Shown: positions 1 through 64,000 of the stretch, piece by piece
Layout: each line of letters opens with the position of its first letter
How positions within the stretch are numbered: position 1 is the stretch's first letter
Notes under the pieces: model-generated
What the model saw: only the letters and a program-made list of their open reading frames with translations
Database searches by the model: none
What the model was told of the DNA's origin: nothing
Position numbers and translations under genes: made by a program
Assembly: GCF_000332275.1 (NCBI RefSeq)
Contig: NZ_CM001776.1
Location: 1,411,268 to 1,475,267, forward strand
Origin: Synechococcus sp. PCC 7336
GTDB lineage: Bacteria; Cyanobacteriota; Cyanobacteriia; Thermostichales; PCC-7336
Length of the DNA: 64,000 nucleotides
Direction of reading: 5' to 3'

Positions 1-553
1 GGGGACGCCCGAAAACGACACCCAGATATTCGCGGCGGGCCGTCTTGGCTTGAATTTGCGCCTGCAAGTGCTGGTGGGCGCGATCGCTTTTGGCCACCAC
101 CAATGCACCACTGGTGTCTTTGTCTAAGCGATGGACAATGCCGGGGCGCCGTTCTCCATTAATGCCAGACAGATTTTTGCAGTGGGCCAGAAGAGCATTG
201 ACGAGGGTGCCCGAAGGATGACCGGCGCTGGGATGGACCACCATCCCTTTAGGCTTGTCGAGCACTAAAAGCTCGTCGTCTTCGTACAAAATATCGAGGG
301 GGATGGCCTCGGGCCTCAGATCGACCTCTAGCGGAGGCGGCACTTCGAGATAGATGCGATCGCCCGCCTGCAAAGCCGTCTTCTTATCATTGCAAAGTCC
401 GCCATTGCGCTCCACCTTGCCGTGAAAAATCAAGCTCTGAATCCGCGATCGCGACAGATCGAGCTGGGAGGCCAGCCAGCGATCGAGCCGCTGCCCCGCA
501 CCGGCAACGGGAACATCCAAGCTATAGGATTCGATCGTCTCAGTGGATGTCAT
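1..553 (-). CDS. RluD-family pseudouridine synthase, N-terminal part (runs off the window)
   Basis: The reverse strand reads an ATG at 553 followed by 184 open codons to the window edge. The N-terminus has an S4-type RNA-binding segment (GQRLDRWLASQL, SRSRIQSLI). It is followed by the RluA/RluD catalytic stretch, with LVLDKPKGMVVHP and then GIVHRLDKDTSG, whose aspartate is the nucleophile of this family. Enzymes of this type isomerise uridines in 23S rRNA. The C-terminal third lies outside the window, so RluD versus another RluA-family member cannot be decided. Reading continues without a stop to base 1. The next gene on the same strand, avtA, ends 36 bases upstream. Confidence 0.9.
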   Translation of the reverse strand, partial: MTSTETIESYSLDVPVAGAGQRLDRWLASQLDLSRSRIQSLIFHGKVERNGGLCNDKKTALQAGDRIYLEVPPPLEVDLRPEAIPLDILYEDDELLVLDKPKGMVVHPSAGHPSGTLVNALLAHCKNLSGINGERRPGIVHRLDKDTSGALVVAKSDRAHQHLQAQIQAKTARREYLGVVFGRP

Positions 554-589
554 GAAATTGGGAAACTAATCTCTAATCCAATCTCGCGC

Positions 590-1876
590 TTATTTTGCCG
601 CCATCGCAAATGCAGGTTTATTGTAGGTGCGTTCCACTACTTTGGCGATCGCCGTCACCCCGCGCTCGATCTCCTCCACCGTTGCCGTCAAACTAATCCG
701 CAAACATTGCCGCTTGTGGACCCAGTCCTCTTGCAAGCCGGGGAAGAAGGATTGACCGGGAACGAGAATGACCCCCTCCTGCTTGATCGCTTCGTAGAGC
801 TCGACATCGCTGACGGGTAAATCCTCCAACCACAACCAGGCAAAAATAGCCCCTTCGCCTGCGTGCAACGCCCAGGGAATGTCATCGGGCATATCGCGAT
901 CGAAGGCAGCTTCTAACCGTTCGAATTTGTGGCGGTAGTGGGGCTGGATAACCGTTTTGGATAACTGTGCCAGCTCTCCAGAGGCGATCGCCTTAGCCGC
1001 AATGGCCTGACCGAAGCGGGAGGAATGGATCGCGGCATTCGCCAGAAAGCATTCGAGTGGGTGTAGCAGTTCCGGTTGGGCGATCGCAATGCCGATCCGT
1101 TCCCCCGGCAATCCCGCTTTCGACAAACTCAGACAGTGAATGATATTATCCCCCCAAACCAAGTCCATGTCGGTAAAGGCCAAATTGGGGAACGGAGGAG
1201 CGTAGGCAGAGTCGACTAGGACAGGAATATTGTGCTGGGCCGCTACAAGAGCGAGGCGTTCCACATCGGCAGTCGCTATCACATTACCGCTGGGATTGCA
1301 GGGACGGGAAAATAAGATGGCTCCGATGGTGTCGTCCACCTGCAGGCGATCGAAATCGGGGCAGTATTTGAACCGATGGGGACCGAGGCGATCGATATTG
1401 GGCTGCAACGCCTGCAATACGCTGGGGTCGAGACAAGCCCCGTTGTAGCCTGTGTAGTCGGGACTGAGGGGCAGCAGGATCGATTGCGAGTGGCCAGCCG
1501 GAGAAACTCCGCCAAAGCAGTTGGCCGCAAAAAAATAGAGGGATTGGCTGCCGGGGGTAATCAGAACGTGACGGCGGGTGAGGTTCCAGCCGTAGAGGGT
1601 ATTGAAAGTATCCGCGATCGCTTCGATCAGCGGTTCGTATCCTTGGCTCGATCCGTAGCGGCAGACCACCTCGCCAAACTGCGGCTCCTCCAGCAACTCG
1701 CGACCGTATTGGCGCCACATCTGTTCGACTTCGGGCAAAATCACCGGGTTGCCCGCGCTCAGGTTAATCCACTCAACCTCCGCGTCGGACAGTGTCTCGA
1801 TGATGTCCTTCATAATGGCGCGCACGCCAGTCAAACGAGACATGCGATGCCCCAGTTGCGTCAGAGGAGGTTTCAC
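590..1876 (-). CDS. avtA: Valine--pyruvate aminotransferase-like PLP enzyme
   Basis: A fold-type I PLP aminotransferase of 428 residues. It shows LSAGNPVILPE near the N-terminus, SRPCNPSGN, and the PLP lysine in SLSKAGLPGERIGI. Spacing and motifs fit the AvtA branch, which exchanges amino groups between valine, 2-oxoisovalerate, pyruvate and alanine. The open frame extends further upstream to 2065, but that part reads like non-coding sequence. I chose the GTG at 1876 because AAGGA lies about 8 bases before it. An internal ATG at 1843 is the alternative. The SRPBCC gene lies 112 bases upstream on the same strand. Substrate preference is inferred from family resemblance. Confidence 0.82.
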   Translation of the reverse strand: MKPPLTQLGHRMSRLTGVRAIMKDIIETLSDAEVEWINLSAGNPVILPEVEQMWRQYGRELLEEPQFGEVVCRYGSSQGYEPLIEAIADTFNTLYGWNLTRRHVLITPGSQSLYFFAANCFGGVSPAGHSQSILLPLSPDYTGYNGACLDPSVLQALQPNIDRLGPHRFKYCPDFDRLQVDDTIGAILFSRPCNPSGNVIATADVERLALVAAQHNIPVLVDSAYAPPFPNLAFTDMDLVWGDNIIHCLSLSKAGLPGERIGIAIAQPELLHPLECFLANAAIHSSRFGQAIAAKAIASGELAQLSKTVIQPHYRHKFERLEAAFDRDMPDDIPWALHAGEGAIFAWLWLEDLPVSDVELYEAIKQEGVILVPGQSFFPGLQEDWVHKRQCLRISLTATVEEIERGVTAIAKVVERTYNKPAFAMAAK

Positions 1877-1988
1877 GGCTGTTATTCCTTTGCGATCGCA
1901 TCGTGGCTGAAGTTTAGCACTCCCATCGAGCCTACAGCTTGCCACTCTAGCGTTTGTCAAAGAGCGTGTCCCCCTCGATTGCCAGTGG

Positions 1989-2582
1989 CTAGAGCTGGGG
2001 ATTGGCAACCCCCAGGCGATCGCGCAAGGCTTTGAGGTTGTGGGGCAAGATGCATCGAATTCCATGTTCGATCGCCATGCGCGGCAGCGACCATAACAGC
2101 AACGCCTCCACGCTGTAGCGCACGAACGTGCCCGCTTCGCAATCGCTCAACGATAGTGTCGCCATAAATTCTGCAAAGCTGCCGCTAGCCAGCTCGAACT
2201 CAACCCGACGGCCTTCGCACTCCCGCACTGTCAATTCGATTTCCACCTGCGGCGATCGAAACGGCATCTCAAAACCCGCCGCCTGAATCAGCCGTCTCTC
2301 AATTCCCTGCAAGCGCACCTCACTTTTGAGAATATTGGGAAGTAGCTGAGTCCAATTGGCATAATCGGTCAGGCGCTGCCAAATCTGCCAGCGAGGCCGC
2401 TGCAAATACATTTCCACTTGCACCAGCGCTCTACGGTTTGACAGGACTTGATAGTCCAGCAATATTTCCCCGGCCCTCAGTTGAGCCACTTGAGCGTGCG
2501 ATCGCTGGGCCACCCAGCCACAGACCGGTCTTTCGAGCAAGCCTTCTAGTCTGGGCTGAGTCACCGATACCGTTGCAACCAT
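1989..2582 (-). CDS. SRPBCC/START-like (polyketide cyclase family) protein
   Basis: 197 residues. The central part (LVQVEMYLQRPRWQIWQRL, YANWTQLLPNI, FEMPFRSPQVEIEL, then an amphipathic C-terminal helix ending in LKALRDRLG) has the order of strands and helices seen in the cyanobacterial 'SRPBCC family / cyclase-dehydrase' proteins. These form a hydrophobic ligand-binding cavity. No enzyme activity can be read from the sequence. There is no signal peptide or membrane helix, so it is probably cytosolic. It starts at an ATG and precedes avtA on the same strand, with a 112-base gap that argues against tight coupling. The assignment is at fold level only. Confidence 0.65.
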   Translation of the reverse strand: MVATVSVTQPRLEGLLERPVCGWVAQRSHAQVAQLRAGEILLDYQVLSNRRALVQVEMYLQRPRWQIWQRLTDYANWTQLLPNILKSEVRLQGIERRLIQAAGFEMPFRSPQVEIELTVRECEGRRVEFELASGSFAEFMATLSLSDCEAGTFVRYSVEALLLWSLPRMAIEHGIRCILPHNLKALRDRLGVANPQL

Positions 2583-2951
2583 ACGGGAAAACTCCGAGGA
2601 AATGACCTTGCATGCGCGAACCGCTGTAATGGGCCGCGAGAAACATACACTACACTGCCGCTATCTTTAACGATGGCAATCGCTAACGCAAGGGGATACC
2701 CCGTCAGCTTTGGCAGGTTTGCCTGCAATGGTGGCATTAAAGCCGTTGCAGGATAGCGCAGGCCCTGCCACTGCAAGTCGCCTTCAACCCAATGCCGACC
2801 GATTCTAAAAAGTTTGTATGACAGATCGTGAATAGAATGTAATGAAATAACCCTCCCTTTGAAGGAGTCTAAAGTATTGGCGCGAACATTGTTCAAATTC
2901 CTTATACTGGCCTTAATGACAACCGTTCGTGCTGAAGAAGGAGAACGTACG
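2583..2951. other. Intergenic region, divergent promoters
   Basis: This 369-base stretch separates the leftward SRPBCC gene from the small rightward gene at 2952. Several frames are open in parts, but none shows a family motif or good start signals. It presumably carries the two divergent promoters. I see no hairpin-plus-T-run terminator and no RNA gene here. Confidence 0.5.
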
Positions 2952-3152
2952 ATGGTTCATACATACGAAGTCTTCGTCGACATCAAAGAGTTTGGCTCCC
3001 TGATGAGTAATACTACTCGCATCATGAGCGAACGCTATGAAATCAATGCTAGATCGCTTTTGAGGGCAGATGACTCAGCTCTCGAACGGGCTAAAAACGA
3101 TCACCCTCAAGCAACTGAATTTGACGTTCGAATCACGCGATTATTACATTAA
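2952..3152 (+). CDS. Small conserved-looking hypothetical protein (66 aa)
   Basis: An ATG at 2952 is preceded by GAAGGAG at a normal distance, so I prefer it to the longer open frame that begins at 2859. The product (MVHTYEVFVDIKEFGSLMSN...) is 66 residues, soluble and mildly acidic, with an alternating strand/helix pattern and no membrane segment. I do not recognise the family. It stands alone, with divergent SRPBCC upstream and an aminotransferase on the opposite strand downstream. The good ribosome-binding site is the main reason to call it real. Confidence 0.5.
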   Translation: MVHTYEVFVDIKEFGSLMSNTTRIMSERYEINARSLLRADDSALERAKNDHPQATEFDVRITRLLH

Positions 3153-3260
3153 TTAAGTTCGGTTCTTACACGCTTAAAAGACTTAACTCTCGATTCTCGA
3201 AATCCTGCTAATAGTAGAACTGAATACAACGATCTAAAGTAATATTTTACTAGGCAATCT

Positions 3261-3395
3261 CAGACACTGGCTTCTGTCAGATGTGATGAATAGATTAAAG
3301 CGTTTGCTATAAAAGATTGCAGTTTTTGGCATAAATCGCTGTAGTTTTTTTCTGAAGGCGTTTCGTTTTATCCCATCAAGCTGAGTCAGTGTCTG
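3261..3395. repeat. 12-bp inverted repeat bounding an AT-rich 135-bp segment
   Basis: CAGACACTGGCT (3261-3272) and AGTCAGTGTCTG (3384-3395) are inverted copies with one mismatch. The DNA between them is AT-rich and non-coding, with runs such as AGTTTTTTT. It could be a very small non-autonomous element or just an extended hairpin. No target-site duplication is visible. Confidence 0.35.
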
Positions 3396-3427
3396 GATTT
3401 GGGTAGATTGGCTAATTGTATAGATGC

Positions 3428-4600
3428 CTAAACCAGCGGTTCCATAAATGCGCGCAGGCGGAATAAGCCCTGCTCAATCGTTTCTAAATCCGTAGCGTAA
3501 GACAGGCGAATGTGGTCGTCAGCCCCAAACGCAATACCAGGAACTGCGGCCACCTGCTGTTCCTCTAAGAGGCGATCGCAAAACGCCAACGACTTCAGGC
3601 CCGTTCCGCTAATATTCGGAAACAAGTAAAACGCTCCCTGGGGTTTGACGCAGGTAATGCCGGGAATGGATACGAGACCGTCATGCATGACATGGCGGCG
3701 GCGATCGAAAGTGTCGCGCATTTTAGCCACGGCTGGCTCCGACTCGGGGCTAGTATAGGCCGCCAGTGCGCCATATTGCGCAAAGGAACAGACGTTTGAG
3801 GTGCTGTGGCTTTGAATGGCAGTGGTTGCCCGAATCAGTTCTAGCGGGCCTGCCAGATATCCCAATCGCCAACCGGTCATGGCGTAGGCTTTGGCAAAAC
3901 CGCTACTGAGAATCGTGCGAGCGAAAATCTCGGCCCCGAGACTGCCGATGCTGGTGGCGGTGGCACCGTCGTAAACTAACTTTTCATAGATCTCGTCGGA
4001 GATAACGTACAAATCTCGCTCCACGACGATCTCGGCGATCGCCTCCAGCTCCTCCCGCGCGTACATCGTTCCAGTCGGGTTGGAGGGAGAGGTGAGGATC
4101 AAGAGCTTGCTGCGGGGGGTGATGGCCCCTTTGAGTTGCTCGGGGGTGAGTTTGAACCCATTGGCTTCGCTGGTGGGCACCACGACGGATTCTGCTCCGG
4201 CCAGAGTCGCCATTTCGGGATAGCTGAGCCAGTAAGGTGCGGGCAAAATCACCTCGTCTCCCGGCTCCAACAACGCCATCGCTGCATTAAAGAGCGTTTG
4301 CTTGCCCCCATTCGAGACCATCACTTGCTCGGGGGTATAGGGTAGGCCATTTTCCTCAGCCAGCTTGGAGGCGATCGCCTCTCGCAAGGCGGGCATGCCC
4401 GCTACCGGCCCGTAATGGGTGTGGCCGTCCCGAATGGCCTGAATCGCAGCCTCGCAAATGTGAGGGGGGGTATCGAAATCTGGTTCCCCCGCTCCAAATC
4501 CACAAATATCCACACCTTCGGCCTTGAGGGCTTTCGCTTTCGCGGCGATCGCCAAGGTCATTGATGGGGTCAGATGCGCTACGCGACTTGCCAGCTTCAC
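3428..4600 (-). CDS. aspC: Aspartate aminotransferase (class I, subgroup Ib type)
   Basis: 390 residues from the GTG at 4600, chosen because GGAG lies about 8 bases before it and the family begins at this point (KLASRVAHLTPSMTL). The longer frame to 4720 has no family match. Signature parts are GAGEPDFDTP, HYGPVAGMPALREA, SPSNPTGTMY and the PLP-lysine motif SSGFAKAYAMTGWRLGYLAG. This is the thermophile/cyanobacterial AspAT-Ib type, which transfers the amino group between aspartate and 2-oxoglutarate. Some members also act on prephenate. It is monocistronic, with no neighbouring gene of the same pathway. Confidence 0.9.
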   Translation of the reverse strand: MKLASRVAHLTPSMTLAIAAKAKALKAEGVDICGFGAGEPDFDTPPHICEAAIQAIRDGHTHYGPVAGMPALREAIASKLAEENGLPYTPEQVMVSNGGKQTLFNAAMALLEPGDEVILPAPYWLSYPEMATLAGAESVVVPTSEANGFKLTPEQLKGAITPRSKLLILTSPSNPTGTMYAREELEAIAEIVVERDLYVISDEIYEKLVYDGATATSIGSLGAEIFARTILSSGFAKAYAMTGWRLGYLAGPLELIRATTAIQSHSTSNVCSFAQYGALAAYTSPESEPAVAKMRDTFDRRRHVMHDGLVSIPGITCVKPQGAFYLFPNISGTGLKSLAFCDRLLEEQQVAAVPGIAFGADDHIRLSYATDLETIEQGLFRLRAFMEPLV

Positions 4601-5094
4601 AGCCTTCTCCAAATGCGTTCGAAATTGCTGGCAAGGGGATGCCAACCCGAGATTCAGGGCTCTCGTTAGGGACCGGACCGACGACCCGCAAGTCTGCGGT
4701 CGAGTATTAGGGTATCTCAAGATTAAAGCTCGAAAAGATAGCGTGACATAAGATGTTAGGAATCACTGCCAGCTTGGGGCGATCGCCTCAAATCGCCACG
4801 GCCTGACAACCCGATGGAATTCCAGGCACAATTTCTAAGCCTAAATTCATCCCGAGAGGCCCGCAGCACGTTTGGATACAGGGTAAATGCACTGTTCCCC
4901 AGCTCGACCTAGATTGTACTCAGAACATCTGTCGACATCAGATCCAGCCGAGATATTTGTACTGAGAAGACCCTCAGCCCCATTTGAGGGGGGGCCTCAT
5001 CTGGTTCGGCCACGATCCTGTTGCGGGTGTCTTTACCCCTTTCAGCGCGTTTTGTAAGAACACCTTCTCTGTGACCGCGAGGTAAAAACCGACC
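4601..5094. other. Intergenic region between aspC and the VTT gene
   Basis: 494 bases between divergent genes. A hairpin CCCTCA...TGAGGG lies near 4973-4992, but no T-run follows it. Two HIP1-like sites occur near 4780. No coding potential with motif support was found. The region presumably holds the divergent promoters. Confidence 0.45.
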
Positions 5095-5868
5095 ATGAAC
5101 CTTTCGTCTTCCCAGACCCCTCGTCGCATTCGCCTCGGCCTGCTACTGGCAGGGATAATCGCAACTTCGATCGCCGCTCCGGCCCTCGCCCAAGAGGCTG
5201 CGGGCGGAGGCTTTAACCCCCAGCAGTTACTGGTGAATGCACTCAGCAATATTGAAAGCTGGGGAGCATGGGGACCGCTGGCCTTTATTGGCCTTTATAT
5301 TGTGGCCACCGTCGCTTTTTTACCCGGCTCCATTTTGACTTTGGGAGCTGGGTTTGTGTTTGGTGTGGTCGAGGGAGCTATTTTCGTCTTCATTGGGGCT
5401 ATGGTTGGGGCTACGGCAGCCTTTATTGTGGGTCGATATGTGGCCCGAGGATGGGTTGCTAAGAAGATTGAGGGCAATCGCAACTTCAAGGCAATTGACG
5501 ATGCGATCGGTCGCGAAGGGGGCAAGCTCATGTTCTTGATCCGTCTCTCTCCTGCATTTCCCTTCAACGTGCTCAACTATGCGATGGGGCTGACCCAAAT
5601 TTCTTTGCGCGACTACATTTGGGGCACCACGGGTATTTTGCCGGGAACCATCATGTACGTCTACTTAGGATCTCTAGCGGGGGATTTGGCCACCATTGGT
5701 GCTGGTGAATCTCCCACTAATCCTGCCATCACTTGGACCATTCGCATTGTGGGACTGCTGGCAACCATTGCAGTGACGGTCTATGTGACTAAACTGGCTC
5801 GAAAAGCTCTAAAGAGCAAGCTAAATACGGAAGAGCAGCCACAGATGGCGGAAGAGATGAGCTCTTAA
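5095..5868 (+). CDS. TVP38/TMEM64 (VTT/DedA-like) membrane protein
   Basis: 257 residues. The N-terminus has a basic start (PRRIRLG), a hydrophobic run and an ALAQ cleavage-like site, so a signal peptide is plausible. Several membrane segments follow: GPLAFIGLYIVATVAFLPGS, then VVEGAIFVFIGAMVGATAAF ending in GRYVAR, and later GTTGILPGTIMYVYLGSLAG. This pattern is the SNARE-associated/VTT domain of the TVP38 family. Such proteins are linked to lipid movement or ion balance in the membrane, but the substrate here is unknown. The next gene, 66 bases downstream, encodes the same domain, so this looks like an old tandem duplication. Confidence 0.8.
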   Translation: MNLSSSQTPRRIRLGLLLAGIIATSIAAPALAQEAAGGGFNPQQLLVNALSNIESWGAWGPLAFIGLYIVATVAFLPGSILTLGAGFVFGVVEGAIFVFIGAMVGATAAFIVGRYVARGWVAKKIEGNRNFKAIDDAIGREGGKLMFLIRLSPAFPFNVLNYAMGLTQISLRDYIWGTTGILPGTIMYVYLGSLAGDLATIGAGESPTNPAITWTIRIVGLLATIAVTVYVTKLARKALKSKLNTEEQPQMAEEMSS

Positions 5869-5934
5869 TCAATCATTTTCCGAGCTCGGAGCGGATCGTT
5901 AGAACGTGCATTGTTACTAGGTTTAGTAGATCGG

Positions 5935-6654
5935 ATGACAGCCGAACGACGCCGGAAGAGAAGGATAGAGCAGAGTGGCTTACCCGAGGCAGGTCGGGCC
6001 TTGCTCAGATACCTGTCTATGCCTCGGGTGTGGGTGGCGATCGCCATTCTCGCGCTGTTAGCCATACTCTTTCTCAGCCCCCTCGGCGATCGCTTTCACC
6101 ACGAACGGTTGGTGAGCGATCTGGAAATGCTGGGGACGCTGGCTCCGGCGCTGTTTGTTTTGGGGCACGTCATTGCCACGAGCCTGGGTGTGCCGGGGAC
6201 CGTGCTGACGGTAGCAGGCGGTGCAGTATTCGGCCTCCTGTGGGGAACGCTTTGGTCTGTGCTGGGGGCAACGTTGGGGTCGAGTAGTGCCTTTTTGTTA
6301 GCCCGCTATTTCTTCCACGATTGGGCGGTGAAGCGATATGGCAAACATCCTTTGCTGGTGCGGCTGAATAAGTCGATCGACCGCCACTGCCTCAAATTGG
6401 TGTTGGCGGTGCGGTTATTTCCGATTTCCCCGTTCAATCTAGTCAATTTCCTGTTTGGCTTGACTAAGGCACCGCTGAACGAGTATGCCTTGGCAACTGC
6501 GATCGGCATTATTCCCGGAACTGCCCTGTACACTTGGATTGGCGCAACGGGACGAGAGATGTTGGAAGGGGGCAATTCGTTCCCGTTTGGCATGGCGATC
6601 GCCTTTCTCACCTTATTATCGGTGCTGCCAATTTTTATCAAGCGCTGGCGTTAG
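5935..6654 (+). CDS. Second TVP38/TMEM64 (VTT) membrane protein
   Basis: 239 residues from the ATG at 5935. A TTG eight codons upstream is possible but has no better signals. After a basic N-terminus come a membrane segment (WVAIAILALLAILFLS), a re-entrant-type stretch with SLGVPGTVLTVAGGAVFG, GATLGSSSAFLLARYFF, and IGIIPGTALYTWIGATG near the C-terminus. These are the VTT-domain landmarks and match the preceding gene piece by piece, although overall identity looks modest. There is no signal peptide cleavage site. It is probably co-transcribed with the upstream paralogue. Confidence 0.75.
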   Translation: MTAERRRKRRIEQSGLPEAGRALLRYLSMPRVWVAIAILALLAILFLSPLGDRFHHERLVSDLEMLGTLAPALFVLGHVIATSLGVPGTVLTVAGGAVFGLLWGTLWSVLGATLGSSSAFLLARYFFHDWAVKRYGKHPLLVRLNKSIDRHCLKLVLAVRLFPISPFNLVNFLFGLTKAPLNEYALATAIGIIPGTALYTWIGATGREMLEGGNSFPFGMAIAFLTLLSVLPIFIKRWR

Positions 6655-6694
6655 TTGGGGTGACTCGATTATCGGCCCAGTCCTGGCAGTATCG

Positions 6695-7915
6695 TCAGCT
6701 AATTTCTTGCTGCAGCCGAATCCCGACATAATTTCTAGCAAAATTGCGGGCGAATGTTGTCGATGAGTTCAGTTGCGATAATTTCGATTCGCTCAATTTG
6801 CGCAGGAAGTTAATATCCTCTAGGTCATCGCCCTCTGGCAGGTGAACCATATGCAATAGGCTGCAGGAAAATTCCTGGGCAGCCCAAATGTAGGGTAGGC
6901 GCAACTCGGAGTAGAGATCGAGATAGGACAGATCGTGCTGCTCCAAATAGTAATGAACTAAGGTTTCCCCTAGCATCCCTGCATCTTGTATCGCCAGGTT
7001 TAACCCTTTCCCTCCCATCGGCGTAATGATGTGGGCGGCATCCCCCGCCACCAACAACCGTCTATAGCGCATTGGCTCTAAGACGTAGTTGCGCAGATCC
7101 ATCGTGTTCTTTTGAAAGATCTCCCCCTCGATGAGCTCCCAACCCGGTTGTGCCAACCGCCTGCGCAAAGTCGCCCAGATGCGCTCGTCAGGCCAATCTT
7201 CCAGCTCGTCGGCGAGGGGAATTTGTAGGTAGTAGCGAGAGATCTCGCTGTTGCGGAGCATATGGCCGGCAAAGCCTTCGGGATGAAGGGCATAGGTGAT
7301 GCACTTTACTGAGGGAGGGGCGTAGGCCAAAATGGCTAGCCAGCGATAGTTGTATTGCTTGGAATAAATCTTGACTGCACTGGCTGGAATCGAACGGCGC
7401 GAGATGCCGTGGTAACCATCGCATCCAGCCACAAAATCCGCTTGAATGGTCTGGATTGTGCCTGTATTGCGATCGAGACATTCAACCGCGACCCCATTGT
7501 CAGACTGCAAAATTTGAGTGCCTTCGTGGCGGAACAGCAATTTGCCACCGGCATCGAGATACTTCTGAATTAGGTCATCGTTGAGATTGCTTTGGGGATA
7601 GACGTAATGAACTTCCCCGCCATTTAAATCGGCGTAGTTGAACAGAATACTTTTATTGGGATAGCGAAATTCACAACTATCGTGAAGTTCGGCGTTGGCT
7701 AAGACTGTCTCGGCCAAACCGTGCTTTTTCAGCAGCTCGACCGTGGTGCTCTCAATCAGGCCGGCCCGACCCCGTTGGAAAATTTCGTCTCGATCGTAGC
7801 GATCGAGCACAATACAATCAACTCCATTTTCGAGCAGAATATTGCCCAAGAGGATACCGGCAGGTCCGGCCCCCAAAATACATACAGAAGTTTTCAGCTT
7901 GTTGTCTTCAGCCAT
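6695..7915 (-). CDS. pobA: 4-hydroxybenzoate 3-monooxygenase (PobA-type flavoprotein)
   Basis: 406 residues, typical for the family (about 390-400). It has the FAD-binding GAGPAG near the N-terminus, GRAGLIESTTVELLKKHG, the mid-protein GCDGYHGISRRSIP (DG motif), YALHPEGFAGHM, SRYYLQIPLADELEDW and LLVAGDAAHIITPMGGKGLN (GD motif). All are in the order and with the detail of Pseudomonas p-hydroxybenzoate hydroxylase. The expected reaction is 4-hydroxybenzoate + NAD(P)H + O2 to protocatechuate. It is the downstream gene of a same-strand pair with a chorismate lyase gene 79 bases upstream, which would supply its substrate. No ring-cleavage genes are in the window. NADH/NADPH preference is unknown. 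Confidence 0.86.
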   Translation of the reverse strand: MAEDNKLKTSVCILGAGPAGILLGNILLENGVDCIVLDRYDRDEIFQRGRAGLIESTTVELLKKHGLAETVLANAELHDSCEFRYPNKSILFNYADLNGGEVHYVYPQSNLNDDLIQKYLDAGGKLLFRHEGTQILQSDNGVAVECLDRNTGTIQTIQADFVAGCDGYHGISRRSIPASAVKIYSKQYNYRWLAILAYAPPSVKCITYALHPEGFAGHMLRNSEISRYYLQIPLADELEDWPDERIWATLRRRLAQPGWELIEGEIFQKNTMDLRNYVLEPMRYRRLLVAGDAAHIITPMGGKGLNLAIQDAGMLGETLVHYYLEQHDLSYLDLYSELRLPYIWAAQEFSCSLLHMVHLPEGDDLEDINFLRKLSESKLSQLNSSTTFARNFARNYVGIRLQQEIS

Positions 7916-7994
7916 TGACGAGTAACCTTCGGAATAAAAAACATCAAATGTTTATTAGGGCGATCGCAAAAAATTGCGAGTTAGAATATAACCC

Positions 7995-8579
7995 CTAGAC
8001 ATTCTCGATAAAGTAACGTTCGGGAAATTTCTCCGTAATCATCATGGTGCATTTGCGATTTGAATAAACGTAGTAAGTTCTCGATAGCAGAGTTGACTCG
8101 GGAATGATGCCGAAATAGTGGGCCAAATCGCAGGTGGGCTCTCGACCGATATGAACGTTGTCTTTAAAGATTTCGATCTTGTGTTCCACCCAAAGCTTTC
8201 CCAGAGGAGTTTCAGTCGTAACCAATTGCTGTCGCAAAGTGTCATCTAGGCGATCGAGTGCAAGGATGGATTCTGCATAAACATAATTTTTGCCGCTGTC
8301 AGCGCCCTGAAGCAAAATGTTTCTGGCAACCAATTCTGAGCTGTCAGCCAATTCTGTCGGAACATTCTCATTTTCGAGCTCGATCCAGTTTTCTGATAGC
8401 TTTTGTAGTTCTATCTTCTCTCTTGCATAGGCCTCGAGGATATGGGTAATCGTTCCATTTGTTGTGAGGAGAATTCTTTGGAACGGACTCAAGGAGGAGA
8501 GTTCAACTCTTCTGTATCGTAGAGAGCGCTTGAAATTCCGAATCGTTACACCCTTAAATTTAGAAGGATGGCAATCCAT
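7995..8579 (-). CDS. Chorismate--pyruvate lyase (4-hydroxybenzoate synthase), Rv2949c/cyanobacterial type
   Basis: 194 residues. LSPFQRILLTTNGTITHILEAY, then ARNILLQG....YVYAESILALDRL and a C-terminal SRTYYVYSNRKCTMMITEKFP fit the chorismate lyase family (Pfam Chor_lyase, PF01947). It cleaves chorismate to 4-hydroxybenzoate and pyruvate. Cyanobacteria need this product for plastoquinone. The ATG at 8579 has AAGAGG about 7 bases before it. The pobA-type gene starts 79 bases downstream on the same strand, so the product may be hydroxylated on to protocatechuate. Whether this is the genome's only chorismate lyase or a second copy cannot be seen here. Confidence 0.82.
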   Translation of the reverse strand: MDCHPSKFKGVTIRNFKRSLRYRRVELSSLSPFQRILLTTNGTITHILEAYAREKIELQKLSENWIELENENVPTELADSSELVARNILLQGADSGKNYVYAESILALDRLDDTLRQQLVTTETPLGKLWVEHKIEIFKDNVHIGREPTCDLAHYFGIIPESTLLSRTYYVYSNRKCTMMITEKFPERYFIENV

Positions 8580-9240
8580 CGCAGATCCTCTTAATAACTA
8601 TTCGAGCAAACGAAAAACGCACCTATTTATAGTAGGATACAATATCTGTTTTGAAAATAACTAGCGCTAACATTTTCTTGTCAAAAAACTCCAGTTAGAC
8701 GATAAATTGGTTCCTATCCCTCACTCCATGGAAAGAGCTAGGTTTTAGGTCTTTCCTCCTCCCCCTCGAACTGACAACTGGTACTATGCCTCGCGAGTGG
8801 AGATAGGCTAGAATTGGCTATGGCTTCTAACCTTGAAGAGAACCCGAGTAAAATCAAGCTCTTAGAGCTCCGTTTTCGTACTGGTCGACAATGATTAGAG
8901 CTGCAAGAACAAGCAAATATACTTACAGTTTCTGCCTCTTGATTGTCGATTGAGTACCCGTTATAGATTGGACTTATCTGCCAAGCTAAGAGTTTCCTCG
9001 CTTGATTGGCTGTGCCGAAAGGTCAGCTTAATTTAAGTTAACATTAACTCAGCCATTATAATTGAATGGTTCAAGAATGAGCGTATTCTCGATCGCTGTT
9101 TCGTGCAGTGTTAGTCGTATATCTGCTTGTTATTAGGCGCGGTAGGAGCTGTAGATGTCGACTGGGGGCGATCGCTTAGGTATGGGGAGTGCCCCGATTG
9201 ACGGCAGTATGCAGGGCTGACTCAACTCCGCCGCAAGGCA
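8580..9240. other. 661-bp intergenic region with a possible decayed reading frame
   Basis: This region lies upstream of the chorismate lyase gene and downstream of the DUF1537 gene. A short frame starts at the ATG at 8820 and stops at a TGA after 24 codons. The same frame continues with further TGA/TAG codons into SASWLSIE-like and FLAW-like words. That could be a gene in which several TGG codons became TGA. I cannot match it to a family. The promoter of the chorismate lyase-pobA pair should be within 8580-8720, which is AT-rich. Confidence 0.35.
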
Positions 9241-10611
9241 TTAGCTGGAGTGACTCAAGCGTCGATACACTGTTGCTAAAGCATCGCGATCGCCGACATT
9301 ACCGGGAAATAAAACCACCGGCAAATGAGGAAACAGGGGATGCTCCTGTGGAGTCCGTACCACCGAGCAGCCTGCCAAAATTTGCCCCAGCAGTCGGACC
9401 GCCCTGAGGTCGAGACCGTCCCTCAGGATGCTGTTGGAGGTAATTCCCCCCTTGCTAATCAAAAAGCCGAGATCCCTCGGCAGCCCCCGCACCACATCCA
9501 CTAATAAAGCCGACACCCGCGCCCCAAACTGCAACCGAGTTGGCAAACTAGCGAAGGTCAGTTCTTCGCGGCTAGTGTACACCACAGGAGTTTTGCCAGA
9601 GCGATAAGCAGCACAGACTGCGTCTAAAGTGGCTTGTAGGAGGGTGTGCCGATCGCCTTCCCCCTGCTTTAACAACCGAGCCACATTCACCTCAATGCCA
9701 GCCACCCCTGCTTCCTGCAGTAGCCGCTCCAACTGCTGTGTGGTTTGCTTGACGTGGGACCCTACAATTGCTGCCCCCGGTTGTCCGCCACGTACGTATT
9801 GGGACATGTCTTCGGCAGCAACGGGCTGTGGGGGCAGAGCGGCTAGAGCCGAAATTAGACTAGCGGCACTGCGGAATAAGAACCGCTTGCCTCGGGCGGT
9901 GGCCGCTAAGAGATCGCGGGCGAGGCGATCGAGATCCGCCGAGCACTCGGCATCCACCACCCCACATTGATTGTTCGACAACTCCATCAAACGCTCCAGA
10001 CAGCCCGCCCGGATCTCGTCGAGCAACAATCGCTCGACTGACTCTGCTGAAATCTTGCCATTCGTTTTTTCGGCAACGTAGTCGGGCAGGTAGCTGTGCC
10101 GATAGGCAAACGCAGAGTCGCGGGCAAATTCGGTTGTGTGAACGGGGATTTCGACGCCATCGGCCAAGAGATAGTGGACGCTATTGCGGGTGAACCGTCC
10201 CCCCTCCAAAAAGGCAGGCACGAGAAAATGCGCATCGAAAGGTCCTAGTGCGGCCGCAATAATATCGGTTTCGAGCGGATAGTGACCTCGCAAGGTCGAA
10301 TCCGAGCGACTGACGACTAAAAATTCTTCAATGCCCGCTGCCGCGATCGCCTGTTTGAGGTTGACACACACCTGCCGCGTCACGGCAGCGGCTTTTGCAG
10401 GAGACAGAGATCGCGTGTTGGTCAAAACAAACAACAGGGGCGATTCATCCGCCAACCCCAGCAGCAATGTCTCCACATCCCACTGCAGCAGCAGCAGACA
10501 ACTGTGGACCGTTTGCGACCCCGTTGGATCGTCGTCGAGCACAATGATTTTGGCTGGGGCGATCGCCCGATCGGGTGATGCGCTTGCTTTGGATTCTCGA
10601 TGTACTGCCAA
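9241..10611 (-). CDS. Four-carbon acid sugar kinase family protein (DUF1537/OtnK-like)
   Basis: 456 residues from a TTG at 10611. No ATG or GTG fits better, so the exact start is uncertain. IIVLDDDPTGSQTVHS near the N-terminus is the conserved DDPTG region. SRSDSTLRGHYPLE, VPAFLEGGRFT and a C-terminal GGITSNSILRDGL with SVVRTPQEHPLFPHLPVVLFPGNVGD match the two-domain OtnK/YgbK/DtnK kinases. Those phosphorylate four-carbon acid sugars such as threonate or erythronate. No aldolase, epimerase or dehydrogenase partner lies nearby, so the substrate is open. The divergent neighbour is rpsF, and the starts are about 100 bases apart. Confidence 0.8.
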   Translation of the reverse strand: MAVHRESKASASPDRAIAPAKIIVLDDDPTGSQTVHSCLLLLQWDVETLLLGLADESPLLFVLTNTRSLSPAKAAAVTRQVCVNLKQAIAAAGIEEFLVVSRSDSTLRGHYPLETDIIAAALGPFDAHFLVPAFLEGGRFTRNSVHYLLADGVEIPVHTTEFARDSAFAYRHSYLPDYVAEKTNGKISAESVERLLLDEIRAGCLERLMELSNNQCGVVDAECSADLDRLARDLLAATARGKRFLFRSAASLISALAALPPQPVAAEDMSQYVRGGQPGAAIVGSHVKQTTQQLERLLQEAGVAGIEVNVARLLKQGEGDRHTLLQATLDAVCAAYRSGKTPVVYTSREELTFASLPTRLQFGARVSALLVDVVRGLPRDLGFLISKGGITSNSILRDGLDLRAVRLLGQILAGCSVVRTPQEHPLFPHLPVVLFPGNVGDRDALATVYRRLSHSS

Positions 10612-10713
10612 GAAGGATTCGCAAAGGTAGCGTCGCCATCCATTATGATGGGAGATCGCGCCCTTGCTGCCGACGCGATCGGCAGCCTTAGTCCATAAGG
10701 AGACCCTCGACCC

Positions 10714-11004
10714 ATGCCTCGTGCTTACGAAACGATGATTATTGTCCGTCCCGACGTGTCGGAAGAGCCCCTAACTCAGTTTATTGACAGCCAAAAGGCG
10801 CAACTGACAGAGGGAGACACCCAAAATATTGAAGTGCAAGTGCGCGGCAAGCGGCGGTTAGCTTACGAAATTCAGCGCTGCCGAGAAGGTATTTACATCC
10901 TGCTCAGCTACGACGCCGAGCCCAGTGCTCGTACAGCTATGGAAAAAGGTTTGCGACTGAATGAATCCGTTCTGCGGTTTGGCACATTTAAAGTGGACGA
11001 GTAA
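10714..11004 (+). CDS. rpsF: 30S ribosomal protein S6
   Basis: 96 residues, a usual length for cyanobacterial S6. PRAYETMIIVRPDVSEE begins the first strand. The central RGKRRLAYEIQRCREGIYILL and the C-terminal LNESVLRFGTFKVDE are standard S6 features. It binds 16S rRNA together with S18 in the 30S platform. Unlike in many bacteria, rpsR and ssb do not follow. recN begins 129 bases downstream on the same strand. An AAGGAG lies about 9 bases before the ATG. Confidence 0.96.
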   Translation: MPRAYETMIIVRPDVSEEPLTQFIDSQKAQLTEGDTQNIEVQVRGKRRLAYEIQRCREGIYILLSYDAEPSARTAMEKGLRLNESVLRFGTFKVDE

Positions 11005-11133
11005 CTGGCCTAGCTCGGCCGATCTGGCAGTTCGCCTCCAGCCTGAGACTGCTTCATTGTGTTGGAGGTCGTTGCATCGCTACTGGCAATGCCAGTACCG
11101 TAGGTGCTAGCCCATACCGGTTTGGCGGATCTG

Positions 11134-12813
11134 ATGTTGACCCTACTGCGCATCCGCAACTTTGCGCTGATCGAACAGTTGGAACTGGAGTTTTCTGCTG
11201 GCTTAAATGTGTTGACGGGGGAAACTGGGGCGGGCAAGTCGATTATTCTCGACGCGCTGGATGCTGCTTTGGGGGGAGCTGTCTCGGGCAAGTTGGTGCG
11301 CACCGGCAGCCAGAAGGCCGCGATCGAGGCGGTATTCCAATTGACGCAGCCGGTGCGAGACTGGCTGGCCGAGCAAGAGATTGAAGAACTGGAAGAGGGT
11401 TTGGTGTGTACTCGCGAAATTAGCGATCGCACCAGTCGCTCTCGTCTGAATGGGGTGTTAGTCAACAAACAGCAACTGCAAAGCCTGCGGCGGCGGTTGG
11501 TGGAGATAACGGCTCAAGGGCAAACCGTCCAACTGCAAGATGCGGCCATTCAACGGCGCTGGTTGGATGGGTTTGGCGGCCCGCGTCTGCTGTCTTCCCG
11601 TCGGACAGTGGCTAAAGCCTACCGTCAGTGGACGGAGGCGCGAGATGCGCTGGTGTTGTTGCAAGCGCAGCAACAGCAGCGACTGCAACAGCTCGATATC
11701 TTTGAATTTCAACATCGCGAGCTAACGGAAGCAGAATTGGAGTCGCCGGATGAACTGGAGCAATTGCTACAGGAACGCGATCGCCTGTCCCACAGTGTGG
11801 AATTGAAGGAGCAGAGCTTTAATGCCTACGAACTGCTCTACCAAAACGACAATGGCAGCTCTGTGCTGGATCTCTTGGGTAAAGCCGAGCACGTTATCGA
11901 GCAAATGTGCCGGTACGATCCTCAGTTGCAGGCGTTGTTGGAGATGGTGAGTAGTGCCTCCATTCAGGTGTCGGAGGCCAGCCGGGAACTGAATGCTTAT
12001 GCCGAAACGGTGGATGCCGATCCCGATCGTCTGGAAATGGTGGGGACACGCATCGCCCAGCTCAAACAAATTTGTCGCAAGTATGGTCCGACGCTGGCAG
12101 ATGCGATCGCCCATGCCGAAGCCATTGCCGCCCAGCTAGAGGGATTGCAGGAGGGAGATAGTGAGGAGAAATTAGCAGAAATGGAAGCCCAGAGGCGACA
12201 GCAGTTGCAAGAGGCTTGCGATCGCCTGACGGGATTGCGTCAAAAGGCGGGGGAGAAGCTCTGCAAGCAACTGTTAGCGGAGTTAAAACCGCTAGCTATG
12301 TCTGCCGTGCAGTTTGCGGTGGAATTGGAGCCGATCGAGCCGACTGCTGAGGGCCGAGATCGCGTTATCTATGCCATCAGCCCCAATCCGGGGGAGCCGA
12401 TGCAGCCCCTTGCGGCTACGGCTTCGGGGGGAGAAATGAGTCGGGTTTTGTTAGCGCTCAAAGCCGTCTTCAATCAAGTGGATCCCGTGTCTGTGCTGGT
12501 GTTTGACGAGATTGACGCGGGGGTATCGGGAACGGTGGCTCAGGCGATCGCTGCCAAACTGTACGATATCGGTCAGAGCCATCAGGTGTTATGCGTCACC
12601 CACCAGCCTTTAATTGCGGCGATGGCCGACTGCCACGTTCGAGTCAGTAAGTTCGTCCGTCAAAAACGCACCTATGTGCGAGCCCAAGTGCTGTCGGAGA
12701 GCGAGCGGCGGGACGAGCTGGCTCAATTGGCGGGGGGGAGATCGGCTCGAGAAGCTTTAGACTTTGCCGAATCGCTCCTAGCTCGAGCGGCTGAGCTACG
12801 AGAATCTGCTTAG
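11134..12813 (+). CDS. recN: DNA repair protein RecN
   Basis: 559 residues from the ATG at 11134, where the family start (MLTLLRIRNFALIEQLELEF) begins. A GTG at 11104 is an in-frame alternative. Walker A is GETGAGKS near residue 33. The long central coiled coil is rich in Q/E/L. The C-terminal half has the ABC signature ATASGGEMSRVLLALKAV and Walker B VLVFDEIDAGVSG, followed by the His-switch in CVTHQP. RecN is an SMC-like ATPase that helps early steps of double-strand break repair. It appears intact and follows rpsF on the same strand. Confidence 0.94.
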   Translation: MLTLLRIRNFALIEQLELEFSAGLNVLTGETGAGKSIILDALDAALGGAVSGKLVRTGSQKAAIEAVFQLTQPVRDWLAEQEIEELEEGLVCTREISDRTSRSRLNGVLVNKQQLQSLRRRLVEITAQGQTVQLQDAAIQRRWLDGFGGPRLLSSRRTVAKAYRQWTEARDALVLLQAQQQQRLQQLDIFEFQHRELTEAELESPDELEQLLQERDRLSHSVELKEQSFNAYELLYQNDNGSSVLDLLGKAEHVIEQMCRYDPQLQALLEMVSSASIQVSEASRELNAYAETVDADPDRLEMVGTRIAQLKQICRKYGPTLADAIAHAEAIAAQLEGLQEGDSEEKLAEMEAQRRQQLQEACDRLTGLRQKAGEKLCKQLLAELKPLAMSAVQFAVELEPIEPTAEGRDRVIYAISPNPGEPMQPLAATASGGEMSRVLLALKAVFNQVDPVSVLVFDEIDAGVSGTVAQAIAAKLYDIGQSHQVLCVTHQPLIAAMADCHVRVSKFVRQKRTYVRAQVLSESERRDELAQLAGGRSAREALDFAESLLARAAELRESA

Positions 12814-12914
12814 GAGTCGGGTTGTCCCGGCTCGCTTACGACATGCCGATCGGGTTGGCCAATCCCCTGTCGAGATGCTTTGCCCGATCTGGATTCTATT
12901 GGGAACCAGCTCCT

Positions 12915-13637
12915 TCAATCTGCCTGCAACGCTGTTGATTGCAACTGACATAAATCCTGGATCGCGGGCTTCGCCAGCGCTAACATCTCGTCTAACTGAG
13001 CCTGAGAGAAGGGCTCCGACTCTGCCGTCCCCTGAATTTCAACGTACTCGCCCGTTTGGGTCATGATGACATTCAGATCGACCGCTGCTGCCGCATCTTC
13101 TACGTAACAGAGATCGGCGATCGCCCTGCCGTCCAGCCAACCCACCGAGACCGCTGCCACCTGCCGCATGAGGGGAGAGGTTTCTAACACCCCCTGCCGG
13201 AGCAGCGATTGGCAGGCATCCACTAACGCCACATAGCCCCCCGTAATCGCTGCCGTGCGCGTACCGCCATCTGCTTGTAACACATCCGCATCAATGGCGA
13301 TCGTGCGGGGACCGAGGCGATCGAAATCAATGGCTGCCCGCAAGCTGCGGCCGATCGTCCGCTGAATTTCGGCAGTCCGCCCCGACAGCTTGTAGAGTTC
13401 TCGTTTCTTTCGCCCCTGCGTCGAGCTGGGCAAGAGCCGATATTCTGCCGTCAGCCAGCCTTTACCCGTGTCTTGCAAAAAGGGCGGCACCCCTTCCTCA
13501 ACCGATGCGGTACACAAGATGTGGGTATCGCCAAACTTGACCAGTACCGAGCCCGCCGCAAACTTCGTAAACTGCCGTTGGAATGACACCGGACGAATCG
13601 CGCCGCAAGCGCGACCGTCAGACCTTAGGAACGACAT
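12915..13637 (-). CDS. rph: Ribonuclease PH
   Basis: 240 residues. [15 protein letters not shown] at the N-terminus, then [46 protein letters not shown], and the phosphate-site motif [16 protein letters not shown] are diagnostic. It trims the 3' ends of tRNA precursors by phosphorolysis as a hexameric ring. Length is as expected and no frameshift is seen. It lies tail to tail with recN, about 100 bases apart, and has the same direction as kamA, whose end is 93 bases upstream. Confidence 0.94.
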
Positions 13638-13730
13638 CTCCCTTTACCTCGACAGCAAACGGATTTAGCTTACCAGACCGGTTGCCAGCCGCCATAGCCA
13701 GACGTTGGTTGACCTGTCAGACGCCAACGC

Positions 13731-15038
13731 TCAATCTAAAGTCCCGCTATCTAGGGGTAAACGCTCGGCCCGAGCGTGTAAGCGATCGAACCCCTCTGGC
13801 TTGATGGCGGATGCATTGCCTTGTAAAAGTCCCGAAACCCCAAGGCGATTGGTTTCCGACGATTGTGTCGATTGAGTGCGAATCTGCTCGATTAACTGTG
13901 GATTGTAGTCCTGCGGCTCTTCGTAGGTGACGATATAGCCCTCGTAGTTGCGCAGCACCACCCGACCGGGAGCTTGACTGATTAAATATTGAGGCATGAC
14001 GGGGATTTTGCCGCCGCCGCCAGGGGCATCTACCACATAGGTGGGAATCGCATAACCACTGGTATGGCCCCGCAGCCCCTCAATAATTTCAATTCCTTTG
14101 GCCACAGTCGTGCGGAAATGTCCGGCTCCTTTGACTAAATCGCATTGGTAGAGATAGTAAGGGCGCACGCGGTTTCGCACCAGTTTGTGAACCAGTTCCC
14201 GCTGAATCTCGACGCTATCGTTGATACCTGCGAGTAAAACACTTTGGTTCCCGAGGGGGATGCCTGCATCCGCTAGCTTGGCCAGTGCTCGGCTCAGAGC
14301 TGGCGTAATTTCTTTAGGGTGGTTGACGTGAATGTTAATCCACAACGGATGGAACCGCTTCAGCATTTCGCACAGCTCGTCGGTCACAAGCTGTGGCAGA
14401 AAAACCGGTGCGCGGCTGCCAATGCGCACAATTTCGATGTGTTCGATATCCCGCAGTTGAGCTAGGACATATTCCAGCATAGTGGGCGATAGCGTTAGAG
14501 GATCGCCACCACTCAGTAAGACATCTCTAACTTGCGGGTTATTGCGTAGGTAATTTAACTGCTGTTCGATCGCTGGCTGCTTTGTACTCTTGTCAAATTG
14601 ACCGACAATGCGGCTGCGAGTGCAGTAGCGACAATAGCTGGCACAGTGGGTTGTCAGTAGCATCAACACCCGATCGGGGTAGCGATGCACCAAACCGGGC
14701 ACGGGGCTGTGTTCTTCTTCCGACAGGCTATCGGCCTGCATGCCCTCAAAGGCTTGCAACTCCGAGCCCAGCGGAATCACCTGGCGGCGAATGGGGCAGT
14801 TGGGATCGTTCGGATCGATCTGGCCCGCAAAGTAAGGGGTGATATGAACTCGGAAGCGTTCTTTTGCGCTCAGTCCTTGAATTTCTTCTGGAATTAAATT
14901 GATGACTTGGGAGAGTTCTTCAATGGAGTTCAGACGATGTTTGAGTTGCCAGCGCCAATCGTTCCAGTCGGAATCTGGGACATTTGCCCAAATGGATGGG
15001 CGACTGGAGGAGATAAGGCTTGATGTTTCGATCGGCAT
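13731..15038 (-). CDS. kamA: Lysine 2,3-aminomutase (KamA-type radical SAM enzyme)
   Basis: 435 residues. The radical-SAM cluster motif is THCASYCRYCTRSR (CxxxCxxC). LLSGGDPLTL follows. The substrate- and PLP-binding parts are also present: AGINDS, and VVDAPGGGGKIPVMP with the PLP lysine after GGGG. Retention of the aspartate in DAPGGGGK favours true lysine 2,3-aminomutase over the EpmB type. It would convert L-lysine to L-beta-lysine using S-adenosylmethionine. No beta-lysine acetyltransferase (AblB) is found next to it, so the fate of beta-lysine is unclear. Short direct repeats lie about 120-200 bases upstream of the start. Confidence 0.85.
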   Translation of the reverse strand: MPIETSSLISSSRPSIWANVPDSDWNDWRWQLKHRLNSIEELSQVINLIPEEIQGLSAKERFRVHITPYFAGQIDPNDPNCPIRRQVIPLGSELQAFEGMQADSLSEEEHSPVPGLVHRYPDRVLMLLTTHCASYCRYCTRSRIVGQFDKSTKQPAIEQQLNYLRNNPQVRDVLLSGGDPLTLSPTMLEYVLAQLRDIEHIEIVRIGSRAPVFLPQLVTDELCEMLKRFHPLWINIHVNHPKEITPALSRALAKLADAGIPLGNQSVLLAGINDSVEIQRELVHKLVRNRVRPYYLYQCDLVKGAGHFRTTVAKGIEIIEGLRGHTSGYAIPTYVVDAPGGGGKIPVMPQYLISQAPGRVVLRNYEGYIVTYEEPQDYNPQLIEQIRTQSTQSSETNRLGVSGLLQGNASAIKPEGFDRLHARAERLPLDSGTLD

Positions 15039-15508
15039 AGGTATCGATTTCTACGCAAGAATTCGTGAATGCTTTCTACCCTATACAAAATACCGAGGTT
15101 AAGATAAACCGAAATTCTACGGAATCTTTTCCATTGGTTTTTCGATCGGGCTCATCTATGAAGCTAAGTGTATGGATTGAAGCTAACTGTAGGATGAAGT
15201 TAAGTTATGGACAGCTATCTATACTTAACTTAAGGCTTGTCACTCTCGGAGATGAGTCACTTAACCTCTAGCAATGCGAGCTTACCTCACCTCACGCTCA
15301 AACAATTCACCGAACTGAGACATATCGATTTAGGTTAATTATGACTCTAGCAAGAGGCTCCCGATCGCGGGTTTAGAACTGCGATCGGAAAATTACTCGA
15401 TGGGAGGGCACCGATCGCTTCAGCACCGATGGTGCGTTCTGTTATCGGTAGCGGGACATTGGGCGATCGCTTCTGTTCTAGAACTACCGAGACGGGATTG
15501 CGTGCGGC
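15039..15508. other. 470-bp intergenic region between kamA and purL
   Basis: It holds the kamA promoter region at its left end and the downstream end of purL at its right. The only structure I can see is the repeat cluster at 15160-15231, listed separately. Open frames here are short and unsupported. No terminator hairpin with a T-run was found. Confidence 0.45.
15160..15231. repeat. Three imperfect direct repeats plus a 9-bp palindrome upstream of kamA
   Basis: GAAGCTAAGTGTATGGAT (15160), GAAGCTAACTGTAGGAT (from 15179) and GAAGTTAAGTTATGGAC (from 15196) follow one another at 17-19 base spacing. The last overlaps AAGTTAAGT (15197-15205), which pairs with ACTTAACTT (15223-15231). Spacing near two helical turns suggests a protein-binding array, but no known site matches. 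Confidence 0.4.
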
Positions 15509-17824
15509 CTAAGATTCCATGCGTCTGGGAATGGCCTCCTCAAACGCTGTCTGCATGCGTGCGACAGACAGCGACACCCATTGCGTACCCGTTGTACTCG
15601 CAATCTGGAGGCGATCGCCCCCCACTATGCCGAGGCAAGTCCAATATTGAGGTAGGGTCGAGGCCAAATAAGCCTCCCACTGCGATCGCGCTGCGGGGGC
15701 CACCGAGATAACAATTCTTGCGCCCCCTTCGCCAAATAAAGCGGTATCTAACCGCGTTGCCCCTGTGTCGAGCTGGATGGAAGCTCCCAACTGGCTGCCA
15801 AAGCAAGATTCTGCCAGGGCGATCGCCAAGCCCCCGTCGCTGCAGTCGTGGGCTGACTGGACCCATCCTCGCCGAATTCCCTCTCGACAAGCGGCTTGAA
15901 CGCGGACTTCTAAATCGAGATCGATGCGGGGGGGCAAACCTGCCACGGTTTGGTGAATCGTATCGAGGTAGCTAGAGCCCCCCAGCGTCAAGCTGTCTGA
16001 GTTGCCGAGTAGATAAATTGCATGACCTGCAGCCCGCCAAGCTTGGCCGCAGACTTGGCGCACGTCCGGCACTAATCCCACCATGCCCACAACTGGCGTG
16101 GGGTAAATCGAGCAAGGGTTATTGTCGCTATCGATCGTTTCGTTGTAGAGCGAGACATTTCCCCCTGTTACCGGAGTTTGCAATTCGCGGCAGGCATCGG
16201 ACAGTCCGCGACAGGCTTCTGCCAATTGCCAGTAGCCGACGGGTTTCTCGGGACTGCCAAAGTTGAGATTGTCCGTTATGGCTAGTGGTTCGGCCCCTAC
16301 ACAACTGAGATTGCGAGCCGCTTCGGCGACAGCGGCTTTGGCCCCTTCGTAAGGATCGAGATACACGTAGCGGCCTTTGCCATCCACCGTTGCCGCCACC
16401 CCTTTATAAGGCAGGGGCACCTCCTCCACTTCTCCCACGCCAAAGGCTTGAGGCCGGATGCGAATGACGGCTGCGTCTGCACCTCCCGGCAGGCAAACGG
16501 TATTATTTTGGACTTGATGGTCGTATTGACGATAAACCCACTGTTTGGAGGCGATCGCCGGTTCGTCCAGTAATGCCAGCAGGAGGTCGTTCCAACTGCG
16601 ATCGCCCAATCCGGCTGCGCTGGCTGCTGGCAAACTGTCGGGGCTCCACTGGCGAGCGGCGAGCGCGTATGCGGGCGTCTCGATGACCTCGCGCGGATAG
16701 ACGGGGGTGTTATCGGCCAGGGCAGTGGCGGGAACTTCGGCGACAACATTCCCCTGGTGCAGAATTCTGACGACGGGGTCTGCGATGACGCGGCCTGCAA
16801 GAGTCGCTTGGAGTTCCCAACGATGGAAGATGTCAATCAGCTCTTGCGTACGCTCGGGCTGGGCCACAAATAACATGCGCTCCTGCGATTCGGAGAGCAG
16901 AAATTCGTCGGGGCGCATACCGGTTTCTCGCACCGGCACTTTATCCAGATCGAATTCAATCCCCACCCCCCCATTGGCGGCCATCTCGGAAGTGGAGCAG
17001 GTGATACCTGCAGCTCCCATATCCTGCGCCGCCACAACTGCTCCCGTCTGAAAAGCTTCCAGGCAGGCTTCGATCAGGGATTTTTCCAGAAAGGGGTCTC
17101 CCACCTGCACCGCCGGACGATCGCGTTCGGATTCGTCGGTCAATTCGGCACTGGCAAAACTGGCTCCCCCCATGCCGTCTCGACCGGTGGTGGAGCCGAC
17201 ATAGAGCACGGGATTGCCAATTCCCGAGGCTCCCGATTTGACGATGCTGTCGGTTTCCATCAGCCCCAAGGCCATCGCGTTGACCAACGGGTTGCCCGAG
17301 TAGATGGGTTCGAAATCCACTTCTCCTCCCACGGTCGGTACGCCAACGCAGTTGCCGTAATGGGAAATGCCGCTGACCGCACCGGCAAATAAGCGACGGT
17401 TGCGGGGGTCGTCGAGGGGGCCGAATCTGAGGGAGTTCAAGACCGCGATCGGGCGGGCTCCCATCGTAAAAATGTCCCGCAGGATACCCCCCACACCAGT
17501 GGCAGCCCCCTGAAAGGGCTCGATCGCAGAGGGGTGGTTGTGGGATTCAATTTTGAAGGCGAGGCGATCGCCATCCCCCAAGTCCACCACCCCTGCATTT
17601 TCGCCGGGACCGACTAAGACGCGATCGCCGCTTGTGGGAAATTGACTGAGGAGGGGGCGAGAGTTTTTATAGCAGCAGTGCTCCGACCACATAACACCGA
17701 ACATGGCCAGTTCGTTACGGTTGGGTTCCCGCCCCAGCCGCTCCACGATGGCGTCGTATTCGGCGGCAGAAATTCCGGCAGCTTTTAACGCTTGCGGGGT
17801 AAATGCGGGGCTGGATGCGGTCAC
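15509..17824 (-). CDS. purL: Phosphoribosylformylglycinamidine synthase subunit II
   Basis: 771 residues from a GTG at 17824, the size of the small-type Pur[16 protein letters not shown] is the conserved segment at the start of the first ATP-grasp-like AIRS domain. [33 protein letters not shown] contains the ATP/Mg site. [10 protein letters not shown] and GNVSLYNET mark the second half. It uses glutamine-derived ammonia and ATP to turn FGAR into FGAM in purine synthesis, with PurQ and PurS as partners. Neither of these lies in the window. The gene is intact, with coaE 61 bases upstream on the same strand. Confidence 0.95.
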
Positions 17825-17885
17825 GGCAGCCTTCTGATGAATTGAGCGTTTCTATTGTATGGGCAGAGGGGAAGCTGGCAGTCTC

Positions 17886-18479
17886 TCAGAGGCTCTCCGC
17901 ACCGTGCAGCGCCTCCATCACTTGCAGGTACGTTTTCTCCAGCGAACCACTGTTATCGATCGCCACTTGACTGCGCATCACTTTCTCGACGAGGGGCCAC
18001 TGGCTGGCAATGCGAGCCTCGGCTTCTTCCCGCGAGAGGGGGTTGCGCGCTTGCAAGCGCTGCAACTGCTGGGCGGGGGTACAGAACACCGTCCAAATTT
18101 CAGTGACGAGAGCGGTCATTCCGGCTTCAAATAACAGAGGGACGACCGCGACTGCCGTGCTGCCGTCGGGCTGTGCCTCAAGAAACTGTTGCAGGCGATC
18201 GCTCGCATAGGGGTGAATTTGCGCTTCTAGCCAGCGGCGCTCCTCTGGCTGGGCAAAGACAATCTGCCCCAAGTGGCGACGGTTTAACTGCCCCGATTCA
18301 GCCAGGATCTCGGGACCGTAGCGAGCGGCAATGCGCTCCCATATCTGCGACCCCGGCTGCACGGCCTCCCGTGCCAGGACATCGGCATCAATGACCGGAA
18401 TACTGCAGTCGGCTAGCCACTGGGCCACAGTAGATTTCCCCGTGGCGATGCCTCCCGTCAAGCCAATAATTCTGCGCAC
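17886..18479 (-). CDS. coaE: Dephospho-CoA kinase
   Basis: 197 residues from a GTG at 18479. The N-terminal P-loop is GLTGGIATGKSTVAQWL. IPVIDADVLAREAV contains the acceptor-side aspartate, and the lid region RLQARNPLSREEAEARI is typical. It phosphorylates the 3'-hydroxyl of dephospho-CoA as the last step of coenzyme A synthesis. It is adjacent to purL on the same strand. accD diverges from it about 200 bases away, so CoA and fatty-acid genes share this control region. Confidence 0.94.
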   Translation of the reverse strand: MRRIIGLTGGIATGKSTVAQWLADCSIPVIDADVLAREAVQPGSQIWERIAARYGPEILAESGQLNRRHLGQIVFAQPEERRWLEAQIHPYASDRLQQFLEAQPDGSTAVAVVPLLFEAGMTALVTEIWTVFCTPAQQLQRLQARNPLSREEAEARIASQWPLVEKVMRSQVAIDNSGSLEKTYLQVMEALHGAESL

Positions 18480-18594
18480 TCAATTGTTCTCAGAATCCTT
18501 CAGGATCTTAAACGATGCTAGATCGAGACTGTTGAATCGCCTTGCCTTCCGCCCAGCACTACCATCAGACTAGTGCTCGGCGAAATCAGCCCGA

Positions 18595-18653
18595 GAGGCT
18601 GGCAGCACTTTCAGACTGAAGAAACTTCAGCCTCTGGCTCACCCGCAGCGGGT
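18595..18653 (+). promoter_or_regulatory. Hairpin-rich leader of accD
   Basis: Between coaE and accD three short pairings can form on the accD strand. CTGAAG/CTTCAG (18616-18621 with 18625-18630, loop AAA) and GAGGCTG/CAGCCTC (18595-18601 with 18628-18634) share bases, so they exclude each other. ACCCG/CGGGT (18641-18653) stands alone 31 bases before the ATG. This could be an attenuator-like leader. No T-run is present, so regulation by transcription stop is not supported. Confidence 0.35.
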
Positions 18654-18683
18654 TAAGGTTGAGTAAAGTGACCGGTGCATTCA

Positions 18684-19649
18684 ATGTCGTTATTTGACTG
18701 GTTTGCAGACAGACGCAAGGACACTCCCATCAGCAAGGAGCGTCAAGAACGCGGGATTGCTGACGATCTGTGGCGTAAATGTCCTAGCTGCGATGCACTG
18801 ACCTACACCAAAGACCTGACGACTAATTTTCAGGTTTGCCCTAGCTGCGGTCACCACAATCGGATTCCGTCCCCCCAACGGCTGGCTCAGTTGATCGAAC
18901 TAGATACCTGGAAGCCCCTGAACGATCGCCTCAGTTCTGCCGACCCACTCGAGTTTAGCGCTCGCCAACCCTACACCGATCGGGTTCGGGCCAGTCAAGA
19001 GAAGACTCAACTGCAAGACGCCGTCATAACTGGCATCGGCCACCTGCGCGAGTCCTCTGACCGCAATAGCATCCCGATCGTCCTCGGTATTATGGATTTT
19101 CGCTTTATGGGGGGCAGCATGGGCTCGGTGGTGGGAGAAAAAGTCACCCGCGCGATCGAGCGCGCCACTGCCGAACACCTGCCGCTGGTGTTGGTTTCCG
19201 CCTCTGGGGGAGCCCGCATGCACGAAGGGATTCTCAGCTTGATGCAAATGGCGAAGACGTCAGCAGCACTCGATCGCCATCGCGCTGCCGGTCAGCTTTT
19301 TATCTCCGTCCTGACTCACCCCACTTTTGGCGGTGTCACCGCTAGCTTTGCCATGCTGGGGGACATCATCCTGGCCGAGCCTAAAGCTTTGATTGGCTTT
19401 GCTGGCGGTCGCGTGATCGAGCAAACCATCCGCCAAAAATTACCCGAGGATTTTCAAACGGCTGAATACTTGTTAGAACACGGCCTCATCGATGCGATCG
19501 TGCCCCGCACGAAGCTGTGCCGCCGTCTCAACCAACTGATTTCCCTGCACCAGCCCAGACCCACTGCCTCGAACGGTACGCGCCCGTCCGGCCCCCACGA
19601 TCGCTCCTCGTCTATACCCTTTACTGCCCCCCCATCGCCACTGAACTGA
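18684..19649 (+). CDS. accD: Acetyl-CoA carboxylase carboxyltransferase subunit beta
   Basis: 321 residues from the ATG at 18684 ([13 protein letters not shown], the usual family start). The N-terminal zinc ribbon has two CPSC knuckles (residues about 30-55). The crotonase-like core includes [45 protein letters not shown] and [21 protein letters not shown]. With AccA it transfers carboxyl groups from biotin to acetyl-CoA, the first step of fatty-acid synthesis. The tail after residue 290 is proline/serine-rich and probably disordered. It meets the HU gene tail to tail. Confidence 0.95.
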
Positions 19650-19785
19650 GCGCGATTTGGCCTTGCCGAATTCGATTGAGCTGCCAGAAAAATGCACTCG
19701 GCATGACGCCGAGCGCACTGGCTGGTTGCATGAATCGTGCAGGTGGACCCATTACCTTTGTCCTTGTGCCTGCCAGGAGATCGAC

Positions 19786-20070
19786 CTATTTTTTCTTGGG
19801 ATCGACCGCATCTTTAAAGGATTTACCGGCAGAGAAAGCAGGCACGGTCGTAGCCGGGATTGTCATTTTCTCGTTGGTTTTTGGATTGCGACCTTCCCGT
19901 TCTTTGCGCTTGCGCGGCTCGAAAGACCCAAACCCCACCAATGTGACCTTCTCTTCACTGGCTACCGTTTGAACAATCACATCTAAGGTGGCAGAAATGA
20001 CGGCATCGGCCTCCTTCTTAGTCACGTTTGCCCGCTCTGCAACCGCGTCAATGAGCTCGCCCTTATTCAT
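19786..20070 (-). CDS. hup: HU-family DNA-binding protein
   Basis: 94 residues from the ATG at 20070 (MNKGELIDAVAERANVTKK), which has GGGAG 6 bases upstream. A longer frame to 20124 lacks family similarity. The dimer core and the beta-arm (VTLVGFGSFEPRKRKEREGRNPKTNEKM, with the intercalating-proline region IPATTVPAFSAGKSFKDAV) match HU. It bends and compacts DNA as a dimer. It is monocistronic. Confidence 0.94.
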   Translation of the reverse strand: MNKGELIDAVAERANVTKKEADAVISATLDVIVQTVASEEKVTLVGFGSFEPRKRKEREGRNPKTNEKMTIPATTVPAFSAGKSFKDAVDPKKK

Positions 20071-20221
20071 ATGGATCTCCCGATTAATGTGTGAGTAGCT
20101 GCGCTTTTTTGACTGTAAATTCAATGACTCATTCTACAGCCCCTCAAGGGATACAGGGCACTTGCAGACCTTTTTTTTTCAGTATTCCAAGGTGTTTTGG
20201 GTGAATTTTGCGCAAAAATGT

Positions 20222-22036
20222 TCAGTTCGCTATATTTTGAGCCAAGCTTTCCCCCTGCTGCTGGCGAAAATAAGCCTCTAAAACCTGCCGCACCATCGGA
20301 CCGGCCTTACTGCTGCCCCCACCCCCATCGTTTTCTAAAAAGCCCACCACGACAATTTCGGCAGACTCGTAGGGACCGTAAGCGGTAAACCACGCATGGG
20401 ACTTGCGGGGCGGGTCTTCTGCCGTTCCCGATTTACCGGCGATCGCGGGGAGATCTGGAGAGAGGGCCACCCCCCGCCCCGTTCCGCCTGTAATGACCTC
20501 CCGCAACCCCTCTCGGACGACTCGCAATGTTTCGGGGGACAATCCGACCCATTTCCGCTGGGGTTGGACTTCGGGATTGAGCAGCAAGTGCGGCTGCACT
20601 CGCCAGCCACCATTCGCTGCCACAGCGGTCATGACCGCCACTTGCAGGGGGGTAGCGCTGACAAATCCCTGGCCAATTGACATATTGACGGTATCTCCCG
20701 TATACCATCTTTCGCCAATGTTCTCTTGCTTCCACTGGGTATCGGGAATAATACCGGGGGACTCGCCCGCTAGCGGGATGCCGGTTAATTGCCCAAATCC
20801 GTACCGACGAGCCCACTCTTGCAGCGGTTCGGCCCCCATGCGCACGGCAGTTTGGTAGAAAAATGTATCGCTGCTGTAGGCGATCGCCCGCTGAAAATCC
20901 AACACTCCAAATCCAGCTCGATTCCAGTCCCAAAATCGCCATCCTCCCACCTGAATGTAGGGGGCTGTCGCCAGCGTCGTGTCGGGGGGAAAGACACCCG
21001 ACTCGATCGCTGCAGAGGTGGTGACCACCTTAAAGGTGCTGGCGGGGGGATAGGGTCTCAGATTTCGGTTGAGGAACGGAAACTGCTGGCTTTGCAACTC
21101 CTGCCACTGGTCGGGGGTGATATGGGAGGAAAAAATATTGGGATCGAAGCTGGGATAGCTAGCCATAGCCAGTACGGCTCCACTGTGGGAATCGATCGCC
21201 ACCACAGCCCCTTTCCGCTCTGCTAAGGCTTCTTCGGCCACCTGCTGCAATTGCTTATCCAGACTCAATTGCAACGTTTGTCCGGCACGAGCAGGCTGCT
21301 CGCCTAAAATTTGCAGCACTTCCCCAGCGGCATCGACTTCCACCTGCTGACCGCCCCACTGACCCCGCAAGAGTTGCTCGTAGGTGCGCTCTGCCCCCAT
21401 CTGACCGATGACATCGCCCAAGCGATAATCTGCTGCCGGGTCGGCAGCAGCCAATTCCTCAGCCGTGATTTCGCCAGCGTAGCCCAACAGGTGTGCTGCC
21501 AAGTCGCCACTGGGATAGAAGCGCACGGCCTCTGGCTGCACGATGATTCCCGGCAGATCTTCAATGTTCTCCTGCAGTCGCGTAACCATTTCCGGGTTGG
21601 CATTGCGCAAAATACGGACCGGAAACGGCGCGTTATAGCCCGCTCGCTCTAAACGTTCGAGAATCTCGCCAGCAGGAATGTCGATATACCCCGACAGTCT
21701 TTCTGCCACTAATGCCCAGTCCTGTTCGGGTTGGGCCAAGGGCCAAATAAATACGCCGTGGGCGAGCTGCGTACCTGCTAGCAGTTCGCCATTGCGATCG
21801 AGAATGCGCCCCCGTTCGGGAGGAATGGGGATGAGGCGAATGTGGTTGTTGTCCGCTAGCTTCCGGTTATGGGCGTTTTGGGCAATTTGCAAGTGGGCCA
21901 ATCGAGTTCCAATCCCGCCAAACAACAAACCCGTGCAAATGGAGAGTAGCAGTAGGGCTTGATAATTTTTGCCCGTAACCTTGGTTTCGGGGGCATTGCG
22001 AACAGAGGGGGAGAGGTGCGAGGACGAGAGAGGCAT
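20222..22036 (-). CDS. mrdA: Penicillin-binding protein 2 (elongation transpeptidase)
   Basis: 604 residues. One N-terminal membrane anchor (ALLLLSICTGLLFGGIGTRL) precedes a dimerisation domain (RIDRNGELLAGTQ-like region) and the transpeptidase domain. The active-site set is PASTFKVV (SxxK), the SSD/SxN region in YSSDTFFYQ, and GKSGTAED (KSGT). It cross-links peptidoglycan during side-wall growth together with RodA. It lies 30 bases downstream of the nblS-like kinase gene on the same strand, so the two are probably co-transcribed. That is unusual and links cell-wall growth with stress signalling. Confidence 0.92.
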   Translation of the reverse strand: MPLSSSHLSPSVRNAPETKVTGKNYQALLLLSICTGLLFGGIGTRLAHLQIAQNAHNRKLADNNHIRLIPIPPERGRILDRNGELLAGTQLAHGVFIWPLAQPEQDWALVAERLSGYIDIPAGEILERLERAGYNAPFPVRILRNANPEMVTRLQENIEDLPGIIVQPEAVRFYPSGDLAAHLLGYAGEITAEELAAADPAADYRLGDVIGQMGAERTYEQLLRGQWGGQQVEVDAAGEVLQILGEQPARAGQTLQLSLDKQLQQVAEEALAERKGAVVAIDSHSGAVLAMASYPSFDPNIFSSHITPDQWQELQSQQFPFLNRNLRPYPPASTFKVVTTSAAIESGVFPPDTTLATAPYIQVGGWRFWDWNRAGFGVLDFQRAIAYSSDTFFYQTAVRMGAEPLQEWARRYGFGQLTGIPLAGESPGIIPDTQWKQENIGERWYTGDTVNMSIGQGFVSATPLQVAVMTAVAANGGWRVQPHLLLNPEVQPQRKWVGLSPETLRVVREGLREVITGGTGRGVALSPDLPAIAGKSGTAEDPPRKSHAWFTAYGPYESAEIVVVGFLENDGGGGSSKAGPMVRQVLEAYFRQQQGESLAQNIAN

Positions 22037-22066
22037 GAGCGGAGTAGGGGCAGAGGAGGGGTAGGA

Positions 22067-24028
22067 CTAAGAGGCCAGCGAGCAGGCATCGGGCTCCACC
22101 GTACTGTATTGGTGTAGGTCGAACCAGAAGGTACTGCCCTTGCCGGGGGTGCTATCGACGCGAATTTGGGTGTGATGCTTTTCGAGGATATTGCGCACAA
22201 TTGAGAGGCCCAGACCGGTGCCCTCTAGGGTGTGGACGCGATTTTCGGCCCGGAAGAAGCGATTGAAGATCTTGTCGCGATCTTCAGAATCGACGCCAAT
22301 GCCGGTGTCGGCGATCTCGATCCGAACCACTTCACGATCGCTTTCTTCCACCTGCAGTCGACGGGCGCGAATCGCAACTTCTCCCCCCGAAGGAGTGAAT
22401 TTTAAGGCATTCCCCACTAAGTTGGCGAACACCTGCAGCAACAGGTCGTAATTGCCCCAGACCTCCGGCAGTGACTCATCTAACTCTTGGCGCAGTTGGA
22501 TGCCTTTGTCGCGGGCGTTGAGTTGGTAAGTGCGCAAGGTCTGGTCGATGGGGGCAAAAATATCGATCGCCTCGAACTGGTATTGGCGGCCGGAGGCCAA
22601 ACGGGAGAGGTCGAGTACGTCGTTGACTAGACGGGTGAGGCGATCGGTCTCTCGGTTGGCGGTATCGAGAAAATCTTGTCGCTCTTCGGGGGAGATGCGA
22701 TCGCCAAACTCTTGCAGGGTCTCGATAAATGACTTGATGTTAAACAGCGGGGTGCGCAACTCGTGACTGACATTGCTAATAAATTGGCTTTGCGCTTCGT
22801 TGAGGGCCACCTCTCGAGTAATGTCCTGGATCGTGATTGCGATGCTCTTGAGGTTTTCCCGCCCGCGATCGAGGACTGTCGAGAGCAAGACCCGAACCAC
22901 TCGCTGATTGGGTTCTGTTAGCGCAATCCGAAACTCTTCCCCCTCTAATTCCCCCCGAGCCATTGCCAGCAGCGACGGAGCAATTTCCAACTGAAAAGCT
23001 TCGGGCAAATAATCCAGCACCGGCTGGCCCGAAATATCCTTGCCCTGCCAATTCAACAGGCGCAGGGCCGCCGGGTTGACCAGCAAAATCGCCAGTTTTG
23101 GGTCTAGCAGGACGGCTCCATCCACAATGGTGGATACCAACGTTTCCAGCTTGGCTTTCTCGGCGGTTAGCTCCTCAATATTTTGTTCTTCGTACCGTTG
23201 CAGCTTCTCTGCCATCCGATTGAAACTGCCAATCAGTTGTCCCAGTTCTCCCCCAAACGGCAAATTAATCCGCTGTTGAAAATTTCCCGCCGAAATCCCT
23301 TGCACCCCCGACACCAGTTCCTTAAGGGGTTGAGTAATGGTTAAGGCGTTAAACACTGCCCCTAAAATTGCCAAGACCCACACCGCCACAAACACCCCTG
23401 TGGTGACGTTACTGGTCAGACTCGACGATCGCACCACAATGGAATTGGGATTGATTCCCAACCCCAACGTGCCCAGAAACTTGCTGTTGTTGTAGATACC
23501 GACAAAAATATCTGTGACGCGGCCATCAGGGGTGTCGTGGGTGCGCACGAGCGGAACGCCCTCTGTGGGACGTCGACCTTCGGGTAGCTGCAGGCGGCGG
23601 CTAATCGTTAGTGAGGTGCTCAGATCGGCATTGGAAAAAGGGATGCCGTAATAAATATCGCCATTGGGATCGGCATAGAGCAAGTAGCGAATGCTAGAGG
23701 TGCTCTGAAAGTACTGGCGCGAGAGGCGAGCCACTTTGGCCTGCTGCCCTTCTGCCACCAAGGGGGCCACATCGGCAGCCAATAACAGGGCTAAATCTTT
23801 GCCGAAGCGAATGTCGTTGATCTGGGCATCTTGCTGAATTGTATCGACGGCCCAAAACGTGAAGCCGCTGACCACCAACGACACCGCTAGGGTGGCAGCA
23901 AACAGGAGGCGAGTTTCTAACCGCAACTCCTGCAGGTAGTCTTTCCACCATTGCCAAAACGATCGCAAGAACCCATTGCTTTCGGGGGGGGAAGATTCGG
24001 TAGGAGTGGATGACTCGGAAGTCTGCAT
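22067..24028 (-). CDS. nblS: NblS/Hik33 (Ycf26)-type sensor histidine kinase
   Basis: 653 residues from the ATG at 24028. A TTG five codons upstream is rejected. The layout is a membrane helix (LLFAATLAVSLVVSGFTFWA), a periplasmic sensor region, a second helix (TTGVFVAVWVLAILGAVF), HAMP, a PAS domain (LVSTIVDGAVLLDPKLAILLVN), HisKA with SHELRTPLFNIKSFIETL (phospho-His about residue 422), and HATPase with DTGIGV and GTGLGLSIV. The H-box with PLFNIKSF is the hallmark of the NblS/DspA/Hik33 branch. That branch controls high-light, cold and nutrient-stress genes through RpaB-type regulators. Its order with downstream PBP2 is tight (30 bases). Confidence 0.9.
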   Translation of the reverse strand: MQTSESSTPTESSPPESNGFLRSFWQWWKDYLQELRLETRLLFAATLAVSLVVSGFTFWAVDTIQQDAQINDIRFGKDLALLLAADVAPLVAEGQQAKVARLSRQYFQSTSSIRYLLYADPNGDIYYGIPFSNADLSTSLTISRRLQLPEGRRPTEGVPLVRTHDTPDGRVTDIFVGIYNNSKFLGTLGLGINPNSIVVRSSSLTSNVTTGVFVAVWVLAILGAVFNALTITQPLKELVSGVQGISAGNFQQRINLPFGGELGQLIGSFNRMAEKLQRYEEQNIEELTAEKAKLETLVSTIVDGAVLLDPKLAILLVNPAALRLLNWQGKDISGQPVLDYLPEAFQLEIAPSLLAMARGELEGEEFRIALTEPNQRVVRVLLSTVLDRGRENLKSIAITIQDITREVALNEAQSQFISNVSHELRTPLFNIKSFIETLQEFGDRISPEERQDFLDTANRETDRLTRLVNDVLDLSRLASGRQYQFEAIDIFAPIDQTLRTYQLNARDKGIQLRQELDESLPEVWGNYDLLLQVFANLVGNALKFTPSGGEVAIRARRLQVEESDREVVRIEIADTGIGVDSEDRDKIFNRFFRAENRVHTLEGTGLGLSIVRNILEKHHTQIRVDSTPGKGSTFWFDLHQYSTVEPDACSLAS

Positions 24029-24160
24029 TGTTGAGGGGCGCAATCTACCTACATCATGTCATGCTAGCGAAATTCCCTCAGTCGCGATCGCCGAGTTAGA
24101 CCTGCATCGTCAAGCCTCCAGTACGATTGGGGATGGGAATTAGTTGGGGGATTCCATAGC

Positions 24161-24439
24161 TCATATATTTTTGCCAAAGGCAAAGCCTATAGCCCCAGTT
24201 GCAATACTTGTCATGACTGAAGCTGCCCACATGCGCTCTTCGGCAGTCCCTTGACCCCGCCACAAGAACTTGCCAGCAAACACGCCAAGACCGATCGTAA
24301 ATCCCACAGCGAGCACTATGGCTGCAAGCGTCATCCAAAAGTCCTTTCGCCGTCGATGTACTGCATCCTCAGGAGATTCTGAAGTCTCAACCTTCAGAAT
24401 CCCTTCAGCGATGAGGTCGTTAATGTGGCGCTCTGTCAC
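24161..24439 (-). CDS. Small two-helix membrane protein coupled to an RHH gene
   Basis: 92 residues from a GTG at 24439 whose GTGA overlaps the TGA of the upstream RHH gene, so translation is probably coupled. The N-terminal 35 residues are soluble, with TERHINDLIAEGILKVET resembling a helix-turn-helix-like segment. Two membrane helices follow (FWMTLAAIVLAVGFTIGLGVFAG, and WAASVMTSIATGAIGFAFG). I do not recognise a family. With the RHH partner it could be a membrane sensor and regulator, or a toxin-antitoxin-like pair. Neither role is proven by the sequence. Confidence 0.6.
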   Translation of the reverse strand: MTERHINDLIAEGILKVETSESPEDAVHRRRKDFWMTLAAIVLAVGFTIGLGVFAGKFLWRGQGTAEERMWAASVMTSIATGAIGFAFGKNI

Positions 24440-24657
24440 AGGCCAACCAATTCAGTCGCGAGCGGCTGGTCTTTCTCGGCCACGCCAAACTTCTTGCCCT
24501 GTGCTTTTGCCTCTAAGGCGAACTGAAGCAGAGCGATCCCCTTTCTAAAGACCTCACTCTTCGAGCCGTGGAGTTGTTCGGCCATCTCGGTGATGGAATC
24601 GTACAGCTCGGGAGTCACATCAACTGTGAGTCGGACGGTTTTCTTCCTACTTGCCAT
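24436..24657 (-). CDS. Ribbon-helix-helix (CopG/Arc-type) DNA-binding protein
   Basis: 73 residues from an ATG with GAGAGG upstream. The strand KTVRLTVDVTPELYDSI is followed by two helices (EMAEQLHGSKSEVFRKGIALLQ), which is the RHH fold. The basic residues KKTVRL in the strand would contact the DNA major groove as a dimer. The tail KFGVAEKDQPLATELVGL looks conserved in cyanobacterial relatives. It overlaps the small membrane protein gene by 4 bases and likely controls its own promoter. The 196-base region upstream, toward topA, is AT-rich. Confidence 0.78.
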   Translation of the reverse strand: MASRKKTVRLTVDVTPELYDSITEMAEQLHGSKSEVFRKGIALLQFALEAKAQGKKFGVAEKDQPLATELVGL

Positions 24658-24853
24658 GGCAGCCTCTCAGCGCTTAATTCAGTTAGCAGCCATTACAGTG
24701 AAAGTTACTGCAGCAATACTGCAAAGCTACTGCAATTGCATCTTAGCGCATTCCCATTCTTGCAATAGTCCTAAAGACTTCTCAGATTCGTCAGAGTGTT
24801 GAGATCTCTTAGCAAGCGTTCGGTTCAGCCGATCGCTGAATTTCAGAAGCCTG

Positions 24854-27517
24854 TCACGAGCTCGTTTTCTTGCGAGTGGAGGTTTTAGATTTAGTGGCAG
24901 AACTAGCCTTGGCTTTCGTCTTACTGGTTGTTTTGCTCTTACTAGATGCCTTACTAGATGCCTTGGCCTTCTTGCCCTTCGTCCCCCCTTTCTGGTTAGC
25001 GCGGGCGGCGAGCAATTCCATCGCCTGCTCCAGCGTCACCTCCTCGATGCCGACATCTTTGGGGAGCGAGGCATTGACCTTACCGTGCTTGACATAGGGG
25101 CCGTAACGACCGTCAAAGACACCCACAACTTCTCCATCTTCAGGGTGAGCTCCCAGCTCCCGCAGAGGCTTGGCCGTGCTGCCGCCGCGACCGCGCTTGG
25201 GAATGGCCAAGAGTTCTAGAGCGCGGGGCAACTCCACCGAGAGCACATCGTCATCTTTTTTCAGAGAGCGAAACTCTCCATCGCAAACCACATAAGGACC
25301 GAATCGCCCCAATCCCGCTTTAACGGTCTTGCCAGTCTCGGGGTGCTCTCCCAGGGTGCGGGGCAAACGCAACAGGGCGATCGCCTTTGCCTCTGTGACA
25401 TCCTCCGCCGACAGGCCCTTGGGCAGCGACACCCGTTTCGGCTTTTTATTCTCCTCCGAAACCTGTCCCAATTGCACGTAAGGGCCGTATGGTCCCACCA
25501 GCAGATAGATCGGGTCATCCGTGTCTGGGAAGGTGCCCAACTGCTCCGGGCCTTCTAGCTTAGTTTTGATGGCCCGCTCCAGATCGGCGGCATCGAGATC
25601 GGCAGGAGGAACGTCATTGGGAATGGAAGCCCGCACCTCTCCCGCTTGGCCTTCCACCTGAATGTAAGGGCCGTACTGGCCGATGCGGATGGCAGTTTCC
25701 AACCCATCTAGCTGGATCGATCGCGCCTTGCTCGGTTCGATGTCTGTCTCCCGCACCTTGACCCTAGTTTCGAGCCCCTCCTCACCCAGATAAAACTCGG
25801 AAAGATAGGGCAGCCATTCTGCGGTACCCGAGGCGATGTTGTCCAGGGTAGATTCCATTTCGGCGGTGAAGTGGGTGTCCACCAATGTCGGGAAGTGCTC
25901 CTGCAGCAGATTGGTCACGGCAAAGGCCGTATAGGTCGGAGTTAGAGCATTTTTCACCATCTGGGCATAACCGCGATCTTGGATGGTGCTGATGATGGTG
26001 GCATAGGTACTGGGCCGACCCACACCCTCTTTCTCCAGTGCTTTGACCAGCGAGGCTTCGGTGTAGCGGGCAGGGGGTTGGGTCTCGTGACCGACGGGAT
26101 TCACGGCAGTGCAGTTGGGGCGATCGCCCACTGCTAGTTGGGGCAGAATGGCTTCGCGATCTTCGAGGGCAGCATCGGGATTGTCGGAGCCCTCGACGTA
26201 GGCGCGGAAGAAGCCGGGGAAGTCAATCCGCTTGCCGGTGGCGCGAAACTCTGCATCTTCCACCTCTAGGGTGACGGTGGTGTGGGTTTGGCGGGCATTG
26301 GCCATTTGGGTAGCCACCGTCCGCTTCCAAATCAGGTCGTAGAGGGCGAGCTCTGGTCCCTTGAGGGGCGTATCGGCAGGGGTGCGGAACTGCGAGCCTG
26401 CCGGACGAATGGCTTCGTGGGCCTCTTGAGCGCCCTTGCTCTTGGTGGAAAACTGGCGCGGCGCGGGACTGAGGAAGTCAGAGCCATATTTTGCTTCAAC
26501 GCAGTCTCGGGCAGCAGAGATGGCCTGTTGAGACAGATGCACGGAGTCTGTCCGCATGTAGGTGATGTAGCCCTCTTCATACAGCTTTTGGGCTGTCCTC
26601 ATGGTATTTCGGGCCGATTGCCTCAACTTGCGATTTGCCTCCTGCTGCAGCGTGGAGGTGGTGAAGGGGGGAGCGGGTTTGCGGGTACTGGCCCGCTCTT
26701 CAACAGTGGCAACCAGCCACTCTTTATCGGCAATCCGGGCTTGTAAGGCTTCTGCCTGCACTTTATCCAGCAACAGGACATCGCGGCCTGCAGCAATGCG
26801 GCCGGTGGATTCATCAAAATCTTTGCCCGTGGCGAGTTTTTTGCCTGCCAGCGCCACCAATGTCGCACCAAAGGCAGTGTTGTCGTGCTCCAGATCGGCC
26901 TTGAGATCCCAATAGCTGCCCTGTTTGAAGGCCCGACGTTCCCGCTCCCGTTCCACCAACAGGGTGACGGCCACCGATTGCACCCGTCCGGCTGAGAGAC
27001 GGGGGGCGATTTTCTTCCACAGCAGGGGAGACAGGGTATAGCCCACGAGGCGATCGAGGATGCGTCGGGTTTCTTGGGCGCGGACGAGATGCTCGTCGAT
27101 ATCGCGGCAGTCTGCCAGTGCGGCTTGAATGGCCTCGCGCGTAATTTCGTGAAAGACCATGCGCTTGATGGGGACTTTCGGCTTGAGCACTTGCTGCAGG
27201 TGCCAGCTAATACTTTCGCCTTCGCGATCTTCGTCAGTGGCAAGAATTAATTCTTCAGCAGATTTGAGGGCTGCACGCAGCTCTTTGACCCGTTTCTGCT
27301 TGTCTTTGGGAATGACGTAAAGCGGTTCGAAGTTGGCTCGAACATTGACCCCAATGCGGGACCACTCTTCTTTCTTAACTGCGGCAGGAATCTCTGACGC
27401 AGATTGGGGCAAATCGCGAATGTGACCCATCGAGGCTTCCACCTGATACCCAGCGGGCAGGAAGTTGCGGATGGTGCGTGCTTTCGTTGGCGATTCGACA
27501 ATGACAAGAGCAGTCAT
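24854..27517 (-). CDS. topA: DNA topoisomerase I
   Basis: 887 residues from the ATG at 27517 ([19 protein letters not shown]). The frame continues to 27643 without family match. The TOPRIM domain has the catalytic glutamate in VIVESPTK and the acidic group in [13 protein letters not shown]. The active tyrosine is in [14 protein letters not shown]. Instead of zinc fingers, the C-terminal part has four repeats centred on GPYV/GPYI (QYGPYIQ, PYGPYVQ, RFGPYVV, RYGPYVK). A lysine/serine/threonine-rich tail that probably binds DNA follows. It relaxes negative supercoils. It is complete and monocistronic. Confidence 0.94.
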
Positions 27518-27905
27518 AAGCGTTGAGTGAGGTGCTGCTAGGGATCTCAATAAACCACAGAATGACCAGTCGCACATTCCCTGTCGAGCAATGGGGACTG
27601 TGGTTGGCAGTATCGGGGCGCTCCTTTCGACTGAATGAAGCAAGCCGATCGCCCTTAGGGAAAGCCTACTGCCGAACTGACCCCCCGTCTTTTACTCTGC
27701 CCGATAGCATTCTTACTTTTCAAGGGTAGAGGCTAGCTGGAGATTTAACTCGTCTATCGCGCAAATATACTCAATCCGGCAGTTCGATCGCACGATCGCA
27801 TAGCCTGCCTCCCCGCGAGTGCTCCTCAATTTTCCAGATTTCAGCCTTTCGCTACCGTGCAAAAATGGGAATGCGTTCAGCCGCGATTCCCTCGCAATTC
27901 GATAC

Positions 27906-28943
27906 ATGATTTCAGCAACGCTGCCCCTTCCCTTTGCCAGTCGAGTGCAGTTTACCGACGATATGACCATTTGCCGCTTGCTCAACGGCATGTGGCAGGT
28001 GTCTGGAGCCCACGGCACGATCGATCCGCAAGCTGCCCTAGCGGCGATGTTCCGCTATGTGGATGCAGGCTATACCACCTGGGATTTAGCCGACCATTAC
28101 GGGCCTGCCGAAGATTTCATTGGGGCATTTCGGCGGGAATTGGCCTCGCAGCGGGGGCAAACCGCGCTCAAAAGCATGCAAGCGTTTACGAAGTGGGTGC
28201 CTCGTCCCGGTCGCATGACGCGGCAGGTGGTGGAACGCAATCTCAATCTCGCGCGGCGACGTATGGGGGTCGAGACCCTCGATCTATTGCAGTTCCACTG
28301 GTGGGACTACAGCGATCCTCGCTATTTAGATGCCCTGCAGCACATGGTCGATTTGCAGGGGGAAGGAGCGATTCGGCACTTGGGGGTAACCAACTTCGAT
28401 ACCGAGCATCTGGGCAAGATTGCTGACAGTGAAGTGGAACTGGTATCCAACCAGGTGCAATTCTCGCTGGTCGATCGCCGCCCTCTCCAGTTCATGGTGC
28501 CGTTTTGTCTGGAACGGGGCATTAAGCTGCTCGCCTACGGCACCCTCTGCGGGGGATTGCTCTCCCAGGTCTATCTCGATGCACCGGAACCTCAGCTCGA
28601 TCGCCTCGCAACCGTTTCGCTGCGTAAATACAAGCAGATGGTGGATGTGTGGGGCGGTTGGGAGCTGTTTCAGGATTTGTTGCACGTGCTCGATCGAATT
28701 GCCCGCAAGCACCAAGTCAGTCTTGCCAATGTGGCCGTTCGCTACGTACTCGACCAACCTGCCGTGGCAGGGGCAATTGTGGGGGCGCGGCTGGGAATTG
28801 CCGAGCATATTGAAGACAATGCCAGGGTGTTTGGCTTCCAATTGGATCCAGCTGATTTAGAGGCGATCGCACAAGTTTCGTCTCGGTCCCGCGATTTAAT
28901 CGAGGCGATCGGCGATTGTGGTGACGAATATCGCCGTCGGTAG
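27906..28943 (+). CDS. Aldo/keto reductase
   Basis: 345 residues from the ATG at 27906. The upstream open frame lacks family features. The TIM-barrel landmarks are GMWQVSGAHG, DAGYTTWDLADHYG (catalytic Asp and Tyr), KWVP (catalytic Lys) and LLQFHWWDY (His). AIRHLGVTNF, YGTLCGGLLS and a C-terminal VAGAIVGARLGIAEHIEDNA supply NADPH binding. It would reduce an aldehyde or ketone with NADPH, or run in reverse. Substrate is unknown. The final helix DLIEAIGDCGDEYRRR is typical of the large AKR subgroup in plants and cyanobacteria. Confidence 0.88.
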   Translation: MISATLPLPFASRVQFTDDMTICRLLNGMWQVSGAHGTIDPQAALAAMFRYVDAGYTTWDLADHYGPAEDFIGAFRRELASQRGQTALKSMQAFTKWVPRPGRMTRQVVERNLNLARRRMGVETLDLLQFHWWDYSDPRYLDALQHMVDLQGEGAIRHLGVTNFDTEHLGKIADSEVELVSNQVQFSLVDRRPLQFMVPFCLERGIKLLAYGTLCGGLLSQVYLDAPEPQLDRLATVSLRKYKQMVDVWGGWELFQDLLHVLDRIARKHQVSLANVAVRYVLDQPAVAGAIVGARLGIAEHIEDNARVFGFQLDPADLEAIAQVSSRSRDLIEAIGDCGDEYRRR

Positions 28944-29094
28944 TAACCTTATACTCTTGTCGGCAGAAAACGTTCTAAGCCGGAAACAAGTCTTACTCGC
29001 GATGCGTCCTATCTAGAGAAGTAATTCTCTGATAAGTTTTCAGCAGTCGCGATCTCGCCGATTGCTAGCCCACGCTCATTTGTTGACCATACTC

Positions 29095-29982
29095 ATGCAA
29101 GCACTCTTACAAGAAATTCAGACTAGCTTACTCGACATTTTCGGACAAGCAGTAACACTCCTGCCTGCAGCCCTTTTGGCAGTCGGCATTTTATTTCTGA
29201 CTCGCTACGCGACTCGCTTTGTCAGCCAGTTGGTTGAAGCCCTGGCCAGACAAACCGTTTCCAGTCGATCGCTGCAATCGCTGTTCGTGCAGACTAGTCG
29301 GGTGGCGGTGTGGCTTGGAGGGGCGATCGTCGCTGGCGTGATTGCCTTTCCCGACTTACGGTTGGGAGACATTATTGGCTTGCTGGGCTTGGGCTCGGTC
29401 GCCATCGGTTTTGCCTTCCAAGATATTTTCAAAAACTTCCTTGCTGGCGTTTTATTACTGCTGGAAGAACCCTTTCAGTTGGGCGATCAGGTGGTCGTTA
29501 ATGGGTTTGAAGGCACTGTAGAATCCATCCAGATCCGCTCCACAAAGCTTCACACCTACCAAGGGGAATTGGTCGATATTCCGAATGCTCTGATTTTTAC
29601 CAATCCCATTCACGTTTTAACTGCCCACAGCCATCGCCGCACTGATTTGGATATTGGCGTGGATTACACCACTCCTTTGCCCAAAGCCAAAGAAGTTTTT
29701 TTGCAAGTGCTCGGACGCGTGGATGGTATTGTCAATATTCCTGCTCCAGAAGTGGATGTTGTGGGGTTTGGCGGTAGTTCAATTGACTTTAAGGTACGCT
29801 ACTGGACGCTACCTCAAAAAATCCACGTCCGCCGTATCCAGTCAGAAGTAGTCGTGCAGCTCAAACGCGCCTGCGACGATGCGGACATTACCATCCCCTA
29901 TCCCATTCGCACGTTGCACCTATTCGACCAGCGCGACTTTAACGAGAGCGTTCCCATCGAGAACTCTTCGGTGAAGGCGTAA
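29095..29982 (+). CDS. Small-conductance mechanosensitive channel (MscS family)
   Basis: 295 residues from the ATG at 29095. Three membrane helices come first: LPAALLAVGILFLTRYATR, VAVWLGGAIVAGVIAFP, and the pore-lining LLGLGSVAIGFAFQDIFKNFLAG. The MscS beta domain begins at PFQLGDQVVVNGFEGTVESIQIRST, and the cytoplasmic cage domain contains RTDLDIGVDYTT. Channels of this type open under membrane tension to release ions after osmotic downshock. It is stand-alone, with no signalling domain fused. Confidence 0.91.
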   Translation: MQALLQEIQTSLLDIFGQAVTLLPAALLAVGILFLTRYATRFVSQLVEALARQTVSSRSLQSLFVQTSRVAVWLGGAIVAGVIAFPDLRLGDIIGLLGLGSVAIGFAFQDIFKNFLAGVLLLLEEPFQLGDQVVVNGFEGTVESIQIRSTKLHTYQGELVDIPNALIFTNPIHVLTAHSHRRTDLDIGVDYTTPLPKAKEVFLQVLGRVDGIVNIPAPEVDVVGFGGSSIDFKVRYWTLPQKIHVRRIQSEVVVQLKRACDDADITIPYPIRTLHLFDQRDFNESVPIENSSVKA

Positions 29983-30067
29983 TCTACGGGGTTTATCGCA
30001 GTTCGCCATCAATCTATAACGGGCAGCAATTAAGCTCCTGCGGACCAGCGATCGAGCAGATATTGAA

Positions 30068-30763
30068 CTAGGCCCGAGAGCGCGATCGCGACAGTTTGGG
30101 TGCAGTGGGATTTTCCAGGTACACCTGCCCCGTCGGACACAAGTCGAATAGGACGCACTCCTGACAGCGGGGCTTGCGGGCGTTGCACACTGCCCGTCCG
30201 TGGTCGATGAGCCGGATAGACCAATTTTCCCAATCCGGCTGCGGAATCAATCGCATTAAGTCTTTTTCAATCCGCACCGGATTGCTATGCTGCGTCAATG
30301 CGAGCCGGTTGCTCAAGCGTTTGACGTGGGTATCGACTGTGACGCCAGCATTGATACCGAAGGCATGGGCGAGCACCACATTCGCTGTCTTGCGCGCTAC
30401 CCCCGGCAATGTGAGTAACTCGGCCATAGTCCTCGGCACGCTGCCGTCAAACTCTTTGACAATCTTTTGGCAGGCCCCTTGGATGTGTTTGGCTTTATTG
30501 CGGTAGAAGCCTGTGGAGCGAATCGCGCTTTCGATATCTTCGCGATCGGCCATCGCCAATGCAGGTGCATCGGGAAATTGCCGAAACAGCTCCGGCGTCA
30601 CTAGATTTACCCGCTTATCGGTGCATTGAGCGGACAGGATGACCGCCACTAAGAGCTGCAACGGCGTTTCGTAATTGAGGGCGCAGGTGGAATCGGGATA
30701 TTCCTGCTTGAGGCGGTACAAAATTTCCAAGGCCCGCAGCTTGGTTTTCGATGGCTTTGGCAC
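30068..30763 (-). CDS. nth: Endonuclease III
   Basis: 231 residues. The helix-hairpin-helix with catalytic lysine is LPGVARKTANVVLAHAFG, followed by the catalytic aspartate in TVDTHVKRLSNRL. The C-terminal [4Fe-4S] loop has C-x6-C-x2-C-x5-C (CNARKPRCQECVLFDLC). It removes oxidised pyrimidines and nicks abasic sites. The start is a GTG at 30763 placed directly after the TAA of rseP with no spacer, so translation is likely coupled to the protease gene. A C-terminal extension ends in SRSRSRA. Confidence 0.94.
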   Translation of the reverse strand: MPKPSKTKLRALEILYRLKQEYPDSTCALNYETPLQLLVAVILSAQCTDKRVNLVTPELFRQFPDAPALAMADREDIESAIRSTGFYRNKAKHIQGACQKIVKEFDGSVPRTMAELLTLPGVARKTANVVLAHAFGINAGVTVDTHVKRLSNRLALTQHSNPVRIEKDLMRLIPQPDWENWSIRLIDHGRAVCNARKPRCQECVLFDLCPTGQVYLENPTAPKLSRSRSRA

Positions 30764-31870
30764 TTACCCCGCCCCTGTGACCAAACTTGCCGTATCTTTG
30801 AGAATCAACACCACCCCCAAGCCGAGTAGCAGCAGCAATCCTGTTTGCATCACCCGATCTTCGATCGCCTTGGGCAAGCGCCTGCCGCGCACGGCTTCAA
30901 TGGCCAAAAACATTAAGTGACCGCCATCGAGCGCGGGCAGCGGCAAAATATTGATAATGGCCAAGTTGATGCTGATCAAAGCCGCAAAATTGAACAAACT
31001 GGCTGAATCGTCCCGCGCCAAATCTGCCCCAATTTTGACAATACCCACCGGACCGGCAATTTGGCCTGCCGTATTTTGGAAATTCCCTAAAAGCTGGGCA
31101 AACCCCCGCAGATTCAGCGTCACAATTCGTTGATAGGCTGCTCCCGATGCGGCCAACATGGGGCCAATGCCATCGGGTCGCTGAAAGACAATCTCTTGGT
31201 TGGGGGCTAAGGTCACACCAATGACGGGATTGCTTCCTCCAGCCGGAATTTCGGGGGTCACCACTAGGGTTTCGACTTCGGTCTGCCCGAACCGCTGCAC
31301 TTCGACCTGCACCGGTTGGCCGTTACTTTCCCTGACGATTGCCTGAAACTCGCCGATCGCCTCTTCTGCCGCTTCCTCATCTTCAATGCGCCGCAAGTCG
31401 AGATCGTTCACTTGCAAAATCACATCTCCGGGCTGCACCCCGGCCACTTGTGCCGGTCCCTCAGCCGCCACGTCCGGTAAGATAATTCCCGGATTGAACT
31501 GAGCTGGAGTGGGAACCCCGAGGGTCACCACCATCACCAACAGCACAATATAAGCAAACACGAGGTTGGAGAGTACTCCAGCAGACATGACCACCGCGCG
31601 ATCGAGCACGGGACGATTGCGCAACAAATCGGGATCGTCGGGCGGAAACGGGCAATCGGGATCGTCATCGGGAAAGCCCACAAACCCCCCTAGGGGTAAA
31701 GCTCGCAGCGCGTATTCGGTCTGTTTGCCTTCGTAGCTCCAGACAATGGGGCCAAACCCGATCGAAAAGCGGTTGGCGTGAATGCCTTGCAGCCGAGCAG
31801 CGGCAAAATGTCCGGCTTCGTGAACGAGGATAAGGAGTGCCAGGATGCCGATGGATGCAAATACAAACAT
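30764..31870 (-). CDS. rseP: Site-2 protease (RseP/MMP1263-type intramembrane metalloprotease)
   Basis: 368 residues. The zinc-binding HEAGH lies in the first membrane helix (ALLILVHEAGHFAAARLQG). The third zinc ligand is in NILPLPALDGGHL near the C-terminus. A PDZ domain lies between (AQVAGVQPGDVILQVNDLDL). It cuts membrane-anchored substrates, often anti-sigma factors, within the bilayer. Four membrane helices are predictable. It precedes nth with no gap. No anti-sigma or sigma-factor gene is nearby to suggest its substrate. Confidence 0.92.
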   Translation of the reverse strand: MFVFASIGILALLILVHEAGHFAAARLQGIHANRFSIGFGPIVWSYEGKQTEYALRALPLGGFVGFPDDDPDCPFPPDDPDLLRNRPVLDRAVVMSAGVLSNLVFAYIVLLVMVVTLGVPTPAQFNPGIILPDVAAEGPAQVAGVQPGDVILQVNDLDLRRIEDEEAAEEAIGEFQAIVRESNGQPVQVEVQRFGQTEVETLVVTPEIPAGGSNPVIGVTLAPNQEIVFQRPDGIGPMLAASGAAYQRIVTLNLRGFAQLLGNFQNTAGQIAGPVGIVKIGADLARDDSASLFNFAALISINLAIINILPLPALDGGHLMFLAIEAVRGRRLPKAIEDRVMQTGLLLLLGLGVVLILKDTASLVTGAG

Positions 31871-32406
31871 GTAAAAAAATGGATAGAGGAAAGTGAGTGG
31901 GGGGATGGGCGCGGACTCTAGCTTAGCGCGATCGACTCGGGATACCCGAATACTGCTCCGATGGCCTCTGGGGACACCACTGGGTAAATGAATGCGGCTC
32001 CCTCGTGGAAGCCGCAGCTAGTGAAATATCGCGTCGATCGCCTCAGGCTGTTCTAATGAGCGGTTTCGCACTCCATAAGCGATCGCGAGGCAGGGGAAAC
32101 GATAAAAACCCCGCACCGCTAGGTGTGAATTGCAAAGATGACGGAGACCGTCAAACAAATCGGCTCAGCACGGTCGTGAGGCTGTCTCACTTGCTTCCCT
32201 GGCATCGTTCTCCTTCGGGAGCAATTCGCGGGCCAAACAGCAAAAAATCCCACTATGAACCTACAGTTTTAGAGCACTCGGCTCCCAGAGTTTTAAAGCA
32301 CTCAGCTTGGCAAAGCACCCTGCAGTGCTAGAGCGATCTGTCTCTTTAATTATTATGGACTCTTAATAAATCCCCACAACAATGCAGCAACTCTTAACGC
32401 TGGCAA
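31871..32406. other. 536-bp intergenic region with a UUCG hairpin
   Basis: It lies between the rseP start and the end of the membrane-protein gene at 32407. It contains HIP1 sites, a CTCC-TTCG-GGAG tetraloop hairpin near 32209-32221 and the direct repeats listed next. Short frames here have no motif support. An RNA gene cannot be excluded, since there are several hairpins in 31990-32230, but no known RNA was recognised. Confidence 0.4.
32265..32307. repeat. Two 19-bp imperfect direct repeats
   Basis: AGTTTTAGAGCACTCGGCT (32265-32283) and AGTTTTAAAGCACTCAGCT (32289-32307) match at 17 of 19 positions with a 24-base period. A weaker third copy of the AAAGCAC word follows. This is too short and too few for a CRISPR. 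It may be a regulatory-protein site or slippage product. Confidence 0.5.
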
Positions 32407-33096
32407 TCAGCTCATTTGTCTGAGCTGGTGCTGCTGGCGGTTGAACGCTTGCTGTTCTAGGGTCAAGACATCAAGCTGAATTGGAGGACGCATATCCCAC
32501 TGCAGTTCTGCCAGTAGTAGCAAACAGCCTGCCATCACGCCTCCAGTGAACAAAAACTGCCATCCGGGCACTAATGGCAACAAAAAAATACCGCAGATAT
32601 GCAATGCTCCCGCGATCGAAAAGACGCGGGAATGGATTCCCCAGCCCGTTACGACATAGCCCAGAGCGCTCAATCCCAGCCATAGGGAACATAGGTGAGT
32701 CAATCCGGGTACCCAGGCAGTCGAGATGCTGTAGTTGGTTGCGAGCAAACCAATTAGCATAACGGCAGCCCACCAATACACCAGCCAACGCAGTCGCTCG
32801 ACTCGCACCCAAAACCAGGCCAGATTGCTGGTGGTGGCGATCGCGATCGCCGTCAGCGCCGACCAAACCCAAGCCTGCAGGGTCCAACTCAGTGGCAGGT
32901 ATTGAGCCGTCGCAAAAATGGCAGCAATGACCAGTCCCCACACCACAAATACTTGGTCGATGCGCGTATACATCGCGCGAAAGACTGTAATATCGCCGAT
33001 TTTCCAGTGGATATCGAGCAGGCCGGTTAAATCTTGAATATCGAGGGCAGTTTGTTTGCGGCGCAGCAGAGGAGCAGAAAACTGGAAAAACGTCAT
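32407..33096 (-). CDS. Hypothetical multi-helix membrane protein
   Basis: 229 residues with about six hydrophobic segments: VFVVWGLVIAAIFATAQYL, AWVWSALTAIAIATTSNLAW, LVYWWAAVMLIGLLATNY, LWLGLSALGYVVTGWGI, VFSIAGALHICGIFLLPLV, and FTGGVMAGCLLLLAEL. The first 35 residues and the last 30 (glutamine-rich) are soluble. I do not recognise a family. It lies 68 bases downstream of the nucleotidyltransferase gene on the same strand, so they may share an mRNA. Rich tryptophan content is noticeable. Confidence 0.65.
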   Translation of the reverse strand: MTFFQFSAPLLRRKQTALDIQDLTGLLDIHWKIGDITVFRAMYTRIDQVFVVWGLVIAAIFATAQYLPLSWTLQAWVWSALTAIAIATTSNLAWFWVRVERLRWLVYWWAAVMLIGLLATNYSISTAWVPGLTHLCSLWLGLSALGYVVTGWGIHSRVFSIAGALHICGIFLLPLVPGWQFLFTGGVMAGCLLLLAELQWDMRPPIQLDVLTLEQQAFNRQQHQLRQMS

Positions 33097-33164
33097 AAAA
33101 GAGGGGGGAAGAACGGCGTTTTGAGAGCAGACTGCCAGAGATAAGCGGCTTAGTTAACAATACT

Positions 33165-33974
33165 TCATGAAACTTCAAGATTCAAGTGCCGACCCGTCTC
33201 CAGCCAGTAACGATTGGCAAGACTGAATCCCAAGGGATTGCCCGCATCCACAATCGCTCCATCTGTCATCACCCCCAACAGGCGATCGCGCCGGACCAAT
33301 TCTTGCCAGATGGGTACATCGTCAAATTCTGCTTTGCCTGCAAAGACCGCCTGGGCCTTTCGAGCTAAGTCCAAAAACTCTCGATCGAGCACGCCAATGC
33401 CCGCTCCTTTGGGTTGACCGGCATTGGAACTGGAAAAGCGATCGCGGCTTTTATCCTTCAGTTGAGTAATCCGATAGAGATTCTCCTGTACCAATTTTGT
33501 GGCAATGCGCCCCGTCCCTTGAAAGAACTCCGACCACTCTGGCGGAACCCAGGTTAGCGCCAGCAGCGCCTGTTCGTATTGCTGATAAGCACTTGCAAGC
33601 TGCTCGATTGGAGATGTAGGGCAAAAGCAGACTTCATCTGGCATGAAAAAAATGAAGGGCTCGTTTGCCAAAAAGGCATCGGCTAGCAGAATCGCATCGG
33701 CGACTCCGCGAGGCTGCTCCTGCACGATAAATTCGATCTGGCAATTGAGGCGATCGCTTGCACTCAGCAGGTATTCCCGCACTAAAGGCTTCTCGGGGCT
33801 GACCACAATCGCAATCTCTCGCACATCCCCCCGCACCAATTCGGCGATCGCCCGATGCAGCATCGGTACAGAGCCAATCGGCAAGAGTTCCTTCGGCACC
33901 GACTGTGTTGCTGGCAGCAGTCGCGTTCCGCGTCCGGCAGTGGGAATGACTGCTTTGCGAAGGAGATGGGGCAT
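33165..33974 (-). CDS. Sugar-phosphate nucleotidyltransferase (GalU-like UTP--glucose-1-phosphate uridylyltransferase)
   Basis: 269 residues from the ATG at 33974 (PHLLRKAVIPTAGRGTRLLP). An upstream in-frame start at 34037 adds 21 residues without family support. The nucleotide-binding motif PTAGRGTRLLPATQSVPKELLPI and EFIVQEQPRGVADAILLA match the GalU branch. It is shorter than E. coli GalU (about 300). It would make a UDP-sugar such as UDP-glucose from UTP and a sugar 1-phosphate. The exact substrate is inferred. Confidence 0.78.
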   Translation of the reverse strand: MPHLLRKAVIPTAGRGTRLLPATQSVPKELLPIGSVPMLHRAIAELVRGDVREIAIVVSPEKPLVREYLLSASDRLNCQIEFIVQEQPRGVADAILLADAFLANEPFIFFMPDEVCFCPTSPIEQLASAYQQYEQALLALTWVPPEWSEFFQGTGRIATKLVQENLYRITQLKDKSRDRFSSSNAGQPKGAGIGVLDREFLDLARKAQAVFAGKAEFDDVPIWQELVRRDRLLGVMTDGAIVDAGNPLGFSLANRYWLETGRHLNLEVS

Positions 33975-34205
33975 TGCAGAAATTGCTCTAATCGGAACTG
34001 AATCGAGGCCAGCCAAACGCGCTCTAGCAAAGGACATTTCAGTTTACACTGGAGCTGTTTGTTCGCTGGGCGAACGTCAAACTTTGCACTAAGTGGGACT
34101 TCCTCCCTCACCCGATTGCCTGCAATGGCGAGTTCTAGACCTGCGATCGCGCCTTGGGCGCAGTTGAAAAGCCCCACACGTTAATTACGGATTGAGAGAT
34201 CGTTC

Positions 34206-36200
34206 ATGACTGTTGCCACCCAATCTCTGCAAGAACTTGCAATCAACTCCATTCGCTTCTTGGCAGTGGACGCCGTTCAAAAGGCTAAATCCGGTCACCC
34301 CGGCCTACCCATGGGCGCAGCCCCTATGGCCTACGTGCTCTGGAAGAACTTCATGAAGTTCAACCCCAAAAACCCCGATTGGTCCAACCGCGATCGCTTT
34401 GTCCTATCCGCCGGTCACGGCTGCATGCTGCAGTACGCCCTGCTCTACCTGACTGGCTACGACGTTTCCCTCGACGATCTCGGGCAATTCCGCCAGTGGG
34501 GCAGCAACACCCCCGGTCACCCCGAAAACTTTGAGACTGCAGGGGTTGAAGTCACCACCGGCCCCTTAGGCCAAGGCATCGGTAACGGCGTCGGGCTGGC
34601 GATCGCCGAAGCTCACCTAGCCGCCCGCTTCAACAAGCCCGGCCACACCATCGTCGATCACTACACTTATGTGATTGCAGGCGACGGCTGCAATATGGAA
34701 GGAATTGCCAGCGAGGCAGCATCCATGGCCGGTCACCTGGGGCTGGGCAAGCTGATTGTTTTTTACGACAGCAACAGCATTTCGATTGAGGGCAGTACCG
34801 AGATTGCCTTTACCGAAGATGTGGGCAAGCGTTACGAAGCCTACGGCTGGCACGTCACCTACGTAGAGAACGGCAACAGCGACTTGGATGCGATTGAAAA
34901 GGCGATCTTCGAGGCGAAAGCAGTCACGGACAAGCCCTCCTTCATTGTGGTTACCACCACCATCGGCTACGGCTCTCCCAATATGTCCGGCACTGCTGGC
35001 GTTCACGGTTCCCCCCTCGGTCCCGAAGAAGTGACCCTCACCAAGGAAACTTTGGGCTGGCCCACCGAGCCTGCCTTTTACGTTCCCGATGATGTTCTCA
35101 ATCACTTCCGCGCCGCAGTGAATAGCGGTGCGACGCTCGAAGCAGAGTGGAACAGCCGCTTTGCCGCCTACGAGAAGGCGTATCCTGCTGAAGCTGCTGA
35201 GTACAAGCGGATGATGTCCGGCCAGCTCCCCGACGGTTGGGAAGCCGCTCTGGAAACCATCCTCGATCGAGAGAACTCCACCCGCAAGCTGTCTGGATTT
35301 GCCCTGAATGCGCTATCTCCAGCCATTCCCGAGCTGCTGGGCGGCTCTGCCGATCTATCCCACTCCAACATGACGGAAGTGAAAGGGGAGCCCTACTTCG
35401 AGCCGGGTTCTTACGAAGGTCGCAACTTCCACTTTGGCGTACGCGAACACGGCATGGGAGCAGTCTTGAATGGTATGGCCCTCCACGGCGGCTTGATTCC
35501 CTACGGGGCCACTTTTTTGATCTTTACGGACTACATGCGGGCGGCGATCCGCCTCTCTGCGCTGTCCCAAGTGCGCGTGCTGCACGTCATGACCCACGAC
35601 TCTGTCGCTCTGGGCGAAGATGGCCCCACCCACCAGCCAGTGGAAACCTTAGCTTCTCTGCGTCTGATTCCAAACCTACACTGCTTTCGTCCTGCTGACG
35701 TCAAGGAGACGGTAGGGGCTTACAAGTCAGCGCTGACTCAGACCAAGACTCCGACGCTATTTGCATTCTCCCGCCAAGGACTCAAGAATCAGGCAGGAAC
35801 CTCAGTGGAAGGCACGCTCAAGGGGGGGTACATCGTTGTCGATGCAGACAATCCCGAGCTGATTTTGATTGCAACGGGTTCTGAAGTGGCCCTCGCAGTG
35901 GAAGCAGCTGGGGTACTAGCGAGCGAAGGCAAGGCGGTGCGGGTGGTGTCGATGCCCTCCTGCGATGTGTTTGACGCCCAACCCAAGCAGTATCGCGATT
36001 CCGTTTTGCCCCCCAGCGTAACCAAGCGCGTCTCGATTGAAGCCGGGGTTACCGGTGGTTGGTACAAGTACATTGGCTTTGACGGTGCGGCAATCGGTAT
36101 CGATCGCTTCGGCGCTTCTGCCCCCGGTCCGGTATGTATGGAGAAGTTCGGCTTTACGGTTGAGAACGTCTGCAACACTGCCCGCGCTCTGCTGGCCTGA
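34206..36200 (+). CDS. tkt: Transketolase
   Basis: 664 residues. [31 protein letters not shown] and the ThDP/Mg motif GDGCNMEG...SNSISIEG lie in the N-terminal domain. [19 protein letters not shown] and [23 protein letters not shown] lie in the pyrimidine-binding domain. It moves two-carbon units in the Calvin cycle and pentose phosphate pathway, so high expression is expected in a phototroph. It has few HIP1 interruptions and C-ending codons, consistent with a highly expressed gene. A strong terminator follows. Confidence 0.96.
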
Positions 36201-36235
36201 GCAGTTTCTGTTCTTCTCGTCCTTCTGACTACTGG

Positions 36236-36270
36236 CCCCTCTCAGCTTTGCTCGAGAGGGGATTTTTTAT
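36236..36270 (+). terminator. Rho-independent terminator after tkt
   Basis: CCCCTCTC (36236-36243) and GAGAGGGG (36254-36261) form an 8-bp stem with a 10-base loop, followed by ATTTTTTAT. It lies 36 bases after the transketolase stop and is the clearest terminator in the window. Confidence 0.88.
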
Positions 36271-36480
36271 AGATGGCTGCCCAAATCGATTGGGTGTCGG
36301 GGCTGCAGGGAAAACTGCTCAATGACTGGGGCGATCGCAAGCTGATGTCGAGCCTAAATTCGCCGAGAGCTTGCGAGATTTGCTGGTTTGGCGAGACTAC
36401 AAAGGAACGATAGACGAATGTGCTAACATTATTCGACCCCGATCGCGTATTAGGATCCATCTCTACCCAGAACGCTTAGT

Positions 36481-39400
36481 ATGACAAGATTCCGCCGCGT
36501 TCGTCCTTGGCTATCCAGCAGCTACCGGTGGACAGATTTTCATTTGGGCGATTGGAGCAATTGGGGCAAGTGGCGCTGGTTGCCGCTGGTGGTAGGAACT
36601 GGAGTAGCGACCCTCGGTGTTGCTTTTGCACTCGATCTTTACGCTCGGGAGCGGGATTCGCTCGCAACGACGCTGCAGCTCGAAACCGATCGTCTCGCCC
36701 GACAAGTCGATCGCCATTGGGACAGTTTAACGCTAGCGCTCTCTCAAACGACCCAAATTTCGCAGGGGCTGTTGTCACCTGAAGCTGCCGATCGCGACCT
36801 CGTTTGGAGGGAGAGTGCCGCCCTGTTTATTGACAGCTTCGAATCTGCCGAAGCCATCGCGAAGCTCGATCGCGAATGGAACTTGACCGACCTTCAGGCT
36901 CGCGGCGATCGCGATCGCCGCGAGTTGCTGGCATTGATTCGGCAAGCTAGATTGGCCGCTCCCGAATTGCGAAAAGATCCGCTAGCCGCAATTTGGCAAA
37001 ATGGCTGGGCGATTCTCCATCTGCCCATTGTCGGTAAGGGGGAAATGTCTATCGGTCACCATGTAGGGCTCTTAAATGTCCGCGATCTACTGCAGTACGA
37101 GATCGGTCCGAGCGAACTGAACCAGCTTGTGGCGGTTACCGCCTCTCATGGGGGGCAAACATTTTGGATGAATGGTGCCAATGCTGCCCGTAACGAACAT
37201 CCCGTTCGCCAGACGATTGAACTGACGAATTTGGCAGTGATGTTAGAAGTTTTGCCACAACAGGAGTTTGCATTTCAATGGCACCGGCTGTCTCTGACAG
37301 TCGGTGCCTCCAGCATTGCGATCGGTTTCATAGCGGCGGGGGTTGTGCGGTTGTGGCAAAACTCAGACCGATATTATCGGCACATTGCTCAGATCGCTCG
37401 AGATCTAGAGCGAGAAGTCTCGGCCCACCAAAAATCCCGCACAGACCTGTTTACCAGTCAGCAGCGCCTGCAAGCCGTGCTCGAAAATTCCCCCACTTCT
37501 ATCTTCGTGAAAGATCGGCAACTGCAATACCTGATGGCTAATAAGCACTTTGCCAATCTGTGCGGCCAATCCCCTCGAGACTTGCAGGGCAAAACCGATC
37601 GCGATTTATTCCCCGAGGCGATCGCCGCCGCCCTAGAGGACCACGATCGTGCTGTATTGACTTCCGGCCGCCCTCAACTTTGTGAAGAGACAGCCTGGTA
37701 TGCCGGACAAGTGCGTACCCAATTGACCGCCCTCACTCCCCTCGGTGACGAAGCGGGCGAAATCTATGCTTTATGCGGCATAGCCACCGATATTACCGAT
37801 CGCCAACAAGCTCAGTTGGAATTGCAAAATAGCGCCACTCAACAGCGTTTGATTGCAGCCATTGCCGAACGCATCCGCAACTCTCTCGATCTCGGCACCA
37901 TCCTGACAACCACGGTTACAGAGCTGCGAGATGCCCTGCAGGTCGATCGAGTCTTAATTTATCAATTTGATGCCCAGATGCGGGGCACGATTGCCTACGA
38001 ATCCGTGCAGGCCGGTTGGCCCACAACCCTTGGAGATAATCTTGTCGATGAATGTCTGATCGAACAAAACGAAATCGTAGAGGGCTACAGACTGGGCGAT
38101 CGCATTCACGCGATCGCCGATATTCGAGATGGCAGCTTAGATGAATGCTACGTCCGGCTGCTATCTGACTATGCCGTTCGGGCCAACCTAGTCGTGCCCA
38201 TTTTGGCGGACGGTCACTTGTGGGGGCTGCTCGCGGCTCACCAATGTTCGGGACCGCGCCAGTGGCAGCCAGCCGATATTGAGCTTTTCCAGCGACTGTC
38301 CACACAAGTGGGTATTGCCATCCAGCAAGGTCAGCTCTACCATCAAGCCCGCCACCAAGCCCAACAGCATTCGATTCTCAACCGCATTGTCCGAGACATG
38401 CGGGATAGCTTAGACCTAGCACAGGTGCTGCAGGATGCGGTCGAATTGACACTAGAAGCGTTTCAATCCAGTCGTTGTGCCGTGGGCTTGTGCTGCGAAT
38501 CCGATGAGAGCTTCACCTATGGCTTTACCGCATCCACTCCCGGCATCTCGGATATGAAGGGCTGTGTCATTCCGATTGCGGGCAACCCCCTCGCTCAGTC
38601 TGTTATCGCCAGTGACTTGCCGATCGCGGCTGACCACGTTCAACAATCTCCCCTGCTTGCGGATTTAGCGATCGCCAAAGCACGGGAGTTACAGATCGAA
38701 TCTCTCCTAGTGGTCGGCATTCGATTTGAGGGACAGCTCATCGGCATCTTCAATTTGCAACAATGCGATCGTCCCCGCCAATGGACTGCCAGCGAACAAC
38801 AGTTGTTCGCGCGGATTGCCGATCAGTTGGCGGTTGCAATTCAGCAAGCCAAGTTATACGAGCAAGTGCGGCAGCTCAATCAAACGCTAGAGCAGCAAGT
38901 GGAGCAACGGACTGCTCAGGTCTCTAAAGCCTTAGGCTATGAGGCTACCCTCAAGCGCATCACTGACAAAGTCAGAGATAGTTTGGACGAAACCCAGATT
39001 TTACAAACTGCTGCGCGGGAGGTGGCGAACGCTCTCATGGCCGACGGTTGCAACATTAGCCTATACGACAGTCAGAGACAGAAATCGCACATTGTGGTGG
39101 AACACACTGTCTCCTTGTCTCCCGCTCAGTCAACCGAAATCGATATGGAACAGTCTCCGTATCGCTACGCGCGGCTATTGCAGCGCCATTCCTGCCAGTT
39201 TTGCGAGCTCGATCCACTCTTCAATCGCCCTCCCACAGCAATTTTGGCCCTTCCCATTGCTGACGATCGGCAAGTGTTGGGAGACATGTGGATTTTTCGC
39301 TGTAAACATTGGACGTTTGGCGGGTTAGAAATCCGTCTGGCCCAGCAAGTGGCCAGCCAGTGCGCGATCGCCATTCGTCAAGCCCGTCTCTATCAGACTG

Positions 39401-40260
39401 CGCGAACCCAGGTGCGGGAGCTCAATCAGCTCAATCAGCTCAAAGATGATTTTTTAAGTACCGTCTCGCACGAGCTGCGATCGCCCGTAGCCAACATTAA
39501 GATGTCGCTGCACATGTTGGAAGTGGGAATTGACAACTGTCGCCCCCTCTTTCCCGAAGGGGAGCAAAGTCAGGAGATTGCCGATAAGCTAGATCGCTAT
39601 TTAAGCGTGCTCGAACAGGAATGCGATCGCGAAATCGAACTCATTCAAGATCTCCTCGACCTGCAACGGCTAGAAGCAGGGACCGAGCAATTGGAATGGG
39701 AGGAGATCGATCTGGCGGCTTGGATTCCCCATCTCGTGATGCCCTTTGTCGATCGAGCCGAACAGCGCCAGCAAACCCTAGAAATAGAGATCGATCCCCA
39801 CCTCCCTGCGATTGTCTCCGATCGCCCCAGCCTGCAGCGCATTCTGTCCGAATTACTGCTCAATGCTTGCAAGTACACTCCCCCTAACGAACAGATCGCC
39901 TTGACGGTCGCAGCCATTCCTCAAGGGATTTGCATGACGTTTACCAACAGTGGCGTGGAAATTCCCGCGCGCGATCTGCCTCATATTTTTGAGAAGTTTT
40001 ACCGAGCGACCGATACCGATCGTTGGAAGCAAGGGGGGACTGGCCTCGGTTTGGCCCTAGTGCAGCGGGTGGTGAACTCTCTGGAAGGGACGATTGCAGT
40101 GACGAGTGCCGAGCTGAAAACCAGCTTTGCGATCGAGTTGCCACTGCGATCGAAGCGATTTGCCGAGACAGCGATTCAGCGTTCGACTTCAATTGCAGGC
40201 GAAGTCGACGCCCAGACCCAGAACAACTCCAAGCCCACTACTGCTCTGCCTTCGCTGTAG
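36481..40260 (+). CDS. Large hybrid-sensor-type histidine kinase with PAS and three GAF domains; first GAF cyanobacteriochrome-like
   Basis: 1259 residues. One membrane helix (about 32-53), a periplasmic sensor region (55-268) and a second helix (about 270-292) come first. Next are PAS (about 333-450), GAF1 (461-610), GAF2 (642-800), a short coiled coil, GAF3 (833-980), HisKA with TVSHELRSPVANIK (His997) and HATPase (GTGLGLALVQ). GAF1 keeps NLVVPILADGHLWGLLAAHQC and has Cys525 in D-E-C-L, where DXCF-type cyanobacteriochromes carry their second cysteine. Cys556 in E-C-Y-V-R-L-L is where the bilin-binding Cys-His pair lies. Light sensing is therefore possible but unproven. No receiver domain is attached. 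A TetR gene follows 74 bases downstream. Confidence 0.85.
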   Translation: MTRFRRVRPWLSSSYRWTDFHLGDWSNWGKWRWLPLVVGTGVATLGVAFALDLYARERDSLATTLQLETDRLARQVDRHWDSLTLALSQTTQISQGLLSPEAADRDLVWRESAALFIDSFESAEAIAKLDREWNLTDLQARGDRDRRELLALIRQARLAAPELRKDPLAAIWQNGWAILHLPIVGKGEMSIGHHVGLLNVRDLLQYEIGPSELNQLVAVTASHGGQTFWMNGANAARNEHPVRQTIELTNLAVMLEVLPQQEFAFQWHRLSLTVGASSIAIGFIAAGVVRLWQNSDRYYRHIAQIARDLEREVSAHQKSRTDLFTSQQRLQAVLENSPTSIFVKDRQLQYLMANKHFANLCGQSPRDLQGKTDRDLFPEAIAAALEDHDRAVLTSGRPQLCEETAWYAGQVRTQLTALTPLGDEAGEIYALCGIATDITDRQQAQLELQNSATQQRLIAAIAERIRNSLDLGTILTTTVTELRDALQVDRVLIYQFDAQMRGTIAYESVQAGWPTTLGDNLVDECLIEQNEIVEGYRLGDRIHAIADIRDGSLDECYVRLLSDYAVRANLVVPILADGHLWGLLAAHQCSGPRQWQPADIELFQRLSTQVGIAIQQGQLYHQARHQAQQHSILNRIVRDMRDSLDLAQVLQDAVELTLEAFQSSRCAVGLCCESDESFTYGFTASTPGISDMKGCVIPIAGNPLAQSVIASDLPIAADHVQQSPLLADLAIAKARELQIESLLVVGIRFEGQLIGIFNLQQCDRPRQWTASEQQLFARIADQLAVAIQQAKLYEQVRQLNQTLEQQVEQRTAQVSKALGYEATLKRITDKVRDSLDETQILQTAAREVANALMADGCNISLYDSQRQKSHIVVEHTVSLSPAQSTEIDMEQSPYRYARLLQRHSCQFCELDPLFNRPPTAILALPIADDRQVLGDMWIFRCKHWTFGGLEIRLAQQVASQCAIAIRQARLYQTARTQVRELNQLNQLKDDFLSTVSHELRSPVANIKMSLHMLEVGIDNCRPLFPEGEQSQEIADKLDRYLSVLEQECDREIELIQDLLDLQRLEAGTEQLEWEEIDLAAWIPHLVMPFVDRAEQRQQTLEIEIDPHLPAIVSDRPSLQRILSELLLNACKYTPPNEQIALTVAAIPQGICMTFTNSGVEIPARDLPHIFEKFYRATDTDRWKQGGTGLGLALVQRVVNSLEGTIAVTSAELKTSFAIELPLRSKRFAETAIQRSTSIAGEVDAQTQNNSKPTTALPSL

Positions 40261-40298
40261 GAGGCAAGCTGGTTTCGACTTCGCGAAACGAATAGAGG

Positions 40299-40328
40299 TT
40301 GACATAAAAAGACGACTGGTCATATCAT
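40299..40328 (+). promoter_or_regulatory. Sigma-70-type promoter of the TetR gene
   Basis: TTGACA (40299-40304) and TATCAT (40323-40328) are separated by 18 bases. Transcription would start at about the ATG at 40335, so the mRNA may be leaderless, and no ribosome-binding site is seen. GAC....GGTC between the boxes could be a TetR operator half-site pair. Confidence 0.5.
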
Positions 40329-40334
40329 AGAGTT

Positions 40335-40817
40335 ATGGGCAGACCGAGACGCAGTCAAAACAATCGCGAAAAGCTCCTGAACTGTGGCGCCAACGCCTTC
40401 ATCAAACAGGGCTATCACGGCACTGGCATTCAGGAGGTGGTGGAGCGAGTTCGCGTCCCCAAAGGCTCTTTCTATAATTACTTCGAGAGTAAAGAGGGCT
40501 TTGGGGCTGAGGTGATTCGGCAATATACCCAACAGTATGTAACCAACATGGATGCGTTGCTGAGCGAGCCGAACGTTGATGCTCTGTCTGCGCTGAAGTA
40601 TTTTTTCGAGGCTGAGATTCAGCGGCACGAGGCGGGAAGAGAAGGGTGTTTGCTCGGCAACTTGGGGGCAGAGTTGGGAGAGAGTAGCGAGCTTTGCCGT
40701 CAGGCATTGTCTGAGGGCCTGCAAACCATGCAGCAGCGATTCCGCCTTTATTTAGTAATGGACCCGTTTTGGCAATGGGGGCCAGAAAGCTTGCTAGGCG
40801 TGGTTTCTGGCCTTTAG
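40335..40817 (+). pseudogene. TetR-family regulator truncated by transposon insertion
   Basis: The frame gives 160 residues, short for the family (about 190-200). The N-terminal helix-turn-helix is intact (REKLLNCGANAFIKQGYHGTGIQEVVERVRVPKGSFYNYFESKEGF), and the ligand domain begins with REGCLLGNLGAELGESSELCRQAL. The transposon's left inverted repeat starts at 40740, near codon 136. The last 25 codons are transposon DNA, ending in a chance TAG. The missing C-terminal helices form the dimer and ligand pocket, so regulation is probably lost. The true remainder of the gene is not found beyond the element. Confidence 0.82.
40740..40790 (+). repeat. Left terminal inverted repeat of the Tn3-family element
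   Basis: 43 bases (40740-40782, starting TTCCGCCTTTATTTAGTAAT and ending TGGGGGC) are a perfect inverted match to the right end once the intron is removed. Another 8 bases match at 5 positions. The start is the first base of identity, so the true outer end may lie a few bases inside it. Confidence 0.85.
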
Positions 40818-40852
40818 ATTCCTGAAAATCACATCGAATAAACCCATGGCAG

Positions 40853-41440
40853 CTAGTCCTGCCAGAACTGAGCGAAGCAACTAGCCGACAGTTCTGTGTA
40901 GCGAATCGTGTGTTGGATGTTCTTGTGTCCGAGATAGTGTTGGATGGAGCGGGTATCATGACCGTCGTTGACCAACTTGTAGCCACAGGCATGACGCAAC
41001 ATGTGAGGGTGAATGGAGAACGGCAGAGAAGAGAGTTGAGAGATGCGAGTGAGGAGTTTACGAAAGCCCGCTGCAGTCATGGGAGCGCCCCGCTCCGTCA
41101 TAAATAAATAGGGTGAGAGCCGTGATTCACGCTTGAGCCGACGCAACGCCCTCAGTTCTGGCCCTCGAAGGGGATGGACACTAGGAATGCCTCGCTTAAG
41201 GCGATATACCTGCAGAAGCCCCGCATCGAGATCGACTTGCTCCCAGCGCAGTGCGCACAGTTCAGAAACCCTGAGGCCGTGGCGATAAGCTATCAGGATC
41301 ATGGTGGCGTCCCGGTGTCCATGGCGTCCTCGTTGTTTAGCCACAGCCATTAACTCATCCACTTCGCGAGGGGTGAGATATTCACGAGGGCGTTTCTGGT
41401 CGTCAGAGATTGGAACTGTCCCGTTTTCGATAGTTGACAT
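40853..41440 (-). CDS. tnpI: TnpI-like tyrosine recombinase (cointegrate resolvase)
   Basis: 195 residues, the short form that has only the catalytic domain, like FimB/FimE. The catalytic residues are visible: Arg in YRHGLRVSELCALRW, His-x-x-Arg in HPHMLRHACGYKL, the second His in YLGHKN, and the tyrosine in HTIRYTELS. It is divergent from tnpA with a 98-base gap containing the repeat array. In Tn4430-type elements a tyrosine recombinase resolves cointegrates, and that role fits here. Recombinases acting as Tn3 resolvases are more often longer, so this compact form is notable. Confidence 0.8.
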   Translation of the reverse strand: MSTIENGTVPISDDQKRPREYLTPREVDELMAVAKQRGRHGHRDATMILIAYRHGLRVSELCALRWEQVDLDAGLLQVYRLKRGIPSVHPLRGPELRALRRLKRESRLSPYLFMTERGAPMTAAGFRKLLTRISQLSSLPFSIHPHMLRHACGYKLVNDGHDTRSIQHYLGHKNIQHTIRYTELSASCFAQFWQD

Positions 41441-41524
41441 AGCTTGCTTGAGAACTGTCCTACCTAGGTTTGAGGGCCGTTAAAAGCCTAAACTGTCTTA
41501 CTTATGGCCAATAGTCAGACAGTT
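41413..41524. promoter_or_regulatory. IRS-like recombination site between tnpI and tnpA
   Basis: The word AACTGTC recurs: AACTGTCCCGT (41413), AACTGTCCTAC (41453), AACTGTCTTAC (41491-41501), and inverted as GTCAGACAGTT (41514-41524). The last two form an inverted pair with a 12-base spacer, like a tyrosine-recombinase core site. The first two are direct copies 38-40 bases apart, like accessory sites. Tn4430 has the same core-plus-two-direct-repeats layout. Confidence 0.7.
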
Positions 41525-41538
41525 AAGAGAATTCTTGT

Positions 41539-44505
41539 ATGCCGGTTCAGTTTTTATCCGCAACAGAGCGAGATCGCCTCAACAGGTTTCCTGAAGAGAT
41601 CCTCCAAAAGGACCTAAAAGACTTCTTCTGGCTCTCTGACGACGATCGCAGGGAAGCACGTAGCTTGATGGAAGATCACAATTGCCTCGGATTTGCCTTA
41701 CAGCTTTGCTGCTTGCGCTACCTGGGCTTCTTTCCTAGCAACTTTCTAGAGCTACCTCAAGAAATTGTTCAGTTTGTCGCCGATCGCCTGCAGGTCAACG
41801 CTGCATGTTTTTCTACGTATGGGAAAAGCCCAAGGACTCAGCGGTATCACCAGAACCAGCTCCAGACTTTGCTCGGCTATCGCCGCGCAACAACTGCTGA
41901 TATTGCCAGTTTAGAGCAATGGCTGCTAGAGCGCGCTCTAGAGCATGACAAACCCATGCTGTTGCTCGAACTGGCCTGTGGGTATCTCAAACGGAACAAA
42001 ATCGTCCGACTCAAGATCGTGCGTTTGGCGCGAATGGTATCGACAGCGCGCAACCAAGCTCAACAGGTGACTTACCAGATTCTACAACCACTGCTGAGCT
42101 CGGAGTGCCAAACTTTCCTCGATGGTTTGCTGGAGGTTGAGACTGGCTTGGGCAAGACCCGTCTGGCTTGGCTGCAGCGAACGCCTACCGGTCATAATCT
42201 CAAGCAACTGCTCGAAACCCTCTCCAAGATTGCCTTTCTACACAAGCATGGCATTGCCCAGTGGGACTTTGGAAAGCTGACCGCCAATCGCATCAACCAC
42301 CTAGCCAAAGCCGGGGCGAGATCCACCAACCAATACTTGCAACGTGCCCCAAAGATGCGGCGTTATCCCATTCTGATGGCCTTCTTGAAGCAGTCTCTCT
42401 ACAACTTGACTGATGACTTCATCGAGATGTTCGATCAGCGCTTGTGGGAGCTCTACAGAGCGGCCAAACGGGAGTTCGAACAGGCTCGCCTGCAGGCCAC
42501 TCAATCGATCAATGAGAAACTGACCACCCTGAACACAATTGGGCAAATCCTACTCGATCCAGAGGTGGAAGACGCTACCGTGCGCAAAACGACTTTTGCC
42601 TGTATTGACCCCGAGCAACTGCAGATTGCCATGGGGGAAGCCGAGCAGTTGATCCGTCCGGAAAATGATGCTTACATCGATTACTTCCGCCAGTCCTACG
42701 GCCGCATCCGCCGCTTCTCGGGCAAGTTTCTGGAGACCCTCCAGTTTGAAGCCAGTGAACCAGAGCAAGGTCTGCTCAAGGCGCTGGCTTTGGTTCACCA
42801 GATTCATCTCGGCAAGCGGCGCAAACTGCCATCAGATGCCCCCACTGACTTTATCCCTGACACCTGGCGCTCGTATGTCTTGGATGGAGAAGCGATCGCC
42901 GATTGGCGCTACTACGAATTGGCTGCTCTGTGGGTTCTGCGCCAGCGGTTGCGCTCGGGGGATGTCTACCTCCTTCATAGTCGCCGCTTCAAGGAGTTGG
43001 AGCAGTATTTCATTCCCAAAGATGAGTGGCCCTCGCACCGCGATGATGTGCTGGACATGACTGGGACGCCTCTCGATGCACGAGTGCGCCTACAGCAGAG
43101 AGAAGCAGACCTAGTCGGGCTCATAGAGCAAGTCGAAGCTCTCTTGAATAACCCTGACGGCGATTTGCGCGAGGAAAAGGAAACGCTGACCTTGACGCCT
43201 TTTGAGGCTCAAGAGCGGTCTGCCAAGCTAGATCGCTTGAGTGCCCTCATTGGTGCTCGCCTACCTAGAATTGATATTACAGAACTGCTGATTGAGGTGG
43301 ATAGCTGGACGGGATTTTCAGAGGCATTCGAACATCTGCATTCCCCTCACAGCCGCGACCGGAAGCTGCTACTCCATCTTTATGCCTGCTTGTTGGCCCA
43401 GGCTTGCAACCTCGAACTGCCTCAAATGGCGGCTTCTGCCAAACTGTCCTACAACAGTTTGAGCTGGTGCAACACCTGGTACATCCGCGATGACACTCTG
43501 CGGGCGGCGACCACCAAGCTGATCGATTATCACTACCACCTGCCTCTAAGCCGTTTGTGGGGTGGGGGAATGCTTTCTTCCTCAGATGGGCAACGGTTTC
43601 CAGTCAAAGGCAACCTGCGTCAGGCGCGATCGCTCCCCCGTTACTTTGGCTATGGCAAGGGCATTACGTTTTATAGCTGGACTAGCGATCAGCTCTCTCA
43701 GTACGGCTCTAAACCCGTTCCGACTACCAATCGGGATTCTACCTATCTGCTCGATGAGATTGAAAACAACGAAACGGAATTGCCGATTCTCGAGCTCACG
43801 ACCGATACCGCCGGATACACCGACCTGATGTTTGCTCTGTTTGATGTGCTGGGTCTCACCTTTTCCCCCCGCATCCGCGACCTGGGCGCTCAGAAGCTTT
43901 ACCGCACCAGTCGGATTGATATGACTGATTCCCCCCGTCTCAAGGAACACCTGAAGGGAACGCTCAATCTGTCCCTCATTTTGGCCCACTGGGATGAAAT
44001 CTTGCGCTTGGTGGGGTCCATCAAAAAGGGGTGGGTGAGTGCTTCACTGATTGTCCAGAAGCTGCAGGCATACCCCCGCCAACACCCTCTGATGCGGGCT
44101 CTGCAAGAGTACGGTCGCTTGCTCAAAACCATTCATATTCTGCGTTGGTATGCCGATGAGGGGAACCGACGACGACTCAACCGGCAGCTCAACAAAGGCG
44201 AAGCCTTACATAGTCTGCGTTCCGAGCTCTTCTTTGCCAACCAGGGCAAGGTTAAGGGTCAGCGGGACGAACAACTGCGCAATCAGGTCGGCTGTCTCAA
44301 TCTCGTGACCAATGCTGTCATTGTCTGGAACACGGTCTATATCCAGAAAGTCGTGGAGCAACTGCGGCAGGAAGGGGTTGAGGTCAATGAGTCAGACCTC
44401 AAGCGGGTCTGGCCAACCCGCCATGCTCATATCAACATTTACGGGACCTATCACTTCAATCCCGAAGAGATCGGCAGACAGCAGCTCAGAAGCCTTAACC
44501 AGTAG
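41539..44505 (+). CDS. tnpA: Tn3-family transposase TnpA
   Basis: 988 residues, the normal length of the family. The RNase H-like catalytic set is readable at Asp683 (SSSDGQRF), Asp756 (TTDTAGYTDL) and Glu888 (NKGEALHSLR). Spacings are 73 and 132, close to those of Tn4430 TnpA. The N-terminal part (FLSATERDRLNRFPEEI) is the DUF4158-type DNA-binding domain that recognises terminal repeats. Only ATG at 41539 gives the full N-terminus. It is open throughout, so it may be active. The right inverted repeat begins 8 bases after its stop. Confidence 0.95.
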   Translation: MPVQFLSATERDRLNRFPEEILQKDLKDFFWLSDDDRREARSLMEDHNCLGFALQLCCLRYLGFFPSNFLELPQEIVQFVADRLQVNAACFSTYGKSPRTQRYHQNQLQTLLGYRRATTADIASLEQWLLERALEHDKPMLLLELACGYLKRNKIVRLKIVRLARMVSTARNQAQQVTYQILQPLLSSECQTFLDGLLEVETGLGKTRLAWLQRTPTGHNLKQLLETLSKIAFLHKHGIAQWDFGKLTANRINHLAKAGARSTNQYLQRAPKMRRYPILMAFLKQSLYNLTDDFIEMFDQRLWELYRAAKREFEQARLQATQSINEKLTTLNTIGQILLDPEVEDATVRKTTFACIDPEQLQIAMGEAEQLIRPENDAYIDYFRQSYGRIRRFSGKFLETLQFEASEPEQGLLKALALVHQIHLGKRRKLPSDAPTDFIPDTWRSYVLDGEAIADWRYYELAALWVLRQRLRSGDVYLLHSRRFKELEQYFIPKDEWPSHRDDVLDMTGTPLDARVRLQQREADLVGLIEQVEALLNNPDGDLREEKETLTLTPFEAQERSAKLDRLSALIGARLPRIDITELLIEVDSWTGFSEAFEHLHSPHSRDRKLLLHLYACLLAQACNLELPQMAASAKLSYNSLSWCNTWYIRDDTLRAATTKLIDYHYHLPLSRLWGGGMLSSSDGQRFPVKGNLRQARSLPRYFGYGKGITFYSWTSDQLSQYGSKPVPTTNRDSTYLLDEIENNETELPILELTTDTAGYTDLMFALFDVLGLTFSPRIRDLGAQKLYRTSRIDMTDSPRLKEHLKGTLNLSLILAHWDEILRLVGSIKKGWVSASLIVQKLQAYPRQHPLMRALQEYGRLLKTIHILRWYADEGNRRRLNRQLNKGEALHSLRSELFFANQGKVKGQRDEQLRNQVGCLNLVTNAVIVWNTVYIQKVVEQLRQEGVEVNESDLKRVWPTRHAHINIYGTYHFNPEEIGRQQLRSLNQ

Positions 44506-44513
44506 GCTTTTCA

Positions 44514-44543
44514 GCCCCCATTGCCAAAACGGGTCCATTACTA
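44514..44543 (-). repeat. Right terminal inverted repeat, inner 30 bases
   Basis: These 30 bases are the exact reverse complement of 40753-40782. They stop at CTA, where the group II intron begins with GTGCG. The outer part of the repeat resumes at 46514. Confidence 0.9.
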
Positions 44544-44963
44544 GTGCGCCGAGCGAAGCTCGGCTATGTCAGTCGGGGGCAGGTCCCGACCTCGGAAGTC
44601 CTGGTCAGACACCGAGTACCGAGTGTTGCGTTGGCCATCGGTAACGAGGTCAGCGAAGCGTACACAGGGAGGTGACGGGCCGTAATGCGCGAGCGTGAAG
44701 GGATTGAGCCCCGTTATGACCGAAACGTGGATGCCGACGTGTTTAGTATCACGGAAGGCAATACCGGAGGAGCCAAAGACCAAGGCTCCCGAGGGTCCAC
44801 CGGGGTCTGAGACCACAGCACGTCACCAAGGCAGAGTCGGGAACTCGGGAGATCCCACGAACTCCTCCGACACGGGGGTAGGGTGGCACAACCGGTAAAC
44901 CGGGAGGAAACCCGATGGTTGGTGGGAAGTCGGATGCCCACATAGTAGCGAGGAGATGGGGTA

Positions 44964-46343
44964 ATGCCCATGGAGCGAAGGAGGGCACATACAGTTGCCC
45001 GCTTAATGGAAACGCTGCCCACACGCAGAGGTGGAATCGCGGCGACCACAGCAGTTGAGCGGATATCCAGTCGTGCTTGCAATCACCCAGAGGAGCCGTT
45101 CACGGCTTTGATGCACCACTTCACGGTGGATAACTTGCGAGCTTGCTTCGAGTCGCTGGACGCAAGGAAAGCGACCGGAGTGGATGGAGTCACCAAACAG
45201 ATGTACGAGCAGAACTTGGAGGGCAACCTCCAGCAACTGCATCGGAAACTGTGTCAAATGTCGTATCGGCCTCAATCGGTGCGGCGAGTCGAGATCCCCA
45301 AAGAGGATGGGACGATGCGCCCCCTCGGGATCAGCTGCTTTGAAGACAAAATCGTGCAGGAGATGACACGCGGGATTCTAGAAGGGATCTATGAGCCAAC
45401 GTTTCTGGACACCTCGTATGGGTTCAGGCCGGGGCGGAGTTGCCACGATGCCCTACGCCAGCTCAACCAGGAGTTCATGAGACAGCCAGTGAATTGGATC
45501 GTCGATCTAGACCTGGCCCAGTTTTTCGACACGATGCCGCACCGGGAGATCCTCGCCATCTTGTCAGAGCGCATTCAGGACCGGAGATTTCTCCGCCTAA
45601 TCGCGCGAATGCTCAAGGCTGGCGTGCAGACCCCAGGTGGCGTGGTGTATGACGATCTGGGGAGTCCGCAGGGCTCCATTGTCTCTCCCGTGATCGCCAA
45701 TGTTTTCCTCGACTACGTACTCGATCGGTGGATTGCATCAGTCGTGACTCAACACTGTCGCGGCTACTGTCAGTCGATTAGGTATGCAGACGATGCTGTA
45801 GTGGTGTTTGAACGGGAAGATGACGCTCGCCGCTTTATGCGGGCCTTGCCGAAACGGCTGGGTAAATATGGGCTGCGTCTGAACCAGAAGAAAACCCGAC
45901 TGCTGGCTTTTGGCAAACAAGCCGCTTGGCGAGCCATCAAGGGGGGACCGAAAGTGCCCACCTTTGACTTTCTTGGCTTCACCCACTATTGGGGGCGCAG
46001 CCGGACTGGCAAGGCTAGAGTGAAGCGGAAGACCTCGAAGAAGCGACTGCGTAGAGCCCTGGTGGACCTTAAAATCTGGTTGCGCCAGGAACGCAGCGCC
46101 CGCAAATTACCTCAGCTATGGCAAATCATGGCTAGTAAAATGCGCGGGCACTTCAGCTACTTTGGGGTGAGCGACAATACTATTGCCTTGCGCCGCTTCG
46201 AGTGGCAGGCTCACAGACTGTTGTTCAAGTGGCTCAATCGCCGGAGTCAGCGACGCAGTTTCACGTGGGAGGGATTTCTCCGATATATGGAGCGTTTTCC
46301 TCTTCCGCGCCCAGGTCGATTGGTGTCACTCTATCCCGTCTAG
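44964..46343 (+). CDS. ltrA: Group II intron reverse transcriptase/maturase
   Basis: 459 residues from an ATG with GGAG 8 bases upstream. RT domain: GVDGVTKQMYEQNL, SYGFRPGRSCHDALRQL, the catalytic YADD (Tyr274-Asp277), GSPQGSIVSPVIAN. The domain X/maturase region includes FDFLGFTHYWGRSRTGKARVKRKTSKKRLRRAL. It ends soon after domain X, so the HNH endonuclease domain is absent. Introns lacking it usually depend on replication forks or structured DNA for mobility. The frame is intact, so splicing and retrotransposition remain possible. Confidence 0.93.
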   Translation: MPMERRRAHTVARLMETLPTRRGGIAATTAVERISSRACNHPEEPFTALMHHFTVDNLRACFESLDARKATGVDGVTKQMYEQNLEGNLQQLHRKLCQMSYRPQSVRRVEIPKEDGTMRPLGISCFEDKIVQEMTRGILEGIYEPTFLDTSYGFRPGRSCHDALRQLNQEFMRQPVNWIVDLDLAQFFDTMPHREILAILSERIQDRRFLRLIARMLKAGVQTPGGVVYDDLGSPQGSIVSPVIANVFLDYVLDRWIASVVTQHCRGYCQSIRYADDAVVVFEREDDARRFMRALPKRLGKYGLRLNQKKTRLLAFGKQAAWRAIKGGPKVPTFDFLGFTHYWGRSRTGKARVKRKTSKKRLRRALVDLKIWLRQERSARKLPQLWQIMASKMRGHFSYFGVSDNTIALRRFEWQAHRLLFKWLNRRSQRRSFTWEGFLRYMERFPLPRPGRLVSLYPV

Positions 46344-46359
46344 AGAATGGCGGTATGAA

Positions 46360-46392
46360 GAGGCCTGTGCGGGAAATCCGCAGGCGGGCTTC
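46360..46392 (+). ncRNA. Group II intron domain V
   Basis: The strand pairs as GAGGCCTG/CGGGCTTC and TGCGG/CCGCA with a GG bulge and a GAAAT loop, the standard 33-34 nt domain V shape. The catalytic triad position reads A-G-G (46361-46363) where AGC or CGC is usual. This may lower activity, or pairing may be shifted. Confidence 0.75.
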
Positions 46393-46394
46393 TG

Positions 46395-46513
46395 TGGGGG
46401 GAGAGACTTTCAACAATGCATGGCCGAATATTGTGACACTCTCGAACTGAAAGGCGAGAGCAACAGTGAATACAAAGCAGGTCTAAACATTGGAGGAGTC
46501 TCTTCTACCCGAC
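46395..46513 (+). ncRNA. Extended group II intron domain VI
   Basis: AGAGACT (46402-46408) pairs with AGTCTCT (46497-46503), and the base pairs GGGGG with TACCC. A46507, 7 bases from the 3' end, is in the bulged branch-point position. Between the two strands lie 88 extra bases with their own hairpin (CTCTCG/CGAGAG), so domain VI is about 119 nt instead of the usual 35-45. Confidence 0.65.
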
Positions 46514-46530
46514 AATAAAGGCGGAAGCGG

Positions 46531-47454
46531 GTGGAAGAATTCTTTGCCAGTCGGGAGTTGTCTGCCAACACCCAGCGTAATTACCGACGCGAATTGAGGC
46601 GGTTTTTGGATTGGACGCCGCTGACTTGGCAGGGGGTGAGTTTTCGGGAGATCGATCGCTATCGCGACTTTCTCAAGGATTTACCGGTAGGGGAGAGGGG
46701 GCGATCGGCGGCGTCGCTGAATCTGGCGCGGGCGGCTCTGAGGAGTTTTTTCGCTTGGATGGTGGCGCGGGATTACTGCGTCAAAGATCCGACTGCTCAG
46801 TGGGAGAAGGTCAAAGATAAGCCTTGGGTGGCGAAGGATTTGCCGAGCGAGCAGGTGCAGGCGCTGTTCGAGGCGCTGGCGAATCGGGGGGAGAATCGGG
46901 TGCGAGATACGGCATTGCTGCACGTTCTCTCTCACGGGCTGCGGGCTTCGGAAATTGTCGGACTGAATGTTGAGGACTTCGACGGGACGCGGTTGCGGGT
47001 GTTTCAGTCAAAGACTCAGCGTTGGAAGTCGGTGCCGCTGGGGAGTGCGGGGCGAGAGGCGATCGCCAGCTATCTGGACTGGAGAGAGGGGGTTGGGTTT
47101 GTGGGGAGTGGAGGCGATCCCCTGTTTGTGTCTCACAGCCCCGATCCTGTTTATCGGGGGAAGCGGCTGTCTTACAACGGTCTGTACTCGATCTTTAAGG
47201 GGCTGGCAGCTGCAGCGGGGATAGACAGCAGCCATCCCCACCAGATGCGGCATACGTTTGCGACGCTTCTTGCTGTGATGGGGATGGAGGGGCAGTTGGC
47301 TCGACTGCTAACGGGGCATCGTTCAGAGGCAAGTTACGAGCGCTACAATCTGCGGGCGTTGGAGTTGAGGGCGGAGGAGGAGTTTTATCGGTTGGTGGAG
47401 GGGCAGTTGCCCGGGCAGGATTTGTCGTGCGATGCCGTTCGGTCAATGGGATAG
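46531..47454 (+). CDS. XerC/XerD-like tyrosine recombinase
   Basis: 307 residues from a GTG at 46531, only 5 bases beyond the transposon's repeat. The SAM-like N-terminal core-binding domain (SANTQRNYRRELRRFLDW) and the catalytic domain are present. The set is Arg in LSHGLRASEIVGL, Lys in SKTQRWKSVPL, HxxR in HPHQMRHTFATLL, His in LLTGHRSEASYERYNL and the tyrosine in YERYNL. The N-terminus begins a little late compared with Xer proteins, so the insertion may have removed the first codons. An in-frame stop occurs upstream in the repeat. GC content and HIP1 use fit the host chromosome. Confidence 0.82.
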   Translation: MEEFFASRELSANTQRNYRRELRRFLDWTPLTWQGVSFREIDRYRDFLKDLPVGERGRSAASLNLARAALRSFFAWMVARDYCVKDPTAQWEKVKDKPWVAKDLPSEQVQALFEALANRGENRVRDTALLHVLSHGLRASEIVGLNVEDFDGTRLRVFQSKTQRWKSVPLGSAGREAIASYLDWREGVGFVGSGGDPLFVSHSPDPVYRGKRLSYNGLYSIFKGLAAAAGIDSSHPHQMRHTFATLLAVMGMEGQLARLLTGHRSEASYERYNLRALELRAEEEFYRLVEGQLPGQDLSCDAVRSMG

Positions 47455-48020
47455 GTTTGCGATCCGCCATGCTTCCCTACCTACGTAAACGATAGCGAGA
47501 GTGTTTGCTTGGACTGTTGAAGAAGTGGGCGATCGCCAATATTCCGAGTCTCGCCCCCCACCTTCGCGACAGGAACTCCTCGAACAGGGAGTTCAAGAGG
47601 GGGAAGGCGATTTTAAATTTTGCGATCGCCTTCGCCCCTCCAGTCCTAACTTCACTCGCCACGGACAGGACTGAAGCGCAGCTAGGACAGGCTGCAAACC
47701 CAGACATCGCCTGCCCCCGAGATCGTCGATCCGTCACAGACCTACACTTTTACCGAAGCCCCAAGCACAACCTTAATGGTTTATTTTTAATACTTTATTT
47801 AATGATTCTTTTGATTTGCATGCGTTTATTTACACTATTTCCGTGAATACACGCATGTGCTGCCGCTAGGCTGCTGTTAACTTTAAACCGTCTCAGGCAT
47901 TTCATCACGCTCTCATAGTGTTTTCACGGCCCTCACATACATAATGAGGCCACTTTCCGTGCTGCCTGAACGCGAGATAGCTTCTGCCCCGCTCGCTCTG
48001 TAATTAGACATTCATCTCTC
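47455..48020. other. 566-bp intergenic region
   Basis: It lies between the recombinase and the giant surface-type gene. HIP1-type GCGATCGC sites occur on its left side, and a T-rich stretch (GGTTTATTTTTAATAC) occurs near 47780. A GAACTCC...GGAGTTC stem is near 47573-47595 without a T-run. No gene remnant was recognised. The promoter of the downstream gene should lie at 47780-48010. Confidence 0.4.
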
Positions 48021-51000
48021 ATGCCTCTATCCGATGCACCTCTGAACGCCGATAGCTCGGCGATCGCCTCTGGCCTCATCCTCGATGACGAACTACCCAG
48101 TGGTTCCCTGCTGAAACAGGCCAGTTTGGAAAGTGGTTTGGACCTGTCTAGCTCCAGTTCGAGCGAGCCAGTGGGAGAAGGCGCCCTCGCCACTGAATCG
48201 GAAACCCTGTCCCCGCTGGAGGAGCAACCATTCGAGCCGGAGGAACCCAGCTCGCTATTTCCATCTCAGTCCTCATTTCCATCCTCGTCTGGGAGCGGCG
48301 GCACGGGCTCGTCGACCGACCAACAGCAACGACTGCTGGAGGAAGCCGCGAACTCGTTCGACTTGCTTACGGGCAGCGAGACAAACTCACAACTGTTGGG
48401 GACAGCCACAGAGGCTGACCTGCTGGTAACGAGTAGTAGCTTATCGACTCTGACAGCAGAGACCGCAACAGCCCCCGCCTTTGCAGTGGTGGCGGAAGGC
48501 CGAGTCACGATTAATGGAGGTGGAGATTTTGACGGCAATCCGCTCGATCTCTCGGACGATGCCCGCATCTATGCCGGGGATGGATTCGCCTTTAACCAAC
48601 CCCCCATCCTGCCGGTGCAGTTGGATAGCCAGGGCAATCCCGTCCTCGATGCCTCCGGTCAGCCAGTTCTAGTCGAGAATGCCGTGGTGGTGGCAGCGGG
48701 ATTTTCCGTGGCAAGCGCCCCTGATAATCCCTATGCCAACTTGCTGCCTCCCCAGGAGGTCGCCCCGCTAACGGTTGAGGTGCCTGCGTTTGCCGATATC
48801 CGAGCCAACGAACTGGCTCTGCGCTTGCCAGAGGGCACTCCAGAAATCGCCTTCAATCCCAATCAATCCCCCATCAATACAGTAGAAGAGTTTGAAGCCA
48901 ATTTCCCCGCTGGCGGGACGCTGGAGAATCCGGCTTTCATTCGCGTTGCCAATGGCAGTCTGACCATTCCCGATGGAGTTTCCATCAGCAATGCCGTCAT
49001 CGTGGTAGAAAGTGGCTCGATTACCTTCAACGGCAGCAATCAGACCCTCGATAATGTCGTACTGCTGTCAGAGCAGCGGACGGTCAATCTCGGCAATGCT
49101 CAACTCAATAACAGCTCGGTCCTAGCGGCCAATAATATTCGCACGGGTAGTGGGTCTCGCTTTAGCGGACAGACGTTACTGGCCAATGGCAATGCCAATA
49201 GTATTCTCAATTTTAATGGGGCCACCGCGTCCATAAATGCGGATGATTTCCTGAGCGTCGTGGCTCAGGGCCGACTAACCTTCAATGGGGTGGTAGATAC
49301 TCGCGCTCAGTTAGTGGCGGGGGGGAATGTCTCGTTTAACAGCCCCTCGATGTTGGTGGGGTCGATATTGACTCGGGGCAATCTCACCTTTAATCAAAGC
49401 ATCGAGGTGAGTGTCGAGCCTGCGAGCACTCCCCCACCCGACACAACTGCACCGATAGTAACCCTAGAGCTAGCAAACGATACTGGGGTGGATAACAGCG
49501 ATACGATCTCAAACGACCCAACCATTGTGGTTCAGGCAACAGACGATCTAGGTATTACTTCGTTAGAAGCTAGATTTTCTAGTAGCAGCGATCCTGACTT
49601 TGTCGACATCAGCACAGCTCTTACTGCTGATAGTATTCAGCTAGACTTAGATCTCTTGGAATCGATAAATGGAGACGAACTAGTTGACGGTACTCTTACC
49701 CTTGAATTGCAGGCTAGTGACGCGGCTGGGAACAGCAGCACGACAGAATTTTCCTTTACCCTCGATCGACTTGCTCCAACAATTGGAGTTTATAACCCCT
49801 CAGGTAGTGCAAATACATTTATTGATATCTTCTTCAATGAAGTAGTAACATCTGAAAACTTCAATCTGGAGGATATTGTACTCAATCAACTTGTCTTTAC
49901 ACCAGACTCGTCAGTTCAACAGATAGAAATCACCTCAATTGAACAACTGGGAGAGGCTCAGTTTAGAATTAACTTATCAGAAGCTATTCCTCCAGATCTA
50001 TATCAACTAGAAATCGCACCAGGAGTGATGGACATTGCTGGAAATATCACTGAAACTGCAACTGGCTTTGTTTTTGAGTCGAATGCTGGACTTGTAGAGA
50101 TATTCCCATTCGATGGTGAGGAATTTGTAAATCCTAGCCGCGAGATTATTGTTCGTTTCAATCAGGAAGTAGATCCCAGCACTGTTAACGAAGATTCTTT
50201 TTTCTTGATAGCAAATGGAGAAAAAATCCCTGGCAATATTGTCGTCTCTAGTACAGGTATATTTGCTACATTCTTTAGTGATGGCCTCTTGCCAGCATCA
50301 ACTCAAATCAGAGTCATTGTCGATGGGGACAAGATAGAAACACAGTCCGGAGAACTTTTAGATGCTAATAATACAGGCGATCCAGGAGGTATTCTTTCAG
50401 CAGATTTCCAGACATTATCTTTAACTTCCATTGAGGGAACAGATATTGTTGGATATGTCTTGGATTCCAACAATCAGAATCCTGATGGATCCGACATACC
50501 AATCATTGGTGCAACAATTACCGTTGATGGCTTGCCAGGATTGGTAGCAACTACAGATGAATCTGGATTCTTCCGTCTTGAGGATGTCCCCGCACCAGCA
50601 ACCTTCATACAAATTGATGGCAGTACAGCAACCAATACTCCAGCAGGAACCTTCTATGCAACAGTTACAGAGTTTATCGAAACACTGCCAGGTCAAGAAG
50701 TGCAGTTAAGTAGAGAAGGTGAACCCTTTGATATTTTCTTGCCATTAATTAGCGAGGGAGATATTCAAAATCTCTCGCTTACAGAAACAACAAATGTTGG
50801 ATTTGGTTCCGCTGCTACTGCCGAACTCATCCAATTATTCCCCGAAGTGGATCCGTCCATTTGGGAGCTCACCCAAGTTGAATTTGCTCCTGGATCTGCT
50901 CGGGACGATGCTGGCAATATTGCTGTCGAAGCATTAATTGTACCTGTATCTCCAGACCGCTTACCTGCCCCACTTCCTCCGGGAATAGATCCCCAACTGG

Positions 51001-54000
51001 TCATTTCTATCCAAGCAGGAGGGCCTCAAGGATTTTCCGTAGCCGGTGGTGCAACCAACTTCGATACTCCAGCACCAATTACATTCCCTAACTTGGAAGG
51101 ATTGGAAGCAGGCGAGAAAAGTCTCATCTATTCGTTTAACCACGACGCAGGACGCTTCGATGTGATAGGCACAGGTACGGTCAGTGCCGATGGTAGAACA
51201 ATCACGTCCGATCCCGGAGTAGGAATACTAGCGCCAGGTTGGCACTTTGCCATTAGTGGAACAACAAATCGATTTGTTATTGGCTTTAATCCTCCCGATC
51301 CAACAGCATCTGGAAACGAGCTATTATTTGATGATTTTCCAATACAAAATGGGACATTGGCATTAAGCCCTTTTCAGCTAATGACCTTACAAGAGGTCGA
51401 GACGGCTTTCCCGACAGTATCAGCACTCAGAGGTTTGCTCTTGAGTGGCTTAGAGCTTGCAGCCAATCCAATATCATTCTTTACTCTTGATTTAATTGGT
51501 GGTGAGATTAATGATTTAGCCGAAGAATTTGTGGATAGATTTATTTCAGGGAGTCAGCAAGAATTTGTCCATAATCCAGGAGATTTTCTCTCTGAACAAG
51601 TTCGAGATGCAAGAGTTTTTCAAAATGCTGTGGACTCTGTTGTAGATAGATTGAATGAGATTATACAATCTCAAGCAGATCAAGGATTCATTGATGTCAA
51701 TGATATGACAATAGCGATTGCCGATACTGACATTCCAGAAATTAGTTTTCCATCAGGAAATCTAATAGATTCATTTGCACTAAAAGCCCTAATTGGTGGA
51801 ACTCAAGGAACTCTTGTATCTATTGAAGACTTCGATGCAGATGCAACTGTTGGCACCAATGCAGCATTTCCGGGGTTTGGTACCTATACAGCAACACTTC
51901 GTTTTGAAATTCTAGATACATTTGGTGTAGACGAAACAGACTTATATGAGCCTCCTCGATCTCCAGCGGAAGCCCTATATGCTTTTTGGATTCTACAACA
52001 TCAAAGGATTGGACCTGCTCCATTCACAAATCGAATTGTCGTTGAAGTCCCAATCACACAGAACTTTGTTGTTCCTGCTGGATTTGAAGAAATAATCATA
52101 GAAATTGACTCTGGCTCATCTTCTGCTTCACCACCTCCCAATACACAACTACCTACTACCTCCTCAGAAATATCTCAGACTGAGGATCCCTCTCTTGCAC
52201 TTTCCAGTGATGAAAGTATGGAGATTATAGAACCAGAATTCTCAACGGTCGCAGGTTTTGGAGATAATCATCAAGTATTTTTCAGGTACGTAATTGAAGG
52301 TGACTTAGAGGTATTTGGAAGTATAAATCCTGATGAAACACTATCTAACTTTACTTTAGGTCCCGACCAAGATTTTATTGCTAGTTTTTATCAGCCTTCA
52401 ACCAATAGAAGCACTCAACTCACAAGTGTGACTAACTTGAGTGGGGTTCCGACATTCTTTTCTAATTCTCCTGTCGGTATCGGCGAGGCAGACTCAATTG
52501 TAGATTTGAATACGTTTGGAGGGCTAGATGAAGATGGGGACGGTATACCTGATTTTGGAGAATTTGTGTTGGGTACAGATCCAAACAACATCGATAGCGA
52601 TGGAGATGGCATTAGCGATGCGGCTGAATTAGAGCAGGGATTAGATCCCCTTGACGATCGAGCCTTTTCCACTGGCATTATTGCCAGCCTTCCTCTACTT
52701 GGAGAGGCAAATGCAATTGTTGTTGAAGGTTCAACCGAGGTCGCTGGTGGTCAGACAGCTTACATCGCCACAGGCTCCCACGGTTTAGCCATAGTTGATG
52801 CATCCCAGTTCGATACCCCCATTATCTTGGGTCAACTAAACCTCGGAGGTGATGCTACAGATGTTGGGATTGATTCAGACTTACAAATTGCTGCTGTAGC
52901 CACCAATGATGGAGGCTTACAGCTAATTGATGTCTCCGATCCCGTCATTCCTGTAGGGATACAGACTCTAAATTTATCCGCTAGCCTTGTCGAAGTGAAT
53001 GATGGAGTTGCCTATGCAACAGTTGGTAATTCCTTAGTCTCTGTTGATGTATTCTCAGGAGAAATTCTACAGACTCTTAGTCTATCAGGCAGTGGTTCTA
53101 TCACAGGCATTGCTCGGGAAAGAGACAAATTATATGCCTATCTCAGTGGATCTGACCTATTCACTATTATCGATATTTCTACTGAAGGAAATGCATTTGT
53201 CGAAGGTCAAGTAGGTGTTAGCATAGCTTCATTTCAGGTAGGTGTTTTTGTTGCTAACGGAATCACATATTTAGCAGGAAGTGGACTTCATACAGTTGAT
53301 GTTTCAAATCCTCAAAATCCTGTATTGATTAGTGCTGCAGACTCTCCATTTGTTGCCCAAAATGTTGCTTTGAATGGCTCTGGAATTGCACTTACAGCTT
53401 CTGCAAGTCAAGGGGTTGGTATATTTGATATCACCGATCCTACCAACACAAATAATACTCTTTTCAGCGTAGATACTCCTGGCTCGGTTAATGACTTGGC
53501 TATAGCCTCAGGTATTGCTTACATCGCCGATGGTACAGATGGATTACAAGTAATCAATTACCTCCCCTTTGACAATCAAGGAGTTGCTCCTACTGTAGCC
53601 CTTGACGTGTCTACCTTTGATTTTGCATTTAATGGCACTGCCTTTGAAGTCATAGAAGGTAGTACTATTCCTGTTAAAATAGATACAGCAGATGATGTTC
53701 AGATTCGCAATGTTGAAGTGCTAATCAATGGTGAAATAGTACAGAATGATGTTTCATTCCCATTTAATGAGTCGGTAATTGCACCTAGAATTACTGAGGC
53801 TAGCGGTGAGTTCATACTTGAAGTTCGTGCCACCGATACGGGCGGCAATATAGCTCTATCTGCTCCAGTCGTTTTTCAGCTTCTTGAAGATACTACACAG
53901 CTAGAGCTATTGGATCTCATTACACCTGACGGTACTGTAGAAAGAGTAGGTCCTACGACTATTCAACTCAAGTTTTCAGAGCCAATTGATGCCGCAACTA

Positions 54001-54569
54001 TAGGACCTTCATCAATTCAACTTATTGATGAACAGGGTAATATTGTGTCGCCCTCCGATCTTCAGTTGAGAAGTGACGATCGATTAATACGGCTCACATT
54101 CACTCCGCTGTTAGCTGGAAATTATCAACTGCTCATCAATGCTCCAGATATAACCGACCGTGCTGGTAATCCTTTAGGAGATAATCAAATAGCTGAGATA
54201 TTTCAGATATTGGTCGATACATTCTCTCCTGAGATCGATAATATATTTCCATCTGATGGCGAAATCATCCCATCTCTAGATACAATAGTTGTTGAATTCT
54301 CTGAGGATTTAGATCCTACAACTGTCACTACATCTACATTTCAGTTGTTTGATTCTGCCGGGACTTTAATCGATCCTATATCTTTTGAGCTAAGAGATTC
54401 TAATCAAGTATTGCTACTATCTTTTGAAGACTTATTCGACGATGAATATCAACTAATAATTGATGCCCCTGAGGTTACCGACTCTTTTGGCAATACTTTG
54501 GATGATGAAGAGGTTGTGACAGCATTCTTAATCGGTGATTTTAGTGGATATTATGACAGCTTTGATTAA
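48021..54569 (+). CDS. Giant mosaic surface-type protein with Ig-like, TSP3-type and LVIVD-repeat domains
   Basis: 2182 residues, no signal peptide. Residues 1-150 are serine/glutamate-rich. About 160-470 is a beta-helix-like stretch of short repeats (SITFNGSNQTLDNVVLL, TVNLGNAQLNNSSVLAANN). Then come Ig/SbsA-type modules (FPFDGEEFVNPSREIIVRF), a carboxypeptidase-regulatory-like module near 810-870, a calcium-binding TSP3-type motif near 1503 (LDEDGDGIPDFGE, SDGDGISDAAE), a propeller of LVIVD-type repeats (about 1577-1853) and SbsA-like Ig modules at the end. It is probably cell-surface or secreted. GC drops sharply near codon 475. Confidence 0.82.
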   Translation: MPLSDAPLNADSSAIASGLILDDELPSGSLLKQASLESGLDLSSSSSSEPVGEGALATESETLSPLEEQPFEPEEPSSLFPSQSSFPSSSGSGGTGSSTDQQQRLLEEAANSFDLLTGSETNSQLLGTATEADLLVTSSSLSTLTAETATAPAFAVVAEGRVTINGGGDFDGNPLDLSDDARIYAGDGFAFNQPPILPVQLDSQGNPVLDASGQPVLVENAVVVAAGFSVASAPDNPYANLLPPQEVAPLTVEVPAFADIRANELALRLPEGTPEIAFNPNQSPINTVEEFEANFPAGGTLENPAFIRVANGSLTIPDGVSISNAVIVVESGSITFNGSNQTLDNVVLLSEQRTVNLGNAQLNNSSVLAANNIRTGSGSRFSGQTLLANGNANSILNFNGATASINADDFLSVVAQGRLTFNGVVDTRAQLVAGGNVSFNSPSMLVGSILTRGNLTFNQSIEVSVEPASTPPPDTTAPIVTLELANDTGVDNSDTISNDPTIVVQATDDLGITSLEARFSSSSDPDFVDISTALTADSIQLDLDLLESINGDELVDGTLTLELQASDAAGNSSTTEFSFTLDRLAPTIGVYNPSGSANTFIDIFFNEVVTSENFNLEDIVLNQLVFTPDSSVQQIEITSIEQLGEAQFRINLSEAIPPDLYQLEIAPGVMDIAGNITETATGFVFESNAGLVEIFPFDGEEFVNPSREIIVRFNQEVDPSTVNEDSFFLIANGEKIPGNIVVSSTGIFATFFSDGLLPASTQIRVIVDGDKIETQSGELLDANNTGDPGGILSADFQTLSLTSIEGTDIVGYVLDSNNQNPDGSDIPIIGATITVDGLPGLVATTDESGFFRLEDVPAPATFIQIDGSTATNTPAGTFYATVTEFIETLPGQEVQLSREGEPFDIFLPLISEGDIQNLSLTETTNVGFGSAATAELIQLFPEVDPSIWELTQVEFAPGSARDDAGNIAVEALIVPVSPDRLPAPLPPGIDPQLVISIQAGGPQGFSVAGGATNFDTPAPITFPNLEGLEAGEKSLIYSFNHDAGRFDVIGTGTVSADGRTITSDPGVGILAPGWHFAISGTTNRFVIGFNPPDPTASGNELLFDDFPIQNGTLALSPFQLMTLQEVETAFPTVSALRGLLLSGLELAANPISFFTLDLIGGEINDLAEEFVDRFISGSQQEFVHNPGDFLSEQVRDARVFQNAVDSVVDRLNEIIQSQADQGFIDVNDMTIAIADTDIPEISFPSGNLIDSFALKALIGGTQGTLVSIEDFDADATVGTNAAFPGFGTYTATLRFEILDTFGVDETDLYEPPRSPAEALYAFWILQHQRIGPAPFTNRIVVEVPITQNFVVPAGFEEIIIEIDSGSSSASPPPNTQLPTTSSEISQTEDPSLALSSDESMEIIEPEFSTVAGFGDNHQVFFRYVIEGDLEVFGSINPDETLSNFTLGPDQDFIASFYQPSTNRSTQLTSVTNLSGVPTFFSNSPVGIGEADSIVDLNTFGGLDEDGDGIPDFGEFVLGTDPNNIDSDGDGISDAAELEQGLDPLDDRAFSTGIIASLPLLGEANAIVVEGSTEVAGGQTAYIATGSHGLAIVDASQFDTPIILGQLNLGGDATDVGIDSDLQIAAVATNDGGLQLIDVSDPVIPVGIQTLNLSASLVEVNDGVAYATVGNSLVSVDVFSGEILQTLSLSGSGSITGIARERDKLYAYLSGSDLFTIIDISTEGNAFVEGQVGVSIASFQVGVFVANGITYLAGSGLHTVDVSNPQNPVLISAADSPFVAQNVALNGSGIALTASASQGVGIFDITDPTNTNNTLFSVDTPGSVNDLAIASGIAYIADGTDGLQVINYLPFDNQGVAPTVALDVSTFDFAFNGTAFEVIEGSTIPVKIDTADDVQIRNVEVLINGEIVQNDVSFPFNESVIAPRITEASGEFILEVRATDTGGNIALSAPVVFQLLEDTTQLELLDLITPDGTVERVGPTTIQLKFSEPIDAATIGPSSIQLIDEQGNIVSPSDLQLRSDDRLIRLTFTPLLAGNYQLLINAPDITDRAGNPLGDNQIAEIFQILVDTFSPEIDNIFPSDGEIIPSLDTIVVEFSEDLDPTTVTTSTFQLFDSAGTLIDPISFELRDSNQVLLLSFEDLFDDEYQLIIDAPEVTDSFGNTLDDEEVVTAFLIGDFSGYYDSFD

Positions 54570-55221
54570 GAATGTCTCATGCTTATTCATGCTTTGGAAG
54601 AAGGGGAAAAAGAGCTTTTCTCCTGACTCCAATCTTATCTTTAATTACTCTCTGTTTACTACAGTCTTTCTAGTTAAGAACGAACAGCCTAGTGCTGAAC
54701 GGATAAGGGCTGCATCAGCTAATCTAGTCTCACCCCTAACCAGATCGACCATAGACTTTCGACATACTTATTTTCTTTAGTTCTCAAGATAGAGCCCACA
54801 TCAAATATATCCCATTTACGAATCGACCCTTAAGATTACGTTCCGTAGTCTAAATTCAATTGAAGTCAACTCTATATATCCTCAGACAAAGGTCTTCTGA
54901 GTCATGGCCTTCTCAAGTCACTTGAGTATGTATTATAATTTTAGAGGAAAGTTATGGGCACCTCGATTAATTCAAACTTGTTGAGAATAAGGTCGAGTTA
55001 TTGAGAATGCTCAACGAGTTTTCAATGGTTTCAGCCTCTGACTTTTTGGCGAAAGCAATTTTTCGAGGTTCCCTTATGTTTTCAAGGTGAAACTTAAACT
55101 TCAAGCTGGTTTCTTGGAGGGACACTATTGTTGTGATTATTGATTCATCTTTATGGTGTTTCCTAGACTATTTATTCGTTTTATCCACAATATGTAATGC
55201 GGTAGTGAGGAGCCTTTTCTG
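54570..55221. other. 652-bp AT-rich intergenic region
   Basis: No recognisable gene is present between the giant gene and the LRR gene. A loose GGGAAAAAGAGC/TTTTCTCC pairing near 54605-54623 follows the stop of the giant gene but has no clean T-run. The LRR gene's promoter should be at about 55100-55210. Confidence 0.45.
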
Positions 55222-56097
55222 ATGAGAGCCAGACTCGTAAAATGGCTTCTATACTCGGTTGTAACAGGCGTAACGGTTTTTATACTGTTTGTCGGCCTGG
55301 CTTCCTTCTTTCTTCATCAGCAGAGTACTTTACGGATTTTTCCGCATGTAACAAGGATCTTAGAGTTCCCTCTGGAAGCTTCTGTTGGAGAAGTATATGC
55401 CTTCGATCCTAATCCTCCAAATTTTAGTTCAAGGCCAAGCCGCATATTCTTAAATGATGCCGTTGGTACTCAAGAACTTTCTTTCCCTGAAGGGTGGTTT
55501 TTAGAACTCATTATTAATGATAATGCCTCTCATGATTTATCATTCCTACGTACATTGGATGCAGACTTGATTGCTACAATTTCTCTTTCTGGGACATCTG
55601 TTAGAGACGAGTCTCTTTCCAATCTAAGTCATTTAGTAGATTTACAGGTAATTAAATTAGATACTACTCCAATTACAGGAGCAGGGTTGATCTACTTTAG
55701 CGATCTTCCTAAATTGATATTTATTTCTCTTTATAATTCCCAGATTCAGGATTCTGAGCTCATCCATCTTGAATCTTTGCCTGGCCTTAGGTTTCTTTAC
55801 TTAAACAATACAGATATTTCTGATTTAGGTCTTACTCATGTAGGTAAGCTAACTAAGCTAGAAAGATTAGGTCTTCGCAATACTGATATTTCTGATAGAG
55901 GTATTGCTGAATTGCAAAATCTGCTTGAGCTTAGAGATCTCGATCTTGGATCGACTAACTTTTCAGATGAAGGAATTATTTATTTGCAGAATATGACTAA
56001 GTTGCATACTTTAACCGTAGACTCGGCCAGTATTTCTGAGAGCGGGCGCGAACAAATTGAGCTGTTACCCAGCCTGATTTTGCTTAGACTAAGATGA
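55222..56097 (+). CDS. Membrane-anchored leucine-rich-repeat protein
   Basis: 291 residues from an ATG with GAGGAG 9 bases upstream. A signal-anchor helix is at the start (WLLYSVVTGVTVFILFVGLASFF), so the body is probably outside the membrane. From residue 115 the pattern LxxLxxLxLxNTxISDxGL repeats about every 24 residues (LYLNNTDISDLGLTHVGKL, LGLRNTDISDRGIAELQNL). This is the bacterial LRR form often seen in planctomycetes. The AT-rich DNA matches the preceding giant gene and not the host average. Confidence 0.75.
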   Translation: MRARLVKWLLYSVVTGVTVFILFVGLASFFLHQQSTLRIFPHVTRILEFPLEASVGEVYAFDPNPPNFSSRPSRIFLNDAVGTQELSFPEGWFLELIINDNASHDLSFLRTLDADLIATISLSGTSVRDESLSNLSHLVDLQVIKLDTTPITGAGLIYFSDLPKLIFISLYNSQIQDSELIHLESLPGLRFLYLNNTDISDLGLTHVGKLTKLERLGLRNTDISDRGIAELQNLLELRDLDLGSTNFSDEGIIYLQNMTKLHTLTVDSASISESGREQIELLPSLILLRLR

Positions 56098-56215
56098 ACT
56101 TATTTTTGCCTAATTGATTGCTGTCTTGTACGGATCTCATAGCGTACTGTGTTCTCTCTTCGAACTTACTCAGATGGGATGAACTATCCATTAAAAATGT
56201 GTCTTCACTCTTTTA

Positions 56216-56962
56216 TCATTCTTTTCTTGTAGATATATTTTCCCACCAATCTAACATTTCAGAAGCTACTTCATTTGCTCCATTTTTGAACGTAGGTGGC
56301 ATATCGGAACTTCCAAGTTTCTGAAGTCGCCTGTGGGAATCATTGAGCCATGTCGATGGGTACAGAGTGCATGGAATCTGATAATATGCACATTCCCAGA
56401 AAAGATTATAACCGGCAATTCCAGCTAAGTGCTTAATGCTTTTACGCATCGTAGTGATAGGAAAAATTACCTCATGTGAGTAATCTGGATATATATTTCT
56501 CAGAAACTGATGATTACGCTTTTCGCTACTAACTATTATATGACTATGATAAGTACGACTAGATGCTGGAGTTTCTAAAACTACAGGCTCAAAATCACCT
56601 TTTTGCCCAAGATCAGAGATAGTGAGAATGCGATCGTAAGGAGCAATATCTGGGTTACGGCGGCTAATTTTGCGAATGCAAAGGCAGTTTGTAAAATCTG
56701 AAGGCTTATACGGTCTGGCTGATTCCCAGCCATGTTCACAGACTAAAGGCTGATTCGTTTTCAGGCTAGACGTTGCTTTGACATTTTTCATCCAAGGCGG
56801 GATGGGTACTTTAGAGGCTGTGTGATAAACATCGAACTGTATTTGAGGTAGGTGAGCAGCTAGTGCTAGTATCCTCGTCCAGTGCCCCCAGCCTGGTGCA
56901 TTCGCGGCAACCTGAATACTTATTTCTGGCTTATTAGAGCCTTCTACATTTTCTTGATGCAT
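56216..56962 (-). CDS. Glycosyltransferase-like protein (GT-B type, short)
   Basis: 248 residues. VAANAPGWGHWTRILALAAHLP is like the first loop of GT-B enzymes. AGIAGYNLFWECAYYQIPCTLYPSTWLND is like the C-terminal nucleotide-sugar-binding half, in which an invariant E follows the glycine-rich turn. GT-B enzymes normally exceed 350 residues, so there may be an internal deletion between the halves. It points toward the LRR gene, tail to tail. Function is uncertain; sugar transfer is an inference from these two stretches only. Confidence 0.45.
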   Translation of the reverse strand: MHQENVEGSNKPEISIQVAANAPGWGHWTRILALAAHLPQIQFDVYHTASKVPIPPWMKNVKATSSLKTNQPLVCEHGWESARPYKPSDFTNCLCIRKISRRNPDIAPYDRILTISDLGQKGDFEPVVLETPASSRTYHSHIIVSSEKRNHQFLRNIYPDYSHEVIFPITTMRKSIKHLAGIAGYNLFWECAYYQIPCTLYPSTWLNDSHRRLQKLGSSDMPPTFKNGANEVASEMLDWWENISTRKE

Positions 56963-57014
56963 ATAGTCTGTAGAATTTAGATGCTCTTTTGTTTACTTGG
57001 GGACTTTTCTACTA

Positions 57015-57366
57015 GGGGTATGGCAACGAACCCGGACAAAAGTGACATATCTCCTGAAATCCCTTCCTAGCATGGATTTCAGGCCACGATAATCTTGAAT
57101 TTCTACCTAATAGTAGACGAATCTGGCTTTCAAGGCTCATAATCGCGAGCTTTCTACTGGCAATCGACGATAATATTTCACCTTTAAAAGGGATGGATGC
57201 CTTCGTAGCTCAAGAATCTAGATTTTATACGGCTTGAGAGTGTTAGATTTAAAACACGTTTGTCAACCTACTGGTAGAAAAGCACTGGCTTTCAAGCCCT
57301 GAAATCCTTGCCAGATATAGCTTGTAGGAGATATGTCACTTTTGTCCGGGTTCGTTGCCATACCCC
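57015..57366. mobile_element. MITE with perfect 41-bp terminal inverted repeats
   Basis: The ends are 57015-57055 and 57326-57366, each 41 bases, perfect inverted copies that begin GGGGTATGGCAACGAACCCG. The 352-base element encodes nothing. It also contains a direct repeat CTGGCTTTCAAG and short internal pairings. No clear target-site duplication is seen. Such elements are moved in trans by an unrelated transposase with similar ends. A transposase is not in this window. Confidence 0.85.
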
Positions 57367-57539
57367 GTCTACAGGCGATTGCCGACCCCAGACTGCGAGA
57401 GGATGCTCTCCAGCGTGAGCGGCAGCTGCTCTATGTCAGCTTGACTCGGGCTAGAGACGAGGTGTTTGTCAGTTGGATTGGAGAGCCGAGCCAGTTTTTA
57501 GACGATGTGATGACCCCAGCCCAACTGGCTGCAGCATAA
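57367..57539 (+). pseudogene. C-terminal remnant of a UvrD/Rep-type helicase
   Basis: The last 57 codons read LQAIADPRLREDALQRERQL, LYVSLTRARDEVFVSWIG and EPSQFLDDVMTPAQLAAA, which is the C-terminal motif VI region of superfamily I helicases. Everything upstream is replaced by the MITE, so the protein is absent. A chance ATG in the MITE end (57333) puts the fragment in an open frame. Before the MITE there is no helicase sequence. It sits 30 bases before a DrmD-like helicase start. Confidence 0.78.
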
Positions 57540-57569
57540 CCAAGTGGGCTGAATTACGTGGAAGAATCT

Positions 57570-58097
57570 ATGACCCCTCCAGAAGCAGGAACCATAGTGC
57601 AGCTGCGATCGCGTCAGTATCTCGTTGAAGACGTCATTGCTCCCCTTGATGAGAACGGCGACACGCAGGTGAGGTTGTCGTGCTTGGATGACGACGCCCA
57701 AGGGGAAGCCCTGGAGGTGTTTTGGGAACGGGAGGTCGATGCACTGCGATCGATTACAGTGGCACAACACCTATTCGGGATTGAGAATATCGTTATCGTG
57801 CATCACACTCATTGCGGTGCGACCTCGTTTACTGCCGACGGTATCATCGATGCCTACAAGCACGAGCATAATGCGGATATCTCCACTCTCTACGAGCGTG
57901 AAAGCGTCTCCATCAGTGACTTTGCGACTTCACTGGAACATGATGTCCGCCTGGTGCGAGAGTCCAACGGTACCCCACAGCATGTCAACATCTACGGCTA
58001 CCTTTACAACATCGATACCCAGGAGCTGTCGCTGCTTGTAGAAGGCAAAGCACCCCGATCTGACCCGAAATATGGCGGGAAGGCGATCGCAGTTTAA
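57570..58097 (+). pseudogene. Chimeric ORF: DrmD-helicase N-terminus fused to C-terminal part of beta-carbonic anhydrase
   Basis: 175 codons from the ATG at 57570, with GGAAG before it. Codons 1-56 (AGTIVQLRSRQYLVEDV, VRLSCLDDDAQGEALEVFWEREVDA) match the start of the SNF2-type helicase DrmD of DISARM-like systems. From LRSITVAQHLFGIENIVIVHHTHCGATSFTADGI onward the sequence is beta-carbonic anhydrase, keeping the zinc ligands in HHTHCG. The first zinc cysteine and Asp-Arg dyad (CMDAR region) are missing, so catalysis is unlikely. The joint falls at DALRSI, where both families share Asp-Ala, and it contains a GCGATCG word. The ORF is open, but it is probably a deletion scar. Confidence 0.72.
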
Positions 58098-58364
58098 GCC
58101 AACACAATACACAGCAATCTTTGGCATATCGGGCAGAGGTGCATTGTGAACCAGCCCGTATGTTTCATCGCAAGTGTCGGGGATGGCAGGTGGACTGCGA
58201 GCGCCCGTCGATTTGCCCGAGGAGGTTACCGAGTTTGGCTTCTCTTTGGTGGCTGCTAAACTGCGTCCATGTGGAGACCAAGAGTTTTTGTAGGCAGTCT
58301 TTGGAGGGTGAAACCGATATCCCAAAGATAGTGTAGCCGATTTCTAAAAACTATGGTTTTCTAG

Positions 58365-59279
58365 CTAGACGTGATTGACTAAGAGGTCTGCAGCCAGTTT
58401 TATTGATTTACGAACTGCCGGGGGAATTGTTCCCAAAAACAAGCAAGGCTTACTGGGAACGGCAAAGTTTTTGCCTCGGATGTCGATATAGTTTTGATGA
58501 AATACTTTCCAGGAAATATCTTGCTTATTTTGATTAGTGGTAATTCCACCATGCACTTGGTGGAACGTCCCTTCTCCTAGAAGGGTAATCAACTCAGTAT
58601 TGGGGAGTTTGCAAGCACGAACGTAAGTATCTAGATTTACCAGTCCTCCTCCCGGAAGCTCGAATCTCTCCTCAAAGCCATCCAGCTCATTCCACAGGGC
58701 TCGGGTCAAAAACAGGGCATTACTTTCTGCGATCGGCATAAACCAACCGTGCTTGCTCGATCCTGCAAATACCGAGATCTCAAACAGACCGTACCCGTTG
58801 TCTTGCCAGCGGATGGAGTCCAACAGACGATCTTCCTCTCGTTGGCAATAACCCTGGTCCAGACTTCTCCTCTGAATATCGGGACCGAGATGGAATCCGA
58901 GTGTGGAGATGATGGGTCGGTGATGCAAACGAGCCGCAAGCAGGGCATATTTGCACAATCCAGGGGAGGCCATGCGAGCCCCGTCAATCAGGACGCCGAT
59001 TAGATCGCCACAAGCGTCCTTCAAGCCAACGTTAATGGCTCTTGCCGGAGACACTGTAGGGTTCTCGACTACCCGCAAGCGGACCCCTTGGGGAAAACTG
59101 CTAGGGTCTGGTGGAACAATTGAGCCATTGTCAACAACAATAATTTCGATATCCCTTGCCTCGATGCCCTGTTGGTAGGGGGGGGTTAATGAGAGCAAAA
59201 CTCTTGGCAACTCGCGAGCCATGTTGTAAGACACAACAATTAGAGAAACCTGTGGCTCATTCTCAATAGTCATTTGCAT
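58365..59279 (-). CDS. Glycosyltransferase family 2
   Basis: 304 residues. PQVSLIVVSYNMARELPRVLLSL and EIIVVDNGS are the GT-A N-terminal nucleotide-binding segments. LIGVLIDGARMASPGLCKYA lies where the DxD-type region is expected, although it reads DGA. It would move a sugar from a nucleotide donor to an acceptor chain. It overlaps the methyltransferase gene by 17 bases at its start (59263-59279), so it is the last gene of the operon. Substrate unknown. Confidence 0.8.
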   Translation of the reverse strand: MQMTIENEPQVSLIVVSYNMARELPRVLLSLTPPYQQGIEARDIEIIVVDNGSIVPPDPSSFPQGVRLRVVENPTVSPARAINVGLKDACGDLIGVLIDGARMASPGLCKYALLAARLHHRPIISTLGFHLGPDIQRRSLDQGYCQREEDRLLDSIRWQDNGYGLFEISVFAGSSKHGWFMPIAESNALFLTRALWNELDGFEERFELPGGGLVNLDTYVRACKLPNTELITLLGEGTFHQVHGGITTNQNKQDISWKVFHQNYIDIRGKNFAVPSKPCLFLGTIPPAVRKSIKLAADLLVNHV

Positions 59280-60633
59280 GTCTGGGATTCAGTAACCGCT
59301 TCAGTCGCACAGAAAGGTTACGCTGCGAATTTTGCCGTTCTTTAGCAAGAACGTCCAGCAGCTCCTCAATTCTTCCATCTTCAGGAGATAGAGCATCCCC
59401 CCGATCGAGAATTGGCAGATCGCACTCATCTAAAGACAGCGATCGGTATTTTCTGACAATTGGATTGTATTTATTGCTCAGAGTGCGATTCTTGGGGTTT
59501 AATCCAGCAACCAGCAAAATGCCTGTGGGGGCGGTATCGATAGGGAGCAAAACTAAATCTGGACGAAATTGCTCGAGGCAATAGCGCAATTTCCACACGT
59601 CCCCCGTCCATACTCTAGATTGCCTCATCCGTTTGGCCTGCAGGGGATGGTTAGGGTAGATATCATCGATCGCTACTAGCGTGGTTGATGTCGCGTAGCG
59701 CTCCACATTGATAAAGTCCCGCAATGCAAATTCAAATAAATGCATTCCATCAATGAAGGCCAAGTCCCAGGCTCGATCCGTCATCGCTTCGGTAGCATCC
59801 TCGCGAAAGAACGCGTCGCTTGTCTTTCGGTACAGCACCTGATGTTTGGCGAGACTAAAGTTCAAATCGGGGTCGGGATCGACTGCAATTGAGGGACATG
59901 AGGCAAGTGAGAGACTGTTGCCCCGCCTCACTCCAATCTCGAAATAATTTCGGGGCTCGACAATTTTGTGGATGGTGCGGAGGACATCCAGATACGGAAC
60001 CTTACCCCGAGTCAGTTCCACCGTCGGATCGATACCGCTATCAAACAGGGGCGCGACGGCGGTTTGCTCCGTATATTTATTTCCGGGCAATATTACATTT
60101 ATCGGAACCGGCGTGGCTGTCTCTCGATGAGCAAATACGCTGACTAAATCGTTCCAGGGGCCACGATCGTCCATCCAGCAGGCATTTAGCTTAATCCCAG
60201 CGTACCTGGCAAGTGCCTGCATAGAGTCGGGATAAAACCGGTAGCAATCGACGGGATATCGATGAATGGGACCTGCTGAAGGAACAATAAGGAACATCAG
60301 TCCGTCACGCTGCAAGACGCGAGCCATTTCCTCAAATAGTTTCCAGAAAAACTCGACGTGCTCGAACACTTGTCCACTAATGATGATGTCAAACTCAGCA
60401 TCTTTAAAAGGAAGTTTGTAAGGATTGTCAAGGACGATATCTACTCCAGGAGCTGCTTCTAGATCGACAGCTAAATATTTAAATTTTTCATCCGAGAAAA
60501 CATCTCTATAGCTGCCATTAACATTAGAACCTCCGATATCTAGAACACTAATGTTAGATTGCAGCAACAGCGTCGAACAGCCTAGAAACTGCTCGTAGCA
60601 TCTTTGCATATTTTCTAAAGATGAAGCATGCAT
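59263..60633 (-). CDS. Double methyltransferase: class I SAM domain plus second methyltransferase-type domain
   Basis: 456 residues. The N-terminal half has a class I SAM-dependent fold: VLDIGGSNVNGSYRDVF, FDIIISGQVFEHVEFFWKLFEEMARVL. The C-terminal half has a second Rossmann fold, YFEIGVRRGNSLSLA and WDLAFIDGMHLFEFALRDFINVERY. That is close to the class-24/CmcI-like O-methyltransferase group. It is probably a sugar or lipid modifier acting with the neighbouring glycosyltransferase. The gap to the upstream gene is 11 bases. Two catalytic domains in one chain suggest two methylations, but the substrates are unknown. Confidence 0.72.
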   Translation of the reverse strand: MHASSLENMQRCYEQFLGCSTLLLQSNISVLDIGGSNVNGSYRDVFSDEKFKYLAVDLEAAPGVDIVLDNPYKLPFKDAEFDIIISGQVFEHVEFFWKLFEEMARVLQRDGLMFLIVPSAGPIHRYPVDCYRFYPDSMQALARYAGIKLNACWMDDRGPWNDLVSVFAHRETATPVPINVILPGNKYTEQTAVAPLFDSGIDPTVELTRGKVPYLDVLRTIHKIVEPRNYFEIGVRRGNSLSLASCPSIAVDPDPDLNFSLAKHQVLYRKTSDAFFREDATEAMTDRAWDLAFIDGMHLFEFALRDFINVERYATSTTLVAIDDIYPNHPLQAKRMRQSRVWTGDVWKLRYCLEQFRPDLVLLPIDTAPTGILLVAGLNPKNRTLSNKYNPIVRKYRSLSLDECDLPILDRGDALSPEDGRIEELLDVLAKERQNSQRNLSVRLKRLLNPRHANDY

Positions 60634-60644
60634 TAATCGTTAAC

Positions 60645-61289
60645 TCACTGTGCTTTTCGTTTGATAAATCCCTTTGGATTCCAGGTGATAAGAAAAGATT
60701 CTTTGTCACGATCGACCTCAAACTCATCGTTTTCTAGGATGAAGGCTTCGATCGCTTCGTACGGTCCCGGATTGGGTCCTACATCTAATCCATGATGGCA
60801 AATACTATCTTCAACAATAAAATAGTCCCCAGGCTTAGTAAGAGGACTATAGGTACGCAATACTGCCAAAGTATTTTCAAAGGTATGAGAGCTATCTTCT
60901 ATAATTAAAACTCTATCTTCAGATGCGATCGCGTTTCTCACTTGGTCGAAACATGCTACCGCATCCCCTTCGAACAATTTAATGCGCGGATGCTGGCGAA
61001 CCTTATCAGCCACCTTACTTTGATCGATATCGAGAGCAATAATGCGACCGCGAGCGCAGAGGTCGAGCAAGTGAGCCAAAGCCAAGGTACTGCCTCCCCA
61101 ATTATTACCAACTTCTACAATGACATCGGGCTTCATCTCGTAAATGATTTCCTGATACACCCAGAAATCCATCGGATTTTTCAGAGTTTTAACGCCAAAG
61201 TAGGATGTCCTCCGTATTATTCGTCTCTGCAATAAAGGGAGGTATTCCTTAAGCGACATATCTAGGCTGTTTTCAATACCGTCTTTCAT
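60645..61289 (-). CDS. CmcI-like (cephalosporin hydroxylase family) methyltransferase
   Basis: 214 residues. PDVIVEVGNNWGGSTLALAHLLDL is the SAM-binding loop, followed by IIALDIDQSKVADKV and RVLIIEDSSHTFENTLAVLRTYSPL. GDYFIVEDSICHHGLDVGPNPGPYEAIEAFI is diagnostic of the CmcI/rhamnosyl O-methyltransferase family. Members mostly methylate sugar hydroxyls. It starts the three-gene leftward operon (this gene, the double methyltransferase, GT2). The operon looks like a glycan-decorating cassette. Confidence 0.82.
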   Translation of the reverse strand: MKDGIENSLDMSLKEYLPLLQRRIIRRTSYFGVKTLKNPMDFWVYQEIIYEMKPDVIVEVGNNWGGSTLALAHLLDLCARGRIIALDIDQSKVADKVRQHPRIKLFEGDAVACFDQVRNAIASEDRVLIIEDSSHTFENTLAVLRTYSPLTKPGDYFIVEDSICHHGLDVGPNPGPYEAIEAFILENDEFEVDRDKESFLITWNPKGFIKRKAQ

Positions 61290-61754
61290 AATATAGGATC
61301 TTTGGATGTCCTGACTCTAGCGCCTTAATGTCACTCCGATGTCACCTGAAAACCCACTAGCAACTGGAAACAGTCAGCAACAGATCGTAAATCTGATGGG
61401 GATTGTCAAACATGGGGGGGTGTCAACGGCAATCGTATAAATCGGTTCTGCTCCAACAAAGCTGCTCACGCAGCAATGATATCACTTGTAATGGATGCAA
61501 AAAACACAGAGAAGACCTCTAAGTATTGCAAGTGCCTTAGCCTTGTCGTTCTCCCCTACCATGTGGGATTGGTATATCTTTGAAGGATTGTGACTCTCTA
61601 CAAGACACCTTGAGGAGATCTACTAGGAGTGAATCTGGGCGATCGCCGCTTCCATGCCCTCCAACGACACCGTTTGCCGAGCTTGCCTTTGATTTTATGA
61701 CTCCAGTCTATCCGGCGATGCCGCTGGATCGCAGCCAACGATCGCACCATACAT
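61290..61754. other. 465-bp intergenic region
   Basis: It lies between the glycan cassette and the regulator operon, whose genes all read leftward. GCTGCTCACGCAGC gives a small hairpin near 61470. No T-run terminator and no gene fragments with support were found. The promoter of the CmcI-like gene lies at its left edge. Confidence 0.4.
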
Positions 61755-62459
61755 TCAAAGTTGAACTAGACCGTAGGTAATCGCATAACGCACCAGCTCG
61801 GTCCGACTGTTGGTACCTGTCTTGTTCAGCAATCGAGTCACATATTTTTCGACATTGCGGATGCTGGTTTCCAACTTCCTGGCAATCTCTTTATTCATCA
61901 ATCCTTCCGAAACCAAATCTAACACTTCCTCTTCTCGGGGAGTCAGTTGAACCTTAATGGGGGGAGGTTCGGGGGTGAACTGAGCGGGTTTCGAGTCTGC
62001 TGCCTGTCGTTCGGCCAACAGAGCTTTAATTTCGGCGAGTTCGCGGGCAACGGTGGCGGTGTCGGGGGCAGTGCGGGCTTTTTCCAAGAGGTTTTGGGCG
62101 ATCGCCACCAACTCGTCTGGCTCGAACGGCTTTGGCAAATAGGCATCCACCCCAGCGTTGTAGCCCTGAATGCGATCTGCTGTCAGCCCTTTGGCCGTCA
62201 GGAAAATAAACGGAATCTGCCGATAGGCAGGCTGCTCCCGCACCTGCTTTAAAAACGCATAGCCATCCACACGCGGCATCATCACGTCGGAAATAATCAG
62301 TTCGGGGGGATTTTGCTGCAGCTTTTGCAAGGCAATCTGCGCATTGGCTGCTGCCTCTACCGCAAAGCCGCTATCTTCCAAATACGCCTGAACCGCATCC
62401 CGCAATCCCGGCTCGTCATCGACTAATAAGATAGTCCCATTCATATCTCGCTCGCCCAT
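61755..62459 (-). CDS. Response regulator with LuxR-type output domain (NarL family)
   Basis: 234 residues. The receiver domain has the acidic pair in LLVDDEPG, the phospho-Asp in PELIISDVMMPRVDGY, FLTAK and KPF. A linker of about 60 residues (ARELAEIKALLAERQ) leads to the LuxR DNA-binding domain, LTPREEEVLDLVSEGLMNKEIARKLETSIRNVEKYVTRLLNKTG. Two ATGs, at 62459 and 62444, are possible starts. It is the third gene of a leftward operon behind two histidine kinases, so they presumably form its phosphorelay. Confidence 0.9.
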   Translation of the reverse strand: MGERDMNGTILLVDDEPGLRDAVQAYLEDSGFAVEAAANAQIALQKLQQNPPELIISDVMMPRVDGYAFLKQVREQPAYRQIPFIFLTAKGLTADRIQGYNAGVDAYLPKPFEPDELVAIAQNLLEKARTAPDTATVARELAEIKALLAERQAADSKPAQFTPEPPPIKVQLTPREEEVLDLVSEGLMNKEIARKLETSIRNVEKYVTRLLNKTGTNSRTELVRYAITYGLVQL

Positions 62460-62502
62460 TGCTTCTCTAACTTAATTGACGCTTCGACTCAGTTTTGGCA
62501 TC

Positions 62503-63201
62503 TCAACCCCTTCGATCGCCCCCCGATCTCGGCAGCCGCACTGAAAACTCAGTCCCCCCCCCCACTTGGCTGCTCGCCGAGATCTCCCCCCCCATTTGCC
62601 AGACCAATTGGCGGGCGATCGCCAACCCCAAGCCGTGCCCCGGCTGATGCTCGTCTCCTCGATAGTAGCGATCGAACACCTGTTCCAGATCCGCCTGCGC
62701 AATCCCAGACCCCGTATCGCTCACCGTTAAAGCAATCTTATCCCCATCCGCACGAGCAGTCAGGCTCACCCTCCCTCCAGCAGGAGTGTATTTGAAAGCG
62801 TTATCCATCAAGTTATCCAACACCTGACGCAAGGCCAGTGCATTTGCAATCAGTTTCAGATCTGCTGAGGAGGAATTCCAATCGGCGATCGCCTCCACGC
62901 CGCAATCGACTGCCAACGTTTGGTAGGTGGGCCACAACCCCTGCAGAAATTCGTTCACATCAATCTCGGCTACCGCCTCTGCAGAGACCGCCGTCGCCTC
63001 TTTCGCCTCAAAGTCATCCAACAGCGATCGCAGGTGCTGGCACTCTTGCTGAATGCGATCGACAATCCAGCCGTCGGGATCGTCCGGTTGGCTGCGCTTT
63101 TCTAACAGCTTGGCAAACGTGGTTAAGGCCGTGAGGGGATTGCGCAACTGGTGCAGCAGCGTCTCGACGCGATCGGTCTCGGTGGATGGCACATTCGACA
63201 T
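62503..63201 (-). CDS. Cytosolic histidine kinase with intact ATPase but altered H-box
   Basis: 232 residues from the ATG at 63201 (a TTG six codons upstream is possible). There is no membrane helix and no sensor domain. The H-box reads LLHQLRNPLTALTTFAKLL, with HQLRNP instead of the usual HELRTP. The ATPase domain is complete, with the N-box in LDNLMDNAFKYTPAGG, DTGSGI, the F-box in VFDRYYRG and GHGLGLAIA. It stops 43 bases before the response regulator starts and 27 bases after the other kinase ends. Family: HisKA-type. Confidence 0.87.
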   Translation of the reverse strand: MSNVPSTETDRVETLLHQLRNPLTALTTFAKLLEKRSQPDDPDGWIVDRIQQECQHLRSLLDDFEAKEATAVSAEAVAEIDVNEFLQGLWPTYQTLAVDCGVEAIADWNSSSADLKLIANALALRQVLDNLMDNAFKYTPAGGRVSLTARADGDKIALTVSDTGSGIAQADLEQVFDRYYRGDEHQPGHGLGLAIARQLVWQMGGEISASSQVGGGTEFSVRLPRSGGDRRG

Positions 63202-63228
63202 AGTAGGGGGATGTAGCAATTGGAATAA

Positions 63229-64000
63229 CTAGCGATGCTGCGGTAGGTAGATGGTCAAGGTTTCTCCCTTGTGGGGTCTGTGGCGGACGGTGAAGTGCGC
63301 TCCCAGGGCTTCAAACAGGTGTCTCGTCATGGGAATGCTGAGGCTGAGGGCACCGGTATCGGGCTGAATGACCAACCACTGACCCAAGGCTTGCATGGGA
63401 GGAGAGCGATCGCCCTCTTCCAGTTCCAATCCCTGACAGTCCACCTCGAACTGCAGCTTGACCTGCTCGCCAGCCGTCACCCCTCGGACGACGATGCGGC
63501 TGCCTGCTGGCGCACTGCGGGAGAGGCGATCGATTGTGCCGGTCAGCATGGCATCGAGGGTATTGGGATCGCTGACAACTGCTGGAAAATCCTCCGGCAG
63601 GTCGAATTCTAAGCTAGAGCCCCGCCGCTCCACTTGCTGCTGCCAACTGGGCCATTTGCGCTCCAATAATTCCACTAGCGAAGTTGTTTGCAAGTGAACC
63701 TTGTCGGGGTTCAGCTCGGTGGCGCGGAAGAATAAGCCGAAGCGATCGATCTGTTCGGTGCATTCCCGCTCGATGCTTTGGACGTGGCGGCGGGCGATGG
63801 GAGAGAGATCCTTGCGACGCAGCAGTAGGCGGGTAAGGGTGCGGATGGTGGTGAGGGGGGTCTGCACTTCGTGGGCGATCGCCCGCAGCAGTTCCGATTC
63901 GGTCAGGGGGTCTTGAGGTTTGTCCGAACGGCCATTGCTTTGGCCTCGACCTGACGCCGTCTCGGGGGACGAATTTGCCACGGTTCCATTGCTGGTTTGG
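63229..64000 (-). CDS. Histidine kinase C-terminal part with degenerate ATPase (runs off the window)
   Basis: 257 codons are visible and the frame is open to base 64000. The start lies outside, or at the GTG at 63981. HisKA is normal, with the H-box in LLRAIAHEVQTPLTTIRTLTRLLL. The following domain lacks recognisable N-box, DxGxG and GxGxG motifs. It keeps only the ends of the fold (TRHLFEALGAHFTVRHR, GETLTIYLPQ). The first gene of the kinase-kinase-regulator operon. It likely provides the phosphorylated histidine. Confidence 0.75.
   Translation of the reverse strand, partial: QTSNGTVANSSPETASGRGQSNGRSDKPQDPLTESELLRAIAHEVQTPLTTIRTLTRLLLRRKDLSPIARRHVQSIERECTEQIDRFGLFFRATELNPDKVHLQTTSLVELLERKWPSWQQQVERRGSSLEFDLPEDFPAVVSDPNTLDAMLTGTIDRLSRSAPAGSRIVVRGVTAGEQVKLQFEVDCQGLELEEGDRSPPMQALGQWLVIQPDTGALSLSIPMTRHLFEALGAHFTVRHRPHKGETLTIYLPQHR

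Follow-up and report, generated by a model that had tools for sequence, protein, structure and literature searches.

A divergent chorismate lyase and a PobA-like hydroxylase form a probable biosynthetic gene pair in Synechococcus sp. PCC 7336

The window, a stretch of 64,000 nucleotides, contains a gene for a divergent chorismate lyase followed by a gene for a PobA-like flavin monooxygenase, and both open reading frames are intact by ORF analysis (Table 1). The first-pass annotation had placed these genes on the same strand, 79 bases apart, and its coordinates are confirmed here. Inspection by eye shows Shine-Dalgarno-like stretches ahead of both start codons, including AAGAGGA just upstream of the lyase gene. 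A simple promoter scan of the upstream region and the gap found no sigma-70-like site, and a terminator scan of the gap found no terminator-like site; the two genes probably form one transcript. The G+C content is 41–47% over about positions 7500–9250, as compared with 50–60% in the flanks, with values of 43.8% for the lyase gene, 50.8% for the hydroxylase gene, and 52.8% for the window. The low G+C content of the region is compatible with, although not proof of, acquisition from elsewhere. Two tandem genes encoding VTT-domain (DedA-like) proteins, at window positions 5095–6654, converge on the end of the hydroxylase gene.

Table 1. The lyase–hydroxylase gene pair and its upstream surroundings (window positions).
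Feature	Position	Strand	Remarks
Divergent chorismate lyase, 194 aa, first of the pair	7995..8579	-	PF01947/PF04345 superfamily
Intergenic gap, 79 bases	7916..7994	-	GAAGG stretch ahead of the second start codon
PobA-like group A flavin monooxygenase, 406 aa	6695..7915	-	L199I, L210G, S212M, T294M (PHBH numbering)
Upstream intergenic region, low G+C	8580..9240		Presumed promoter region
DUF1537-type kinase-like gene, next upstream	9241-10611	-	661 bases from the lyase gene

The first protein of the pair matches the Pfam models PF01947 (58.2 bits, E = 1.2e-15, cut-off 22) and PF04345 (25.6 bits, E = 1.1e-5, cut-off 23.6) and the PDB entry 2nwi (E = 1e-17), and scores 36.8 bits against NF037993, the NCBIfam equivalog for the cyanobacterial chorismate lyase, the cut-off of which is 175. 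Residues R35, R86, R167, and E183 are among those invariant across 17 rows that comprise the divergent lyases, a canonical copy, and 2nwi; R86 and E183 are presumably the equivalents of Arg76 and Glu155 in UbiC. Judged from its sequence, the divergent protein very probably has chorismate lyase activity. A tree of the lyases gives support of 58/37 for those of the PobA-bearing genomes as a single clade, which leaves the grouping unsettled; with the canonical and 2nwi rows added, both on very long branches, six of the seven group at 86/85 and that of contig L015 falls outside.

The source genome is complete (5.07 Mb, one contig), and a whole-genome search located the canonical cyanobacterial chorismate lyase, a second PF01947 gene, at C1:1037581-1038024 (E = 4.5e-51). 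On the strength of this copy, the reading of the window lyase as the plastoquinone enzyme is rejected, and a drain of 4-hydroxybenzoate from plastoquinone synthesis, raised in the first-pass annotation, becomes less likely. The intradiol (PF00775) and LigB-type (PF02900) ring-cleavage dioxygenases had no matches in the complete genome, which extends to the whole chromosome, for these two families, the earlier remark that ring-cleavage genes are absent nearby. This negative result applies to PF00775 and PF02900 and does not extend to further ring-cleaving enzymes such as the type I extradiol dioxygenases; in controls each of the two models found matches in 4 of 14 genomes. Given the canonical second lyase and the absence of both dioxygenase families, the pair would represent neither the usual plastoquinone lyase nor a degradation of the intradiol or LigB type.

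The second protein belongs to the flavoprotein family defined by PF01494 (E = 4e-74). It scores 406.6 bits against the NCBIfam subfamily PRK08243, named 4-hydroxybenzoate 3-monooxygenase (cut-off 351), and 326.3 bits against the equivalog TIGR02360 (cut-off 538.7), and matches PDB chains of p-hydroxybenzoate hydroxylase (PHBH) with E values of about 1e-66 to 1e-81. The predicted structure (pLDDT 84) retrieves PHBH and protocatechuate hydroxylase structures as the first Foldseek matches (TM about 0.9), and structure alignment gives 34–37% identity to full-length solved PHBH members.

The active site was compared in an alignment of 85 rows: two PDB chains and 83 homologues, one of them the window protein. 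The window protein keeps R44, H72, Y201, R214, R220, Y222, P293, N300, and Y385, which includes the phenolate and proton relay of Tyr201, Tyr385, and His72 together with Pro293. Across the alignment, R44, R214, R220, and N300 are kept wherever the residue is present, R214 in all 85 rows, and His72 is replaced by Gln in L013 and L018. The pocket around the carboxylate and the ring is in part changed: Leu210, Ser212, and Thr294 are found in all 72 rows outside a clade of 13 that includes the window protein, and are replaced in every member of that clade by Gly/Ala, Met/Leu, and Met/Cys/Ser/Ala, respectively (L210G/A, S212M/L, and T294M/C in the cyanobacterial rows alone). Leu199 behaves similarly, being present in 71 of the 72 and lost in 13/13. 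The carboxylate triad Ser212-Arg214-Tyr222 thus reads Met-Arg-Tyr in the window protein. In XaPobA, Ser212 is a carboxylate ligand and its alanine mutant lost nearly all activity, according to the available text of Katsuki et al. (PMC10770758), which contains no mention of cyanobacter- or nicotin-. The description of the window protein as having all PobA hallmarks therefore holds for the flavin and phenolate-side residues and fails for pocket positions 210, 212, and 294.

In a tree of the hydroxylases, the 13 rows (7 cyanobacterial and 6 actinobacterial) split from the remaining 72 with 100/100 support, although the program warned of long branches, and the seven cyanobacterial rows are sister to the six actinobacterial proteins, again at 100/100. 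Tyr222 is kept in all seven of the former and is His in all six of the latter. The actinobacterial loci (L019, L020, L021, L022, L030, and L046) have a gene content of their own: a homologue of 2,5-dihydroxypyridine dioxygenase (PDB 7cn3, E = 1.9e-93) occurs in five of the six at E < 1e-130, the sixth has a weaker dioxygenase piece (1.9e-13), and none of the 74 other loci has one. A deformylase-like gene accompanies four of the six, as compared with one weak match (3.3e-11) among the 74 others. In nicotinate catabolism, 6-hydroxynicotinate is hydroxylated with loss of its carboxyl group to give the substrate of 2,5-dihydroxypyridine dioxygenase. The dioxygenase neighbor, taken with this known nicotinate chemistry, suggests that the actinobacterial PobA-like branch may attack the carboxyl-bearing carbon and that its members may be 6-hydroxynicotinate hydroxylases. 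The family model names these proteins 4-hydroxybenzoate 3-monooxygenase (tested for L020), perhaps wrongly. No nicotinate pathway neighbors were seen beside the window pair.

To place the pair among cyanobacteria, 386 genomes were searched with cut-offs of E ≤ 1e-30 for the hydroxylase and E ≤ 1e-12 for the lyase. Hydroxylase relatives occur in four genomes and the divergent lyase in 12, the source genome included in both counts, and all four hydroxylase genomes are among the 12, an overlap with a hypergeometric probability of 5e-7. This value takes no account of kinship, and a single genus contributes two of the four. The other eight of the 386 have the divergent lyase without PobA. Four named contigs of cyanobacterial type came from another collection (L015, L016, L017, and L018, the last being the contig of G024), and the genomes of L015, L016, and L017 carry the lyase too. 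The contig L015 is labelled Candidatus Gracilibacteria, probably in error, as it has a cyanobacterial-type cluster in an assembly of about 6 Mb. In L078, a stretch beside PobA resembles a lyase at 24 bits, too weakly to be counted. The co-occurrence in other cyanobacteria that the first-pass annotation proposed to check is borne out, as both proteins are found together in 7/7 genomes with the PobA-like protein. Five of the seven have the two genes on the same strand within 10 kb; in G360 and in the Hormoscilla genome that includes L017, they are on separate contigs.

In four of the seven genomes the pair brackets a biosynthetic cluster. The clusters of L018 and L112 contain the lyase, an AMP ligase, a condensation-carrier-thioesterase protein, a weakly halogenase-like flavoprotein, the PobA-like protein, and a cupin, with a separate carrier protein found in L112. 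In L015, genes for a DAHP synthase and a NicO-type transporter are included in the cluster as well, and a PPDK-type protein and an EPSP synthase are encoded downstream. The L016 cluster consists of the lyase, TauE, an FMO that is probably halogenating, possibly as a brominase, and the PobA-like protein. The PobA-like gene of G360 adjoins 3-amino-4-hydroxybenzoate-synthase-like genes (415.7 bits against BagC/FevH, cut-off 750; 334 against PRK07226, cut-off 241), an AvaA6-like diazotase (405.5 bits, cut-off 975), and an O-methyltransferase, a cluster that possibly encodes a pathway with aromatic diazotization, and a different contig of this genome carries a relative of the L016 FMO at 69%. The synthase-like genes of the G360 cluster (L111, G360:C298, 1507-9454) are of the DHQ synthase II-like and DhnA-type aldolase kinds, and the cluster also contains azoreductase-like and CMD-family genes.

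One Hormoscilla contig combines a divergent lyase with genes for an FMO and two P450s, and in gene content it resembles the published hs_bmp cluster, which makes brominated diphenyl ethers according to the available text (PMC6520454). In L114, L117, L118, L120, and L121, the neighbors of the PobA-less divergent lyases include ligase and carrier-like genes, apparently a recurring cluster family; no clear cluster was seen in L115, L116, and L119. The first five share a free-standing AMP ligase, a carrier-like protein, and a HemN-like (radical SAM) protein, identified by Pfam in L114 and by eye in the others; some also have sulfotransferase, Asp/Asn-hydroxylase-like, and NRPS genes.

Within the window, no ligase, carrier, or halogenase adjoins the pair. 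Elsewhere in the source genome there is no relative of the L016 FMO at E 1e-10, the ligase of L018 has only 24–34% relatives, and the halogenase-like protein of the relatives' clusters has only a 29% partial match. Two loci were considered as consumers of the product and set aside for want of a tie to the pair, an NRPS locus at 3.13 Mb (an oxalyl-CoA-ligase/decarboxylase-like plus C-A-PCP-TE system) and an NRPS/PKS locus at 4.84–4.90 Mb, whose start is fatty-acyl-AMP-ligase-like as judged from its first residues only. The former (L144, G000:C1:3128579-3136997) has in a row an oxalyl-CoA-ligase-like protein with a carrier domain, a TPP enzyme that is oxalyl-CoA-decarboxylase/acetolactate-synthase-like, and a C-A-PCP-TE NRPS. 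A petrobactin-like NIS siderophore was rejected as the fate of the product, as IucA/IucC (PF04183) had no match in the complete genome. Literature searches, with most subscription journals outside their coverage, returned no paper on the natural pair.

We favor the view that the pair is a biosynthetic module that turns chorismate into 4-hydroxybenzoate and this in turn into a hydroxylated compound, with protocatechuate the most likely one, and assign it a probability of roughly 0.5. The location of its relatives in natural-product gene clusters indicates that the pair most likely makes a hydroxylated aromatic building block and does not serve breakdown; a biosynthetic role as such is likely, with protocatechuate as the product standing at about even odds. 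In this scheme, the divergent lyase would remove pyruvate from chorismate to give 4-hydroxybenzoate, apart from the housekeeping plastoquinone lyase, and the PobA-like flavoprotein, using NAD(P)H and O2, would hydroxylate it, most likely next to the phenol, to yield protocatechuate (3,4-dihydroxybenzoate). In the relatives, both enzymes would feed assembly by ligase, carrier protein, and condensation-thioesterase, or clusters with an FMO-type, probably halogenating, flavoprotein; because the pair of the source genome has none of these partners as a neighbor, the product there may be exported or used by genes elsewhere. The first-pass annotation is supported in its dedicated lyase and hydroxylase and, through the relatives' biosynthetic clusters, in its deliberate synthesis, but not in its link to plastoquinone. 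Doubt about protocatechuate arises from the departure of the substrate pocket from that of the classical enzyme, with Ser212 changed to Met alongside L210G and T294M, and from a nearest sister clade in nicotinate clusters, where decarboxylating hydroxylation is expected. The module as a whole is further weakened by the lack of an adjoining consumer and of close FMO and halogenase-like relatives in the genome, by the separate contigs in two of seven genomes, and by the poor AlphaFold model of the lyase (pLDDT 43, low confidence).

If the cyanobacterial enzymes act as the nicotinate branch may do, they would produce hydroquinone from 4-hydroxybenzoate by decarboxylating ipso-hydroxylation, and the pair would convert chorismate to hydroquinone in two steps, in the service of specialized metabolism. 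The fully supported sister relationship, the dioxygenase and deformylase neighbors, and the L210G/A and S212M/L replacements common to both halves of the clade are consistent with such chemistry, which would mean that the PobA scaffold has switched from ortho- to ipso-hydroxylation. We nevertheless consider it unlikely that the cyanobacterial clade consists of ipso-hydroxylases: the actinobacterial Y222H is absent from its proteins, they retain R214 and the tyrosines that bind the phenolate, and the 6-hydroxynicotinate role of the actinobacterial protein is itself read only from its neighbors. A carboxylate-activating ligase in three cyanobacterial clusters also speaks for retention of the carboxyl group.

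The same ligase, together with the carrier protein in relatives' clusters, could mean that the substrate is not free 4-hydroxybenzoate and is a carrier-protein thioester, a halogenated ring, or 3-amino-4-hydroxybenzoate, the last suggested by the neighbors of the G360 gene, its diazotase among them. Changes at positions 210, 212, and 294, around the carboxyl group and the ring, would suit a modified substrate, but R214 is invariant and the window pair has no ligase, carrier, or halogenase beside it, and we consider this proposal, like the hydroquinone route, unlikely. That the hydroxylase degrades or removes excess or external 4-hydroxybenzoate, with the adjacency of the lyase incidental, would fit a mainly catabolic family and the subfamily name but is very improbable in view of the missing PF00775 and PF02900, the non-random co-occurrence with the divergent lyase, and the biosynthetic neighbors in relatives.

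A module from chorismate to a hydroxylated benzoate would point to a biosynthetic branch within a textbook catabolic enzyme family, as PobA enzymes are known mainly from catabolism. The 13-row clade is an exception to the Ser212 rule for these enzymes, is accompanied by a dedicated chorismate lyase in several gene clusters of cyanobacteria, and is relevant to how a PHBH pocket can shift in substrate or in site of attack. It also bears on whether catechol-type precursors, assumed for marine bromocatechols in the available text of PMC7918430, can come from chorismate in this way.

Among known systems, the lyase shares PF01947, PF04345, and invariant Arg and Glu residues with the Rv2949c-like and UbiC-like enzymes and with the cyanobacterial plastoquinone lyase; it differs from the last in falling far under the equivalog cut-off and in having the canonical copy elsewhere in the genome. 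The source genome departs from the catabolic pob-pca pathway in its zero counts for PF00775 and PF02900. NicC (6-hydroxynicotinate 3-monooxygenase) offers a parallel through the sister clade, whose genes cluster with those for 2,5-dihydroxypyridine dioxygenase and a deformylase; that clade has His222, whereas the window protein keeps Tyr222 and its context is a chorismate lyase and not a nicotinate pathway. In the Bmp5-Bmp6 pathway to polybrominated phenols and diphenyl ethers and in hs_bmp, as the available texts describe them (PMC6520454, PMC7918430), a chorismate lyase likewise feeds 4-hydroxybenzoate into a specialized route; unlike the pair, the bmp core described there has no PobA-like step, and its FMO-type brominase lacks a counterpart in the source genome by the L016 FMO comparison (E 1e-10). 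With PobA/PHBH itself, the window protein shares fold, length, and FAD- and phenolate-binding residues, and is set apart by its four pocket substitutions, its sub-equivalog score, its separate clade, and the biosynthetic context seen for its relatives.

Follow-up and report, generated by a model that had tools for sequence, protein, structure and literature searches.

The analysed window is a stretch of 64,000 nt from Synechococcus sp. PCC 7336 (GCF_000332275.1, NZ_CM001776.1, positions 1,411,268-1,475,267 of the forward strand). In its second half lies a Tn3-family transposon with a group II intron inserted into the right terminal inverted repeat (IR). The features of the locus, in window coordinates, are the following.

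40335..40742, + strand: truncated TetR-family regulator gene of the left flank, ended by the left end of the transposon
40743..40782, + strand: left terminal IR, most likely 40 bp with the tip CGCC, exact reverse complement of the rejoined right IR
40853..41440, - strand: tyrosine recombinase gene in the position of the tnpI resolvase (Phage_integrase PF00589, E 5.6e-40)
41539..44505, + strand: tnpA, Tn3-family transposase of 988 aa, uninterrupted (DDE_Tnp_Tn3, E 1.2e-133; NF033527, 921.8 bits)
44514..44543, + strand: inner 30 bp of the right IR, 5' exon side, with IBS2 (44531-44535) and IBS1 (44538-44543)
44544..46513, + strand: group II intron, 1970 nt, GTGCG...CGAC (exact IR junction, alignment of 8 homologues, RF02005, RF00029)
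44718..44722, + strand: EBS2 (covarying pairing with IBS2)
44744..44749, + strand: EBS1, UAGUAU (pairing with IBS1)
44964..46343, + strand: intron-encoded reverse transcriptase/maturase of 459 aa (TIGR04416, 340.3 bits at residues 56-427, cut-off 300)
46360..46392, + strand: domain V, triad AGG, bulge AG (RF00029, 34.7 bits, E 1.4e-5, below the gathering score of 40)
46395..46513, + strand: domain VI with a bulged branch-point A at 46507, position -7 (consensus fold of 11 sequences)
46514..46523, + strand: outer 10 bp of the right IR, 3' exon side
46531..47454, + strand: tyrosine recombinase gene of the right flank, outside the transposon, with a 93% identical (protein) paralogue elsewhere in the genome

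The terminal IRs of Tn3-family elements are about 38 bp long. The window element is assigned to this family by the Tn3 DDE domain of TnpA, by perfect 40-bp IRs when the intron is set aside and by a recombinase gene in the TnpI position. The latter gene is placed between the left IR and tnpA, is oriented divergently to tnpA and has a putative resolvase role. Repeated ACTGTCYTAC motifs are found between the two genes, at 41453-41530, and resemble a recombination site for a TnpI-like protein. On the left flank, the TetR_N and AcuR-like Pfam models cover only the first ~140 residues of the regulator frame, which then enters the IR. On the right flank, the tyrosine recombinase gene directly abuts the transposon tip, and its paralogue (L056, 3377-4276) is located in a distant part of the genome. 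No 5-bp target duplication surrounds the element, GATTC and GAAGC being found at its two sides. Tn3 elements are able to produce adjacent deletions by intramolecular transposition; an earlier event of this kind beside the window element would explain both the absent duplication and the cut TetR-family gene. The genome contains a single copy of the IR pair and a single full intron. Fragments of related introns are also present on the minus strand at L060 (about 3403-3548) and L061 (about 3318-3413), where the exact 3' end is kept and nearly all of the 5' part is gone, as incomplete reverse transcription would leave.

When 44514-44543 is joined to 46514-46526, the product is the reverse complement of 40740-40782 at 43/43 positions. 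The rejoined site obtains an IR partner score of 42, compared to a maximum of 27 among 1,444 control positions, and a chance match of the split repeat is excluded. The first-pass annotation of the locus, namely a group II intron nested in a split Tn3-family terminal repeat, is correct. The match of 43 bases given in that annotation also stands, but not the IR length derived from it. A homologous Tn3 element (L107) possesses two identical IRs of 40 bp that start with CGCC and are bordered on either side by the target duplication GACAG. As the tip of the IR is fixed there by the duplication, the window IR most likely ends at CGCC as well and is composed of 40743-40782 on the left and of 44514-44543 plus 46514-46523 on the right. 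Its right end thus has 10 outer bases instead of the 13 proposed, 7 of the 10 being the same in L107, and the three additional matching bases (40740-40742) belong to the flank and match by chance. Comparison with the paralogue of the neighbouring integrase gene, in which homology is found only from 46523/46524 outward, agrees with a tip at CGCC. It could still be argued, in view of these 3 chance matches among the 13 outer bases, that the whole outer match is coincidental and that the transposon ends at 44543. The probability of this is negligible: the L107 element keeps the same 10 outer positions at both of its ends, followed by the 5-bp duplication, and an end at 44543 is thereby ruled out.

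The intron is inserted in the sense orientation downstream of tnpA, 10 nt from the transposon tip. Its annotated size of 1970 bases and the exactness of both ends were upheld by eight full-length homologous introns (71-76% nucleotide identity) which align end to end with bases 1-1970; the nine introns, window included, have identical boundaries. The Rfam model group-II-D1D4-6 (RF02005) matches 44580-44815 with 145.5 bits (E 1.8e-42, gathering score 49). The nearest solved structure to the encoded reverse transcriptase is the GsI-IIC RT (1.1e-41). Pfam reports RVT_1 only in this protein, and an endonuclease domain was not found in it. In domain VI, the bulged A at -7 is conserved in 11 sequences and is flanked on both sides by covarying pairs. 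This domain also displays a long conserved distal extension past the branch-point stem, with covarying pairs of its own. A GUGYG start, an AY end, EBS/IBS pairing, the domain I-IV signature, domains V and VI and a reverse transcriptase/maturase are thus all found, and on these sequence features the element is classed among the group II introns, its domain V being a variant one. The predicted ligated-exon junction reads ...CATTACTA / AATAAAGG...

The variant concerns two elements of domain V. In the intron family, 12/12 complete domain V copies (window, L078, L079, L081-L087, L090 and L095) combine an AGG triad, the partner of which has become C, with an AG bulge. A review gives an AGC or CGC triad and an AY bulge for domain V (PMC4424553). 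These letters are near-universal in group II introns but do not strictly define them. The D1D4-6 relatives L069, L070 and L073 have the triad AGC, and the bulges of the outgroup are mostly AY. Triad and bulge belong to one catalytic triplex according to a structure paper (PMC6224600). These sequences may accordingly be those of a naturally re-wired active site, in which the third pair of the triad changed from C-G to G-C and the bulge from AY to AG in a family still mobile by homing into transposon terminal repeats, a proposal to which about even odds are given. If it is true, AGG and AG would represent a coupled change in the catalytic triplex.

When the reverse transcriptase was used as the query against 84,980 species genomes, eleven close relatives were recovered, with protein identities of 68-77%. 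Their hosts are Leptolyngbya-like cyanobacteria in nearly every case; one contig carries the label of an Acidobacteriota bin. Little was gained by searching plasmids, viruses and genomes of the same order for more closely related transposons or introns. A single contig of Phormidesmis priestleyi Ana (L083/L107) carries a complete related Tn3 element, whose TnpA is identical to that of the window at 594/998 aligned positions (about 60%). Its IRs are perfect, and an intron splits the right one at the position observed in the window, again 10 nt from the tip. At L078, the intron occupies the same position of an IR that is 35/40 identical to that of L107 (16/17 outside the pairing region); a diverged partner repeat is located upstream, on the far side of a transposase gene of IS1182 type. 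Another genome contains the Tn3-type repeat without an intron, in copies that make up a 198-bp miniature element. At L086, the intron interrupts an IS1-family element 2 bp inward from its right end; the left IR of this element matches at 18/22 positions. This partner is weak when taken alone, 3.9% of controls being equally good; an intron-free homologue of the same IS1-family end is carried by a Leptolyngbya plasmid. The targets at L079 and L090 resemble the Tn3-type repeat, and a convincing partner IR was sought for both and not found. No IR could be demonstrated at the insertion sites of L082, L084 and L088. The L081 intron lies inside an ISAzo13-type transposase gene and that of L085 in a short tandem repeat. 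An IS6-like reading of the GGTTGTGTTGCAA target group was considered and rejected, as L081 lies in an ISAzo13 transposase gene and L084 in a short frame of IS256-like appearance that matches no Pfam family. In Phormidesmis priestleyi BC1401 (L080, 3899-3964), the last 65 nt of the intron are inverted upstream of its reverse transcriptase gene, which indicates a rearranged copy. The comparison of flanks between intron copies, as advised in the first-pass annotation, reveals the IR sequence as a recurrent target (L083/L107, L078), in addition to the IS1-family end of L086.

The basis of target choice was examined by scanning the 5' parts of the nine introns for a hexamer complementary to the six bases that precede each intron. 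A single clear maximum was obtained at intron position 201, where 52/54 positions pair with IBS1, the window intron having one mismatch. When exons were shuffled among the introns, this score was reached in 0/20,000 trials. An alternative EBS1 at 44943 (UAGUAG) fits the window alone and was rejected, with a family-wide score of 41/54 versus 52/54 for 44744. EBS2, at intron position 175, pairs with IBS2 at 41/45 positions in the nine introns. Both EBS elements covary with their IBS partners, so the sites are chosen by intron-exon base pairing. EBS1 and the IR were found to change in step, UAGUAU accompanying TTACTA in the window and UAGAAC accompanying GATTCTA in L083. A tree of the introns places that of the window beside L079, and L083 together with L082, L085 and L087; the introns inserted in IRs are spread over several separate branches. 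The label 'inserted in an IR' is neither significantly clustered nor significantly excluded on this tree. As the IR-inserted introns do not form one group, and as no sister relationship links the window intron to that of L083, the simplest reading is that the introns arrived separately, with EBS changes to match.

The interpretation favored here, with a probability of about 0.83, is that an endonuclease-free mobile group II intron retrohomed into the Tn3-family IR and that its lineage repeatedly homes to transposon ends. The intron, which appears intact, would retrohome through EBS1 and EBS2 pairing into the conserved terminal IR of a transposon carrying tnpI and tnpA. Its lineage in Leptolyngbya-like cyanobacteria would reuse the ends of DNA transposons, inserting at one shared nucleotide of Tn3-type repeats and in an IS1-family end, and the EBS sequences would be adjusted to each target end. 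The anatomy, the exact ends, the recurrence at one position and the EBS/IBS covariation are observed; retrohoming is the presumed route, and the intron is presumably competent for splicing. The idea of a preferred landing site, initially offered as a guess, gains support from the insertion at the same nucleotide in L107, from the further IR insertions and from the EBS/IBS covariation. The favored interpretation is weakened by the relatives whose sites lie outside IRs or lack a demonstrated one, by the missing partners at L079 and L090, by the weakness of the L086 partner alone, by the lack of significant clustering or exclusion of IR insertion on the tree and by the EBS1/IBS1 mismatch of the window intron.

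Three other explanations were weighed. Group IIC introns recognise an upstream hairpin or terminator, and a short inverted repeat (AAGCCT...AGGCTT) is indeed found where tnpA ends, some 30-55 nt upstream of the intron. Recognition of this kind is nevertheless very improbable here: the ribozyme matches D1D4-6, and a 6-bp EBS1 is present along with a covarying EBS2, whereas group IIC introns have an EBS1 of 3-4 bp and no EBS2 (PMC7923331). Transposon DNA could also be simply a safe place, with the ends hit by chance and the copies located elsewhere purged by selection. Introns of bacteria generally have other mobile DNA around them (PMC4424553), and several of the present relatives are found in or near transposase genes rather than in IRs. 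This explanation is unlikely given that the insertion site is identical to the nucleotide in three related IRs and is 2 bp away from an IS1 end in a fourth case, and that the IR bases concerned are exactly those paired with the EBS.

The shared position could finally reflect descent, the intron having entered the Tn3 transposon family once and been inherited with it. The elements of the window and L083 are in fact alike in architecture, with TnpA proteins about 60% identical and the intron at the same place. Descent is nonetheless judged quite unlikely. The two introns are not sisters, and EBS1 and the IR differ in step between them. Furthermore, as transposition requires two intact ends and the target duplication of the L083 element is perfect, its intron most likely arrived after the transposon had inserted.

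The consequences for the transposon can be considered in the light of the transposition mechanism. Tn3 transposases bind the IR and cut at its tip, and RNA splicing cannot repair a DNA end. As 1970 bp separate the inner 30 bp of the right IR from the tip, this end should not work. The window transposon is probably immobile unless one-ended transposition or intron loss takes place.

Homing of a group II intron to the inverted repeats of an insertion sequence has been reported before. A close parallel is RmInt2, which homes to the terminal inverted repeats of ISRm17; one of the two ends is always on the lagging-strand template, which was proposed as a benefit (PMC5894124). This argument could apply by analogy to the window intron, whose reverse transcriptase has no recognisable endonuclease domain. 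The present case differs by its host phylum, the cyanobacteria, by the family of its targets (the 40-bp repeat of a Tn3-family element and the end of an IS1-family one) and by an EBS shifted between repeat variants, the two systems being set apart by their descriptions and not by intron sequences. RmInt1, also without an endonuclease domain, homes to the abundant ISRm2011-2 and is said to block its spread (PMC8914252, PMC5894124), but its target is within an IS630-family element and is not reported there as a terminal repeat. The homing sites of E.c.I4 are likewise provided by insertion sequences and can become saturated (PMC3522654); they differ in being located in the coding sequence of IS3-like transposase genes instead of a terminal repeat. 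The TnMERI1 intron is also nested in a class II (Tn3-type) transposon, but its site, between tnpR and merB3, is remote from either end (PMC6920998). Group IIC introns at attC sites or terminators similarly enter a repeated recombination site of another mobile system (PMC4424553, PMC7923331), using hairpin recognition where the window intron shows EBS2/IBS2 pairing; the group IIC features, absence of EBS2 and a hairpin-dependent target, are not found in the window intron, in which EBS2 covaries with IBS2. The cyanobacterial introns F1-F6 of Thermosynechococcus elongatus spread in waves of retrohoming once their EBS had diverged (PMC2882425), a pattern resembling the one that we infer for the window family. 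They belong to subclass IIB1 (CL), whereas the window intron matches D1D4-6, and their sites are not described as transposon ends in the part of that report used here. Within the open-access literature searched, and as far as could be shown, the novelty thus resides in the lineage, in the Tn3 and IS1 targets and in the shared nucleotide position, although earlier reports may exist.

The biological picture would be that of a single retroelement lineage which repeatedly picks the functional ends of DNA transposons and re-tunes its guide sequences to them. Transposon ends are conserved, repeated, non-coding and available in both orientations, and would suit an endonuclease-free intron possibly dependent on replication forks. 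The host, for its part, may gain a brake on transposition.
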